NCBI GenBank assembly: GCA_947461125.1 | Contig: CANHHX010000008.1 | Location: 1-53,872, forward strand | DNA: 53,872 bases | DNA from: Bacteroidota bacterium | Lineage (GTDB): Bacteria > Bacteroidota > Bacteroidia > Chitinophagales > Chitinophagaceae | Direction: 5' to 3' | Shown here: one piece after another, positions 1 to 53,872 of the stretch | How the letters are laid out: the number at the start of each line of letters is the position of its first letter | Position numbering within the stretch: position 1 is the first letter of the stretch | Position numbers and translations under genes: made by a program | The notes under the pieces: model-generated | What the model saw: the letters and a program-made list of their open reading frames with translations, nothing else | Database searches by the model: none | What the model was told of the DNA's origin: nothing

Positions 1-2292
1 AGCAGGATTTTTTGCCGTTAGCTGCGCAGGTGTAAAAGTAGGCCCAGGTGTAATAGCGGGGCTACCTGCATTAAAGTTCCACTGATACGAAAAATTAGTA
101 GCACCATCCGCAGAGGTTGTGGTATCTGTAAAAATAGCACTCGCATCATCTAAGCAAACTTCTGGGAGCGTATACCCAACTTTTGGAATCGAATGTATAA
201 GTAGTGGGCGCGCTAATTTAAAAGTATCACTTTTACAACCAGAGCTTGCTTCTGATATAAGCCATGGGTTTCTGTTTCCCCAGCTGTTATACGTTGTAGT
301 TTGCTGTGATAAACTATTTGAACTGATTACACCCTTGCCGTCATCTAAGTTCCAATAACTTTTTTGTAGCGTTCCATTTGCAATAGAAGAGGTTTCTGTA
401 AAGTTGATATTGATGTTAACGCATGTATTGGTTGTAGTCGTAAATGACGCGGTTGGCTTAGGTGTTATTTCAATATTTTTTGAAACAACATCAGACGCGC
501 AACCATTTTTAGAAGTTACTTTTAAAGTAACTGGATAGATTCCAACGCCACTATATTTAATGGGCTTAATAGTTGAACTTGTGGTATCAAGTAATTTTCC
601 GTCACTAAAATTCCAATTCCATCTAGCATCACTAATAGCAGGGGTATTAAAATAAACAGAGTCTTGTACACAGCCTGTTTGTGTAGAAGTAAAATTTGCA
701 AAAACACGTTCGGAATTTAATTCAATCGTTTTTGTGCCAACACCACAAGCAGTAGACGATGATGTAATGGTATACATACCATTGTTGAGGCTTGTAAAAT
801 TGTTAATGACTAAATTGGCACCAGTACTAGAAAAATTATTAGGCCCTGTCCAAGTATAGGTATTGGCGTCCTCCGTTACTGCATTAATGGAAGCGGTGGT
901 ATTGTGGCAAATGGGTTGATTGTTGGTAAAAATTTCAGTGTTTTTAGTTGCATCAAAGAGCTGAATGACATTGCTACTAAAATCAGAAAAATAACCATAT
1001 CGTGCTGTTGAACTGGCTCCGCCTTGAATGACGCCTACGTGAAATTTTCCTTTGCTATTTTGAATTAATGCATTTTGACCCCCCAATATTGAAGTCGAAG
1101 TTAAATTGAGTCTAGCATACATCCATTCATCATTACTGCCACTTACTGGACTAAAATTACTTGCATTTATCAAGGTGTTGCTTCCATTGAGTGTAAAATC
1201 ATTAATGCTATTTTTGGGAGCTAATACATTTAAATAAAAGCTACCTGTACTAGAAGCTCTTGTAACACTAATGCTTTTAGAACCGGTGCATTTTATGGAA
1301 GGAATAATGGCACCTCCAAGCTCACAACCAAAACCTGTAATATGAAAAATATGAACGGGTTTGTCTGAATTTACAAAACAGGAGTTGTCGCTTAAAGATC
1401 CTTTATAATAATCGCCTGCTTGTAAAGTTGCCACAGTAGCTCCGTTTACTTTTACAACGGTATTATTTTCGATGGCAAAAACGTAATAAAAATCAGGACT
1501 ATTAAAGTAGCCTTTGATGACAATGAATTCTTGTCCTGCAATATTGTCTGGGATGAGTTGGTCGCCAGCAGTATCTGAACAACCTTGTCCCGTATAAAAA
1601 AGGGAGTCGTCTTTTGTAGAAATACAAATGGGTTTATTGGAAGTAACAAGGGTGCCACCTGGTCTTTCGGTAGCAACATTATTTGCCGCTGAGCAGGTAT
1701 AGGTTTCTCCTTTTTGCAGCGTAATGGTAAAGGGCACCCCAGCAATACGGCCAATTAAATTTGATTTTGGGGTGATGGTAACCTGCGTGTTATTTTCTGT
1801 AGCAAGCACAATAAAATCGGTAGTATATAAAGGAAGGGGTCTTCCTATAAAACCCATTTGAAAGGGAAGGGTAAATTTTGTACCGAGTGCATTTTTACCT
1901 TTTAGCGCATAAATATCTCCATTAGAACCATTGGCAATATCGTAATAGCAAGATATGGGGCTATTGGATCTGATGAGTAAGCCTTTATTGCTCACCGTAT
2001 TGGGCGTAGCATTTTCTATTTGCGAAATTACAGTGGTGAGATTTACGGAGTTCGAGCTATTGGCGGCAATATTTATGCTAATGGGAGTAAAGCCAGGATT
2101 GGCAGGTTGAGAAATGGTAATCGAAGCAGCTGTATTGGAAGTTGAAAATCTTAAAAAAATAGGCCGGTCACCGTGCGCTTCTTGCAGGTCAGGAGCCGCA
2201 AACCAGAAGGTCGTATCGGTTTGGGCACTTGCGATTTTACAGCAAAAAACAAGGGCCATCAATAAGTAGAGGTGGGGGCTTCTACTGCTCAT
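1..2292 (-). CDS. Secreted PKD/IgGFc-binding-like surface protein (3' end cut by window edge)
   Basis: An open reading frame of 764 codons runs from an ATG at 2292 off the left edge, so the C-terminus is missing. The first 24 or so residues form a signal peptide ending in an Ala-Ser-Ala-Gln cleavage region. Roughly residues 25-430 resemble the IgGFc-binding N-terminal domain common in Bacteroidota surface proteins (for example FWFAAPDL near the start and a later KPVHIFHITGFGCELGG segment). The rest consists of PKD-type beta-sandwich repeats with the typical WNWNFSDG and YPVTLKV signatures near residues 550-590. Such proteins usually end in a gliding-motility or T9SS C-terminal domain, which would lie outside the window. 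A role in adhesion or the cell surface is inferred. It is divergent from the gene at 2410. Confidence 0.85.
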   Translation of the reverse strand, partial: MSSRSPHLYLLMALVFCCKIASAQTDTTFWFAAPDLQEAHGDRPIFLRFSTSNTAASITISQPANPGFTPISINIAANSSNSVNLTTVISQIENATPNTVSNKGLLIRSNSPISCYYDIANGSNGDIYALKGKNALGTKFTLPFQMGFIGRPLPLYTTDFIVLATENNTQVTITPKSNLIGRIAGVPFTITLQKGETYTCSAANNVATERPGGTLVTSNKPICISTKDDSLFYTGQGCSDTAGDQLIPDNIAGQEFIVIKGYFNSPDFYYVFAIENNTVVKVNGATVATLQAGDYYKGSLSDNSCFVNSDKPVHIFHITGFGCELGGAIIPSIKCTGSKSISVTRASSTGSFYLNVLAPKNSINDFTLNGSNTLINASNFSPVSGSNDEWMYARLNLTSTSILGGQNALIQNSKGKFHVGVIQGGASSTARYGYFSDFSSNVIQLFDATKNTEIFTNNQPICHNTTASINAVTEDANTYTWTGPNNFSSTGANLVINNFTSLNNGMYTITSSSTACGVGTKTIELNSERVFANFTSTQTGCVQDSVYFNTPAISDARWNWNFSDGKLLDTTSSTIKPIKYSGVGIYPVTLKVTSKNGCASDVVSKNIEITPKPTASFTTTTNTCVNININFTETSSIANGTLQKSYWNLDDGKGVISSNSLSQQTTTYNSWGNRNPWLISEASSGCKSDTFKLARPLLIHSIPKVGYTLPEVCLDDASAIFTDTTTSADGATNFSYQWNFNAGSPAITPGPTFTPAQLTAKNPA

Positions 2293-2409
2293 TTTTGCTA
2301 TATTCTTTATCAATTTTCAAATCTTGCCTTATATCCTTTGCAAACTACTTAAAACAACCCTAAAATTGTTATAATTTATTTATCTTGAATACTTTAAAAC
2401 CTTATTCTA

Positions 2410-3768
2410 ATGAAAAGACGCAACTTCCTAAAAAACAGCAGCCTTGCTGCGGCTTCTGTGGCATTTATGCCCTCAACACAACTATTTGCAAAATCAGCAT
2501 CGGCAAACGCTGTTAAAATTGGCATTATTGGGGTAGGCTTACGAGGGCAAAATCATTTGGAATTATTGCTTACTCGAAAAGATGTGGAGGTTACTGCAAT
2601 TTGTGACATTAGTGACTATATGCTAAATAGTGCAAAACAGGAAGTTACAAAGTCTGGCAAAAAAATGCCTGCTATTTATACCGGCGATCATTATGCCTGG
2701 AAACGCATGTTGGAAAAAGAAAAATTAGATGGAGTTGTGATAGCTACACCTTGGGAGTGGCATAAACCTATGATTGTAGGTTCATTGGAAGCGGGAGTAA
2801 AATATGTGGGTTCAGAAGTATGTATTGGATTAAGCTTACAAGATCACTGGGATGTTGTAAAAGCAGCAGAGCGACACAATGCACAAGTTATGATGCTTGA
2901 AAATGTTTGTTACCGCCGTGATGTAATGGCCGTTTTAAATATGGTACGTCAGGGATTATTTGGAGAACTGATTCATTTGCAAGGAGGGTATCAGCACGAT
3001 TTAAGAGACGTTAAATTTAACAATGGAAATAATCCAGCCAACTCGCCAGTAGAATTTGGTGCAAAAGCTTTTTCGGAAGCATCTTGGAGAACAGAACATT
3101 CTGTGCAGCGTAATGGCGATTTGTATCCAACTCATGGTGTTGGACCTATTGCCAATTACATCAATATTAATAGAGGCAATCGTTTTGTGAATCTATGTTC
3201 CTTCTCTTCTAAAGCAAGAGGCCTTCATAACCACGTGGTTAAAAAAGGAGGGGAGAATCATCCCAATGCAAAAGTTAATTTTAGACTTGGTGATGTTGTT
3301 ACCACCAATATTCAGTGTGCCAATGGGGAAACTATTTTACTACAACACGATACCAATTTGCCACGTCCATATTCATTAGGATTTAGGGTTCAAGGAACAG
3401 AAGGATTATGGATGGACGTTAATAAGAGTATTTATATTCAGGATAAATCTCCTAATTCGCATCAGTGGGAACCTGCAAAAGCATGGTTGGATAAATATGA
3501 TCATCCATTATGGGCGCGTTGGAGTAAAGAAACAGAAGGCGCGGGTCATGGAGGTATGGACTTTTTTGTGATTCATGCATTTGTTGAATCTATCAAAAAT
3601 GGCACAGCTACACCGCTTGACGTATATGATGCGGCTTCTTGGAGTGCCATTACACCACTTTCTGAACAATCTATTGCGCTTGGTAGCGAAACCATTGCCT
3701 TTCCTGATTTTACAGGCGGCGAGTGGATGTACAGAAAACCAGTGTTTGCTTTAAACGATAGCTATTAA
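2410..3768 (+). CDS. Exported GH109-like oxidoreductase-fold glycosidase (alpha-N-acetylgalactosaminidase family)
   Basis: 452 residues. The N-terminus (MKRRNFLKNS, then an Ala-rich hydrophobic stretch to about residue 27) looks like a Tat signal peptide. A Gfo/Idh/MocA-type Rossmann domain follows, with GVGLRG at 41-46 and AICDISD near 74-80. The motif YPTHGVGPIANYININRG at about 239-256 is typical of glycoside hydrolase family 109, whose members use NAD+ in a redox-assisted hydrolysis of terminal alpha-GalNAc. His242 and Tyr194 are plausible counterparts of the catalytic His and Tyr described in that family. The next gene, a sugar-kinase-like protein, starts 9 bases downstream, which fits amino-sugar salvage. 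A generic Gfo/Idh/MocA dehydrogenase is the main alternative; substrate specificity cannot be read from sequence. Confidence 0.8.
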   Translation: MKRRNFLKNSSLAAASVAFMPSTQLFAKSASANAVKIGIIGVGLRGQNHLELLLTRKDVEVTAICDISDYMLNSAKQEVTKSGKKMPAIYTGDHYAWKRMLEKEKLDGVVIATPWEWHKPMIVGSLEAGVKYVGSEVCIGLSLQDHWDVVKAAERHNAQVMMLENVCYRRDVMAVLNMVRQGLFGELIHLQGGYQHDLRDVKFNNGNNPANSPVEFGAKAFSEASWRTEHSVQRNGDLYPTHGVGPIANYININRGNRFVNLCSFSSKARGLHNHVVKKGGENHPNAKVNFRLGDVVTTNIQCANGETILLQHDTNLPRPYSLGFRVQGTEGLWMDVNKSIYIQDKSPNSHQWEPAKAWLDKYDHPLWARWSKETEGAGHGGMDFFVIHAFVESIKNGTATPLDVYDAASWSAITPLSEQSIALGSETIAFPDFTGGEWMYRKPVFALNDSY

Positions 3769-3777
3769 TTGTTAGGG

Positions 3778-4830
3778 ATGAGCGTTTCTGCAAATGTATT
3801 AGCGGTATTTGGTTTTGATGCTTCCTTAGTGTCTGTAAAGCCGCTTGGGGAGGGGCTCATCAATCATACCTATATTGTTGATGCTGAAAGTACCTCCTAT
3901 GTTTTGCAAAAAATAAACACCTCGGTATTTAAAAATCCAGATGCTATTGCGCATAACATTCAATTGATAGCTGAATATCTAGCGGCTCATAGTCCAAATT
4001 ATTATTTTGTAGCACCCCTACCTTCTGTGCATGGAAATCAAATGGAATATATCGAAGAAGGGTATTACAGGGTGTTTCCTTATGTTAATGGGTCTCATGC
4101 CAAAACGGTGGTTCAAAATGAGGAGCAGGCTTTTGAAGCGGGCTATCAATTTGGACTTTTCACAAATGCATTAAATGGCCTTGATGCTAATTTTTTGCAA
4201 ATCACCATCCCCGATTTTCATAATTTAACCCTGCGTTATCAGCAGTATAGTAACGCACTTGCATCCGGAAATAAAGACCGAATCGTACAGTCCATAAATC
4301 AAATAAAATTTTTAAAAGATCAAAAATGGATTGCTGATTTTTTTGAAACGATAAAGTCAAATCCAAATTTCAAAGTAAGGGCCACACACCATGATACCAA
4401 AATAAGTAATTTGCTTTTTAATGAAAACGATAAGGGTATTTGTGTGATTGATTTGGATACGCTTATGCCTGGTTATTTTATAAGCGATCTTGGGGATATG
4501 TTTAGAACCTATTTATGTGCCGTTTCGGAAGAAGAAACTGATTTTTCTATGATTGCTGTAAGGCCTACTATTTACAAAGCAATTGTAAAGGGCTATTTGA
4601 AGGGTGCCGGAAATATGTTATCGCGTGATGAGGTGGATCAAATTTATTATGCGGGGTTATTTATGATTTATATGCAGGCGCTGCGCTTTTTAACAGATTT
4701 TATTAACGATGATGTCTATTATGGAGCAAAATATCCGCTTCATAATTTCAATAGAGCCTGCAATCAAATTAAATTGTTAGAAGATTATTTACAAAAAAAA
4801 GAACTATTACAAAAGGAAATAAATAATTAA
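3778..4830 (+). CDS. Aminoglycoside-phosphotransferase-fold kinase, NahK-like
   Basis: 350 residues from the ATG at 3778. A TTG at 3769 abuts the previous stop codon but is less likely as start. The fold is that of APH/choline kinases: a nucleotide loop GEGLINHTY near residues 24-32, a likely ATP-binding Lys45 in YVLQKIN, the catalytic loop HHDTKISNLLF at 204-214 (Asp206, Asn211) and the metal-binding VIDLDTLMPG at 223-232. This pattern (HxDTKxxN...DLDT) is the one seen in N-acetylhexosamine 1-kinases such as NahK. There is no signal peptide, so it acts in the cytoplasm. Following a GH109-like enzyme, phosphorylation of GalNAc or GlcNAc at C1 is a reasonable inference. Other small-molecule kinases of the same fold remain possible. 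Confidence 0.75.
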   Translation: MSVSANVLAVFGFDASLVSVKPLGEGLINHTYIVDAESTSYVLQKINTSVFKNPDAIAHNIQLIAEYLAAHSPNYYFVAPLPSVHGNQMEYIEEGYYRVFPYVNGSHAKTVVQNEEQAFEAGYQFGLFTNALNGLDANFLQITIPDFHNLTLRYQQYSNALASGNKDRIVQSINQIKFLKDQKWIADFFETIKSNPNFKVRATHHDTKISNLLFNENDKGICVIDLDTLMPGYFISDLGDMFRTYLCAVSEEETDFSMIAVRPTIYKAIVKGYLKGAGNMLSRDEVDQIYYAGLFMIYMQALRFLTDFINDDVYYGAKYPLHNFNRACNQIKLLEDYLQKKELLQKEINN

Positions 4831-4851
4831 TTGTTTAAAATAAGGTATAAT

Positions 4852-6321
4852 ATGAAAAAGTTATTAGCTATTGTTGCTGTTTTATTTATTGTTCAAACTG
4901 TTGCCGCTCAAAAGTATAGTAAGCCAGAGTGGTATGAAACATTTGCAAGCATCAATGCCGAAGTGCAGCAAAACTCAAAAGCGTATACAACACTAAAGTA
5001 TGCCACCGAAACAATTGGCCACCGTTTAACAGGATCTGTTAATGGCAATAAAGCGGAAACCTATGCGTATAATTTATTAAAATCTTATGGGTTTAAAAAT
5101 GTAAAGTATCAACCTTTTGAAGTTGAAAGTTGGAGTAGAGGCAATTTGACAGTTAAAATGGGGAATAGCCTTACCAATTTGCAACCTGTAAAGTCGGTAT
5201 CGTTGGCACATTCACCAGTGGCTGCGGAGGTAACACTAGAAGTGGTAGATATGGGTAATGGTTTAGAAGAAGATTATGCAAAAGATCCTTCAAAAGTTGA
5301 AGGTAAAATTGCACTCGTTTATTTAGGCGTTTTACCTGGATCAAAACCAGGCACACCAAGCCTGCACCGCTCCGAAAAAACAGCCATTGCTACCAAATTT
5401 GGTGCAAAAGGTATTATTGTAATTAATACAGCAGCAGGCGGCATTTTATTAACTGGTACTGCGTCTGTGACAGGAAAATTAATTCCTATTCCAGCGGTTT
5501 GTATTAGTAAAGAAGATGGGCTAGCTTATAAAGAGGCGCTTTTAAAAGAAAAGCAGTTTGCCAGCATTAGCATGACTAATTTTTCGGGTCTTATAAAAGC
5601 ACGTAATGTAGTAGTGACAATCAAAGGAAGTGATTTACCAAAAGAAAAAATTGTAGTAGGAGGTCATTTGGATTCTTGGGATTTAGCAACAGGTGCGATT
5701 GATAATGGTATTGGATCTTTTTCGGTACTTGATATGGCACGTACTTTTGCTGCACTTAATTTAAATCCAGCGCGTACCGTTGAGTTTGTTATGTTTATGG
5801 GTGAAGAAGAAGGGCTTTTAGGTTCGAAAGCATATATCGACGCTGCAAAAAAAGACAAGTCAATGGATCAAATTAGATACATGTTCAATTACGATATGAC
5901 CAACGATCCAACTGGCTATTCAAGTTCTACTGAAGTGTCAGAAAATCTTTTTAAATCGATTGGTTCTATTGTGCAAAGTATCGATACAAGTTTCAAAAAT
6001 ACTTTTAGTGCTGGCGCGGGCTTACATAGCGATCACCAGCCGTTTATGTTACAAGGAATTCCAACGGGTGGAGCAGCAGGCGGGAAACTTCCTAATAACG
6101 CAGGACCTTGCTACCACGCCGATTGTGATGGTTTTATGCTTGTGGATGAAAAAGGCATGAAAAATACAGTTCGTTTTAATGCAATATTGGTATACGCTGT
6201 AGCAGATGCGCCTTCTATTGAAGCAAAGCGCTTGAATGAAGAAGAAACAAGATTTTTTTTATTAAAAAATAATTTAAAACTTCCACTTCAAATCGCAGGA
6301 GACTGGCGCTGGAAGGATTAG
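4852..6321 (+). CDS. Secreted M28-family metallopeptidase with PA domain
   Basis: 489 residues from ATG 4852, which begins a clear signal peptide (MKKLLAIVAVLF, cleavage after about residue 19). A TTG at 4831 would add a polar extension and is rejected. A protease-associated domain occupies about residues 110-220. The M28 zinc site is complete: HLD in GGHLDSW (His272), the bridging Asp284 in GAIDNG, the EEE of MGEEEGLLG (about 317-319), Asp348 in FNYDM, and His422 in CYHADCD. Family members are aminopeptidases or dipeptidases that use two Zn ions in the periplasm or outside the cell. The gene follows the kinase gene after 21 bases and is convergent with the phosphodiesterase gene ending at 6326. 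Confidence 0.92.
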   Translation: MKKLLAIVAVLFIVQTVAAQKYSKPEWYETFASINAEVQQNSKAYTTLKYATETIGHRLTGSVNGNKAETYAYNLLKSYGFKNVKYQPFEVESWSRGNLTVKMGNSLTNLQPVKSVSLAHSPVAAEVTLEVVDMGNGLEEDYAKDPSKVEGKIALVYLGVLPGSKPGTPSLHRSEKTAIATKFGAKGIIVINTAAGGILLTGTASVTGKLIPIPAVCISKEDGLAYKEALLKEKQFASISMTNFSGLIKARNVVVTIKGSDLPKEKIVVGGHLDSWDLATGAIDNGIGSFSVLDMARTFAALNLNPARTVEFVMFMGEEEGLLGSKAYIDAAKKDKSMDQIRYMFNYDMTNDPTGYSSSTEVSENLFKSIGSIVQSIDTSFKNTFSAGAGLHSDHQPFMLQGIPTGGAAGGKLPNNAGPCYHADCDGFMLVDEKGMKNTVRFNAILVYAVADAPSIEAKRLNEEETRFFLLKNNLKLPLQIAGDWRWKD

Positions 6322-6325
6322 CAAG

Positions 6326-7597
6326 TTATTTTAGTGTGGTTTTGAGTACACTTAAATTTCCGTCTATTGTTTTTTGATCATAACGCAGCCCTAAAATTTT
6401 AGCAATCATTGGGTATACATGAACGTTTTCAAATCCTTTAATTTTCATACCGGATTTAAAAGCGGGTCCCCAGGCTAAATAACTGGCCCTCATTTCGGGA
6501 AGCCTTGGGTCGTAACCATGTTTACCCGGACTGCTAGGCCTACCACTTAAACTAAACGTATATGGTAGCTTTGCTACTAAAATAATATCGCCAATACGGT
6601 TAAAGCGGTCGTCTGTGTTATTGTAATGAAAATCATTGGGTGTATTTTCTTTCAGGTATACATCATAGCCATTTGCTTCTTTAAGAAGTGCGTTGTACGT
6701 AGGTATAATGACAGAACTATCTTTTGCATAGAGTTGTAAAAGCGCGCTACCAGAAGGGATGTAAAATTTTGCAGGATCTACTGCTTTTGGAAGTCGCATG
6801 GGAGTTTGGCTATTCACAAGCGCCATGCCATGATCCGAAACTAAAACAAAATTAACAGGAAGGTTTAAGCTGCTAATGGCTTCATTCATTTGTTTGATTA
6901 CACCATCTATATATTGTACTGCTGCTTCTGCTTGTTTGCTATCCGGTCCATAATTGTGCGCTGCATCATCTACCTCAGGCATGTAAAATGTTATAAGGTG
7001 CGGTCTGGTTTTAGCAGGCAAGCTGAGCCACTCTTTAACTTGCGCAATTCTTTTTTCAATTTTTATTTTGTCGTTGTAATTGTAAAAATAAGTTGGCTTT
7101 GAATTTGCAATGGGGGCTTCACTCGCCACCCAATAAAAACTTGCTGTCACTATTTGTTGTTTTTCGGCAAGAACCCAAAGGGGCGTTCCTCCATACCAAT
7201 AAGGATCCGCTACCATTTGTTTATTAGACATGGTATAGGTAGCGTTTGCTTTTTTATCAAAAAAAGTATTGTCTACAAGGCCATGGTGTGCCGGGTAGAG
7301 GCCTGTAACAATGCTATAATGGTTAGGGAAGGTTAAAGAAGGGAATGCAGAAGTCATATAATCCGCAACGACACCTGATTTGCCATAGGCTTGTAATGTT
7401 TTTGCATTAAACTTTTCTACAAAGTCTGATCTAAGTCCATCGATAGAAATAAGTATAACATAGGGCTTTTTTTGAGCGGCGGCACTATTAAATCTGCCGG
7501 TTGTAATTTGTTGTGTGGTATCCTGTGCTATTGTAGTAGTACTTATAAAGAGTACAATTAATAGACAAAACGCGCTTGTATTTTTAAATGCTTTCAT
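6326..7597 (-). CDS. Secreted ectonucleotide pyrophosphatase/phosphodiesterase (NPP-like, alkaline phosphatase superfamily)
   Basis: 423 residues from ATG 7597; an in-frame GTG lies two codons upstream. A signal peptide covers about residues 1-26. The metal site of the alkaline phosphatase superfamily is visible: ISIDGLRSDF (first Asp), the nucleophile Thr in FPSLTFPNHYSIVTGLYP, PEVDDAAHNYGPDS, SDHGM, and KHGYDP near the C-terminus. These are the features of NPP-type enzymes, which cleave phosphodiester or pyrophosphate bonds of nucleotides, or choline phospholipids, outside the cytoplasm. It starts two bases after the PAP2 phosphatase stop, so the two are probably co-transcribed. The exact substrate is unknown. 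Confidence 0.9.
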   Translation of the reverse strand: MKAFKNTSAFCLLIVLFISTTTIAQDTTQQITTGRFNSAAAQKKPYVILISIDGLRSDFVEKFNAKTLQAYGKSGVVADYMTSAFPSLTFPNHYSIVTGLYPAHHGLVDNTFFDKKANATYTMSNKQMVADPYWYGGTPLWVLAEKQQIVTASFYWVASEAPIANSKPTYFYNYNDKIKIEKRIAQVKEWLSLPAKTRPHLITFYMPEVDDAAHNYGPDSKQAEAAVQYIDGVIKQMNEAISSLNLPVNFVLVSDHGMALVNSQTPMRLPKAVDPAKFYIPSGSALLQLYAKDSSVIIPTYNALLKEANGYDVYLKENTPNDFHYNNTDDRFNRIGDIILVAKLPYTFSLSGRPSSPGKHGYDPRLPEMRASYLAWGPAFKSGMKIKGFENVHVYPMIAKILGLRYDQKTIDGNLSVLKTTLK

Positions 7598-7599
7598 AA

Positions 7600-8214
7600 T
7601 CACTTTTTGAAATAATTAATGTGGACTATCCATGATAGTAAAACGCTGCAATAGGCTACTAAAATACCAGCGCCTACATCTATTGGGAAGTGCTGTGCAG
7701 CATAAATTCTCGCATATCCTCCAAGTAGTGCATATGCAAATCCAACCGGCACTATCCATTTTTTTGAACTAATAAAACAGCAAAACAAGAAAAGTGAAAA
7801 TGCAGTTGCGGTATGACCCGACGGAAAACTATTTGTGGTATGAATTTCGATACCAGGCACTTTATGTATCAGCGATTCATTTGTAATTATTGCCGTTGGT
7901 CTATTTTCTGATTTAAAAAATACTTGTTTTGAACTTTGTGTTATAAGCGTTGAGAATACAATGGTAGCAATCAAAAAAGGGATAAACTGCTTCTTGTACA
8001 TGAGCGTTAATGCAAATGCAGGAATCCAGATAAATCCATCGCCAGCATTGGCCCATATATAAAAAAAGAAATCAGAGGTAGGCCCGAGGTCCAAGTTGAG
8101 CAGTAAAAACGCATTTTCCTTACCCATCAAAAAAGACAGGAGGATAAAGCTAGTCCCTGTAATTAATGATAATGCTATACCTAGGGTGGCATTTCTATTA
8201 AGTTGCAATTGCAT
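7600..8214 (-). CDS. PAP2-family membrane phosphatase
   Basis: 204 residues with five to six predicted membrane segments. The three PAP2 phosphatase motifs are present: a Lys...ArgPro motif (KQVFFKSENRP, with slightly longer spacing than the usual six residues), PSGHTATAF, and ARIYAAQHFPIDV holding the Arg, His and Asp of motif 3. Family members dephosphorylate lipid phosphates (phosphatidic acid, undecaprenyl pyrophosphate, lipid A) on the outer face of the inner membrane. It lies between homoserine dehydrogenase (43-base gap) and the secreted phosphodiesterase (2-base gap). The substrate cannot be decided from the sequence. Confidence 0.9.
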   Translation of the reverse strand: MQLQLNRNATLGIALSLITGTSFILLSFLMGKENAFLLLNLDLGPTSDFFFYIWANAGDGFIWIPAFALTLMYKKQFIPFLIATIVFSTLITQSSKQVFFKSENRPTAIITNESLIHKVPGIEIHTTNSFPSGHTATAFSLFLFCCFISSKKWIVPVGFAYALLGGYARIYAAQHFPIDVGAGILVAYCSVLLSWIVHINYFKK

Positions 8215-8257
8215 CTTGTTGATTTACATGCAAAGCTACTATAGTTGCATCTATTAA

Positions 8258-9514
8258 TTATAGAACGCCGGCTAATTCTAGGCTTTTTTTCTTGAGGTGA
8301 ACAATATCAAGGTTGTCAATTATAGGATCGGGGGTTAAAATGAGGGAGTTGTTGTTTTCTTTCCACCAATTACTTTGGATTAGTTCCTTAACGTGCAGTA
8401 CCCCTATGAGGTATTTGCGGTCTTCTTGCGCATGCCATTCTTCAATCCATTCAAATTTATCTTTTGGAACATTTTTGATGTCATCAAAGCTTACATATAC
8501 TTTTAAGAAATAGTCGGAAGTTAATTCATGAGGAGCCTGCTGGTATAACTTCTTATACTCGTAACAGTAATTGTACCTGAGTGCCGATATATCACTTAAC
8601 ACAGCAGATGCTGTAGGGAAACTTCCAGCTCCTTTGCCATAAAAAAATTGTTTGTCGGCAAATCCACTTTCAATAACGACACCATTGTATTCATTTTTTA
8701 CAAAAGAAAGGGGCTCTGATTGGCTAATTAGTTGTGGTAGTACAAATGCTGCCACTTTTCCATTAGCTAGTTTTTTTGCTTGTGCAATAAGCTTGATGTC
8801 TAGTTTTTTTTCTTGCGCCACAGCAGCGTCGCTTAATTGAATATTTTGAATACCGCTAAATAAAATGTTTTCCGGTTTTTCAACAATACCATACGCATGG
8901 GATAGTAAAACAGTCCATTTGTTAAGTGCATCATAACCCTCTACGTCAAGTTTAGGGTTGCTCTCTGCAAAGCCTAATTGTTGAGCTAGTATTAATGCTG
9001 CCTGAAAACTTAACTTGTCTTCAAACATTTTGGTTAAAATAAAATTAGTAGATCCGTTTACAATTGCTTTAATGGAGTGCAGTAGGTCATTGTCATAATA
9101 TTCTTCTAAGTTTCTGATGACAGGAATTGATGCGCAAACTGCTGCTTCATATAAAAAGGGGAGTCCTGTTTGTTTTTGCAGTGCTAGTATAGCGGGTAAG
9201 TTGTCTGCAATCATTTTCTTGCTTGCACTAACAACAGCTTTTCCTTGTAAAAGGGCCGTAGAAACAATATCAAATGCGGCTACAGAGTCGTCAATTACTT
9301 CTACAATAACATTGATATTGGGGTCAAGTAATAGGTCGTTTTTATGGGTGGTAAACAGCTCGGCTGGCGCATTTCTTTTTTTATCAACGTTTTTGATACA
9401 AACCTTAACAATGTTTGCCTTCAGGGATGGTGTTTGTTGTAATACTTTATAAAGGCCTTCGCCCACTACGCCAAATCCAAACAATCCAATTTTTAAAACT
9501 TTTTGATGATCCAT
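8258..9514 (-). CDS. hom: Homoserine dehydrogenase
   Basis: 418 residues. It catalyses NAD(P)H-dependent reduction of aspartate semialdehyde to homoserine, the branch leading to threonine and methionine. The dinucleotide-binding loop GFGVVGEG is at residues 13-20, SASKK at 96-100, the substrate region NGSTNFIL at 153-160, and the D-x-x-G-x-D-A-x-x-K active-site signature at 190-199, with Lys199 the likely catalytic base. There is no aspartokinase fusion. The C-terminal 90 residues (about 330-418) are not a recognisable ACT domain. The leader carries a SAM-I riboswitch and terminator, so expression should fall when SAM, and hence methionine, is plentiful. Confidence 0.95.
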   Translation of the reverse strand: MDHQKVLKIGLFGFGVVGEGLYKVLQQTPSLKANIVKVCIKNVDKKRNAPAELFTTHKNDLLLDPNINVIVEVIDDSVAAFDIVSTALLQGKAVVSASKKMIADNLPAILALQKQTGLPFLYEAAVCASIPVIRNLEEYYDNDLLHSIKAIVNGSTNFILTKMFEDKLSFQAALILAQQLGFAESNPKLDVEGYDALNKWTVLLSHAYGIVEKPENILFSGIQNIQLSDAAVAQEKKLDIKLIAQAKKLANGKVAAFVLPQLISQSEPLSFVKNEYNGVVIESGFADKQFFYGKGAGSFPTASAVLSDISALRYNYCYEYKKLYQQAPHELTSDYFLKVYVSFDDIKNVPKDKFEWIEEWHAQEDRKYLIGVLHVKELIQSNWWKENNNSLILTPDPIIDNLDIVHLKKKSLELAGVL

Positions 9515-9540
9515 TTTTCTTTTTTTCTTAGGTACTAAAA

Positions 9541-9574
9541 ATAAAAAAGCTCACCAGCGCTAGTCAGGTGAGCT
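9541..9574 (-). terminator. Riboswitch-controlled intrinsic terminator ahead of hom
   Basis: On the minus strand AGCTCACC (9574-9567) pairs with GGTGAGCT (9555-9548) and is followed by TTTTTAT. The loop begins with a CTGACT segment (9567-9562) complementary to AGTCAG at 9618-9613, which overlaps the 3' arm of the riboswitch P1. That offers a simple, if short, antiterminator pairing when SAM is absent; this is inferred, not shown. Confidence 0.9.
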
Positions 9575-9616
9575 TGAAATATTAGGAGCCAAAGGCAAAA
9601 AATCAAACGTCGCTGA

Positions 9617-9731
9617 CTTATCTTTCCATGCACATATACTGTGATGGACGGATTTGGCACCTTCATATCACTGCGAATGATATGGGTTGCCAAGGCATCA
9701 ATGGGCCATTCCCTCTGCCTTTCTGGATAAG
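9617..9731 (-). promoter_or_regulatory. SAM-I (S-box) riboswitch aptamer
   Basis: Read on the minus strand, the segment opens with CTTATCC and closes with GATAAG, which form the P1 helix. Between them are the conserved core elements of class SAM-I: AGAAAGGCAGAGGGA (kink-turn side), TGGCCCATTGATGCC, TTGGCAACC and GGTGCCAAATCC. A P3 stem is visible around CATATCA...TGATATG. The order and spacing match the family closely. It precedes homoserine dehydrogenase and is followed by an intrinsic terminator, so SAM binding is expected to stop transcription. Confidence 0.97.
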
Positions 9732-9862
9732 ATTTTTTAAGAACTATTGTAAAATTAAGCAACAAAATTGCAGCACCCAAAAAAACTTTGTCTATTTGGT
9801 ACTAACATTTGTATGTTTTCAACCATTCAAGCCCTTCGTTGTTATTATATTTACATTCTACT

Positions 9863-12730
9863 ATGGCAAAGAAATCCCCTAACAAAGTAAGTTCTAGTAT
9901 TCATACCGAAAGCATCGAGGTTTTTGGCGCAAGAGAGCACAACCTTAAAAATATTGATATCAGTGTTCCTAAAAATAAATTGGTGGTGTTTACGGGGGTA
10001 AGCGGTAGTGGGAAATCATCCCTAGCTTTTGATACCATTTACAATGAAGGTCAGCGCAGGTACATGGAAAGTTTTGGTGCCTATGCTAGACAATTTATGG
10101 GGGACATGGAAAGGCCTGATGTAGATAAAATTACCGGCTTATCGCCAGTGATTTCTATCGAACAAAAAACGACCAATAAAAATCCGCGATCAACAGTTGG
10201 AACCGTAACCGAAGTGTACGATTTTTTGAGGTTACTGTATGCCCGTATTGGAGAAGCGTATAGTTATAACACGGGTAAAAAAATGGTGAAGTTTACCGAA
10301 GAAGAAATTATTGCTTCTATCACCGAAAAGTATGCCAATAAAAAAATTGTCTTATTAGCGCCACTTGTTAGAGGCAGAAAAGGACATTACAGAGAATTAT
10401 TTGAAGAGGTTAGAAAAAAAGGTTTTTTAAAAGTTAGAATAGATGGCGACATCGTAGACCTCACACCAAAATTGCAAGTAGACCGGTACAAAATTCATGA
10501 TATTGAACTTGTGGTAGACCGCTTACAAGTTACACCGGATAGTAAAGTGAGGCTTTCCCAAAGTGTACAGCAAACTTTAAAACTTGGAAAAGAGCTTTTG
10601 TTTTTGATGGTCCACGAATCAAGTAAGGTGGTACAGTATGCAAAGCAACTCATGTGTGAAGAAACAGGGCTTAGTTACGAAACGCCTTCACCCAATGCTT
10701 TCTCATTTAACTCACCTTATGGTGCTTGCCCCACTTGTAAGGGACTCGGTAATGTGTTTTCAATTTCTTTGGAACAAATTATTCCAGATAGGAGTTTGAG
10801 TATTAAAGAAGGCGGTATAGCGCCTCTTGGTGTGCAGCGCGAAGCCTATTTATTTAAGCAAGTAGAAGTGCTTGCGAAAAAGCATAAAATTAGCCTCGAT
10901 AAACCCATCAGTAGTTTATCTGAACAGTCTATTAACCTCTTGTTATACGGCACAACAGAGGGCCCATCCGAGTCTACCTTTGATATGGATGAAACCTCGG
11001 TGGTAAATGCTTATGAAGGTGTTTTTGAAGGTGTGGTACCTATGTTAAAACGTTGGTTCACGGGAACCGGCATTACAGAAGCACTGCGTGAGTGGGTAGA
11101 ACAGTTTATGGAATTAAAACACTGCCCAAGTTGTGAAGGAGCTAGACTCAAAAAAGAAAGTTTGTGGTTTAAGGTAGCGGGTAAAAATATTGCAGAGATT
11201 AGTGATTTGAATTTAGACAAACTACTAAAATGGTTTGAAGGCATTGAAAATCATCTTTCTAAAAAAGATAATGCCATTGCAAAAGATATATTAAAGGAAA
11301 TTAGAGAGCGGGTAGGTTTTTTACTCGATGTAGGGCTTACTTATTTGTCTTTAAGCAGGCCGTCTAAAACCCTGAGTGGGGGAGAGTCGCAGCGTATTAG
11401 ACTGGCTACACAGATTGGATCACAATTACAAGGCATCACTTATATTTTGGATGAGCCTTCTATTGGACTTCATCAACGTGATAATATGCAGCTTATAAAA
11501 GCGCTGCAAAATTTACGCGATATTGGCAATAGCATATTAGTAGTGGAGCACGATAAAGATATCATGTTGGCTGCCGATTATTTAGTTGATATTGGCCCTA
11601 AGGCTGGTAAGCATGGTGGTCAAATAGTTGCAGCGGGTACGCCTCAGGAGGTGCTTCTTTCTAATTCTGATACGGCGCAGTATTTGAATGGTCAAAAAAA
11701 GATTGCTGTTCCTGCACAGCGGCGAACTGGCAATGGACATACCATTGTTTTAAAAGAAGCCACTGGTAATAATTTAAAAAAGGTTTCAGTAAGTTTTCCG
11801 CTCGGTCAATTAATTGTGGTAAGTGGGGTGAGTGGAAGTGGAAAATCTACACTCATAAACGAAACACTTTATCCGTTATTATCTAAACATTGTTATGATA
11901 GTAAGCAACAGCCCATGCCTTTTAAATCGATAAAAGGGTTGGAGCATATCGATAAAGTGATAGAAATTGATCAATCACCTATTGGCCGAACACCCAGGAG
12001 TAATCCTGCCACTTATTGTGGATTTTTTACTGAGATCAGAACCTTGTTTGCAGCTGTCGCCGAATCAAAAATAAGAGGCTACACTGCTGGGCGTTTTTCA
12101 TTCAATGTAAAAGGCGGACGTTGTGAAATTTGCGAGGGAGGTGGTATGCGCGTGATTGAAATGAATTTTTTACCAGACGTATATGTGCACTGCGAAAAAT
12201 GTAATGGCAAACGTTACAACAGAGAAACATTAGAAATCAGGTACAAAGGAAAATCAATTAGTGATGTGCTAGACATGACGGTAGATGAGGCTTGTGAATT
12301 TTTCCAACCGGTACCCTTTATTTACAGAAAAATAAAAGTGTTACAAGATGTGGGTCTTGGTTATATCACACTAGGACAATCGGCGGTAACGCTTAGTGGG
12401 GGTGAAGCGCAGCGTGTTAAACTATCTACCGAGCTGGGTAAAAAAGATACGGGTAAAACATTTTATATTTTAGATGAACCTACTACCGGTCTTCATTTTC
12501 AGGATATTCAACATTTGATTGATGTACTTAATAAGCTAGTAGATAGAGGTAATACCGTACTCGTTATTGAACATAATTTAGATGTCATAAAAGTAGCCGA
12601 TCATATTATTGACCTGGGTCCAGAAGGTGGTGATGGTGGCGGTACTATTTTATTTGAAGGCACACCCGAGCAAATGGTGAAATGTAAAGAAAGCCATACG
12701 GCCCGTTTTGTAAAAGAAGAACTACGGTAA
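9863..12730 (+). CDS. uvrA: UvrABC excinuclease subunit A
   Basis: 955 residues from ATG 9863. An in-frame ATG at 9809 would add 18 atypical residues. UvrA is the damage-recognition ATPase of nucleotide excision repair, loading UvrB. Two ABC ATPase modules are complete: Walker A GVSGSGKS at 45-52 and again near residue 655, with signatures LSGGESQRI and LSGGEAQRV. The zinc-binding Cys pairs are present in CPTCKGLG, CPSCEGARL, CEICEGGG and CEKCNGKRY. The length is normal for the family. The 348-base region upstream also holds the divergent SAM riboswitch of hom. The last 9 bases overlap the convergent acetyltransferase gene. Confidence 0.98.
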   Translation: MAKKSPNKVSSSIHTESIEVFGAREHNLKNIDISVPKNKLVVFTGVSGSGKSSLAFDTIYNEGQRRYMESFGAYARQFMGDMERPDVDKITGLSPVISIEQKTTNKNPRSTVGTVTEVYDFLRLLYARIGEAYSYNTGKKMVKFTEEEIIASITEKYANKKIVLLAPLVRGRKGHYRELFEEVRKKGFLKVRIDGDIVDLTPKLQVDRYKIHDIELVVDRLQVTPDSKVRLSQSVQQTLKLGKELLFLMVHESSKVVQYAKQLMCEETGLSYETPSPNAFSFNSPYGACPTCKGLGNVFSISLEQIIPDRSLSIKEGGIAPLGVQREAYLFKQVEVLAKKHKISLDKPISSLSEQSINLLLYGTTEGPSESTFDMDETSVVNAYEGVFEGVVPMLKRWFTGTGITEALREWVEQFMELKHCPSCEGARLKKESLWFKVAGKNIAEISDLNLDKLLKWFEGIENHLSKKDNAIAKDILKEIRERVGFLLDVGLTYLSLSRPSKTLSGGESQRIRLATQIGSQLQGITYILDEPSIGLHQRDNMQLIKALQNLRDIGNSILVVEHDKDIMLAADYLVDIGPKAGKHGGQIVAAGTPQEVLLSNSDTAQYLNGQKKIAVPAQRRTGNGHTIVLKEATGNNLKKVSVSFPLGQLIVVSGVSGSGKSTLINETLYPLLSKHCYDSKQQPMPFKSIKGLEHIDKVIEIDQSPIGRTPRSNPATYCGFFTEIRTLFAAVAESKIRGYTAGRFSFNVKGGRCEICEGGGMRVIEMNFLPDVYVHCEKCNGKRYNRETLEIRYKGKSISDVLDMTVDEACEFFQPVPFIYRKIKVLQDVGLGYITLGQSAVTLSGGEAQRVKLSTELGKKDTGKTFYILDEPTTGLHFQDIQHLIDVLNKLVDRGNTVLVIEHNLDVIKVADHIIDLGPEGGDGGGTILFEGTPEQMVKCKESHTARFVKEELR

Positions 12731-13171
12731 GATCATTTCTATATGTTCGATATCGTCTTCTAGGTACATGTCTGAATCTTTGATGAATCCAAAACTGCTA
12801 TAAAATTTTTGTAGGTATAATTGTGCACCAATTCGGATGGGTTGCTTTCCAAATTTTTCATAACAATTAGCTATCGCATTTTGCATAAGTCCAATGCCGG
12901 CACCTTGCCTTCGGTAGGCTGGCGAACTTAACACACGGCCAATAGAAACCTCCTTAAATGATACGCCTGCTGGTAAAAGTCTGGCATACGCTACGAGCTC
13001 GTCTCCGTCCCATCCACACAAATGAAAACTTTTGAGGTCTTTACCATCAATGTCTTGATAATTGCAGGCCTGCTCAACAATAAACACTTCGCAACGAAGT
13101 TTTAATATAGCATACAACTGCTGGTTGGTAAGGTTATCAAAGGTTTGTAGGGTCCAAGTAAACGAGTTCAT
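12722..13171 (-). CDS. elaA: ElaA-type GNAT N-acetyltransferase
   Basis: 149 residues, the usual size of ElaA proteins. The N-terminal LYAILKLRCEVFIVEQ segment and the acetyl-CoA-binding loop YRRQGAGIGLM (about residues 86-96) are typical, as is the later QLYLQKFYSSFGF. The family belongs to the GCN5-related acetyltransferases; the natural substrate is not established. Its 3' end overlaps uvrA tail-to-tail by 9 bases. It has about 100 bases of upstream sequence before the divergent oxidoreductase gene. Confidence 0.88.
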   Translation of the reverse strand: MNSFTWTLQTFDNLTNQQLYAILKLRCEVFIVEQACNYQDIDGKDLKSFHLCGWDGDELVAYARLLPAGVSFKEVSIGRVLSSPAYRRQGAGIGLMQNAIANCYEKFGKQPIRIGAQLYLQKFYSSFGFIKDSDMYLEDDIEHIEMILP

Positions 13172-13279
13172 CTAGCGGATATTTTTAGGAAAGATAAGTA
13201 TAAAATGAAGCCCAAAAATAATGGTAGATCCACATTATTGTAGCACCTTTGCCTTCATACACCGATAACCCCTATATCT

Positions 13280-14740
13280 ATGTCAAAAAGAGTCGCAATT
13301 ATTGGAGCTGGTCCTGCTGGTTTAACTGCTGCATACTTACTTGCAAAAGGCAATCAAGAAGTGGTTGTTTTTGAAAAAGATCCAAAGTATGTGGGTGGTA
13401 TTTCAAGAACCGAATCTTATAACGGCTATCATTTTGATATTGGCGGACACCGATTTTTTTCAAAATCAAAAGAGGTCGAAGACTTTTGGACCGAAATATT
13501 AGGGGATGAAATGTTAGAGCGTCCAAGAAGTTCTCGCATCTATTATAACAATCATTTTTTCTCATATCCACTTGTGGCTTTTGAAGCTTTACGAAAACTA
13601 GGCATTTTTGAAAGTGCTTTATGTGTGTTGAGTTATTTAAAAGCAAAAGCATTTCCAGTAAAAAATCCAACCAATTTTGAAGAGTGGGTAACCAATCAAT
13701 TTGGAAAAAGACTTTTTAATATTTTCTTTAAAACCTACACCGAAAAAGTATGGGGTATTCCTTGTAATGAAATCAGTGCCGATTGGGCAGCGCAGCGTAT
13801 TAAAGGACTTTCTTTAAGTAGTGCCATTTTTAACGCACTATTTAAGCCTAATAAAAAGGCTACTGACAAAGACAAGGTAATAAAAACGCTCATAGATTCC
13901 TTCAGGTATCCAAAACAGGGGCCAGGGATGATGTGGGAGGCTTGTGCCGAAAAAAGCAAGGCCATGGGTGTTACACTGCATATGAATTGCGGTGTTCAAA
14001 AAATTGAATACACTAATAATTCATGGACCGTGCAAACCACAAGTCAAGGGAGTGTAACGGGCTTTGATTATGTACTTTCAACAGCGCCTATGCGTGAGCT
14101 TGTGGCAAATGTATTACCTGCTTTTCCGGCAACAGTGGCTGCAAACGCTGCGGCACTTAGTTATCGCGATTTTTTAACGGTGGTACTTATTTGTAAAGAT
14201 GAAGATGCGTTTTCTGATAACTGGATTTATATTCACGACCCAAAGGTAAAAGTGGGCAGGGTGCAAAATTTCAAATCATGGAGTCCATACATGGTACCTG
14301 ATCCAAGCATGGCATGTTATGGCCTCGAATATTTTTGTTTTGAAGGAGATGGACTTTGGACTAGTTCCAACGCCGATTTAATTGCATTAGGTAAAAAAGA
14401 AATAGAAAAAATTGGCCTTACAAAAGCATCGGCTGTTGTGGATGGTTACGTAGTGAGACAACCCAAAGCATATCCGGTGTATGATCAGTTTTATAAGGCA
14501 AGAGTGGATAGCGTTAGAGAGGCGCTTGCAAATTATCCGGGACTTTATTTAATAGGCCGTAATGGCATGCACAAATACAATAACCAAGACCATTCTATGA
14601 TGACCGCGATGCTTGCTGCAAAAAATATTATTGCAGGTAAAGAGTTGTATAATTTATGGGATGTGAATGAAGACGCTGAATACCATGAAGGTGGTGATAG
14701 AGGAGTGTCGGGCCGAATGGTGCCTCAAAAAAATAATTAA
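13280..14740 (+). CDS. NAD(P)/FAD-dependent amine-oxidase-like oxidoreductase
   Basis: 486 residues. The FAD-binding beta-alpha-beta motif is at the very N-terminus (VAIIGAGPAGLTAAYLL, then VVVFEKD), followed by GGISRTESYNGYHFDIGGHR, which resembles the flavin-contact region of protoporphyrinogen oxidase, phytoene desaturase and UDP-galactopyranose mutase relatives. A C-terminal YLIGRNGMHKYNNQDHSM segment near residue 430 closes the flavin site. No signal peptide is visible. Close relatives in Bacteroidota are often linked to polysaccharide genes, but nothing here confirms that. The last four bases overlap rarA tail-to-tail. A CACCTTTG box at 13244-13251 may be its promoter. Confidence 0.85.
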   Translation: MSKRVAIIGAGPAGLTAAYLLAKGNQEVVVFEKDPKYVGGISRTESYNGYHFDIGGHRFFSKSKEVEDFWTEILGDEMLERPRSSRIYYNNHFFSYPLVAFEALRKLGIFESALCVLSYLKAKAFPVKNPTNFEEWVTNQFGKRLFNIFFKTYTEKVWGIPCNEISADWAAQRIKGLSLSSAIFNALFKPNKKATDKDKVIKTLIDSFRYPKQGPGMMWEACAEKSKAMGVTLHMNCGVQKIEYTNNSWTVQTTSQGSVTGFDYVLSTAPMRELVANVLPAFPATVAANAAALSYRDFLTVVLICKDEDAFSDNWIYIHDPKVKVGRVQNFKSWSPYMVPDPSMACYGLEYFCFEGDGLWTSSNADLIALGKKEIEKIGLTKASAVVDGYVVRQPKAYPVYDQFYKARVDSVREALANYPGLYLIGRNGMHKYNNQDHSMMTAMLAAKNIIAGKELYNLWDVNEDAEYHEGGDRGVSGRMVPQKNN

Positions 14741-16011
14741 TACCCGTATTTCTTTTTCCATCGCTGTACTAAAAAGCTTCTGATTTCATTTTCTCGTGCA
14801 TTATTGCCTGGGGTGTACAGTGTTGTTCCTTTAATGGCTTCTGGAAAAAATTCAAGATCCACAAAATTATTTTCTCCTAAGTGGGCATACTTATAATCTT
14901 TGCCATAATCCATTTGTTGCATGAGTTTGGTAGGGGCATTGCGTAAATGGAGTGGCACCGGAAGGTCACCTGTTTTTGCAACAAGTGTTAGCGCGTCATT
15001 AATTGCTACATAAGCGGCGTTGCTTTTGGGCGATGAAGCTAAATAGGTAGCACACTGCGATAATATAATGCGCGACTCGGGGTATCCGATTTTACTTACC
15101 GCGTCAAAAGTATTGTTGGCAAGTAATAATGCATTGGGGTTAGCATTGCCAATGTCTTCACTGGCAAATATCAGCATACGCCTTGCAATAAATTTTACAT
15201 CTTCTCCACCTTCTATCATGCGCGCAAGCCAGTACACGGCTGCGTTTGGGTCGCTACCACGCATACTTTTAATAAAGGCAGAAATGATATCGTAATGCTG
15301 CTCACCACCCTTGTCGTAAATGGCTAATTTTTGCTGCGCCACCCTCATCACAATTTTGTCTGTAATGATGATAGCCTCATCGCTTGCACATGTTTGAACA
15401 ACAAGTTCTAATAGGTTGAGTAATTTTCTGGCGTCGCCACCTGCAATTTTAAATAGGGCAGCTGTTTCTTGTAATTGAATAGGAAGGGTAGACAAGTAGC
15501 TGTCTTTTTTGATCACCTCATTTATTAATGCATGTAAATCCTGCTCCTGTAATTGTTTTAAAACAAACACTTGACATCTACTGAGTAAGGCGTTATTTAC
15601 TTCAAAAGAAGGGTTTTCGGTAGTGGCACCAATGAGGGTGATGATACCTTTTTCAACGGCGGCTAAAAGGGCATCTTGTTGACCTTTATTAAAGCGGTGT
15701 ATCTCATCTATAAATAGTACAGCACCTGGTTGGTCTTTTGCTTTTTCAATCACTTCCCTAACTTCTTTGACACCGCTACTAATGGCACTTAATTGAAAGT
15801 AAGGAGCGTTTAATTGGTGTGCTATAATGTTTGCAATGGTTGTTTTACCTACACCTGGCGGCCCCCATAAAATCATGGAAGGAATATGCCCCTTTGCGAT
15901 GCTTGTGTTTAAAATACTTCCCTTACCTGTCAAGTGTTCTTGGCCAACTAGATCTTCTAGTTTATTTGGCCGCATTCTTTCGGCAAGTGGGGTATGGTTA
16001 TTCACTGTCAA
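14737..16011 (-). CDS. rarA: Replication-associated recombination protein A (AAA+ ATPase)
   Basis: 424 residues. RarA (MgsA) is a clamp-loader-like AAA+ ATPase acting at stalled replication forks. Visible are Walker A WGPPGVGKTT, Walker B LFIDEIHRFNKGQQDALL, the sensor segment GATTENPSFEVNNALLSRC and the C-terminal tetramerisation region. No ATG precedes the conserved PLAERMRPNKLEDLVGQ, so translation must begin at TTG 16011 or GTG 16005. Either start overlaps the 3' end of the upstream membrane-protein gene by 8-14 bases, which suggests coupled translation. Confidence 0.95.
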   Translation of the reverse strand: MTVNNHTPLAERMRPNKLEDLVGQEHLTGKGSILNTSIAKGHIPSMILWGPPGVGKTTIANIIAHQLNAPYFQLSAISSGVKEVREVIEKAKDQPGAVLFIDEIHRFNKGQQDALLAAVEKGIITLIGATTENPSFEVNNALLSRCQVFVLKQLQEQDLHALINEVIKKDSYLSTLPIQLQETAALFKIAGGDARKLLNLLELVVQTCASDEAIIITDKIVMRVAQQKLAIYDKGGEQHYDIISAFIKSMRGSDPNAAVYWLARMIEGGEDVKFIARRMLIFASEDIGNANPNALLLANNTFDAVSKIGYPESRIILSQCATYLASSPKSNAAYVAINDALTLVAKTGDLPVPLHLRNAPTKLMQQMDYGKDYKYAHLGENNFVDLEFFPEAIKGTTLYTPGNNARENEIRSFLVQRWKKKYGY

Positions 16012-16504
16012 ATACGTAGCTATACGCTTTTAAAAATACGAATTGAATTCTAGTATGTACGAGAATAAGGGTACTCGTGATGAGCATAAAAATAGCGGTG
16101 TACTTAAGCATTTGACCTATAAAGGCAGGTGTAATATTTGGAGGCAAACTGGCCTGCGTTTCCATGGCTTTTGTTACAAAATCATTAAACTCGATGGATC
16201 GCAGCATTAAAATACCAATGCTATTTAATAAAAACATAAATGCAGTACCTACACTAATGTAGCCATTTATTTTAATCCAATCTTTTAAACTTGGATTGCA
16301 GTTTTTAGCTTTATTGATGGCTGTTGTTACAAACCGAAGGCTAGAAAAAGTATAAATAGCAATACAAGAAAATATAAACACAACAATTAGTAGGGCTGGA
16401 TTAACGAGTGCAGTAGGTAACACCAATAATGCCATAAAACCAAATAATAATGCGATTGGTATTAGTAAGTATGTTAGTACTTTAAAAATTTGCACCTGCT
16501 TCAT
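15998..16504 (-). CDS. Hypothetical four-helix membrane protein
   Basis: 168 residues, family not recognised. Four hydrophobic stretches are evident: about 9-34, 36-60, 82-102 and 130-150. They are separated by a basic cytoplasmic-type loop (INKAKNCNPSLKDWIK) and an extracytoplasmic loop rich in Glu, Pro and Asn. The gene starts 9 bases after aspS and its end overlaps rarA, so aspS, this gene and rarA probably form one transcript. No function can be assigned. Confidence 0.75.
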   Translation of the reverse strand: MKQVQIFKVLTYLLIPIALLFGFMALLVLPTALVNPALLIVVFIFSCIAIYTFSSLRFVTTAINKAKNCNPSLKDWIKINGYISVGTAFMFLLNSIGILMLRSIEFNDFVTKAMETQASLPPNITPAFIGQMLKYTAIFMLITSTLILVHTRIQFVFLKAYSYVFDSE

Positions 16505-16513
16505 AAATACAAT

Positions 16514-18349
16514 TTACGCTTTGTCGCTTAAGTTTAATTTGATTTGCAGCTCAACAAATTGCTTGTCATCGATGGTGCTTGGTGCGTCTAGCATAACGTC
16601 TCTTCCTGCATTGTTTTTAGGGAATGCGATAAAGTCTCTAATGCTTTCTGATCCTCCAAGAATAGAACAAAGTCTGTCAAAACCAAATGCCAGTCCACCA
16701 TGTGGTGGTGCGCCATATTCAAAAGCCCCTAGTAAAAAGCCAAACTTATGAAGGGCTTCTTCGGTGGTCATGCCAAGTGCATCAAACATTTTTTCTTGAA
16801 GGGCACGTTGGTAAATTCTGATAGAACCACCACCAATTTCATTGCCGTTTAAAACCATATCGTATGCATTGGCTTTAATGGTTGCATAGGGGTGCTCTAA
16901 ATATTTGTCTGCGTTTTCAATAACCGGACTATTGTTGATCATGATGTTAATATGATCAGGCTTTGGCGAGGTAAAAGGATGGTGTCTAGCAACCCATCTA
17001 TTTTCTTCTTCGGCGTATTCAAAAAGTGGGAAATCTAGGACCCATAATAATTTAAATTCATCGTCTTTACGGAAGTCTAGTTTTTTACCCATTTCAAGCC
17101 TTAATTCTGAAGTTGCTTTACGGGTTCTTTCTTCTTTACCTGCAAGTATTAAAACAAGATCGCCAGCTTTTGCGCCAGCAGCATCTGCAATTGCTTTTAA
17201 TTTGTCTTCGGTATAAAATTTATCGACGCTGCTTTTGTAGGTACCATCGGCGTTGCATTTGATGTACACAAGGCCCTGCATGCCAATTTGCGGGCGCTTA
17301 ACCCACTCGGTAAGCTCGTCGGTTTGTTTGCGGGTATATTCGCTACAGCCAGGTGCTGCAATGGCTAAAACGGTTTCTGCATTATCAAATACGCCAAAGC
17401 CGGTACCATTAATTAACTCACCAGTTGCTTCTATTTTCCCGCCTTTTAAAAATGCCGATTTTAAGTTGGCAATTTTCATTCCAAATCTAATATCTGGTTT
17501 GTCGTTACCAAACTGCCACATCGCGTCTTCCCAAGTCATTCTTTCGATGCCCTCTGTGTAATCAATATTTTTTACGTCTTTAAAAACGCGTCTAATTAAA
17601 TTTTCAAACATTTGTAAAACATCTTCCTGTTCTACAAATGCCATTTCACAGTCTATTTGTGTAAATTCTGGTTGCCTATCGGCTCTTAAATCTTCGTCTC
17701 TAAAACATTTTACAATTTGGTAGTAACGGTCGTAACCGCTCACCATTAATAATTGTTTAAAGGTTTGTGGTGATTGAGGTAGTGCATAAAACTGACCCGG
17801 GTTCATGCGTGATGGAACCACAAAGTCACGCGCACCCTCAGGAGTAGACTTAATTAAAAAAGGCGTTTCAATATCCATAAACCCCTTTTCGTGTAAGTAG
17901 TTTCTTACCGAACGGTTTACGTTGTATCTTAATTCTAAATTTTTCTTGACAGCATTTCGGCGTAAGTCGAGGAAACGGTATTTCATACGTAGATCATCGC
18001 CACCATCTGTATCATCCTGAATGGTAAATGGAGGTACCGCCGATTTATTTAGAACCACGCAACTACTTACAATAATTTCAATGTCACCCGTTTCAATGTT
18101 TGGATTTTTATTGCTTCTGCTAGCAACTGTTCCTTTGGCTTGAATTACAAATTCTCTACCTAATGGGTTTTCATCCAAAAATGAAGCCATTGACTCACCG
18201 AGTAATAATTGTGTAATGCCATAACGGTCTCTTAGATCCACAAAAGTAATGGCGCCAAATTTTCTAACTGTTTGAACCCAACCTGCAAGGGTTACTTCAC
18301 TGCCAATATGGCTTTCTCTTAATTCTCCACAGTTATGTGAACGGTACAT
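16514..18349 (-). CDS. aspS: Aspartate-tRNA ligase
   Basis: 611 residues, bacterial-type AspRS. It charges tRNA-Asp with aspartate. The N-terminal OB-fold anticodon-binding domain covers about 1-110. Class II motif 1 lies around RFLDLRR (125-131), motif 2 at [18 protein letters not shown] (216-233), the inserted GAD domain roughly at 290-420, and motif 3 at [10 protein letters not shown] near 551. A TATATTTG box lies on the minus strand at 18390-18383, about 34 bases before the start. Whether the enzyme also charges tRNA-Asn cannot be told here. Confidence 0.97.
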
Positions 18350-18382
18350 AGTGCTAATTTATTAATCCAATAATTTGAAGGG

Positions 18383-18390
18383 CAAATATA
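18383..18390 (-). promoter_or_regulatory. Candidate -7 box (TATATTTG) of aspS
   Basis: Matches TANNTTTG of Bacteroidota sigma factor promoters and lies about 34 bases before the aspS ATG. No well-placed TTTG -33 element is seen, so this is tentative. Confidence 0.4.
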
Positions 18391-18440
18391 CTTCAAATGC
18401 CGCTAGAACCCACTCAAAATGGGGGTATTGCAACCCTTAA

Positions 18441-18848
18441 TTACATGGTTTCTGCTTCATTTTTGTGCCTTGGCTTCCAGATTAAGTAGTAGAAAGCCAA
18501 AATAACCACGCCTATACCAAATGGGAACATGGCGAGGTGCTTGTAGGTAATGCCCAAAAATGCAATTTGGGTATCGATGTGAAAAAATTCGGTGATCATC
18601 CAAAACGAGTTGGCGCTTATCCAAAATGTGATGGCCAAATTATGGCAAAGCTCAGACATGAACTTTTTGGTACGCCAAGAAATAACAATAGAAATGATAA
18701 GTGTAGGAATAATCATTACAATGCCTAATAGCGGAATGCCTAAACACCAGGCAATATCTTTAAAAAGCCAAAATACAATGTGCAAGTTTTCCATTTTTCG
18801 GTACTGAATTGGAATGATGTATGCGCTATCTTTTTTGATGTCTGACAT
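18441..18848 (-). CDS. Conserved hypothetical membrane protein
   Basis: 135 residues, with four likely membrane helices (about 25-42, 44-60, 70-85 and 102-122) and a charged C-terminal tail. The sequence is rich in Trp, Phe and His. The segments YRKMENLHIVFWLFKDIAWC and ELCHNLAITFWISANSFWM look like conserved features of a Bacteroidota protein family without known function, but I recall no named domain. It begins 10 bases after the FAD oxidoreductase stop, so it is probably the last gene of a three-gene transcript. Confidence 0.75.
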   Translation of the reverse strand: MSDIKKDSAYIIPIQYRKMENLHIVFWLFKDIAWCLGIPLLGIVMIIPTLIISIVISWRTKKFMSELCHNLAITFWISANSFWMITEFFHIDTQIAFLGITYKHLAMFPFGIGVVILAFYYLIWKPRHKNEAETM

Positions 18849-18858
18849 GGTGGTTAAA

Positions 18859-19920
18859 TTATGGTGCTAAAATATGAAATCTATCAATTGTGGCCTCATT
18901 ATCAATGGGCGTTTGGTGTAAAATATGTTCTGTCATTTGCTCCGCAAAGTAGGGCGCTAGTGAACAACCTTTTGTACCCATGCCATTAAAGATGCCTATG
19001 TTTTTAAAAACAGGGTGCATGCCTATAAATGGTCTGCGTTGTGTGTTTGCGGGCCTTATGCCTGCAATATGGTCAATCACTTCGTAAGGAATTGTGAGCC
19101 ACTCGTTTAGTGCCGTGATTGTTTTTTCTTTAAAACTAGGCGAGGGGTCATCATTGTAATTATCCCATTCGTAATTAGAGCCCACCCAAAAAACAGCATC
19201 TTTCCAAGGTACAATACTCACTGCTTTTTTGTAGATGTAGCGGTTGTCTAAACCATTGATTTTTACTAATAAAGCTTCTCCTTTATTAGGGGCAAAAGGG
19301 AGTTGTTTAAAGTATGGATTCTCTTGACCTTTGGCGCCTTCGCAAAAAATAATTTTGTTGGCGGTGTATTTATCGTAAACAATATGATCCGCTTTACTCT
19401 CTAGTTTTTTAAAATCAAAAACATCTTCTATGAATGCCTTTTTTTCTATTAACTTTTGACGCCAATAATGCAGCAAATTCTCCAAATTTACAAGCCAGCA
19501 TGGGTCAATAACAGTGTGTCCAAAAGGGGCCTCAAATGCAGCTGCAATGGTATTTGGCAAAGGTTGTGTTGAGAGGTAAGTAGGATCCTCGGCAATCCTA
19601 TCTTTAAAAGCTTTTTGCATTTGTTCACTGGGGTGAAAATTGATAATGTTACACTGCTTAACAATGCTCGTGCCTAGTTTTTTTTCGAGGGCTTGATACA
19701 TGCGAACTGCTGCTGGCATAACAGTATCAATTTGCCAGGTTTTTACAATGCGTCTACCAGTAACCGGATTGATAACGCCACTAGCTATTTTACTTGCTGC
19801 CTTTTTATTGCCATCATCTATAACGAGTACTTTTTGATGCTGCTCCATAAGTGCGCTACTTAAAACAGTGCCGCAAATACCTTGGCCAACTATAATAATA
19901 TCGTAATGACTGCCCTTCAT
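18859..19920 (-). CDS. DAO-type FAD-dependent oxidoreductase
   Basis: 353 residues. The N-terminal flavin-binding motif is IIIVGQGICGTVLSSALM, followed by VLVIDDG and ASGVINPVTGRR, the layout of D-amino-acid oxidase/dehydrogenase relatives (including the C-terminal module of MnmC). Near residue 306 an HIAGIRPANTQRRPFIG segment, and later NGMGTKGCSLAP, form the usual C-terminal flavin contact. The substrate is unknown; primary or secondary amines are typical. The start codon follows the stop codon of the upstream secreted-protein gene without any gap, so translation is probably coupled. Confidence 0.85.
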   Translation of the reverse strand: MKGSHYDIIIVGQGICGTVLSSALMEQHQKVLVIDDGNKKAASKIASGVINPVTGRRIVKTWQIDTVMPAAVRMYQALEKKLGTSIVKQCNIINFHPSEQMQKAFKDRIAEDPTYLSTQPLPNTIAAAFEAPFGHTVIDPCWLVNLENLLHYWRQKLIEKKAFIEDVFDFKKLESKADHIVYDKYTANKIIFCEGAKGQENPYFKQLPFAPNKGEALLVKINGLDNRYIYKKAVSIVPWKDAVFWVGSNYEWDNYNDDPSPSFKEKTITALNEWLTIPYEVIDHIAGIRPANTQRRPFIGMHPVFKNIGIFNGMGTKGCSLAPYFAEQMTEHILHQTPIDNEATIDRFHILAP

Positions 19921-21072
19921 TTAATCTTCAATTCTTATTTCGGTGGAAGGAATAAAAAGCTTGATAGGACTTTGTTTTGAGGTATTTGTTTTGACAATTA
20001 CAAAAGTATTGCCCGTGCTAAAAACACCAGCACTTGTAAGTATATATTGGTAATTGATTACCTGCTTGGCTAAACGATTAGCGCCAATCTCTTGTGTAAA
20101 ATAGGAAGCGAATTTTTTTGCTTTACTGTTTTGCGGAAGTAGAAGGGCGGTACCGCCCATGATGTTTTCTTCGAAAGATATTTTTTCAAATGCGGCTGGA
20201 GTAGAAATGGAAACAGTAATGTTAAGTGTATCCCCTACATGCAGTGTGGCATTTTCAGCAATAACATTCCAGCGGCCATTTATTTTTTGTTGGATTGTTT
20301 TTTGTAAGCCAAATGTTCTATTCGACTTTATTGGTTTTTCAACTTTGTTATAGTGTAACCAAACAATGTTGGTTTGCTGTTTATGGGATACTCCCGAATT
20401 ACTTGTTTGAAGCGAATAATTTCCCATGTCGTTACTTATAAAATCACCTAATAATAAAGTGTCAAACCGAGCACGGCCTGTGATTGTAAATTGTTTATTG
20501 CCCATTTTTAATTTCCAATAATCAAGTGGGGTAGAAGCGGTAAACGAAATGCGCAAACTATGATGGGTGCTGCTTTCTGGGGCAATTAGCAGGGTATTAA
20601 AAATACCCTTTAATAGTGTGTCTTTACTGGATTTTAAAACCACCGATTCTGAAACAAGTAATCTATTGGTGTATACAAAAAAGCTATCGGTGTAGTTACT
20701 AGTGGCCACTACATCTTTTTTATTTTCTAATACCGTAGCTTCTAATTGATATCGGAGCATTTGTATATATCCAAAAGCTGCTTGTATTGGAAATTGAATG
20801 CGCATGTTAGCGCCTGCTTCAATGCTATAAAACTGCGATGGAAAAACATTTTGAAACCAACCATCTACTGGGCTATTATTTGTGGGGTTAATGAGTGACA
20901 AGTGAACCTGCCCGGTGATTGACTTCTTGCTATTGTTAAAGATTGTAGCAGTGATAAACGACTTGTCTCCCTCTCTTACAAAATTTGCATGACTTCCACG
21001 AATAACCACTTGACCATTAGCCACATAAATGCTGCTAACCGCAATCACAATAAAAAAAAGTAGATGCTTCAT
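19921..21072 (-). CDS. Hypothetical secreted beta-rich protein
   Basis: 383 residues from ATG 21072. A TTG at 21117 is rejected because it lies inside the sucD terminator. A signal peptide of about 20 residues (MKHLLFFIVIAVSSIYVANG) is clear. The remainder is rich in Thr, Ser and Asn with alternating hydrophobic residues, suggesting several Ig-like beta-sandwich domains, for example near HVGDTLNITVSISTP at about residues 272-286. I do not recognise a family; a distant likeness to BatD/oxygen-tolerance proteins is possible. It is the first gene of the unit 21072-18441. Confidence 0.75.
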   Translation of the reverse strand: MKHLLFFIVIAVSSIYVANGQVVIRGSHANFVREGDKSFITATIFNNSKKSITGQVHLSLINPTNNSPVDGWFQNVFPSQFYSIEAGANMRIQFPIQAAFGYIQMLRYQLEATVLENKKDVVATSNYTDSFFVYTNRLLVSESVVLKSSKDTLLKGIFNTLLIAPESSTHHSLRISFTASTPLDYWKLKMGNKQFTITGRARFDTLLLGDFISNDMGNYSLQTSNSGVSHKQQTNIVWLHYNKVEKPIKSNRTFGLQKTIQQKINGRWNVIAENATLHVGDTLNITVSISTPAAFEKISFEENIMGGTALLLPQNSKAKKFASYFTQEIGANRLAKQVINYQYILTSAGVFSTGNTFVIVKTNTSKQSPIKLFIPSTEIRIED

Positions 21073-21098
21073 GTTTGTAAATCTAAGCATTGAAGGGC

Positions 21099-21131
21099 AA
21101 AAAAAAGCCTGCAACAAATGTTACAGGCTTT
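21099..21131 (-). terminator. Intrinsic terminator after sucD
   Basis: On the minus strand AAGCCTG (21130-21124) pairs with CAGGCTT (21111-21105), followed by a run of T through about 21099. It lies just past the sucD stop codon and separates sucD from the downstream secreted-protein gene. Confidence 0.88.
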
Positions 21132-21146
21132 CATAAAAAAGTCTAC

Positions 21147-22019
21147 TTATTTATTAATAACTTCTGCCATTGTTTTTCCAATATCAGCAGGGCTTGCTAC
21201 TACATGAATGCCACAAGCTGCCATAATTTTCATTTTTGCTGCGGCAGTATCATCTGCACCGCCCACAATTGCACCTGCGTGACCCATTCTTCTGCCCGGA
21301 GGCGCTGTTTGACCAGCAATGAAACCTACAACAGGCTTTGTTTTATTGGCTTTAATCCACTCAGCGGCTTCTGCTTCCATGCTACCTCCAATTTCACCAA
21401 TCATAATGATACCATCGGTTTCAGGATCGTTCATTAAAAGTGCAACGGCGTCTTTGGTAGGCGTGCCAATAATTGGGTCGCCACCAATTCCAATAGCAGT
21501 AGAGATTCCCATACCTGCTTTTACCACCTGGTCTGCTGCTTCATACGTTAAGGTTCCACTTTTTGAAACGATACCAATACGTCCTGGCTTAAAAATAAAA
21601 CCTGGCATGATACCAACCTTAGCTTCACCAGCAGTAATTACGCCAGGGCAGTTAGGTCCTATAAGTCTGGTTGTTTTTCCTAGTAAGTAATTTTTTACTT
21701 TAACCATGTCCTGCACTGGAATGCCTTCTGTAATACATACAACAAGTTCAATTCCAGCGTCGGTCGCTTCCATTATTGCATCCGCTGCAAATGCAGGGGG
21801 TACAAAAATGATACTTACATTAGCGCCTGTTGATGCAACAGCGCTAGCTACTGTATTAAATACAGGTTTGTCTAAATGGGTGCTGCCGCCTTTTCCTGGG
21901 GTTACACCACCCACCACATTGGTACCATATTCAATCATTTGTGTAGCGTGGAACGTACCTTCTGTTCCGGTAAATCCCTGAACAATAACTTTCGAATTCT
22001 TATTAACTAATACTGACAT
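21147..22019 (-). CDS. sucD: Succinate-CoA ligase (ADP-forming) subunit alpha
   Basis: 290 residues, full length. The alpha subunit binds CoA and carries the phosphohistidine of succinyl-CoA synthetase in the TCA cycle. CoA-binding segments are [14 protein letters not shown] (15-28) and ITEGIP; the phosphorylated His is His247 in [22 protein letters not shown] (152-160) is also typical. The beta subunit gene sucC is not next to it in this window. A TATTTTTG box lies on the minus strand at 22053-22046. Confidence 0.97.
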
Positions 22020-22045
22020 AGTGGCCTCGGTATTTTTATTTGCCG

Positions 22046-22053
22046 CAAAAATA
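22046..22053 (-). promoter_or_regulatory. Candidate -7 box (TATTTTTG) of sucD
   Basis: Fits TANNTTTG exactly, 27 bases before the sucD start. No convincing -33 element is seen. Confidence 0.4.
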
Positions 22054-22116
22054 GGTGAAAAACAATACCTTACCTTCTTTCCTATTAAACTTTACCAAAA
22101 TATCCCGTTCAATCCC

Positions 22117-22124
22117 TACTTTTG
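22117..22124 (+). promoter_or_regulatory. Candidate -7 box (TACTTTTG) of efp
   Basis: Fits TANNTTTG, 41 bases before the efp ATG at 22165. The -33 position has only TTTA near 22091. It supports the ATG at 22165 over an in-frame start at 22021, which would lie upstream of the promoter. Confidence 0.5.
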
Positions 22125-22164
22125 CGCTCGACTTTGCAAAAGTCTTCATTTTAAAATTAAACAC

Positions 22165-22731
22165 ATGGCAACTACTTCAGACATCTCTCGTGGGGTGATC
22201 CTTAAACTAGACGGAAGCTTATATTCAGTTGTTGAATTTGGCGAGAACAAGACGGCTCGTGCAGCAGCAAAGGTTTGGGCTAAATTAAAAGGCGTAGACA
22301 ACAAAAGATCTATCGAAAAAACATGGAATAGTGGTGAAACCATTTACCCTGTGCGTGTAGAAAAAAGAGCTTTCCAGTTTTTATACAAAGACGAAAGCGG
22401 CTTCAATCTTATGAACAATGAGACTTTTGAGCAAATTGCATTAGGAGAAGAAATGATTGATGCACCTCAGTTTTTAAAAGATGGTTCAGAAGTTTTTGTA
22501 TTCATCAATACCGAAACCGACCAAGCGATTGGCGCAGAATTACCTGAAAAGATTGTTGTAAAAATCACGTATTGTGAGCCAGGATTAAGAGGCGATACCG
22601 CAACAAGAGCCCTTAAAGCAGCTACCGTAGAAACTGGTGCTACTGTCATGGTTCCTTTGTTTGTGGAAGAAGGGGAGTTGATCCGCGTAAATACCAAATC
22701 TGGTGACTACGTTGAAAGAGTAAAAGAATAA
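22165..22731 (+). CDS. efp: Translation elongation factor P with atypical tip loop
   Basis: 188 residues from ATG 22165, the standard EF-P length. EF-P relieves ribosome stalling at polyproline. The three beta-barrel domains are recognisable: KOW-like domain I (1-65), domain II (about 66-125) and the C-terminal OB domain with ITYCEPGLRGDTAT near 136-149. The unusual part is the domain I tip. Where most EF-P proteins read P-G-K-G, this one reads T-A-R-A (residues 30-33), so Arg32 replaces the usually modified Lys, without any length change. No EpmA, EpmB, EarP or YmfI gene is present in the window. An intrinsic terminator follows. Confidence 0.96.
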   Translation: MATTSDISRGVILKLDGSLYSVVEFGENKTARAAAKVWAKLKGVDNKRSIEKTWNSGETIYPVRVEKRAFQFLYKDESGFNLMNNETFEQIALGEEMIDAPQFLKDGSEVFVFINTETDQAIGAELPEKIVVKITYCEPGLRGDTATRALKAATVETGATVMVPLFVEEGELIRVNTKSGDYVERVKE

Positions 22732-22750
22732 CATTTACCGTTAATAAATA

Positions 22751-22783
22751 AAAAAGGGGAAAATTCAATTTTCCCCTTTTTTT
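22751..22783 (+). terminator. Intrinsic terminator after efp
   Basis: AAAAGGGGAAAA (22752-22763) pairs with TTTTCCCCTTTT (22769-22780) over a five-base loop, followed by more T. It separates efp from accB. Confidence 0.92.
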
Positions 22784-22852
22784 GGCAAAAAATGCCTATT
22801 TTGCCCCCGAAATTGATCAAAATAACCCCAATTTACCCCAAAAATCGTAAAA

Positions 22853-23326
22853 ATGGACTTAAAGCAAATTCACGAATTAATCAAAATTGTCAATAAAAGT
22901 AACATTGGCGAAATCAGTATAGAAGATAAAGATGGTAAAGTAACCATTAAGCAAAAAGAAGAAGCGGCTGTGACCTATACCTCGGCCCCTAGCCAGGCGG
23001 TATATGCACCTGCTCCTGCTGCTGTCCCAGCTGCTGCACCTGCGGTTAACGCTCCTGCTCCTGCTGCTGCTCCAAAGGCGGATAATCTAATCACCATCAA
23101 GAGCCCAATGATTGGCACTTTTTACAGAAGAGCTGCTCCTGACAAACCGTTACTTGCCGACTTAGGCACCGATGTTGCTGCTGGAAAAGTGGTATGTATT
23201 ATTGAAGCCATGAAATTATTCAATGAAATTGAAAGTGAAATTTCAGGAACAATTGTAAAAGTGCTCGTTGAAGATGCAAGTCCTGTAGAATTTGACCAGC
23301 CATTATTTTTGGTTGAGCCTAATTAA
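22853..23326 (+). CDS. accB: Biotin carboxyl carrier protein of acetyl-CoA carboxylase
   Basis: 157 residues. An N-terminal helical segment (1-40) is followed by a Pro/Ala-rich flexible linker (about 45-75) and a biotinyl domain (79-157). The biotin-accepting Lys121 lies in EAMKLFNEIE, and the thumb segment SPMIGTFYR is present. It carries carboxybiotin from AccC to the carboxyltransferase in fatty acid synthesis. accC starts 35 bases downstream. Confidence 0.97.
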   Translation: MDLKQIHELIKIVNKSNIGEISIEDKDGKVTIKQKEEAAVTYTSAPSQAVYAPAPAAVPAAAPAVNAPAPAAAPKADNLITIKSPMIGTFYRRAAPDKPLLADLGTDVAAGKVVCIIEAMKLFNEIESEISGTIVKVLVEDASPVEFDQPLFLVEPN

Positions 23327-23361
23327 TAAGCAGGGTTTTCCTTAAACTTTAAATTGAAACG

Positions 23362-24699
23362 ATGTTCAATAAAATATTGATTGCCAATAGGGGAGAGATT
23401 GCGTTACGTATTATTCGTACGTGTAGAGAAATGGGGATTAAAACGGTTGCCGTTTATTCTACTGCCGATAAAGATAGCCTGCACGTAAAATTTGCCGACG
23501 AAGCAGTTTGTATTGGTAAGCCAAAAGGGGTGGATTCTTATTTAAACATTCCTCATATTATGGCCGCAGCAGAAATTACCAATGCAGATGCCATTCATCC
23601 TGGATATGGATTTTTAGCTGAGAATGCCAAGTTTGCACAAATTTGTGCCGACCATGGGATTAAGTTTATTGGCCCAACCCCCGAAATGATTAATAAAATG
23701 GGGGATAAGATTACTGCCAAGGATACTATGATTAAAGCGGGTGTTCCGGTAGTGCCAGGTGGTAAAGGTTTGTTAGAAAGTGTGGAAGAGGCAAAAACTT
23801 TGGCCAAAGAAATTGGATACCCGGTTATTTTAAAAGCAACTGCTGGTGGTGGTGGAAAAGGTATGCGTGTGGTTTGGAATGAAGAAGAAATTGAAAAAGC
23901 ATATTCATCTGCTAGACAAGAAGCTGCTGCTGCATTTAAAAATGACGGCGTGTACATGGAAAAATTTGTAGAAGAGCCAAGACACATCGAAATTCAGGTA
24001 GCTGGAGATCAATACGGAACGGTATGTCATATGAGTGAGCGTGACTGCTCCATTCAGCGTCGTCACCAAAAATTAGTGGAGGAATCTCCTTCGCCATTTA
24101 TGACACCTGAACTTCGTAAAAAAATGGGAGAGGCCGCTATTAAAGCAGCAGCTGCCATTAACTATGAAAGTGTTGGTACCATAGAGTTTTTAGTGGACAA
24201 GCACCGCAACTTCTATTTCATGGAAATGAATACCCGTATTCAGGTAGAGCATTGTGTAACAGAAGAAGTAATCAATTTTGATTTGATTAAAGAGCAAATT
24301 AAAATTGCAATGGGTGAAAAAATTTCTGGTAAAAACTACGAGCCGCAAATGCACGCCATTGAGTGTCGTATTAATGCCGAAGACCCCTACAACGATTTTA
24401 GACCTTCACCCGGAAAAATCACCGTACTGCATACACCAGGTGGACATGGCGTGCGCGTAGATAGCCATGTATATGCAGGTTATGTAATTCCGCCGTATTA
24501 CGATTCTATGATTGGTAAACTCATTACCGTTGCTCAAACGCGTGAGGAGGCTATTGATACCATGTATCGTGCCTTATCAGAATATGTAATTGAAGGGGTT
24601 AAAACAACCATACCTTTTCATTTGCAACTCATGCAAAATGAAGATTTTAGAAAAGGTAATTTTACCACTAAGTTTTTAGAAACCTTTACCATGAAATAA
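23362..24699 (+). CDS. accC: Biotin carboxylase subunit of acetyl-CoA carboxylase
   Basis: 445 residues, the expected length for a free-standing biotin carboxylase. It carboxylates biotin on AccB using ATP and bicarbonate. The N-terminal domain opens with [17 protein letters not shown]. The ATP-grasp glycine loop is [12 protein letters not shown], and catalytic residues lie in [15 protein letters not shown]. The accB-accC pairing argues for acetyl-CoA carboxylase rather than pyruvate or propionyl-CoA carboxylase. A strong hairpin terminator follows directly. Confidence 0.96.
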
Positions 24700-24700
24700 A

Positions 24701-24734
24701 AAAAAATCCCTTACAATTTGTAAGGGATTTTTTT
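24701..24734. terminator. Bidirectional terminator between accC and the gene at 24750
   Basis: A 15-bp perfect stem (24701-24715 with 24719-24733) has an A-run on the left and T-run on the right, so it can end transcription from both convergent sides. Confidence 0.93.
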
Positions 24735-24749
24735 TGAATGCTATTGGAA

Positions 24750-25148
24750 CTATTGTCCACCACCACGCTGTGGCCTGTTTCTTCTCATTTCTTCGTAGAA
24801 ATCATCTACTGCTTTCATTTGATCATCAGTTAAAGGGATCGCCTTTAATTTCTTTTTGCGTTCGTCGGCCGTTTCTTTTTGTTTAGCTGCTCTTTCCTCT
24901 TCCGATAAATCACGAAGTCCACGACCTTGCGATTGCGCCCATAACTGGATTTCTAATACCTTATCTGCTTCTGCATCAGATAATTTAGTTTTTTCCATTA
25001 ATTGTGGCTTGATACGTTGCTTCATCATTTCAAGCATTTGAGCAGGGTCCATTTGCTGACCACCCCCAAATCCACCACCACCTTGTGCCATAACACTTGT
25101 GGCTGCAATGCAACCAATAATGGTTAAAAGTGCGATTATTTTTTTCAT
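24750..25148 (-). CDS. Small secreted Spy/LTxxQ-like protein
   Basis: 132 residues. A signal peptide (about 1-22) is followed by a Gly/Gln-rich patch and a highly charged helical region (about 40-122) containing TKLSDAEADKVLEI, LSEEERAAKQKE and a late IPLTDDQMKAVDDFYEEM. The repeated L-T/S-x-x-Q/E pattern is reminiscent of Spy/CpxP-type periplasmic proteins or the LTxxQ family. The C-terminus is Arg/Gly/Gln rich. The role is unknown; stress-related chaperone-like binding is only an analogy. Confidence 0.75.
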   Translation of the reverse strand: MKKIIALLTIIGCIAATSVMAQGGGGFGGGQQMDPAQMLEMMKQRIKPQLMEKTKLSDAEADKVLEIQLWAQSQGRGLRDLSEEERAAKQKETADERKKKLKAIPLTDDQMKAVDDFYEEMRRNRPQRGGGQ

Positions 25149-25235
25149 AAATTATTATTTAGGTTCTATTAAGATACTACAATAAGGCTTGTTTCTTTTA
25201 TTTTTTCGGCAAACCTCATTATTTACTCGGTACGC

Positions 25236-27422
25236 TTATCTTAAAAATAACATTTCTCTATACTTTGGTAGTGTCCATTTATCGTCATCTACTAAGTGTT
25301 CTAGCTTGTCTACATGGTAGCGGATTTCATCAAAAAACGCAGATTTTACATCTGCTTCATAAGCGATTGCTTTTTTTCGATTGTCTTCGATGTTGTTGGC
25401 TACTTTTCTAGCTTCTACCATGGCATTTACCTGCGTGTAAATAACCTGAACGTGCTTGCTAACCTGTTGTAATAAATCGGTTTGACTAGCATAGGTATCT
25501 GCGCCAAGTCCGGCAGCTTTTAATCCATTAATATTACTCGACAATTTATTTTGATAAGAAATCGCAGCAGGTAAAATATGGTTGATGGCTAGATCGCCCA
25601 TGATACGCGCTTCGATTTGAACTTTCTTAATATATTTTTCTAGTTCAATTTCATGTCTAGCTTCCAGTTCTGTGTGAGTATACACATGGTTGCGCTCAAA
25701 TAAATCCTTTGCTTTATTGGTAACCATCGCATCTAGTGCTACTGGTGTTGTTTTTAAATTAGGAAGGCCTCTGCGTTCTGCTTCCTGGTGCCACTGCTCA
25801 CTGTAGCCATCGCCTTCAAATAAAACAGCTTTACTTTCTACAATGTATTTTTGAATCACTTGCATGATGGCAACTTCTTTTTTGTCCCCCTTTTCTATAA
25901 GACCATCCACATCCGATTTGAATTTTTTAAGGGTATCTGCAACAATCGTATTTAATACGGTCATTGAAATAGCACAGTTGGCAGAAGATCCTACCGCTCT
26001 AAATTCAAATTTATTTCCTGTAAATGCAAATGGAGACGTACGGTTGCGATCTGTGTTGTCTAATAATAATTCAGGAATACTTCTGTGTAAATCAAGTTTT
26101 AAAATGGCTTCGTCCTGCTCGTCAAACTTACTGCCCACGCGGGTTTCAATGTCTTCAAGTACTTTTGCTAAATACTGTCCCACAAAAACAGAGATGATAG
26201 CAGGTGGTGCTTCGTTGGCGCCAAGTCTATGATCGTTTGGTGCAGAGGCGATTGCTGCGCGTAAGATATCGGCGTAATCGTGAACGGCTTTAATGGTATT
26301 TACAAAGAAGGTCAAAAACATTAAGTTTGTTTTTGGCGTTTTACCCGGAGCTAATAAGTTAACACCTGTATCTGTTGCTAAACTCCAGTTGTTGTGTTTA
26401 CCACTTCCGTTGATGCCAGCAAAAGGTTTTTCGTGAAACAATACCACTAGTTTATGACGCTTTGCAACACGGTTCATGATATCCATTAAAAGCGTGTTGT
26501 GGTCTACGGCAATATTTACTTCTTCAAAAATTGGCGCGCACTCAAATTGTGCAGGCGCAACCTCGTTGTGACGTGTGCGAAGTGGGATGCCTAATTTGTA
26601 AGACTCTTGTTCAAAGTCTCTCATAAACGCATAAACGCGCTCTGGGATAGATCCAAAATAATGGTCTTCTAATTGTTGTCCTTTTGCAGGAGAGGCGCCA
26701 TATACGGTTCTGCCACACTGTACTAAATCGGGTCTTGCATTGGCAATGGCTTCATCAATTACAAAATATTCCTGTTCCCAACCAAGTGTTGGTGTTACTT
26801 TGGTAATGTTTTTATCGAAATAATGACATACGTCGATGGCTGCTTTATTGATGGCTTCTACTGCTTTTAATAATGGTGCTTTATAGTCAAGTGATTCACC
26901 GGTATAAGCCACAAATAAGGTTGGGATACAAAGTGTTTTACCTTGTCCAATTTCAATAATAAAAGCGGGTGAAGAAGGGTCCCATGCGGTATAACCTCTT
27001 GCTTCAAATGTTGCACGTAATCCACCACTTGGAAAAGAAGACGCGTCTGGTTCTTGTTGAATTAGTGCAGCCCCATCAAATTCTTCGATTGCTGTTCCGT
27101 CACCTTTTAAGGTAAAAAATGAATCGTGTTTTTCTGCGGTGGTTCCAGTAAGTGGTTGGAACCAGTGTGTATAGTGTGTTACGCCTTTGCTTTCGGCCCA
27201 TGCTTTAATTCCAATAGCAATTTGATTGGCCATTGAACGGTCAATTTTTTTACCACCTCTTATACTTGTCACTAAACTTTTGTAGGACTCATCGGTGAGG
27301 TACTCTCTTGCTGTTTTTAAGGTAAAAACGCTAGAATTAAAAATGCCGGTAATTTTTGCACTCGCTGCAACAGTGGTTTGATTGTTTTTCAAATCACGAA
27401 TTGCATCAAAACGTAATGACAT
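25236..27422 (-). CDS. glnN: Glutamine synthetase type III
   Basis: 728 residues, the size of GSIII (the type common in Bacteroidota) and much longer than GSI. It makes glutamine from glutamate, ammonia and ATP. Recognisable segments are GWEQEYFVID (metal and glutamate site), RTRHNEVAPAQFE, GSGKHNNWSL and DRNRTSPFAFTGNKFEFR. The C-terminal third is long and helical as in other GSIII proteins. The 249 bases upstream are shared with the divergent purL. No upstream element could be identified with confidence, though a TATCTTTA stretch lies about 32 bases before the start. Confidence 0.97.
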   Translation of the reverse strand: MSLRFDAIRDLKNNQTTVAASAKITGIFNSSVFTLKTAREYLTDESYKSLVTSIRGGKKIDRSMANQIAIGIKAWAESKGVTHYTHWFQPLTGTTAEKHDSFFTLKGDGTAIEEFDGAALIQQEPDASSFPSGGLRATFEARGYTAWDPSSPAFIIEIGQGKTLCIPTLFVAYTGESLDYKAPLLKAVEAINKAAIDVCHYFDKNITKVTPTLGWEQEYFVIDEAIANARPDLVQCGRTVYGASPAKGQQLEDHYFGSIPERVYAFMRDFEQESYKLGIPLRTRHNEVAPAQFECAPIFEEVNIAVDHNTLLMDIMNRVAKRHKLVVLFHEKPFAGINGSGKHNNWSLATDTGVNLLAPGKTPKTNLMFLTFFVNTIKAVHDYADILRAAIASAPNDHRLGANEAPPAIISVFVGQYLAKVLEDIETRVGSKFDEQDEAILKLDLHRSIPELLLDNTDRNRTSPFAFTGNKFEFRAVGSSANCAISMTVLNTIVADTLKKFKSDVDGLIEKGDKKEVAIMQVIQKYIVESKAVLFEGDGYSEQWHQEAERRGLPNLKTTPVALDAMVTNKAKDLFERNHVYTHTELEARHEIELEKYIKKVQIEARIMGDLAINHILPAAISYQNKLSSNINGLKAAGLGADTYASQTDLLQQVSKHVQVIYTQVNAMVEARKVANNIEDNRKKAIAYEADVKSAFFDEIRYHVDKLEHLVDDDKWTLPKYREMLFLR

Positions 27423-27656
27423 ATAAAATGTTTTAATATGATTAAAATGTAAAGATAGTGCCTAAAATTTTAACTTTTCGGATATTAATCAACAAAAAAT
27501 CCCCCAATTATTGATAATTTTATGACTGTTCGCCCCAAAAACCTCATAATTTTGAACATATGGTGATTTTTTGGTTTTCAACAATTCTGTTTCGAATTAC
27601 ACATTTGGAGCTCCTTAATGTTGGTAATTCGGCTATACAATTAGAGACTGCTAACT

Positions 27657-27664
27657 TACCTTCG
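27657..27664 (+). promoter_or_regulatory. Candidate -7 box (TACCTTCG) right before purL
   Basis: One mismatch from TACCTTTG and only seven bases before the purL ATG. If real, the transcript would start at or next to the ATG. No good -33 element is seen. Confidence 0.3.
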
Positions 27665-27671
27665 CAGCATC

Positions 27672-29879
27672 ATGGAAATTACAGTAGAAACCGCCCAAAA
27701 ACTTCGCCTTACAGCCGAGGAATTTGAACTCATTAAGCAAAAATTAGGTAGAACCCCCAACTTTACAGAGCTCTGTTCATTTAGTGCCATGTGGAGTGAG
27801 CATTGTAGTTATAAAAACTCAATCAAGTGGTTAAAAACATTGCCACGTGATGGTGGGAGAATGCTAGTAGCCGCTGGTGAAGAAAATGCCGGCTTGATGG
27901 ATATGGGCGGCGGCTTTGGCGTGGTATTTAAAATTGAAAGTCACAACCACCCAAGTGCACTAGAACCTTTTCAGGGTGCAGCTACCGGAGTAGGTGGTAT
28001 TCAGCGCGATATTTTTACCATGGGGGCGCGTCCTATTGCCTCACTTAATAGTTTACGATTTGGAAATTTAAATGATACCAAAACGAGACGCTTGTTAAAA
28101 GGTGTCGTGCATGGCATTGGGCATTACGGTAATTGTTTTGGTGTACCTACTGTGGGTGGTGAAGTTTATTTTGAAGATTGTTATCATACCAATCCACTTG
28201 TGAATGCCATGAGTGTGGGTATTATGAAAGCAGGCGATATGATTTCTGCAACTGCCGCGGGTATTGGCAATCCGGTATTTTTTGTAGGAAGTGCAACGGG
28301 TAAAGATGGCATTGGTGGAGCAAGTTTTGCTTCTGCCGATATAACAGCTGACAGCGTAGAAGAATTACCAGCAGTGCAAGTAGGGGATCCTTTTCAAGAG
28401 AAAAAATTATTAGAAGCTTGTCTGGAACTGATTCATACAGGATCCATTGTTGGTATGCAAGACATGGGTGCAGCCGGCATTATTTGTTCTACCGCAGAGA
28501 TGAGTGCAAAAGGTGGCGTAGGGATGCGCATTGATTTAGAAAAAGTGCCTACGCGTCAAAAAAATATGAAAGCGTGGGAATTACTTTTAAGTGAGAGCCA
28601 AGAGCGCATGTTAATTGTCGTTGAAAAAGGAAAAGAAGATGCTGTTTTAAAAATATTTGAAAAGTGGGATTTATCTGCGAGCAATATTGGTGAAGTTACC
28701 GGTGATGGCATGTTAAATTTTTATATGAATGGCTTACACGAAGCTTCGTTGCCTGCACATGAACTGGTGTTAGGTGGTGGCGCGCCGCAGTACACCAGAG
28801 ACTATACAGCGCCTGCTTATTTTTCAAAAATAGAAGCCTTTGATGTTAATAGTATTGCTGACGTTACAACTGTGCAGGAAACGGCAGAAGCGCTTTCAAC
28901 GCTACCTAACATTGCATCAAAGCGCTGGATCTATACACAGTATGATAGCATGGTGGGTGCAGCAAATGCATCAACCAATGCACCAAGTGATGCTTCTATT
29001 GTACTTGCAAAAGGAACGGGCAAAGGCCTTGCTATGACGGTAGATTGTAATAGTAAATATGTTTTTGCAGATCCTTACAAAGGAGGTATGATTGCCGTTG
29101 CAGAAGCCGCACGTAATATTGTATGTAGTGGTGGTGAGCCTATTGGTGTAACGAACTGCTTAAATTTTGGTAACCCCTACGATCCAGAAGTGTACTATCA
29201 ATTTGTTAAAGCAGTAACCGGAATGGGGGATGCTTGTCGTAAATTTAATACACCGGTTACAGGTGGTAACGTAAGTTTTTACAATCAAAGTCCGGAAGGT
29301 CCCGTGTATCCTACACCCACCATTGGTATGGTAGGAATTGTAGAGGATATGTCTGCGACTATGACCCTTAACTTTAAAAAAGAAGGGGATGTTATTGTAT
29401 TAATTGGTGCACAACAAAATGATATTGGATCATCGGAGTATTTACATAAATTAAAAAAAGTAGAATATTCCCCAGCGCCATATTTTGATTTAGACACAGA
29501 ATATAAGGTACAACAACTAGTAGCTAGTTTAATTAAAAATAAAACCATTGTAAGTGCCCACGATATTAGTGAAGGTGGCCTCGCCATCACACTTTTAGAA
29601 TCTGGATTTACCAGTCATTTAGGTTTTGAAGTGAGTGCAGCTGCGGCTGGATTTAGAACCGATGCATACTGGTTTGGAGAAGCGCAAAGCCGCGTGGTGG
29701 TGAGTTGTGGGGCCGAGCAGGTAGCCTTAGTTGAACAAGCCGCGGTAGCGGCGGGTGTGTCAGTTTCTGTCTTAGGAAAAGTAACAAGTGGTGCGGTTCA
29801 AGTAGGTGCAGAAAATTGGGGTTCTATCCAGGATTGGAAAAATAAATATGATACCGCTATTGAAAATTTAGTTCAATAA
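27672..29879 (+). CDS. purL: Phosphoribosylformylglycinamidine synthase subunit PurL (small type)
   Basis: 735 residues. It catalyses the fourth step of purine synthesis (FGAR to FGAM). The length marks the small PurL, which works with separate PurS and PurQ proteins; neither is in this window. Typical segments are MWSEHCSYKNSIKWLKTLP near 37-55, ESHNHPSALEPFQGAATGVG, GGEVYFEDCY and, in the second half, GGNVSFYNQ and SAHDISEGGLAI. hldD starts 21 bases downstream. Confidence 0.96.
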   Translation: MEITVETAQKLRLTAEEFELIKQKLGRTPNFTELCSFSAMWSEHCSYKNSIKWLKTLPRDGGRMLVAAGEENAGLMDMGGGFGVVFKIESHNHPSALEPFQGAATGVGGIQRDIFTMGARPIASLNSLRFGNLNDTKTRRLLKGVVHGIGHYGNCFGVPTVGGEVYFEDCYHTNPLVNAMSVGIMKAGDMISATAAGIGNPVFFVGSATGKDGIGGASFASADITADSVEELPAVQVGDPFQEKKLLEACLELIHTGSIVGMQDMGAAGIICSTAEMSAKGGVGMRIDLEKVPTRQKNMKAWELLLSESQERMLIVVEKGKEDAVLKIFEKWDLSASNIGEVTGDGMLNFYMNGLHEASLPAHELVLGGGAPQYTRDYTAPAYFSKIEAFDVNSIADVTTVQETAEALSTLPNIASKRWIYTQYDSMVGAANASTNAPSDASIVLAKGTGKGLAMTVDCNSKYVFADPYKGGMIAVAEAARNIVCSGGEPIGVTNCLNFGNPYDPEVYYQFVKAVTGMGDACRKFNTPVTGGNVSFYNQSPEGPVYPTPTIGMVGIVEDMSATMTLNFKKEGDVIVLIGAQQNDIGSSEYLHKLKKVEYSPAPYFDLDTEYKVQQLVASLIKNKTIVSAHDISEGGLAITLLESGFTSHLGFEVSAAAAGFRTDAYWFGEAQSRVVVSCGAEQVALVEQAAVAAGVSVSVLGKVTSGAVQVGAENWGSIQDWKNKYDTAIENLVQ

Positions 29880-29900
29880 ATTAATGATAGAGTAAGCTAT

Positions 29901-30905
29901 ATGACAATACATCCTTCAACAATCATAGTTACAGGTGCAGCAGGATTTATTGGATCATGTATGGCGGGTTTTTTAAATGCGCAAGGGTATCACCATTTGA
30001 TTTTAGTGGATGATTTTGGTGTAGAAGCAAAAAGAAAAAACTGGGAAGGAAAAATATATGATCATATTGTAGAACGATCTTCTTTGTTTGAGTGGCTTGC
30101 AAGAACAGAAACTAAAATTGATGCTTGCATCCATTTAGGGGCAAGAACGGATACCACAGAGTTTGATTATAGTGTACATGAAGCACTTAACCTAGAATAC
30201 TCTAAACAAATTTGGCAGTACTGTACTGAAAAAAATATTCCACTCATTTACGCATCATCGGCAGCAACTTATGGTGCTGGTGAAAATGGCTACAACGATG
30301 CGCACGAAGGTGTTGCAAGTTTAAAGCCATTAAATCCTTATGGGGTTAGTAAAAATGAATTTGACAAGTGGGCGCTTGCTCAAACAGAAGGGCCTGCTTA
30401 TTGGACAGGATTAAAATTCTTTAACGTATATGGCCCGGGCGAATACCATAAGGGCCGAATGGCAAGTGTTATTTTTCATGCCTTTAATCAAATCAAAGAA
30501 AGCGGAAAAGTAAAGCTCTTTAAAAGCCATAAACCGGATTATAAAGATGGGGAACAACTTCGTGATTTTATTTACGTTAAAGATGTAGTGTCGGTTATTG
30601 GATGGATGCTTGAAACAATGCAGGGCAATCATTGGGAAACTTCAAAAAATGGACTTTACAATTTAGGAACAGGGGAGGCCAGAAGTTTTATTGATTTAGT
30701 AAGGGCCACTTTTTCAGGTTTGGCATTGGAGCCCAATATCCAGTTTATAGACATGCCAATCGATATTAGGGATACCTACCAATATTTTACGGAGGCCAGC
30801 ATGGAAAAATTAAAGGCAGCTGGCTATAAAACAGGCTTTACAAGTCTAGAAGATGGAGTAAAGGATTATGTGGTCCATTACCTTCAAAAAGGCCTTATTT
30901 ATTAA
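29901..30905 (+). CDS. hldD: ADP-L-glycero-D-manno-heptose 6-epimerase
   Basis: 334 residues, extended short-chain dehydrogenase family. It converts ADP-D-glycero-D-manno-heptose to the L form for the LPS inner core. NADP-binding GAAGFIGS is at about 12-19, VDDFG follows the second strand, and the catalytic Tyr/Lys are in PYGVSKNEFDKW after SSAATYG. KFFNVYGPGEYHKGRMASV is a signature of this epimerase. It follows purL with 21 bases between. Confidence 0.92.
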   Translation: MTIHPSTIIVTGAAGFIGSCMAGFLNAQGYHHLILVDDFGVEAKRKNWEGKIYDHIVERSSLFEWLARTETKIDACIHLGARTDTTEFDYSVHEALNLEYSKQIWQYCTEKNIPLIYASSAATYGAGENGYNDAHEGVASLKPLNPYGVSKNEFDKWALAQTEGPAYWTGLKFFNVYGPGEYHKGRMASVIFHAFNQIKESGKVKLFKSHKPDYKDGEQLRDFIYVKDVVSVIGWMLETMQGNHWETSKNGLYNLGTGEARSFIDLVRATFSGLALEPNIQFIDMPIDIRDTYQYFTEASMEKLKAAGYKTGFTSLEDGVKDYVVHYLQKGLIY

Positions 30906-30940
30906 CCTGTTTATTCACATTTTCAACTATTTTTTCGATT

Positions 30941-30972
30941 CAAGACGCAAACACTTTGCGGGTCTTGTTAAT
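30941..30972 (+). terminator. Possible terminator hairpin after hldD
   Basis: CAAGAC...GCAAA pairs with TTTGC...GTCTTG with a two-base bulge (30941-30967). The following TTAATTAA is only weakly T-rich, so efficiency is doubtful. Confidence 0.45.
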
Positions 30973-31054
30973 TAATGTAGGTTTGTATGACCTCTAATAA
31001 ATTTCCCTTTTAAATCAGGTCAAAACAATCTTAACCATGTAAAAATGGAGTGCA

Positions 31055-31088
31055 CAATAGCTATGCTATTGCGCGCATTTTATTTTTA
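31055..31088 (+). terminator. Hairpin with T-rich tail immediately upstream of pyrG
   Basis: CAATAGC (31055-31061) pairs with GCTATTG (31065-31071) over a TAT loop and is followed by GCGCGCATTTTATTTTTA. The hairpin ends only about 20-40 bases before the pyrG start. It could be an upstream terminator or an attenuator in the pyrG leader. Confidence 0.45.
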
Positions 31089-31108
31089 CAACTAGATGAA
31101 TTTAATTT

Positions 31109-32728
31109 ATGGCAAAGTACATTTTTGTTACGGGCGGCGTTACAAGTAGCTTAGGAAAAGGAATTATTGCAGCTTCGCTCGCAAAATTATTGCAGTCTAG
31201 AGGACTCACAGTAACCATTCAAAAGTTTGATCCCTACATCAACGTGGATCCAGGAACTTTAAATCCGTACGAACATGGTGAGTGTTATGTAACAGAAGAT
31301 GGTGCAGAAACGGATTTGGATTTAGGACACTACGAACGTTTTTTAAACATTCATACCACGCAAGCTAATAACGTAACTACGGGCCGAATCTATCAGACCG
31401 TCATCAATAAAGAAAGAGCAGGTGATTTTTTAGGTAAAACAGTACAAGTAGTACCGCATATTACCGATGAAATCAAGCACCGTATGAAGCTCATTGGTGA
31501 AACAGGAAAGTATGATATTATTTTAACTGAAATTGGCGGTACAGTTGGTGACATTGAAAGTTTACCCTTTATCGAAGCAGTACGTCAATTGCAGTGGGAG
31601 CTTCCGGAAGAAGACGTAATGGTCGTGCACCTTACACTCATCCCATATTTACGCGCTGCCAAAGAATTAAAAACAAAGCCTACGCAACACAGTGTGAAAA
31701 TGCTGAGTGAAACGGGCGTGCATCCGGATATTATTGTGTGTAGAACAGAAGAGCCATTAAATGATGAAATAAAGAAAAAAATCGCACTATTCTGTAATGT
31801 TAAACAAGGCTCTGTTATAGAAGCCATGGACGCATCCACTATTTACGAAGTACCTATTTTAATGCTTCGTGAAAAACTCGATTTAATTTGTTTGAAAAAG
31901 TTAAATATCAATGGATATGGTGCGCCTAATTTAGATAAGTGGAATGGCTTTTTACAAAAACTAAAAAATCCAAAATCTGAAGTACGCATTGGATTGATTG
32001 GAAAATATATTGAACTACAAGATGCCTATAAATCTATTTTAGAAAGCTTTATTCATGCAGGTGCACCTAATGAGGTTAAAGTGAAAGTGGTGAATGTGCA
32101 TAGTGAGCACCTCACGCAGGAAAACGTTTCTGAAAAGTTAGAAGGGCTTGATGGTTTACTCGTAGCACCTGGTTTTGGTAACAGAGGTATTGAAGGAAAA
32201 ATTCATGCCGTGCAGTATGCAAGAGAAAATAATTTACCATTCTTTGGAATTTGTTTGGGGATGCAAATGTCTGTTATTGAGTATGCAAGAAATGTACTTG
32301 GTTTAGCGGATGCACATTCTACCGAAATGGATGCAACAACAGCGAATCCTGTTATCAATATGATGGAGGAGCAAAAGAAAATTAAAATGATGGGAGGGAC
32401 CATGCGATTAGGTGCTTATCCTTGTGAAATTACACCAGGTACACTTGCGCATAAAATTTACGGAGCTACTTCAATTACCGAGCGTCATCGTCACCGTTAT
32501 GAATTTAACAATGATTATTACGATGCATTTATAAAAGCCGGACTTGTAGCGAGTGGCAAAAATCCTGAAACAGGCCTAGTTGAAATAGTGGAGCTTCCCA
32601 ATCATCCATTCTTTATTGGTGTGCAGTATCACCCCGAATTAAAGAGTACCGCAGAAGTGCCAGCCCCTCTTTTCGTTAGCTTTTTAGCTGCTGCAAAGCA
32701 CTATCAAGCCTCAAAAGCAGTTAAATAA
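31109..32728 (+). CDS. pyrG: CTP synthase
   Basis: 539 residues. It aminates UTP to CTP with glutamine and ATP. The synthetase domain begins with FVTGGVTSSLGKGIIAASL. The glutaminase domain (about 290-539) has the nucleophile Cys in FFGICLGMQ and the His/Glu pair in GVQYHPELKS. EIGGTVGDIES is also typical. The length is normal. The upstream leader holds a hairpin with a T-rich tail. Confidence 0.97.
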   Translation: MAKYIFVTGGVTSSLGKGIIAASLAKLLQSRGLTVTIQKFDPYINVDPGTLNPYEHGECYVTEDGAETDLDLGHYERFLNIHTTQANNVTTGRIYQTVINKERAGDFLGKTVQVVPHITDEIKHRMKLIGETGKYDIILTEIGGTVGDIESLPFIEAVRQLQWELPEEDVMVVHLTLIPYLRAAKELKTKPTQHSVKMLSETGVHPDIIVCRTEEPLNDEIKKKIALFCNVKQGSVIEAMDASTIYEVPILMLREKLDLICLKKLNINGYGAPNLDKWNGFLQKLKNPKSEVRIGLIGKYIELQDAYKSILESFIHAGAPNEVKVKVVNVHSEHLTQENVSEKLEGLDGLLVAPGFGNRGIEGKIHAVQYARENNLPFFGICLGMQMSVIEYARNVLGLADAHSTEMDATTANPVINMMEEQKKIKMMGGTMRLGAYPCEITPGTLAHKIYGATSITERHRHRYEFNNDYYDAFIKAGLVASGKNPETGLVEIVELPNHPFFIGVQYHPELKSTAEVPAPLFVSFLAAAKHYQASKAVK

Positions 32729-32773
32729 CCTTAATTTTTAAAGCGCAGGTCAATGATTCTAGGTTTCAACTAG

Positions 32774-32781
32774 TACCTTTG
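32774..32781 (+). promoter_or_regulatory. Candidate -7 box (TACCTTTG) of yidC
   Basis: Identical to the -7 boxes of rpsL, fusA and rpsJ and lies 20 bases before the yidC ATG at 32801. A clear -33 element is lacking. Confidence 0.55.
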
Positions 32782-32800
32782 ACCTTCAATAAATACACGT

Positions 32801-34645
32801 ATGAAGTCTGATAAGAATTCGCTCATAGGATTTGTTTTGTTAGGGATCTTGTTTTTTTCCTATTTCTGGTATACCAATCAGCAACAAACTGCATTGGTAG
32901 CCTTCAAGAAACAACAAGAAGATTCAATTGCCAAAGCACAAGCCAAACTTGTAAAACCGCTGGATGTTGTGGCTGCTAAAATTGATTCTTTACAAAGAGA
33001 TTCAATAGCTAAAATTGCAACTGCTGGAAACTTTGCTCAGGCTGCACTTGGTAAAGACACGACTGTAACACTAGAAAATGATTTGATTCGTGTTGTGTTA
33101 ACAAACAAAGGGGGGCAAGTAAAAAATGTTACTTTAAAAAAATATACGACTTCGGATAGTGCCTCTGTTGTACTTGGTGAACAAAACCAAATGGGTTATG
33201 CAGTAAATACCGCAGATAATAAAACAGCACTAACTTCTGATTTATTTTTTACACCATCTGCGATCACTAACACACCTGATGGATCTTCTTCCATCAAATT
33301 TGTTATTGCATCAACAACTGGTACTTCAATTATTCATACCTATACGCTCCGCCCAAATTCCTATTCCTTAGATTGGGATATTGAATTGGTGGGCGCTAAC
33401 CAATTATTAACGGCTGGGGTACTTAATTTTAAATGGTTGTCAGAAACCAGCCAACTTGAAAGAACTGCTGAATATGAAAGACAGATGTCTAATATTTGTT
33501 TTTCAGAAGGGAACGAGTTTGATTATATTTCAGCTAATAATGAAAAAACATTTGAAAAGCCGGTACAATGGGTGAGTGTGGTGCAACAGTTTTTTAATAC
33601 TACGCTTATTGCAAAAAACAGTTTCAATTCGGGTGCTGTAAACTGGTCTCGATATACGGATAGCTCAAAAAAGCTTGCTAAAACAGAAACCAATTTGCAA
33701 ATCAAATTGCCACAAGCGGCAACCAGTAAAGTGGCTTTACAATTATTTTCTGGTCCTTCCGATTTTGAAATTCTAAAAAAGCAAGCCCCAGAAATGGATC
33801 GTATTGTGAATTTAGGAAGAGACATGTATTCTTTTGTGCGCCCAATTAACAAATACATTATCATGCCAGTATTCGATTTCTTTGCTGGCTTTGTCTCGAA
33901 TTATGGCTGGGTGGTATTGTTACTTACCTTATTTATTAGACTCGTTACTTCTCCTTTAACGTATAGTAGTTATTTAAGTGGCGCAAAAATGAAAGTATTA
34001 AAGCCAGAGCTGGATACTATCAAGAAAAAATTTGGGGATGATCAGCAAGGTTTTGCAATGGAGCAGATGAAATTGTTTAGAGAAGCGGGTGTAAATCCAC
34101 TCGGAGGTTGTATACCAGCACTACTCCAAATCCCTATTTTCTTTGCACTTTACAGTTTCTTTAATTCCCATATCGCGCTTCGGGGACAGGCCTTTTTATG
34201 GAGTAAAGATTTATCGAGCTATGACGTTATTGCAACACTTCCGTTTAGTGTTCCACTAGGATTTGGAGATCACATCAGTTTATTTACCATTACAGCTGTT
34301 GTAACGAGTTTCCTTATTTCTATATACAATATGAGCATGACGCCAACGCAGGATAATCCTGCATTAAAGTATATGCCTTATATTTTCCCTTTCATGCTAT
34401 TGTTTATCTTTAATAGATTGCCATCGGCATTAACATGGTATTATACAGTCTCAAACCTTGTGACCCTTGGCCTTCAATTTGTGATACAAAATTATATCAT
34501 CAATCACGATAAAATTTTAGCACAGATGGATGAAAAAAGGAAAACGCCAAAAGCAAAAAGTAAATGGCAAACTCGTTTTGAGCAAATGCAAGAGAGTCAG
34601 AAAAAAATGCAAGACTTGAAAGATAGGACGGCAAAGAAAAAATAA
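32801..34645 (+). CDS. yidC: Membrane protein insertase YidC
   Basis: 614 residues. An N-terminal membrane anchor (about 7-24) is followed by a large periplasmic domain (about 60-350), as in Gram-negative YidC. The conserved C-terminal insertase core has five membrane segments. Motifs include FVRPINKYIIMPVFDFF, SPLTYSSYLSGAKM, NPLGGCIPALLQIPIFFALY and the basic C-terminal tail. It inserts and folds inner-membrane proteins with or without SecYEG. rnpA and rpmH are not next to it. A hairpin terminator follows. Confidence 0.96.
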   Translation: MKSDKNSLIGFVLLGILFFSYFWYTNQQQTALVAFKKQQEDSIAKAQAKLVKPLDVVAAKIDSLQRDSIAKIATAGNFAQAALGKDTTVTLENDLIRVVLTNKGGQVKNVTLKKYTTSDSASVVLGEQNQMGYAVNTADNKTALTSDLFFTPSAITNTPDGSSSIKFVIASTTGTSIIHTYTLRPNSYSLDWDIELVGANQLLTAGVLNFKWLSETSQLERTAEYERQMSNICFSEGNEFDYISANNEKTFEKPVQWVSVVQQFFNTTLIAKNSFNSGAVNWSRYTDSSKKLAKTETNLQIKLPQAATSKVALQLFSGPSDFEILKKQAPEMDRIVNLGRDMYSFVRPINKYIIMPVFDFFAGFVSNYGWVVLLLTLFIRLVTSPLTYSSYLSGAKMKVLKPELDTIKKKFGDDQQGFAMEQMKLFREAGVNPLGGCIPALLQIPIFFALYSFFNSHIALRGQAFLWSKDLSSYDVIATLPFSVPLGFGDHISLFTITAVVTSFLISIYNMSMTPTQDNPALKYMPYIFPFMLLFIFNRLPSALTWYYTVSNLVTLGLQFVIQNYIINHDKILAQMDEKRKTPKAKSKWQTRFEQMQESQKKMQDLKDRTAKKK

Positions 34646-34649
34646 ATCA

Positions 34650-34681
34650 AAAGCCCTGCTGTTGTAAGTAGGGCTTTTTTT
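34650..34681 (+). terminator. Intrinsic terminator after yidC
   Basis: AAGCCCT (34651-34657) pairs with AGGGCTT (34670-34676), followed by seven T. It lies just upstream of the start at 34694. Confidence 0.88.
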
Positions 34682-34693
34682 AAATTATATCGT

Positions 34694-35332
34694 TTGAAAG
34701 TAATTGTATCTATATTGATTTGTTTTTTGTCTTTTCACTTGACATTTGCGCAGCAGCGAATAGTGGCGGAGTGTACCGTGGTGTATAAAGTAGAATCACA
34801 GGACGCGTCTGATGCCAGTATGCAGCAAAAAGCAACGAAAACCGTATATATCAAAAGTAACAATGCCCGCATAGATCTTGTGGCTCCTGCTTATTCACAA
34901 ACGACACTATTTAATAAAACAACGGCTACTGCTACTGTCCTTCGTGCTTTTGGAGATGACAAGTACATGACTCCATTAAATGGACAGCAGTGGCGAAAAG
35001 TAAATGCAGGGCTGGATAGTATTCAAATGCAAATTACTGGCGACTCAATTTCAATTTTAGACTACACTTGTAAAAAAGCGTTGTTGCAACTAAAAGATGG
35101 AACTCAGGTAATTGTATTTTTTACGCCCGCTATCATTCCTTCGGTTAGAGAATATGAGTACATGTTTAAAGATATTCCTGGATTTGTACTTGGATATGAA
35201 ATGAAAGACAAAGACGGTAGAAAAACAACCTTCAGCGCTACTCAAATTAATTTATACAATCCAGTAGCTGCATCAAGGTTTGATATACCTGCAAAAGAAT
35301 ACCGATTGATTGAAATGGAAGAATCAAAATAA
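34694..35332 (+). CDS. Secreted DUF4412/GLPGLI-like protein
   Basis: 212 residues starting at TTG 34694. No upstream or nearby ATG is in frame, and the TTG gives a proper signal peptide (KVIVSILICFLSFHLTFAQ). The rest looks like a beta-rich LolA-like barrel with TVYIKSNNARIDL, a CKKALLQL strand and a FVLGYEM segment, similar to DUF4412 or GLPGLI-type Bacteroidota proteins. The role is unknown. It follows the yidC terminator by 13 bases, so it either has its own promoter or is expressed by read-through. Confidence 0.72.
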   Translation: MKVIVSILICFLSFHLTFAQQRIVAECTVVYKVESQDASDASMQQKATKTVYIKSNNARIDLVAPAYSQTTLFNKTTATATVLRAFGDDKYMTPLNGQQWRKVNAGLDSIQMQITGDSISILDYTCKKALLQLKDGTQVIVFFTPAIIPSVREYEYMFKDIPGFVLGYEMKDKDGRKTTFSATQINLYNPVAASRFDIPAKEYRLIEMEESK

Positions 35333-35361
35333 GATAGTTGGAACTGCGCGCGGACTAGTAA

Positions 35362-35721
35362 TTAGTTGTTCGTTGGACTAGGTGTCTTGAACTTAGGCAC
35401 TTTTACTTTAAACTTGTAAGGAAATACAAATGAACTGTTTCCGTTATCAAAACGAATCATTGAATTCATTTCAGTATTGTTATTTCCCTTTAATTGAAAA
35501 CCTAAGGTTTGAATACTTTTGTATTGCATTGTTGACCTAAGGGAACTATACGACAAGCCTTTGGAATTGAGTAAGTTTAGATTTTTGAGTGTAAATTTTG
35601 TTTGCTTACCTCTTTTTTCTGTGGTTACCCCACTTAAAGTAAACGCAGCATGGCCGGTTTGCACCCCTACAAGTAGAGCTGCAGCTAGGGTTAAAGAGAG
35701 TATCAGTTTACCACGTTTCAT
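35362..35721 (-). CDS. Small hypothetical secreted protein
   Basis: 119 residues. A signal peptide with an Ala cleavage site (MKRGKLILSLTLAAALLVGV to about residue 26) precedes a basic, beta-prone region (FTLSGVTTEKRGKQTKFTLKN and later SSFVFPYKFKVKVPKFKTP). No family is recognised. It is convergent with the gene ending at 35332 and divergent from the TPR gene at 35856. Confidence 0.68.
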   Translation of the reverse strand: MKRGKLILSLTLAAALLVGVQTGHAAFTLSGVTTEKRGKQTKFTLKNLNLLNSKGLSYSSLRSTMQYKSIQTLGFQLKGNNNTEMNSMIRFDNGNSSFVFPYKFKVKVPKFKTPSPTNN

Positions 35722-35855
35722 TATTGCAAAGGTAGGTATTCTTAATTATTTCACAATTATCAAATCGTTAATACAACAGATATGTTCATAAATTGTTGTG
35801 CGGATTGTTGGAAAAGCTTGATTTTTGGTCTATTTTAGGTTAATTCCTTTCATAA

Positions 35856-37277
35856 ATGAGCCAAAATCGATACCAAGAAGACCGGGAATCCCTCAAAGAG
35901 CTGCTTCAGCAGTACCGTAATCTCAAGCTTGGCCGCCAACACCGATTTTTGGAGGAAGACTCTTTTTTACGCATCATTGACTATTTCGACGAAAAAGACA
36001 ATATAAAAGAAGCTTTGGAAGCTGTTGAAATAGGGTTGGCTCAATTCCCTTTTGCCTCGGCACTTATGATTAAAAAGGCCGATTTACTCATAGTTGATAA
36101 ACGTTATCTCGATGCGCTAGATATTTTAGAAACCTCAGAACTCTACGACAATTCCGATATTGATTTATATATTTTAAAAACGGACGCTTATTTAGCACTC
36201 GATCAACCAGAAAAAGCTGCAGAGCTTTTGGAAGCAGCAATACATAAATTTGAGGGTGATGAAAAAGTAGATCTTCTTTTTGAGCTAGCTGATGTTTACG
36301 ATGACTATGAAGCTTTCGAAAAAGTTTTTGATTGTTTAGTACTTATTTTAGAACAAGAGCCAGCCAACGAAGAAGCGCTCTATAAAATTTGTTTTTGGAC
36401 CGACTATACAGGCCGTAACGAAGAAAGCATCAAGCTGCATCAAAAAATAATTGATCAACTTCCTTATAGCGAACTTGCTTGGTTTAATTTGGCAGCGGCT
36501 TACCAAGGTTTAAAATTATACGAAAAGTCTATTGACGCCTATCAATATGCGGTAGCTATTGATGATAAATTTGACTATGCATACCGGAATATGGGCGACG
36601 CCTATTTGCGTCTTCGTAAATACAAAGAAGCGGTTGAAGTACTTGAAAAAGTAGTAGCGCTGTCAAGGCCAGAAGACGTGATATACGAAGCTATTGGTCA
36701 TTGTTATCACAAAATGGGAAAGATTGCACAAGCTAGATTTTATTATAAAAAAGCGGTTCACTTAAATCCCGACGACAGTAAACTGTATTATAAAATTGCA
36801 GTAACGTATATGCTGGAAAAACAGTGGCAGCCTGCTGTTAAGCAGCTTGAAAATGCAATGCGCATGCACCGTGCGATTACAGAATACAATTTGGCCATGG
36901 GAGAATGTAAATCTAACCTTGGAGAATTTAAAGAGGCAGTTCATTATTTTGGTGTTGTAGTAAAGCACAAACCTAAAAATGTTTCGGGATGGGAGGCACT
37001 CATCAATTGTTTGCTGACTGCAGAATATTTTGATGAAGCGCTCTTGCAAACTAAGAATGCAATTATTGCAACTGATCACAAGCCCATTTTTTTGTTTTAC
37101 CAAAGTGCTATTTTGTTTATTACAGGTAAATCAAAAGAAGGGTTGCTCATGCTAGAACAGGCCATGTTAGCTGCTCCAAAGCTGTTAAAGAAATTCATTG
37201 ATATTAGGCCTTCCATTCTTCAAAATACACAAGTGGTGGATGTTATTGCCCGTTTTAAACGTCGCAGAAAAATATAG
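35856..37277 (+). CDS. Tetratricopeptide repeat protein
   Basis: 473 residues, no signal peptide or membrane segment. Helical TPR units fill most of the chain; the clearest are around residues 205-310, such as AWFNLAAAYQGLKLYEKSI, AYRNMGDAYLRLRKYKEAV and YEAIGHCYHKMGKIAQARF. Such proteins mediate protein-protein contacts; the partner is unknown. The N-terminal YQEDRESLKELLQQYRNLK region is polar and may be a coiled coil. Confidence 0.88.
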   Translation: MSQNRYQEDRESLKELLQQYRNLKLGRQHRFLEEDSFLRIIDYFDEKDNIKEALEAVEIGLAQFPFASALMIKKADLLIVDKRYLDALDILETSELYDNSDIDLYILKTDAYLALDQPEKAAELLEAAIHKFEGDEKVDLLFELADVYDDYEAFEKVFDCLVLILEQEPANEEALYKICFWTDYTGRNEESIKLHQKIIDQLPYSELAWFNLAAAYQGLKLYEKSIDAYQYAVAIDDKFDYAYRNMGDAYLRLRKYKEAVEVLEKVVALSRPEDVIYEAIGHCYHKMGKIAQARFYYKKAVHLNPDDSKLYYKIAVTYMLEKQWQPAVKQLENAMRMHRAITEYNLAMGECKSNLGEFKEAVHYFGVVVKHKPKNVSGWEALINCLLTAEYFDEALLQTKNAIIATDHKPIFLFYQSAILFITGKSKEGLLMLEQAMLAAPKLLKKFIDIRPSILQNTQVVDVIARFKRRRKI

Positions 37278-37328
37278 TACAATCAGTCCAGCTCCTATAA
37301 TCAGTCCTAAAAAGTCATTTGTTTAACT

Positions 37329-37336
37329 TATTTTTG
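37329..37336 (+). promoter_or_regulatory. Candidate -7 box (TATTTTTG) of the phosphosulfolactate synthase gene
   Basis: Fits TANNTTTG, 22 bases before the ATG at 37359. No well-placed -33 box is visible. Confidence 0.35.
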
Positions 37337-37358
37337 CATTTTAGTTAAAATTAGAACT

Positions 37359-38120
37359 ATGAATTTTAATTTATCACAGATTCCAGTGCGAACCTCACAG
37401 CCTAGAAAGTCAGGTTTAACCATGATCATGGATAAGGGTTTAAGTATTAATGAAGTACACAATTTCATGAGTGTAGGTGGTCCACATTCTGATGTTATTA
37501 AATTGGGATTTGGAACTTCTTTTGTTACCCCAAACCTCAAGCAAAAAATTGAAGCGTATCATTCTTATAATATTCCACTCTATTTTGGCGGTACTTTATT
37601 TGAAGCCTTTTTAGTGCGTGGACAGCTGGATGATTATATAAGTGTTTGCAAAGATTACGGCATTACTTACATGGAAGTGAGTGATGGATCTATCAGTATT
37701 CCGCATACTGAAAAATGTGGGTTAATTGAAAAGTTAGCTAAGCACTTTACTATTTTAAGTGAAGTAGGTAGTAAAGATGCTGCTCATATTATCCCACCTT
37801 ACAAATGGATCGAACTCATGCGAGCAGAGCTTGAAGCGGGTGCTACTTATGTTATAGCAGAAGCACGTGAGGCCGGTAATGTTGGTATATATAGAGGGAG
37901 TGGCGAAGTGCGCGAAGGTTTAGTACAAGAAATTCTAACACAAATTCCTGAGGAAAAAATAATCTGGGAAGCGCCTCAAAAAGCACAGCAATTGTATTTC
38001 CTTGAATTAATCGGTTGCAATGTCAATCTCGGTAATATTCCACCTCATGAAATCATTGCCTTAGAAGCTATGCGCATTGGACTTAGAGGAGACACTTTCG
38101 AATTATACTTAAATAAGTAA
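37359..38120 (+). CDS. Phosphosulfolactate synthase family protein (ComA-like)
   Basis: 253 residues, a TIM barrel of the ComA family, which adds sulfite to phosphoenolpyruvate to form (R)-2-phospho-3-sulfolactate. Typical segments are SGLTMIMDKGLS near the N-terminus, VIKLGFGTS, GGTLFEAFL, YMEVSDGSI, EVGSKDA and YVIAEAREAGNVGI. ComA was described in methanogen coenzyme M synthesis; bacterial members are tied to sulfolactate. In Bacteroidota a link to sulfonate lipids is conceivable. The next gene, aroE, starts seven bases downstream. No comB, comC or comDE gene is present here. Confidence 0.88.
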   Translation: MNFNLSQIPVRTSQPRKSGLTMIMDKGLSINEVHNFMSVGGPHSDVIKLGFGTSFVTPNLKQKIEAYHSYNIPLYFGGTLFEAFLVRGQLDDYISVCKDYGITYMEVSDGSISIPHTEKCGLIEKLAKHFTILSEVGSKDAAHIIPPYKWIELMRAELEAGATYVIAEAREAGNVGIYRGSGEVREGLVQEILTQIPEEKIIWEAPQKAQQLYFLELIGCNVNLGNIPPHEIIALEAMRIGLRGDTFELYLNK

Positions 38121-38127
38121 TCGAGTT

Positions 38128-38859
38128 ATGAAACGTTATGGACTCATTGGTTTTCCTTTAACGCATTCATTGTCTCAGCAATATTTCAACAATAAGTTTC
38201 AGGAAGAAGGGATTGAAGATTGTATTTACGAAAGATTTTCAATTGCTTCTATCGCTGAATTACATGACATCTTAAAAACCCATTCTGATTTGTGTGGGTT
38301 TAACATTACCATTCCGTATAAAAAAGAAGTACTAGCTTTTTTAACAGAGCGTTCCAAAGCAGTGGAGGAAGTAGGAGCTTGCAATTGCGTAAAAATGGAT
38401 AATGGTAAGCTCATTGGATACAATACTGATGTTATTGGATTTGAAAATTCCTTACTACCTTATTTAAAGCCCACCCATAACCGAGCTTTGGTGCTAGGAA
38501 CAGGGGGCGCTGCACTTGCCATTGTGTATGTGCTGCAAAAACTTGGGATTGAATTTAAGTATGTTTCGCGCAATGCGAGTAGTGATCGGTTTGCGTATGA
38601 TCAATTAACTGCCTCTATTATGGCAGCGCACACGCTCATCATCAATACCACACCGCTTGGCATGTTTCCGAGTATTGAAGCTTGTCCGGATATCCCTTAT
38701 GCATTATTAACCCCTGCGCATCATTTGTTTGATTTAACCTACAACCCAGCTGAGTCCACATTTTTAGCCAAAGGGAAGGCAATGGGAGCTACTATTCAAA
38801 ATGGTCAACAAATGTTTGTTGAACAGGCCGAACAATCCTGGCGTATTTGGAATAGCTAA
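38128..38859 (+). CDS. aroE: Shikimate dehydrogenase
   Basis: 243 residues, slightly shorter than the common 270. It reduces 3-dehydroshikimate with NADPH in aromatic amino acid synthesis. The substrate-binding GFPLTHSLSQQYFN is near the N-terminus, the catalytic Lys is in NITIPYKKEV, GYNTDVIGF provides the catalytic Asp, and the NADP loop is LGTGGAALAI. It lies seven bases after the phosphosulfolactate synthase gene and ends two bases from the convergent GH3 gene. Confidence 0.94.
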   Translation: MKRYGLIGFPLTHSLSQQYFNNKFQEEGIEDCIYERFSIASIAELHDILKTHSDLCGFNITIPYKKEVLAFLTERSKAVEEVGACNCVKMDNGKLIGYNTDVIGFENSLLPYLKPTHNRALVLGTGGAALAIVYVLQKLGIEFKYVSRNASSDRFAYDQLTASIMAAHTLIINTTPLGMFPSIEACPDIPYALLTPAHHLFDLTYNPAESTFLAKGKAMGATIQNGQQMFVEQAEQSWRIWNS

Positions 38860-38861
38860 TA

Positions 38862-41564
38862 CTATTGTAGCGTTACTGTTTTTTTAAGTCTTATATCTCT
38901 CGACGAGCTTCCAATCATAATGATAAAATCGCCGGGTTCAATTACCGTTTGCATTTTTTCGTTTAGCATTTCAAAGTCTTCTGGCATAAGTGTAAGCGTT
39001 ACTGTTTTTGATGCGCCTGGTTGTAAGTGAATTCTTTCAAATCCTTTTAATGCTTGAACAGGTCTTGCCACCGAAGCGATATGATCTCTTAGATATAATT
39101 GTGCAACTTCATCACCTGCAACTTTACCAGTATTTGTAACAACGAAGGAAACATTTATTGCATCCCCTTTTTTTGCTATGGGCTTTTCAATTGTCAAATT
39201 GCTGTATTCAAACGTGGTATAACTAAGTCCATATCCAAAAGGAAATAAAGGAAGACCAGTAAGGTTTTCATAATCATCACCACGGCCTGTTGGTTTGTGA
39301 TTGTAAACCAGTGGGAGTTGTGCTTCACTTACAGGAAATGTGATGGGTAGTTTAGCGCCTGGATTGTATTCGCCTGAAAGTATGGCTGCCACTGCATGTC
39401 CGCCTTCCTCACCTGGGTACCAAACTTCTACAATACTACTTACTTTATCTATCCAATTGCCCATGGTTACGGCGCTTCCGCCAACAATCACAACAATGGT
39501 TGGTGTTCCCGTAGCTGCTACTCTTTGAATGAGTTGTTCTTGTTCGCCAGGTAATTGCAAAGAAGCCCTATCTCTAAATTCACCTTCCTCAAGTCCTACT
39601 ACAACCACTGCTACTTTCGATTTTTGTGCAATAGAAACAGCTTCATTTATTTTTTCTTCAATTGTATTTTCTACATCAACATTCCAAATTAATTTGATGG
39701 TTGAATTGCCATTTGGCTCCTTAAATTCAACTCGAATGGGATAACTATTTCCTGCTGTAAAATTATAATCAACGAGGCTAGTATGAAAGCTTTGCTTATC
39801 CCAGTTGTTGATGATGAGTTGATTGTTGATGTATAATTTAAAGCCGTCGTTTCCAGATAAACCAATTTTGTAAGTGCCTGTTTTAGGTGCTTTGATAATG
39901 CCGGTCCATTTTGCACAAAAAAATTCTGGTGTGATAGATGGATCGGGTGTAGAGATGGTCCAATGAAAATTAATGGTTTTATCAATTCTTTGTAGGGTAG
40001 GATTGTTCCCAAATTCTATGCCATTAAAATAGTGAGCAGTAAGTCCTTCATGTGGTTGGTTGTTATGCGTGGTCCATAAATATTTACTTGGTATGATGTC
40101 CCAGTTTTTACTACTTCGACCCGGCCCGGAGGCAGTCATAATTTTATTGGTGCCAAATTTTAATTGCATGCCATCTAGTATGCTTACTTTTTTGGTACCC
40201 GGTCCACTATAACCGCCAAGTCTCGCTTCTGTGGCGTCGGTGCCAATGAGGGCAATACTTTCAGTAGCCTTTGAAAGGGGTAATACTCCATTTTTGTTTT
40301 GTAATAAAACAATCGATTCTAGTGCAGCTTGGTGTGCAATTTTTTTATGTGCTGCTTCATAATTTGCAGATTCAGTTGCTTTAATATCAAGGTAAGGGGT
40401 TTCAAATAAACCTAGTTCAAACTTTGCCCTTAAAACCCTGCTTACTGCATCGTCTAATCTTTCTTGATTGATTTGACCATTCAAAAAAGGAGGAATAAAT
40501 AATTTATAATGTTCTTGTGCTGTTTGAAATATAACATCAAGTCCATTGTTTACAGCGTTTTTGCCCGCATCTGGATAATCTTTTGCTGTATAGTGTAAGA
40601 CATTGGCGCCGCCCACGGCGCCAGCATCTGATATCACAAACCCATTAAAGCCCCACTGCTTTTTTAGTAGATCATTTAATAAATAATCATTGGCAGTTGC
40701 GGGGCTCCCATTTACAGAATTGTAAGAGGTCATGATAGATCTTGCACCCGCTTTTTGTACCGCATCTTTAAAAGGAGGATAGTGGATTTCAGTTAAGTAT
40801 CTTTCGTTCATGTCAATAGGGTAGCTATCTCTTCCACCATCACCCACATTGGCAACAAAATGTTTTGGGGTAGCGATGATATTTTCGTCTTCTAGTGTTT
40901 TCATGTAAGCCACGCCCATTTTGCTACTTAAGAATGGGTCTTCTCCATAGGTTTCTTCGGTACGGCCCCATCTAACATCTGTTGCAATATTAATAACCGG
41001 AGAAAGTATTTGTCGGATGCCTCTAATTTTTGATTCCTTTGCAATGGCGCCAGCAACAGCTTCCATGGTGCTTGTTTTAAAGGTAGCGGCGAGTCCAATG
41101 CTTTGCGGAAATATCGTAGAACCCTGTCTTACCAATCCATGTAGTGCTTCGTCAAATGGAAGCATGGGAATGCCAAGTCTGGTGCTGTCTATAAAAAACC
41201 GCTGAATCGTGTTCACTTTTTTGGCAAGGCTTACAGCTGTTTCTGTTGCATTGTATTGAAGCATTTGTTGTGCACCTTCTGTGCCCGCAGATGCGGCACT
41301 TACTTGAAATCCAAAAAGGCCATCTTTGTATTTATGACCTTCTCCTGGTTTGATATCGCCAGGAATCATAAATAGTTGCCAAAATTTTTCGGTGGGAGTC
41401 ATTCTGTCCAGTAAATCTTTGACCCTTTCGTTGATAGGTGCTCTACTGTTTTTATACAGCGGAATTGTTTGTGCAAATGCTCCGTTTGAGGCAACAATTT
41501 GTACTAAAAAAACAATTAGAAAACGAAATGCGTTTTTACGGATAATCCTATTTTTTGTGTTCAT
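38862..41564 (-). CDS. Secreted GH3 beta-glucosidase with PA14 insertion
   Basis: 900 residues. The signal sequence is residues 1-31, ending in ASNGAFAQ. The GH3 TIM-barrel domain has GRTEETYGEDP at 200-210 and the nucleophile Asp313 in GFVISDAG. The second alpha/beta domain is interrupted by a PA14 module (about 510-645, with YFNGIEFGN, CAKWTGIIKAPKTGTYKIGL and GFKLYINNQLIINNW), which often binds sugar. A fibronectin-III-like C-terminal domain ends with GDEVAQLYLRD and IMIGSSSRDI. It probably removes terminal beta-linked glucose or xylose in the periplasm or outside the cell. It is convergent with aroE. Confidence 0.94.
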   Translation of the reverse strand: MNTKNRIIRKNAFRFLIVFLVQIVASNGAFAQTIPLYKNSRAPINERVKDLLDRMTPTEKFWQLFMIPGDIKPGEGHKYKDGLFGFQVSAASAGTEGAQQMLQYNATETAVSLAKKVNTIQRFFIDSTRLGIPMLPFDEALHGLVRQGSTIFPQSIGLAATFKTSTMEAVAGAIAKESKIRGIRQILSPVINIATDVRWGRTEETYGEDPFLSSKMGVAYMKTLEDENIIATPKHFVANVGDGGRDSYPIDMNERYLTEIHYPPFKDAVQKAGARSIMTSYNSVNGSPATANDYLLNDLLKKQWGFNGFVISDAGAVGGANVLHYTAKDYPDAGKNAVNNGLDVIFQTAQEHYKLFIPPFLNGQINQERLDDAVSRVLRAKFELGLFETPYLDIKATESANYEAAHKKIAHQAALESIVLLQNKNGVLPLSKATESIALIGTDATEARLGGYSGPGTKKVSILDGMQLKFGTNKIMTASGPGRSSKNWDIIPSKYLWTTHNNQPHEGLTAHYFNGIEFGNNPTLQRIDKTINFHWTISTPDPSITPEFFCAKWTGIIKAPKTGTYKIGLSGNDGFKLYINNQLIINNWDKQSFHTSLVDYNFTAGNSYPIRVEFKEPNGNSTIKLIWNVDVENTIEEKINEAVSIAQKSKVAVVVVGLEEGEFRDRASLQLPGEQEQLIQRVAATGTPTIVVIVGGSAVTMGNWIDKVSSIVEVWYPGEEGGHAVAAILSGEYNPGAKLPITFPVSEAQLPLVYNHKPTGRGDDYENLTGLPLFPFGYGLSYTTFEYSNLTIEKPIAKKGDAINVSFVVTNTGKVAGDEVAQLYLRDHIASVARPVQALKGFERIHLQPGASKTVTLTLMPEDFEMLNEKMQTVIEPGDFIIMIGSSSRDIRLKKTVTLQ

Positions 41565-41566
41565 AT

Positions 41567-42148
41567 CTAGGCTTGGTATGCGTTTAAAAAATCTATAAGT
41601 TGTTGTACAGCTTTTTTTCTGTGGCTAAATTTATTTTTTTCTGCAATATCCATATTTGCAAAAGTGGTGTTACTTCCATCCGGAATAAATATGGGGTCGT
41701 ATCCAAATCCTTTGGTGCCATCTTGTGTGGTTGTTATCTGACCTTTACAAATCCCTTCAAATTGATATTCTTTTCCCTTGATAATGAGTGATACGATGGT
41801 TCTAAATTGAGCGGCTCTTGAAGGGTTGTCTTTAAGTTCTGCTAACAACTTATCTATATTGTCTTGCATGTTCCGTCCTTCTCCTGCATACCTCGCCGAC
41901 TTGACACCGGGTGCGCCGCTCAGTGAAGCTACTTCTAGTCCTGTATCTTCGCTAAACACAGCTTCGTTTGTAAGCTTATAAATGGTAGAAGATTTTTCTG
42001 TGGCATTTGCTTCTAGTGTATCATGTGGTTCTGGAATGTCAATATCAATACCCACTTCTTGTAAGGTAAAAATCTGAAATTTTTGATGGCTAAGGTGCTT
42101 AATTTCCTCTACCTTATTTTTATTATTGGTTGCAAAAATAATTTTCAT
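41567..42148 (-). CDS. rdgB: Non-canonical purine NTP pyrophosphatase (RdgB/HAM1)
   Basis: 193 residues from ATG 42148 (TTG 42151 is less likely). It hydrolyses dITP, ITP and XTP to monophosphates to keep them out of nucleic acids. The N-terminal IIFATNNKNKVEEI, the SEDTGLEVASLSGAPGVKSARYAG block and GFGYDPIFIP are family signatures. It sits directly after the hypothetical gene at 42152 and directly before the GH3 gene. Confidence 0.95.
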   Translation of the reverse strand: MKIIFATNNKNKVEEIKHLSHQKFQIFTLQEVGIDIDIPEPHDTLEANATEKSSTIYKLTNEAVFSEDTGLEVASLSGAPGVKSARYAGEGRNMQDNIDKLLAELKDNPSRAAQFRTIVSLIIKGKEYQFEGICKGQITTTQDGTKGFGYDPIFIPDGSNTTFANMDIAEKNKFSHRKKAVQQLIDFLNAYQA

Positions 42149-42151
42149 CAA

Positions 42152-42718
42152 TTACTGAATATTAAATGTTTTTTTAAGTGCATTCCAAAGTTTTCCCTTT
42201 TCTAATTTTGCGGCCTCATTTTTGACAAGCATAGTTTGTAATGGCGCAGAAAATAAAAGGGTACAATTGTCATATTGCTGCACTTGATACTGCGGTACTT
42301 CAAAAGGAAGTGCAATGCTTGCTGCATTAATATCAAATAAAATGATAGTCAAAGGTTGTAATTCAGTTTTTATTTGTGCGTAGTTGAAATTTTGAGTAGC
42401 CATATTTACAATGGCAACATCGCCCATATTTAGTTTGCACGCGGCGAGTATGGCCGTTAAAAATTGTAAGGATTCGTCTGCAACATGAACGGCTGAACTG
42501 TCTTTTAATAAAAGGGTTATCTTTTTTTGATTGTCCCCTAAATAGCTAATGGGTTTTATTGGCTGCATCTCACCGGGAGCAGGTGCCACAGGCGTACTCT
42601 TTTTAGTTTCAGTGTTTGTAGGGCGTTTGCTGCTCTGCTTGGCATCAATTAAAACAAGGTCATCTTTATATAAAGAGGCTATAACAAAGGGTGGAAGCAA
42701 ATTATTTTCAGAATTCAT
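42152..42718 (-). CDS. Hypothetical protein, possible psi-subunit (HolD)-like fold
   Basis: 188 residues, no signal peptide or membrane segment. A Pro/Lys-rich linker near residues 30-55 separates a short N-terminus from a compact alpha/beta region (about 58-188). The latter has KITLLLKDSSAVHVADESLQ, a core strand QPLTIILFDIN and a C-terminal KLEKGKLWNALKKTF helix. The order of strands and the final L...A..LW..L helix recall the psi subunit HolD of DNA polymerase III, but identity is too weak for a claim. It is adjacent to rdgB on the same strand. Confidence 0.7.
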   Translation of the reverse strand: MNSENNLLPPFVIASLYKDDLVLIDAKQSSKRPTNTETKKSTPVAPAPGEMQPIKPISYLGDNQKKITLLLKDSSAVHVADESLQFLTAILAACKLNMGDVAIVNMATQNFNYAQIKTELQPLTIILFDINAASIALPFEVPQYQVQQYDNCTLLFSAPLQTMLVKNEAAKLEKGKLWNALKKTFNIQ

Positions 42719-42740
42719 AGCAGATTTACAATATTAACGA

Positions 42741-42770
42741 TTGTTAGTTTTCATTTTTGTTGTTTCTTTG
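42741..42770 (+). promoter_or_regulatory. Candidate promoter of ilvE
   Basis: TTG at 42741-42743 is followed after 19 bases by TTTCTTTG (42763-42770), one mismatch from TANNTTTG, 16 bases before the ilvE ATG. Confidence 0.4.
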
Positions 42771-42786
42771 CACCAAATATAAAACT

Positions 42787-43851
42787 ATGGGAGCAGCACT
42801 CGACGTAAAGATTGAAAAAGTTCAGCACAGTAGGTTAGCAAATACCACGCTAGAAAATATCCCTTTTGGTCGTGTTTTTACGGACCATATGTTAGAAGCT
42901 GACTATATTGATGGTGCTTGGACAAATGTAGTGATTAGACCTTACCAGCCACTGCAATTAGACCCTTCTTTGGCTGCGCTTCATTATGGGCAATCCATTT
43001 TTGAAGGTGTTAAAGCCTATAAAAGTAATGCGGGCGAGGTACATATTTTTAGACCGCAAGATAATTTTAGAAGATTCAATATTTCTGCTGCTCGTATGTG
43101 CATGCCTGAAATTTCTGAAGCGATATTTATGGAGGGTATGCGCCTTCTCATTGATATGGATAGAGACTGGGTTCCTGCATTGGCGGATCACTCTTTATAC
43201 ATCAGACCCTTTATGTTTGCGACCGATCCAGTTATTGGGGTAAAACCTTCTGATCATTATAAATTCATGATTTTGTTAAGTCCTACTGGACCTTACTACA
43301 GTACACCTATGAAAATCTATGTAGAAGAAACCTACACGAGAGCAGCTCCGGGTGGCGTTGGTTTTGCAAAAAATGCAGGTAATTATGCAGCTAGTATGAT
43401 GGCTACGCAAAAAGCAAAAGAAGCTGGTTACGACCAAGTATTGTGGACCGATGCTTTTGAGCATAAGTACTTGCAAGAAGTAGGTACTATGAATGTATTT
43501 TTTGTTGTTGGTAATAAAGTAATTACGCCTGCGCTAACAGAAGGAACTATTTTGGAAGGGGTAACAAGAGACAGTGCTATCACGGTTTTAAAAGAGATGG
43601 GGATGGAAGTGCAAGAGACAAAAATTACCATTGATGAATTAATCGCTTCTCAAAAACAAGGCCAATTACATGAAGTGTTTGGCACAGGTACTGCTGCTAC
43701 CATATCAAAAATTAAAGAACTACGCTATAAAGATTATAGCATGCATTTTGATACAGATAAGGCCGGTGTTGCCAAAGAATTGAAAGACAGACTTACTGCT
43801 ATCAGGTATGCGACTGCTCCGGATACGCACCACTGGCTATTTAAAGTTTAA
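42787..43851 (+). CDS. ilvE: Branched-chain amino acid aminotransferase
   Basis: 354 residues from ATG 42787, which follows the promoter-like boxes; an in-frame start at 42757 lies inside them. It is a fold type IV PLP enzyme of the last step of Val, Leu and Ile synthesis or the first step of their breakdown. LHYGQSIFEGVKAY and the PLP Lys195 in GFAKNAGNYAAS are visible, as are EVGTMNVFFV and GTAATISKI near the C-terminus. The 354-residue length matches eukaryote-like BCATs. The end overlaps the T9SS gene by 11 bases, tail to tail. Confidence 0.95.
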   Translation: MGAALDVKIEKVQHSRLANTTLENIPFGRVFTDHMLEADYIDGAWTNVVIRPYQPLQLDPSLAALHYGQSIFEGVKAYKSNAGEVHIFRPQDNFRRFNISAARMCMPEISEAIFMEGMRLLIDMDRDWVPALADHSLYIRPFMFATDPVIGVKPSDHYKFMILLSPTGPYYSTPMKIYVEETYTRAAPGGVGFAKNAGNYAASMMATQKAKEAGYDQVLWTDAFEHKYLQEVGTMNVFFVVGNKVITPALTEGTILEGVTRDSAITVLKEMGMEVQETKITIDELIASQKQGQLHEVFGTGTAATISKIKELRYKDYSMHFDTDKAGVAKELKDRLTAIRYATAPDTHHWLFKV

Positions 43852-46800
43852 TGAACTGTTTTAGTAAATAGTTTTTTCCTGCTTTAATTACGGCAACATA
43901 AGCGCCAGCTTTTAAGTAGGGCACTTCTATGCTTGCAAAACCGCTTTTACTTGCTGCAAATATTTTGTTTTGTAGTAGTGTTCCATCAATGCTATGTATA
44001 GCTATTTGGTAGGCAAGTGTTTCTCTAAATGAATAATGAACGCCTAATTGATTTTGTACCGGATTGGGTGTAACAGTTGCAATTATTGGGTCTTCTTGCC
44101 TTGGTGGTGGTGGTGGTCCAGTAATTTCAAAGCGCTTTTCTCCTGCTGTGGTGCTGTCTGTACCAATCTCAAATGCATAGCTACTATCCTGAATTATTTT
44201 TTGATATTTGTTGAGCAATTTATCATGGAGATAAGCGGCCATATCATTCGCAATTACAAAAGCAGTACATACCAATTTGTATGTTCCAGGTTTGTTGGAT
44301 TCAATACCTAGTGGAATAAAAAGATTATTGGTAAAGGGTCTTGCATCTATACAAAGCGGGATGCTATCTCTCGAAATGGAATAAAGCGATATTTTATTTT
44401 CGTTTATTTTTTCTGCGTCCCATTTTTCAAACCGGCTATTTGCGCTGTCAATCCCCAAAATTTCAAGTCTATCCAAAAGGGTGTTTTCTTGCATGAGTGC
44501 AAGGCTTATATGTGCGTATTCATTTTTGTAGCGAATGGTGTCGGGGGGTTCATAAAGATGGACCTTACTCCGTTCTTCATAAAATAAATACCCGGTAGTG
44601 CCTGCTGTATTTTTAATGATATAGCCCTCTAGTTTTTGAACAATCTTTGGATGTCTAAATGGGCTAGCGGTATAATTACCTGTTGCGCCAAGGCCTGCAT
44701 CCCAGTACCAGTAATACTTTCCAATGCTACTACTACTCGTTATTTTTCCCATATCAATGGCAGCAGGGTATGGGTTGCCCGTTAAATAATAGCGTGTGAT
44801 GGAGTCGGAAGGAAAGTTCATTTCTAGGGGTCCATGTTGTGGTATTCCATGTACCCAAACATTCACCCATGAATCGTGTTTTTTTGTTTCTATAAAAGGC
44901 GTTTCAGTTTGATAGGTTGTATTACCCGGGTACAACCAAATTTTTATTGCGCTGTTTTGTTTTAGGTAACTGCTGTCCATTTTTGTGAAGGGTTGAAATA
45001 ATAATTTTGTTTTGTTGTTGGAGACGGTATCTAAATAGTATACAGAAGGGTGCTCATGTATAGCACTATCAAACCCACTGCTGGCGGTACTCTTGCCCGT
45101 TATTCGAATACTATTTCTAAAGCCTAGTAGGCTTGGCGCATTCATAAATGGGAAGGATAATAATTTTGTTTGACCTTCTAGCAAATGATACATTTTATGT
45201 ACGGTTGCCGGTCCTATTATTTTTGTATGATTACCCGAGGGATTTATTTGTGCAGCGTGTAACAGTGTTAGATGCTTGGTTTGCAGGCTACCATTGAATA
45301 GGGTAAGGCTATGTTCAATCATGAGCGAGTCTAAAAATTGTACTTTATTTTTTGTATCAATGTGTAAGCTAGAAATACGTTTATTTTTAAAAACGTTTGA
45401 ACGAATGATGGCGCTATCTTTATCGATGTAGATACTTCCATGTGAAGCATCGAAGGTTCCTGCGCCTAATAGTGCGTTGGGCCAATAAAACCCGCCGTTT
45501 ACAACAATATGCGCGGTTGAATCTAGCGTTATGGTTTTGGCCGTATTGATTTGATTTGCAAATGCATTACCAATCATAATTTGACTTCCTTGTTGCACCA
45601 AAACATGCGTGCTGCTATCCGGAACGATGCCGCCACACCAATTGCTGCCTAATTGCCACAGCGCATTATGCGCGCCTATCCATAAACCATTGCTTTTTAC
45701 TTCAACCCGAATCAATTGGCTGGTATCGGTACATGAAAAACGGGTGGCAATTCTTTTAAATGAGGTACTGCTTTGCAAGGTGCCAGATTGATAATTGTTC
45801 GCATTGCCAATGCCAGTAGCCATTCTAAACAATCCTGCAGTATCTTCTTTGTAAATCCATTGATAGCTTGTGTTTACTAAGTTGCTACCAATAAACAATG
45901 TGGGTGAAAAACCTTTGCAAATAATTTGATTTTCCAGAATTGTATTGTTTACAATTGCGCTATCTAATTGAATTCGTATTGTTTTAAAACTGCTATTGAT
46001 CCCGTCCGAAATTTCTATAATAGCACTATCCATTCCTGCATATGCATGGCTTGGAATAAACAGTAGCGTTTTTGGAAAGGAGCTATCGCCTACCGTTTTC
46101 TTCGAAAACGGTAGGCCCAAAATTTCCCCCTGCGTAGGAGCCAACTTTACTTTCCAAAATATGGTTTCGCTACTATCTGTTTGAACCACCCCTAATGCGG
46201 CAGAAGCGATGGCCACCGGGCGTTTGCAGCTATTCAGGTGCAGTGTGCTAGTGTCTATACATGCCGGTGCCATAGCGTCAATTTTAACTTGTAAGAAACG
46301 GGTGTTACTTGATATGATTCCGTTACAATAATTGAGTGCGGCGTCTCTGATGGCGGCCGTGTCACTATTGATTCTAGGATGTATAATCAATCCATTTTTT
46401 GCATAATCTCCATTTGAAATGATGTACGAAAAATGCCATTCGTTGGTACCCGAGCCTTTGGTGTATACCATGTTTTTTGCACTGTCCGAAACAGTTACAA
46501 CTAGGTATGGAAGAAAAGAGCGACTGTTTAAAAAACAAGGTTCCGAAAAAATAATTTTTGCCGTAATCGTGTCTCCGGCAGTATATGTTTTTGCTGGTGG
46601 CGGTATCAGCGCAATCACAGTGGGGGCCGTGTTATCAGGCATCGTTAGCGCTTTACAAATCAATTGTTGAAGCGCCATGCCATCATCATTTCCTACTTCG
46701 TCTTTGTCTTGCCATTTTAAAATAAGCTGCTCGCCTGGCCGCCAATTTAAATTTAAAAGGGTGTCTTTTTTTTGTTGCTGATTCGTGGTTAAAAGTCCGT

Positions 46801-47434
46801 TGAGTGCAGCAGTGCCTGTGCTCGTTTGTACCGATGTAAAATTGAGTGCCGTATGTTTTTTTGTGAGCGTGTCTAACACATTATTTGTTGCAGCCGTAGC
46901 ATAGGAAAAAGTCCATTCCTTTGCTTTACCACTGCCGCCTTTGCGCCACTGAGCGGCTACAAATTCTATTTCAAATTGATTGATGACGGTGCCTGTGTTA
47001 TTGGTAAAACTAATGCCAAAAATATAGGAACCTGCACTACTGGCAAGGCTGCCAAGCCCTCTGGTAGGGCTATTGTTAGCGCCATAGCTAAAAATGCCGG
47101 CTACTGCATTGGACCCTGAGCTGGTGGCAAAATTAAGTGCAGCATTACTGCCACTTGTTTGCGCCATAAATACACCCGTTAGCCCTGCATGTAAACTTCC
47201 TAAAAAGAAGGGGCCTTTCCCAGTTAGGCCGCTTGCATAGGTACTTGAAGACGGCAAATTGGAAAAGTTTTGGGTGTACACAAAGTTGATAGACGGGTAG
47301 GGGTAGCTACTGGGGATAGTTGAAATTTGACCAAAAACGACAGGGAAGGAGCCAAGCAGTAAAAAAGATGCCAAAACAAAAGGCTGTGCAAAAGTCTTTG
47401 GTAACCGAAACCAACAAAAAAAGGAAATATGCAT
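43841..47434 (-). CDS. Large secreted protein with T9SS C-terminal sorting domain
   Basis: 1197 residues. A signal peptide (about 1-36) ends in VVFGQ. The N-terminal ~280 residues form a beta-rich region (SINFVYTQNF..., FAGISF-like repeats, WRKGGSGKAKEWTFSYAT). Ig-like modules follow, with NTAPTVIALIPPP near 288-300 opening a bacterial Ig-like domain. The last ~80 residues have the type IX sorting pattern: TVTPNPVQNQLGVHY, then IHSIDGTLL and GAYVAVIKAGKNYLLKQFI. Type IX cargo is delivered to the cell surface or medium; ligand or substrate is unknown. Codons 440-449 form a perfect 13-bp inverted repeat. Confidence 0.9.
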   Translation of the reverse strand: MHISFFCWFRLPKTFAQPFVLASFLLLGSFPVVFGQISTIPSSYPYPSINFVYTQNFSNLPSSSTYASGLTGKGPFFLGSLHAGLTGVFMAQTSGSNAALNFATSSGSNAVAGIFSYGANNSPTRGLGSLASSAGSYIFGISFTNNTGTVINQFEIEFVAAQWRKGGSGKAKEWTFSYATAATNNVLDTLTKKHTALNFTSVQTSTGTAALNGLLTTNQQQKKDTLLNLNWRPGEQLILKWQDKDEVGNDDGMALQQLICKALTMPDNTAPTVIALIPPPAKTYTAGDTITAKIIFSEPCFLNSRSFLPYLVVTVSDSAKNMVYTKGSGTNEWHFSYIISNGDYAKNGLIIHPRINSDTAAIRDAALNYCNGIISSNTRFLQVKIDAMAPACIDTSTLHLNSCKRPVAIASAALGVVQTDSSETIFWKVKLAPTQGEILGLPFSKKTVGDSSFPKTLLFIPSHAYAGMDSAIIEISDGINSSFKTIRIQLDSAIVNNTILENQIICKGFSPTLFIGSNLVNTSYQWIYKEDTAGLFRMATGIGNANNYQSGTLQSSTSFKRIATRFSCTDTSQLIRVEVKSNGLWIGAHNALWQLGSNWCGGIVPDSSTHVLVQQGSQIMIGNAFANQINTAKTITLDSTAHIVVNGGFYWPNALLGAGTFDASHGSIYIDKDSAIIRSNVFKNKRISSLHIDTKNKVQFLDSLMIEHSLTLFNGSLQTKHLTLLHAAQINPSGNHTKIIGPATVHKMYHLLEGQTKLLSFPFMNAPSLLGFRNSIRITGKSTASSGFDSAIHEHPSVYYLDTVSNNKTKLLFQPFTKMDSSYLKQNSAIKIWLYPGNTTYQTETPFIETKKHDSWVNVWVHGIPQHGPLEMNFPSDSITRYYLTGNPYPAAIDMGKITSSSSIGKYYWYWDAGLGATGNYTASPFRHPKIVQKLEGYIIKNTAGTTGYLFYEERSKVHLYEPPDTIRYKNEYAHISLALMQENTLLDRLEILGIDSANSRFEKWDAEKINENKISLYSISRDSIPLCIDARPFTNNLFIPLGIESNKPGTYKLVCTAFVIANDMAAYLHDKLLNKYQKIIQDSSYAFEIGTDSTTAGEKRFEITGPPPPPRQEDPIIATVTPNPVQNQLGVHYSFRETLAYQIAIHSIDGTLLQNKIFAASKSGFASIEVPYLKAGAYVAVIKAGKNYLLKQFIKL
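46088..46116. repeat. Perfect 13-bp inverted repeat inside the T9SS cargo gene
   Basis: GCCTACCGTTTTC (46088-46100) and GAAAACGGTAGGC (46104-46116) flank a three-base spacer. It is in frame, encoding part of GLPFSKKTVGD, and has no T-run on either strand. Confidence 0.95.
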
Positions 47435-47588
47435 AAAAAGGTTGCTTGATATTGGCTAACCAATCTAAATCAATAAGATAGGATGGGTATATTTGCCCAC
47501 TAAATCAAGTAATTACTCCTTTTAGGCCCTTGTATTTGTACTGAAAATCAGTATTTTACGTCTAGTTTAAGAATTCTTTTTAAAACTT

Positions 47589-47619
47589 TTTGATTTTTCA
47601 GTTCCAGCCATTACCTTTG
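47589..47619 (+). promoter_or_regulatory. Bacteroidota-type promoter of rpsL-rpsG
   Basis: TTTG (47589-47592), 19 bases, then TACCTTTG (47612-47619), 27 bases before the rpsL ATG. This is the best consensus match in the window. Confidence 0.85.
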
Positions 47620-47645
47620 CCGTCCGAAATTTTAAACGGTTTAGA

Positions 47646-48026
47646 ATGCCTACAATACAGCAATTAGTTAGAAAAGGTCGTGAAATTATCAGGGCTAAAA
47701 GTAAGTCTAGGGCTTTAGATGCGTGTCCGCAACGTCGTGGTGTATGTACCAGGGTGTATACGACAACGCCTAAAAAGCCAAACTCAGCCCTACGTAAAGT
47801 AGCGAAAGTGCGTTTGACAAATAAGATTGAGGTTATTGCCTACATCCCAGGAGAAGGTCATAACTTACAAGAACACTCTATCGTATTAATCCGTGGTGGT
47901 CGTGTAAAGGACTTACCAGGTGTGCGTTACCACATTGTTCGTGGTAGCCTCGATACTGCTGGTGTTAAAGACCGTAAGCAGTCTCGTTCTAAGTATGGTA
48001 CTAAAAAAGAAAAGGCTAAAAAATAG
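47646..48026 (+). CDS. rpsL: 30S ribosomal protein S12
   Basis: 126 residues, full length. S12 sits at the decoding centre of the small subunit. [19 protein letters not shown] and the loop [16 protein letters not shown] are intact; both Lys residues whose change gives streptomycin resistance in other bacteria are the wild-type Lys. The very basic C-terminal tail is typical. It is preceded by a strong TTTG-N19-TACCTTTG promoter and followed by rpsG after 42 bases. Confidence 0.99.
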
Positions 48027-48068
48027 TCGCTAAATAAATTATTACAAAAAAGCTAATAAGTAGATCAC

Positions 48069-48536
48069 ATGCGTAAAGCACAAGCCAAAAAATTACCCCT
48101 CGCTCCTGATGGACGTTTCAATGATAAATTGGTTACTCGTTTCATTAACAACTTAATGTGGCAGGGTAAGAAAAGTACTGCGATCAACATTTTTTATGAT
48201 GCAGTAGACAAGGTTACTAAAATGACCGGTGAAGATGGATATGAAGTATGGAAAAGAGCTGTTGCCAATGTAACACCTGCTGTTGAAGTACGTAGTCGCC
48301 GTATTGGCGGTGCTACTTTCCAAATCCCTTCTGAGGTTCGTGCCGATCGTAAAATTTCTTTAAGTATGAAATGGTTAATCCGTTACAGCCGTGAAAGAAA
48401 TGGTCGTACTATGGCCGACAAGTTAGCCAACGAAATGTTAGCGGCTAGTAAAGGGGAAGGTGCTGCTTTCAAAAAGAAAGAAGACACACACCGTATGGCT
48501 GAGGCGAACAAAGCGTTCTCTCACTTCAAAGTTTAA
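48069..48536 (+). CDS. rpsG: 30S ribosomal protein S7
   Basis: 155 residues, full length. S7 nucleates assembly of the 3' domain of 16S rRNA. The N-terminal MRKAQAKKLPLAPDGRFN, the KRAVANVTPAVEVRSRRIGG block and RTMADKLANEML are family features. An 11-bp hairpin and T-run follow its stop codon, so the unit with rpsL appears to end here rather than run on into fusA. Confidence 0.99.
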   Translation: MRKAQAKKLPLAPDGRFNDKLVTRFINNLMWQGKKSTAINIFYDAVDKVTKMTGEDGYEVWKRAVANVTPAVEVRSRRIGGATFQIPSEVRADRKISLSMKWLIRYSRERNGRTMADKLANEMLAASKGEGAAFKKKEDTHRMAEANKAFSHFKV

Positions 48537-48557
48537 TTTTAAACAAACTGCTTATAC

Positions 48558-48588
48558 AAGCCCCAAACCTAAGTTTGGGGCTTTTTTT
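48558..48588 (+). terminator. Intrinsic terminator after rpsG
   Basis: AAGCCCCAAAC (48558-48568) pairs with GTTTGGGGCTT (48573-48583) over a four-base loop and is followed by T residues. Confidence 0.95.
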
Positions 48589-48644
48589 GTGCATAATTAA
48601 TTAATAATTTACCCCGGAAACCTATTTCCAATTGGTATAATTAT

Positions 48645-48652
48645 TACCTTTG
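48645..48652 (+). promoter_or_regulatory. Candidate -7 box (TACCTTTG) of fusA
   Basis: Exact TACCTTTG, 58 bases before the fusA ATG and downstream of the rpsG terminator. The -33 element is not clear. Confidence 0.6.
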
Positions 48653-48710
48653 CCGCCTCGAAAATTGGGGAACTGTTTCCTCAAACAAAAAATTAAAAAC
48701 AAGCACTATT

Positions 48711-50861
48711 ATGGCTGACTTGAAATTTCAAAGAAACTTTGGTATCGCCGCACACATCGATGCTGGTAAAACCACTACAACAGAGCGTATCTTACGCTAC
48801 ACAGGTATGATTCATAAAATTGGTGAAGTGCACGATGGTGCTGCTACCACCGATTGGATGGAGCAAGAAAAAGAAAGAGGTATTACCATTACTTCTGCTG
48901 CGGTTAGCTGCCAATGGAATTTTCCTACTGTAAAAGGTAAGGCGGATGCTAATACAAAAAGTTATTACTTCAATATCATCGATACTCCGGGTCACGTGGA
49001 TTTTACCGTTGAGGTAGAGCGTTCAATGCGTGTATTAGATGGTTTGATTGCACTTTTCTCTGCGGTGGATGGGGTAGAACCACAATCAGAAACGGTGTGG
49101 CGTCAAGCAAACCGTTATAAGGTTCCACGTATTGGTTTCGTGAACAAAATGGACCGTGCCGGAGCTGACTTTTTAATGGTGGTAAACCAAGTAAAAGAAA
49201 TGCTAGGTGCTAAAGCCGTGCCGCTTCAATTACCAATTGGTGCCGAAGATAATTTCACAGGTGTTGTGGATTTAATCAAAATGAAAGGTATCATCTGGCA
49301 TATGGAAACAGAAGGTATGACTTTTGATGAAATTGATGTTCCAGCAGATATGAAAGAAGACGTTGAATTCTGGAGACAGAATTTGATTGAAGCCGTTGCA
49401 GAATATGATGATAAATTAATGGAGAAGTTCTTCGAAAATCCAGATTCAATTTCTGAAGACGAAGTACACGAAGCCATCCGTAAAGCTTGTATCGATTTAA
49501 GTATCGTTCCAATGATGTGTGGTTCTTCATTCAAAAATAAAGGGGTGCAAACAGCACTAGATGCGGTTTGTCGTTACTTGCCTTCTCCAATTGATGTAGA
49601 AGATACACAAGGTACAGATCCTGATACTGGCGCTGTTATTACACGTAAGCCTGATGCAAAAGAACCATTTGCAGCACTTGCATTTAAAATCATGACCGAT
49701 CCTTTCGTAGGTCGTTTAGCATTCTTCAGATGTTATTCTGGTCACCTAGATGCAGGTTCTTATGTACTTAACGTACGTAGTGGTAAGAAAGAGCGTATCT
49801 CTCGTATCATGAAAATGTTTGCAAACAAACAAAACCCTGTAGACTTTATCGAAGCAGGTGATATCGCAGCAGCAGTAGGTTTCAAAGAAATCAAAACAGG
49901 GGATACTTTATGTGATGAGAACCATCCAATCACCCTAGAAAATATGTTTATTCCTGAGCCCGTTATCGCGGTAGCTGTTGAGCCTAAAACGCAAGCAGAC
50001 GTTGATAAAATGGGTATGGCGATTGCTAAATTAGTGGAAGAGGATCCAACCCTTCGTGTAAATACAGACGAAGATACCGGTCAAACCATTTTAAGAGGTA
50101 TGGGTGAATTACACTTAGAAATTATCATTGACCGTATGCGTCGTGAATTTAAAGTGGAAGTGAACCAAGGTGCGCCACAGGTTGCTTACAAAGAATCATT
50201 TGGTACTACTATCGAACACCGTGAAGTGCTTAAGAAGCAATCAGGTGGTCGTGGTAAATTTGCTGATATTCAGTTCACTATTGGACCTGCAGATGAAGAG
50301 TGGCTAAAAGAAAACGAAGGCAAGCATTTCCAATTCGTAAACGATTTATTTGGTGGATCTATCCCTAAAGAATTTGTTCCAGCGATCCAAAAAGGTTTTG
50401 AAACTTCAATGGGTACAGGTGTTTTAGCAGGTTACCCTGTTAACAACATGAAAGTGCGTGTATTTGATGGTTCATACCATGATGTGGATTCTGACTCAAT
50501 GTCTTTTGAACTTTGTGCTAAATCTGCCTTCCGTGAAGCGGGTCGTAAAGCAAAGCCAACTTTACTTGAGCCAATCATGAAAGTAGAGGTGTTAACTCCA
50601 GATCAGTACATGGGAGACGTTACCGGAGACTTAAACCGTCGCCGTGGTATGCTAGAAGGTATGGACAGCCGTGCTAACTTACAGGTTATCAAGGCAAAAG
50701 TTCCACTTAGCGAAATGTTTGGTTATGTAACCCAGCTTCGTTCACTTTCTTCTGGTCGTGCTACTTCAACCATGGAATTCTCTCATTACAACCCAGCACC
50801 AAACAACATTGCTGAAGAGGTAATGGCGAAAAACAAGGGTAAAGTTAAAATCGAAGAATAA
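48711..50861 (+). CDS. fusA: Elongation factor G
   Basis: 716 residues. EF-G is the GTPase that drives translocation on the ribosome and helps in recycling. G-domain motifs are complete: [15 protein letters not shown] (P-loop, near 14-28), RGITITSAA (switch I), DTPGHVDF (switch II) and NKMDRAGAD (guanine specificity). The C-terminal domains IV and V follow ([33 protein letters not shown]). It has its own -7 box and its own terminator, so it seems to form a separate unit between rpsL-rpsG and rpsJ. Confidence 0.98.
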
Positions 50862-50898
50862 GAGTCATATCTTATTGATTTATAAGTGTTTTCAAGCG

Positions 50899-50937
50899 CA
50901 AGCCCTGCTCCAAATCGGAGTGGGGCTTGTTTTTTTA
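50899..50937 (+). terminator. Intrinsic terminator after fusA
   Basis: CAAGCCCTGCTCC (50899-50911) pairs with GGAGTGGGGCTTG (50917-50929) with one T-G wobble, followed by a T-run to 50936. Confidence 0.93.
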
Positions 50938-50986
50938 ACTATTTTGAAAAAAAACTCCTTTTTTCTTAAAAATTATTGGTTTTTTC

Positions 50987-51017
50987 TTGACCATCTGATT
51001 ACAGTCCCTTACCTTTG
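50987..51017 (+). promoter_or_regulatory. Bacteroidota-type promoter of rpsJ
   Basis: TTG (50987-50989), 20 bases, then TACCTTTG (51010-51017), 30 bases before the rpsJ ATG. Confidence 0.78.
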
Positions 51018-51047
51018 CAACCCCAATAAGAAAATTGGGTTTCGACT

Positions 51048-51353
51048 ATGTCTCAACGAATCAGAATCAAATTACAATCTTACGATCACAATCTAGTAGA
51101 TAAATCTGCTGAAAAAATCGTAAAAACTGTACGCAGCACAGGTGCCGTAGTAACAGGTCCTATTCCTTTGCCAACACACAAAAGAATTTTTACTGTTCTT
51201 CGTTCACCACACGTAAATAAGAAAAGCCGTGAGCAATTCCAACTCGCAACGCATAAGCGTTTGTTGGATATTTATACGTCTTCTTCAAAAACTGTAGATG
51301 CGCTAAGTAAATTAGACTTGCCTTCTGGTGTAGAGGTTGAAATCAAAGCCTGA
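51048..51353 (+). CDS. rpsJ: 30S ribosomal protein S10
   Basis: 101 residues. S10 is also NusE, a partner of NusB/NusG in antitermination. The start reads [15 protein letters not shown], followed by [26 protein letters not shown], both highly conserved. The gene is preceded by a good promoter and followed by an unusually long 332-base gap before rplC. Confidence 0.98.
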
Positions 51354-51685
51354 TAAGCTGTCTTAGCCTGCCTAACCGCAACTACCTAAGATAAACCATC
51401 ACAAGAGTTCTTATAAATTCGTCAACTGTCAACAACAACTCGTTCTAAGGAATTGGTTTTTGGAAAACAGCTCTGATAAAAATAAAAAGGTTTACACGCA
51501 CAATGCGCGTAAATCATACATATAAACAGGCCCTTCGAGGTTTGTTTACTACCGGTACTTCCGCTTCAATTGTTGTTACAACAAATTGAAAACAAAGGAA
51601 AAGGTCGGTGGCAAACAAGGATTGAATCCCGCTTTCATCGGCAGGATGTCCTCTATAACCTTTGCGGGGCATAAACCGCAACACG
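51354..51685 (+). other. Structured 332-base spacer between rpsJ and rplC
   Basis: No credible coding region on either strand. Contains two evident inverted repeats: TTCAATTGTTGT (51565-51576) against ACAACAAATTGAA (51578-51590), and TTTAC-A-CGCA against TGCG-C-GTAAA around 51491-51512. Most ribosomal operons have only a few bases here. A TAACCTTTG box at 51656-51664, close to TANNTTTG, lies 21 bases before rplC. It may be a regulatory leader with an internal promoter; the purpose is unknown. Confidence 0.6.
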
Positions 51686-52303
51686 ATGAAAGGTATTATT
51701 GGTAAAAAAATCGGGATGACCAGCATCTTCCAAGAAGATGGCAAGCAAACTGCTTGTACCATCATTGAAGCTGGTCCTTGTACCGTAACTCAAGTGAAAA
51801 CCCAGGAGACTGATGGTTACACTGCACTTCAATTAGCATTTGGCGACAAAAAAGACAAGCACGCTACTAAAGCCGAGCTTAATCACTACGCAAAAGCCCA
51901 AACTTCCGCTAAGAAATTCGTTAAAGAATTCCGTAATTATTCTATAGAAAAGCAACTAGGCGAGACCGTTACTTTAGATATTTTTTCTGAAGGTGACGAG
52001 GTTGAAATAGTTGGTACCACTAAGGGTAAAGGTTTCCAAGGTGTTGTAAAGCGCCATGGATTTTCTGGTGTTGGTGAAGCATCGCACGGTCAGCACGATC
52101 GTCAACGCGCACCAGGATCTATCGGTGGTTCTTCTTATCCATCACGCGTATTTAAGGGCATGAGAATGGCCGGCCGTATGGGTGGAGACCGTGTTAAAAT
52201 GAAAGGTCTTAAAGTGGTTAAAATTTTCCCTGAAAAGAATTATATCCTAGTTACTGGTTCAGTACCTGGTCACAATGGTTCTATCGTTTTAATCCAGAAG
52301 TAA
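51686..52303 (+). CDS. rplC: 50S ribosomal protein L3
   Basis: 205 residues from ATG 51686; an in-frame start at 51662 would add eight atypical residues. L3 binds near the peptidyl transferase centre. [20 protein letters not shown] begins the conserved N-terminus, and [13 protein letters not shown] and [18 protein letters not shown] are family motifs. rplD starts 22 bases downstream. Confidence 0.98.
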
Positions 52304-52325
52304 TAACACCTAATTCAAAATTACC

Positions 52326-52958
52326 ATGCAAGTAGATGTATTAAACATAAAAGGACAGAAAACCGGCAGAACGGTAGAATTACCAGCTGAGATTTTCGGT
52401 ATCGAGCCAAATGATCACGTGATCTACCTGGCTGTAAAGCAATATTTGGCTGCGGGCCGTACTGGTACGCACAAAGTAAAAACACGTGCTGAAGTACAAG
52501 GTGCTAGCCGTAAGTTACACAAGCAAAAAGGAACGGGTGGTGCTCGTAAGGGTAATATTCGTAACCCATTATACAAGGGTGGTGGTACCATTTTTGGTCC
52601 AAAACCACATAGCTACGATTTTAAATTAAATCGTAAAGTAAAAGACCTCGCTAAACTTTCTGCTTTAAGTTACAAAGCAAAAGAAAATGCAATCGTTGTT
52701 GTTGAAGACATCACAATGGATGTTCCTAAAACAAAAACATTAGTAGAGGTGATGAAAAACTTAAGCCTTTCTAATAAAAAGTCTTTGTTTGTTTTACCAG
52801 AATACAATGATAATTTATACCTAAGCACACGTAACGTCCCTAATGTTGCTAGCAGTTTATTAGCTGACATCAACACTTATGAAATCATGAACGCTGACGT
52901 ATTAGTAATCACAGAAGCAACTGCTAAAATCTTCACAGAAGAGGAAGCAGCAGCATAA
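52326..52958 (+). CDS. rplD: 50S ribosomal protein L4
   Basis: 210 residues, the usual length. L4 lines the exit tunnel with its extended loop, visible here as KQKGTGGARKGNIRNPLYKGGG with a break before the next segment, near residues 70-95. In Escherichia coli free L4 represses its own operon; no such leader upstream of rpsJ is evident here. rplW starts 30 bases downstream. Confidence 0.97.
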   Translation: MQVDVLNIKGQKTGRTVELPAEIFGIEPNDHVIYLAVKQYLAAGRTGTHKVKTRAEVQGASRKLHKQKGTGGARKGNIRNPLYKGGGTIFGPKPHSYDFKLNRKVKDLAKLSALSYKAKENAIVVVEDITMDVPKTKTLVEVMKNLSLSNKKSLFVLPEYNDNLYLSTRNVPNVASSLLADINTYEIMNADVLVITEATAKIFTEEEAAA

Positions 52959-52988
52959 TAATTTTAGAAACGTTTCAACACAAATAAA

Positions 52989-53288
52989 ATGAAACCGACC
53001 GACGTATTGATAAAGCCTATTTTAACTGAAAAAGCAAACGCTCAACAAGAAACGTTGAGAAGATATGCTTTTAAAGTAGATCGCAAGGCCAACAAATTAG
53101 AAATCAAAAAAGCAGTAGAAACTTTCTACGGTGTAAATGTTGTAGATGTAAACACTGCTGTTGCTCCTGGTAAAAATAAAGCACGCTACACAAAAGCTGG
53201 TTTTATTCAAGGTATGAAGTCTGCTTATAAAAAAGCGTTCGTAACTGTTGCCGAAGGTGAAACCATTGACTTATACGCAAACATTTAA
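52989..53288 (+). CDS. rplW: 50S ribosomal protein L23
   Basis: 99 residues. L23 sits at the tunnel exit and docks trigger factor and the signal recognition particle. DVLIKPILTEKANAQ begins the conserved fold, and KADRKANKLEIKKAVE-type spacing (here FKVDRKANKLEIKKAVETFY) follows. It is 47 bases from rplB. Confidence 0.97.
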   Translation: MKPTDVLIKPILTEKANAQQETLRRYAFKVDRKANKLEIKKAVETFYGVNVVDVNTAVAPGKNKARYTKAGFIQGMKSAYKKAFVTVAEGETIDLYANI

Positions 53289-53334
53289 TTTATAGTACGC
53301 AGAGCTGAGAATTCTGCATTTAAACAAATAGAAA

Positions 53335-53872
53335 ATGCCACTTAAAAAGTACAAACCAATTACCGCCGGAACACGCTGGAGAATTGGAAATGCTTATGCT
53401 GAAATCACCACCAACAAACCTGAAAAGAGTTTGTTAGAACCACAGAAGAAAACGGCTGGCCGTAACTTCCAAGGTCGTCGTGTAATGCGTTACATGGGCG
53501 GTGGAAGCAAGCACCATTACCGTATTGTAGATTTCAAAAGAGACAAACGTGATATCGCAGCTACTGTAGTATCAATTGAGTACGATCCAAACCGTACAGC
53601 GTTTATTGCTTTATTGCAATACACTGACGGAGAAAAGCGTTACATCATTGCTCCACAAGGTTTACAAGTGGGTGCAAACGTAATTGCTGGTGACAATGTT
53701 GCTCCAGAATTAGGTAATGCACTACCATTAAAGAGCATGCCACTAGGTACCACTATCCACAACATCGAATTACAACCTAGTCAAGGTGGTAAAATGGTGC
53801 GCAGTGCTGGTGGATCTGCACAGCTTGCGAACAAAGAAGAAAAATACGGTGTATTAAAAATGCCTTCTGGCG
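53335..53872 (+). CDS. rplB: 50S ribosomal protein L2 (3' end cut by window edge)
   Basis: Starts at ATG 53335 with MPLKKYKPITAGTRWR and runs off the right edge after 179 codons and one base. L2 binds helix 66 of 23S rRNA and is needed for subunit joining. The core segments GRNFQGRRVMRYMGGGSKHH, RDIAATVVSIEYDPNR and ALPLKSMPLGTTIHNIELQP are present. The C-terminal 95 or so residues, which include the essential His near the peptidyl transferase centre, lie outside the window. Confidence 0.97.
   Translation, partial: MPLKKYKPITAGTRWRIGNAYAEITTNKPEKSLLEPQKKTAGRNFQGRRVMRYMGGGSKHHYRIVDFKRDKRDIAATVVSIEYDPNRTAFIALLQYTDGEKRYIIAPQGLQVGANVIAGDNVAPELGNALPLKSMPLGTTIHNIELQPSQGGKMVRSAGGSAQLANKEEKYGVLKMPSG

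Follow-up and report, generated by a model that had tools for sequence, protein, structure and literature searches.

An EF-P with an arginine at its tip and a T-A-R-A loop is encoded at 22165..22731 (+ strand, stop within the coordinates) of the window, the whole 53,872-nucleotide stretch analysed here. We put at roughly 0.6 the probability that this is a true EF-P in which the tip was remodelled from KPGKGxAFVR to KTARAAAKVW in the ancestor of its bacterial family, f1, with Arg32 working unmodified. What is new, as read from sequence, is a T-A-R-A loop on a true EF-P that is constant through one family. We found no paper devoted to the f1 EF-P in the literature searched; the supplementary datasets of PMC6544042 and PMC11611912 may list f1 members.

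The translated product (188 residues) contains all three EF-P Pfam domains and passes the cut-offs of NCBIfam TIGR00038 (192.4 bits against 185.8) and NF001810 (194.2 against 161). It stays below those of the EfpL/YeiP models NF003392 (95.3 bits against 216) and TIGR02178 (82.2 against 264), on which E. coli EfpL, run as a control, scored 305 and 340.7 bits, respectively. By these profile matches, the product is a true EF-P. The window genome (2.24 Mb, 112 contigs, 87% complete) holds one EF-P match, and the idea of a second copy was dropped on that single match in an incomplete genome. Downstream lie accB and accC (22853..24699, +; open reading frames named by recognition, without a profile search), which are conserved neighbours and provide context outside the mechanism. 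A terminator-like hairpin in the gap between efp and accB (22756..22775, +), is a consensus match only; on that basis, efp and accBC may be transcribed separately.

The tip loop lies in the KOW-like domain I (codons 1–64, 22165..22356, +, with limits drawn from the alignment). Residues K29-T-A-R32-A-A-A35-K36-V-W38 align to K-P-G-K-G-Q-A-F-A-R of E. coli EF-P, placing T-A-R-A at the P-G-K-G position with zero insertions or deletions. Arg32 (codon 32, CGT; 22258..22260, +) aligns to the E. coli tip residue Lys34. An AlphaFold model (mean pLDDT 86.4, pTM 0.68), for which 30 homologues were supplied with the window protein, predicts strands at 18–28 and 36–43, which would leave a seven-residue beta3–beta4 loop, K-T-A-R-A-A-A (codons 29–35, 22249..22269, +), with Arg32 as its fourth residue. 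The best PDB matches of the model are themselves EF-Ps, with TM-scores by query of 0.87 (6s8z), 0.82 (3oyy_A) and 0.73 (1ueb_A). At the start of strand beta4, Lys36-Val37-Trp38 (22270..22278, +) occupies the place of Phe-x-Arg in Lys-type relatives, and with F-x-R exchanged for K-x-W the positive charge sits two residues nearer the tip. The initial annotation had placed an Arg32 EF-P here, with T-A-R-A for P-G-K-G and no insertion or deletion; coordinates, strand, frame and loop were all correct, and a misread loop was dismissed on the gap-free alignments.

We sampled 85 genomes of f1, the family of the window genome, for the loop pattern. An exact DNA pattern for KTARAAAKV is present in 80. 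Four of the five exceptions carry near-identical loops (K-I-W twice, K-F-W once and T-A-R-S once), and in the fifth, G522, no EF-P was found. Arginine in a T-A-R-A-type loop is therefore carried by 84/85 genomes, 44 of them read residue by residue and 40 by pattern match alone. The 44 EF-Ps read, from 44 distinct genomes, all have Arg32, encoded by CGT (25), CGC (8), AGA (6), CGG (4) or AGG (1). T30, A31, A34, A35, K36, W38, A39, K40 and L41 are likewise invariant (44/44), A33 is present in 43/44, and silent sites vary. A loop that is constant, with its arginine spelled in five codons, is more than chance would give. An alignment check of loop conservation, as suggested at the outset, thus came out in favour of the annotated loop.

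Such constancy also bears on whether the loop has simply decayed, leaving an EF-P that no longer relieves proline stalling. Consistent with decay, f1 has lost Pro at −2 and Gly at −1, both essential in E. coli EF-P according to the available portions of PMC6544042. Against it, few parts of the protein are as constant as the loop, EF-P was found in 84/85 f1 genomes, and change at Arg32 is only silent, on which ground decay of the efp gene itself was also dropped. Moreover, a PPPNVTG pattern occurs in 24/24 f1 and 6/6 other genomes, and a scan of one such locus confirmed that it belongs to ValRS; its retention in f1 suggests that these bacteria still need proline stalling to be relieved. We regard decay as highly improbable.

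Among relatives outside f1, P-G-K-G was found in 39 of the 40 loops read from the order and class, and Phe and Arg stand at the positions of K36 and W38 in all 40. The loci of order and class collected earlier all read KPGKG (16/16). A later collection from the order comprises 25 loci, one of which (L089) ends before the loop; the other 24 gave 23 KPGKG and one KPARG. The DNA pattern for KTARAAAKV matched none of 213 genomes from other families of the order. The KPARG locus (L075, genome G681, another family of the order) reads KPARGAA at an Arg tip, Pro standing at −2 and Phe at +4, and no EarP was found there. Arginine tips with Pro at −2 are called rare in PMC6544042, as far as its available text goes. 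In a sample of the phylum, the lysine-loop pattern KPGKGxAF is present in 199/395 genomes and in 0/14 from f1; the tips in 30 phylum genomes picked for lacking this pattern are Asn in 26 and Lys in four. The Asn-tip loops read TPGNLRA, NPGNWRA or TPGNKRG (L191, L194, L196–L213, L215–L220). One of these loci, L213 (genome G080), has two tandem EF-P genes at 1501–2058 and 2183–2740, where the loop reads TPGNLR in one copy and TPGKGG in the other, and genome G122 has more than one EF-P match.

For a wider view, a species-level genome collection was scanned for K-x-[GA]-R-[GA]-x-A-K-V-x-[AT]-K. Trp at +6 was omitted to avoid f1, so f1-like Trp loops outside the phylum would have escaped. The scan returned 85 stretches, 61 with an EF-P: 58 Deinococcota by title and one each from Neomarinimicrobiota (L132), Zixiibacteriota (L186) and a bacterium given only as such (L158). 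None of the 61 contains T-A-R-A. The EF-P of Thermus composti (L128) has Arg at its tip and Lys at +4. Because the pattern required Lys at +4, its matches are no support for a +4 Lys shared with Deinococcota. In EF-Ps picked independently of the pattern, Lys occupies +4 in f1 and in T. thermophilus (1ueb, Arg tip), Val or Ile in four EarP-linked EF-Ps, and Phe in G681; the +4 Lys common to f1 and Deinococcota is a lead only.

The divergence of the f1 protein is unevenly distributed. We calculated the mean f1-to-others distance divided by the mean distance among others, for 14 f1 and 24 other genomes, with 5–95% intervals from a column bootstrap. Domain I has a ratio of 2.54 (1.99–3.34), and 1.85 (1.50–2.48) with residues 26–42 removed. 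The ratio is 1.08 (0.96–1.25) for domain II, 1.11 (0.94–1.30) for domain III and 1.00 (0.92–1.08) for AccC. The excess f1 divergence is confined to domain I; domains II and III and AccC are without it. Fourteen residues are near-fixed in f1 (48 rows, four being second copies) and near-absent in 40 other sequences. Twelve of them lie in domain I, nine of these at 26–39, and the remaining two, R148 and N176, lie in domain III. R148 lies just past the G-D-T motif, which we take to contact the E-site codon. The domain that carries the tip seems to have been rebuilt in a concerted way.

With the loop columns removed, f1 forms one clade with support 99. A careful 38-row tree joins f1 to Lys-type Bacteroidota rows (99/95) and rejects a clade of f1 with Deinococcota (p-AU 0.030); on a quick 80-row tree such a clade stays acceptable (p-AU 0.458). 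On a tree of domain I, of 55 columns only, f1 is nested beside the Lys-type order rows L067 and L069 (87 and 92). The window protein is more similar to order relatives than to Deinococcota in domain I (36.7 vs 29.7% identity), domain II (48.3 vs 31.6%) and domain III (57.6 vs 50.9%). Downstream of efp, accB is present in 43/44 f1, 24/25 later order and 6/16 earlier loci. The order efp-accB-accC also occurs in many Deinococcota loci, which weakens it as proof of vertical descent; gene order is therefore not decisive, and we relied on the trees and the per-domain identities. On these, the Lys-to-Arg change most likely took place within the resident f1 efp gene, and the loop was most likely rebuilt once, in the ancestor of f1.

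The rebuilt loop departs from the types with described modification enzymes. The 5-aminopentanolated (YmfI-type) EF-P is marked by Lys at the tip and the EpmA-dependent type by the same Lys accompanied by Pro at −2; the window EF-P has Arg32 and Thr30. The EarP type is marked by Arg at the tip, which f1 shares, and by Gly at −1, where f1 has Ala31 (44/44). The EpmA profile TIGR00462 gave no match above its cut-off in 50 genomes (24 f1 and 26 non-f1, with the 87%-complete window genome among the 50), and exceeded it in 2/14 control genomes. Matches below the cut-off occurred in 50/50 genomes, mostly in frames of ~480–680 residues, and would be lysyl- and aspartyl-tRNA synthetases, judging from the expected frame length.

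EarP searches gave a similar outcome. Profile TIGR03837 matched in 0/147 f1 genomes and in 0/14 genomes of a separate search (11 of them f1, and partly the same genomes as in the other EarP searches), and PF10093 matched in 0/50 genomes, 24 of them f1. Both models recognised 4/4 control records (Aeromonas, Shewanella, Fusobacterium and Pseudoalteromonas) at 350–501 bits, and neither matched any of 14 named control genomes, including Thermus composti and Deinobacterium chartae. The report that the window holds no EarP gene can thus be extended to the window genome, at its 87% completeness, and to the 147 f1 genomes; an EarP gene elsewhere in the genome was dropped, two profiles being without matches in f1. 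A diverged EarP that both profiles miss could in principle rhamnosylate Arg32. The Arg tip is what such an enzyme would act on, and a G31A variant was modified by EarP in excess (PMC6544042, available portions). We consider this very unlikely, given two models that match nothing in f1 yet score 350–501 bits in four controls, Fusobacterium among them, and given that the f1 loop lacks the S-G-R-N motif seen in all four EarP-linked EF-Ps that were read. Separately, Shewanella baltica OS155 carries an earP-efp gene pair on its plasmid pSbal01 (L099:1777-3561).

A further candidate enzyme is a deoxyhypusine-synthase-like protein. Family PF01916 has matches in 48/53 genomes, including the window genome (L227:6835-7809, contig 12, 324 residues) and 24/24 f1 genomes tested, the point in favour of a role on the f1 EF-P. 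There is, however, no Lys at the f1 tip, and the window-genome copy is over no NCBIfam cut-off. Matches of 129–150 bits, the class found in 24/24 f1 genomes, also occur outside the family, in 8/16 Asn-tip genomes and in 8/13 other genomes that lack such a tip. Since this class does not track the tip arginine, we read it as belonging to polyamine metabolism, and a role for it on f1 EF-P seems most improbable. By eye, the neighbours of the window-genome copy are unlike polyamine genes. A second PF01916 class, at 232–344 bits (L222 and L223 among the matches), was seen in the other 8 of the 16 Asn-tip genomes and in 0/37 other genomes tested; it is possibly tied to the Asn tip, across genomes that are not independent.

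The initial annotation was right that the arginine is either bare or carries another modification. In the simplest reading, Arg32 is bare and beta4 has exchanged F-x-R for K-x-W: the unmodified arginine would contact the CCA end, with K36 and W38 compensating within the rebuilt loop. Work on C. glutamicum has reportedly found its EF-P unmodified. The tip of EF-P contacts the CCA end of P-site tRNA-Pro (PMC6544042, available portions). In the available part of PMC11611912, Arg33 of E. coli EfpL, in the loop SPTARGAAT, is unmodified by mass spectrometry, a docking model stacks the bare EfpL arginine between the two C bases, and a loop-stiffness strategy is cited. Counting against a bare Arg32 are published unmodified Arg tips, which performed poorly in the settings examined. 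The K34R variant of E. coli EF-P retains 20% activity, and the EF-Ps of P. putida and S. oneidensis, when unmodified, either fail or inhibit in E. coli (PMC6544042); that of N. meningitidis, also unmodified, has only partial function even with its own ribosomes (PMC4739656, in the text available). Gly at −1 is important in both modified types, and G33A, like P32S/G, abolishes the activity of E. coli EF-P (PMC6544042). For P. putida EF-P G31A, the same source gives an in vitro rhamnosylation rate below 1%, which speaks for a bare Arg32 beside Ala31, and full modification in vivo with excess EarP; Ala at −1 therefore does not exclude modification.

Arg32 might instead be modified (with a sugar, methyl, hydroxyl or other group) by an f1-specific enzyme, not yet known and encoded away from efp, for which domain I would be the substrate surface. 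Among EF-Ps that have been characterised, most depend on a modified tip, and the general shape of domain I is said to be what EarP recognises (both PMC6544042, available portions). The remodelling in f1 spans all of domain I, at a ratio of 1.85 even minus residues 26–42, and would equally fit the docking surface of a new enzyme. On the other side, EarP and EpmA were not found in the f1 profile searches, the f1 loop apex is like the unmodified EfpL apex, and no f1-specific gene was seen beside efp: a modification gene directly downstream was dropped as a candidate, accB-accC lying there as in Lys-type relatives. Modification by an f1-specific enzyme is the main rival reading, a serious one but less likely than not. 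We are doubtful of its fuller form, in which f1 switched from Lys to Arg and activates EF-P by an undescribed arginine modification, with the enzyme docking on the rebuilt domain I. The evidence leans towards an unmodified Arg32 without settling it.

Either outcome would be informative. The EF-P tip must reach peptidyl-tRNA, and f1 has switched both the loop and the surrounding domain completely, with Lys-type sister families at hand for comparison. If Arg32 is bare, an EF-P of canonical length works with an unmodified arginine, and the fixed substitutions show which residues deserve testing. Otherwise, there is a new arginine modification and an enzyme to be discovered. Over half of all bacteria have no gene for any known EF-P modification enzyme (PMC6544042, available portions), which raises the question of how they manage.

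Arginine at the tip had initially been linked to EarP-dependent EF-P, which is true, but it is not confined to that type: it occurs in Thermus composti and EfpL; the available text of PMC4739656, in discussing EF-P(Arg32), mentions that EarP is missing from B. burgdorferi, T. thermophilus and D. radiodurans; and in that of PMC6544042 Arg makes up 14.75% of the tips in 1166 EF-Ps, compared with 100 EarP proteins. The proposal of a third pattern is likewise only partly right. The loop is indeed neither of the Lys type (Arg32, Thr30) nor of the EarP type (T-A-R-A, not S-G-R-N), and the earP and epmA searches it called for agree (earP in 0/147 f1 genomes, epmA above cut-off in 0/24), but EarP-free Arg-type EF-Ps and EfpL are precedents.

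Compared system by system, EarP-dependent EF-P (K/R-S-G-R-N) resembles f1 in the Arg tip of a seven-residue loop and in having no Pro at −2; it differs in S-G-R-N, Val/Ile at +4 and the presence of EarP, against T-A-R-A, Lys at +4 and no EarP found in f1. E. coli EfpL (YeiP) shares with f1 the apex T-A-R-[G/A]-A-A, the Arg tip and Ala at −1. EfpL loops read from genomes are S-P-T-A-R-G-A-A-T in E. coli and A-P-S-A-R-G-A-S-T in Proteus, nine residues with a conserved Pro three before the Arg, whereas the f1 loop has seven and is without that Pro. Under the definition in the available text of PMC11611912, EfpL has an Arg-tip loop of more than seven residues, and the window loop has the Arg and exactly seven. 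Domain I of the window protein is 17% identical to that of EfpL, which is a paralogue, whereas the window EF-P is the sole EF-P found. The Arg-type EF-P of Deinococcota (Thermus; K-[ILM]-G-R-G-G-A-K-V-V) shares the Arg tip, the missing Pro at −2 and Lys at +4, and the EarP models are without a match in Thermus composti and Deinobacterium chartae, as in f1; its loop has Gly on both sides of Arg and Val at +6, where f1 has Ala flanks and Trp. The Lys-type EF-P of related families (KPGKGxAFVR) belongs to the same protein family, is nearest on the trees, shares the downstream accB (24/25 later order loci) and, like f1, comes without EpmA above cut-off (0/26 non-f1 genomes). It differs from f1 in having P-G-K-G in place of T-A-R-A with K36 and W38, and the f1 protein is far more diverged from it in domain I than in the rest.
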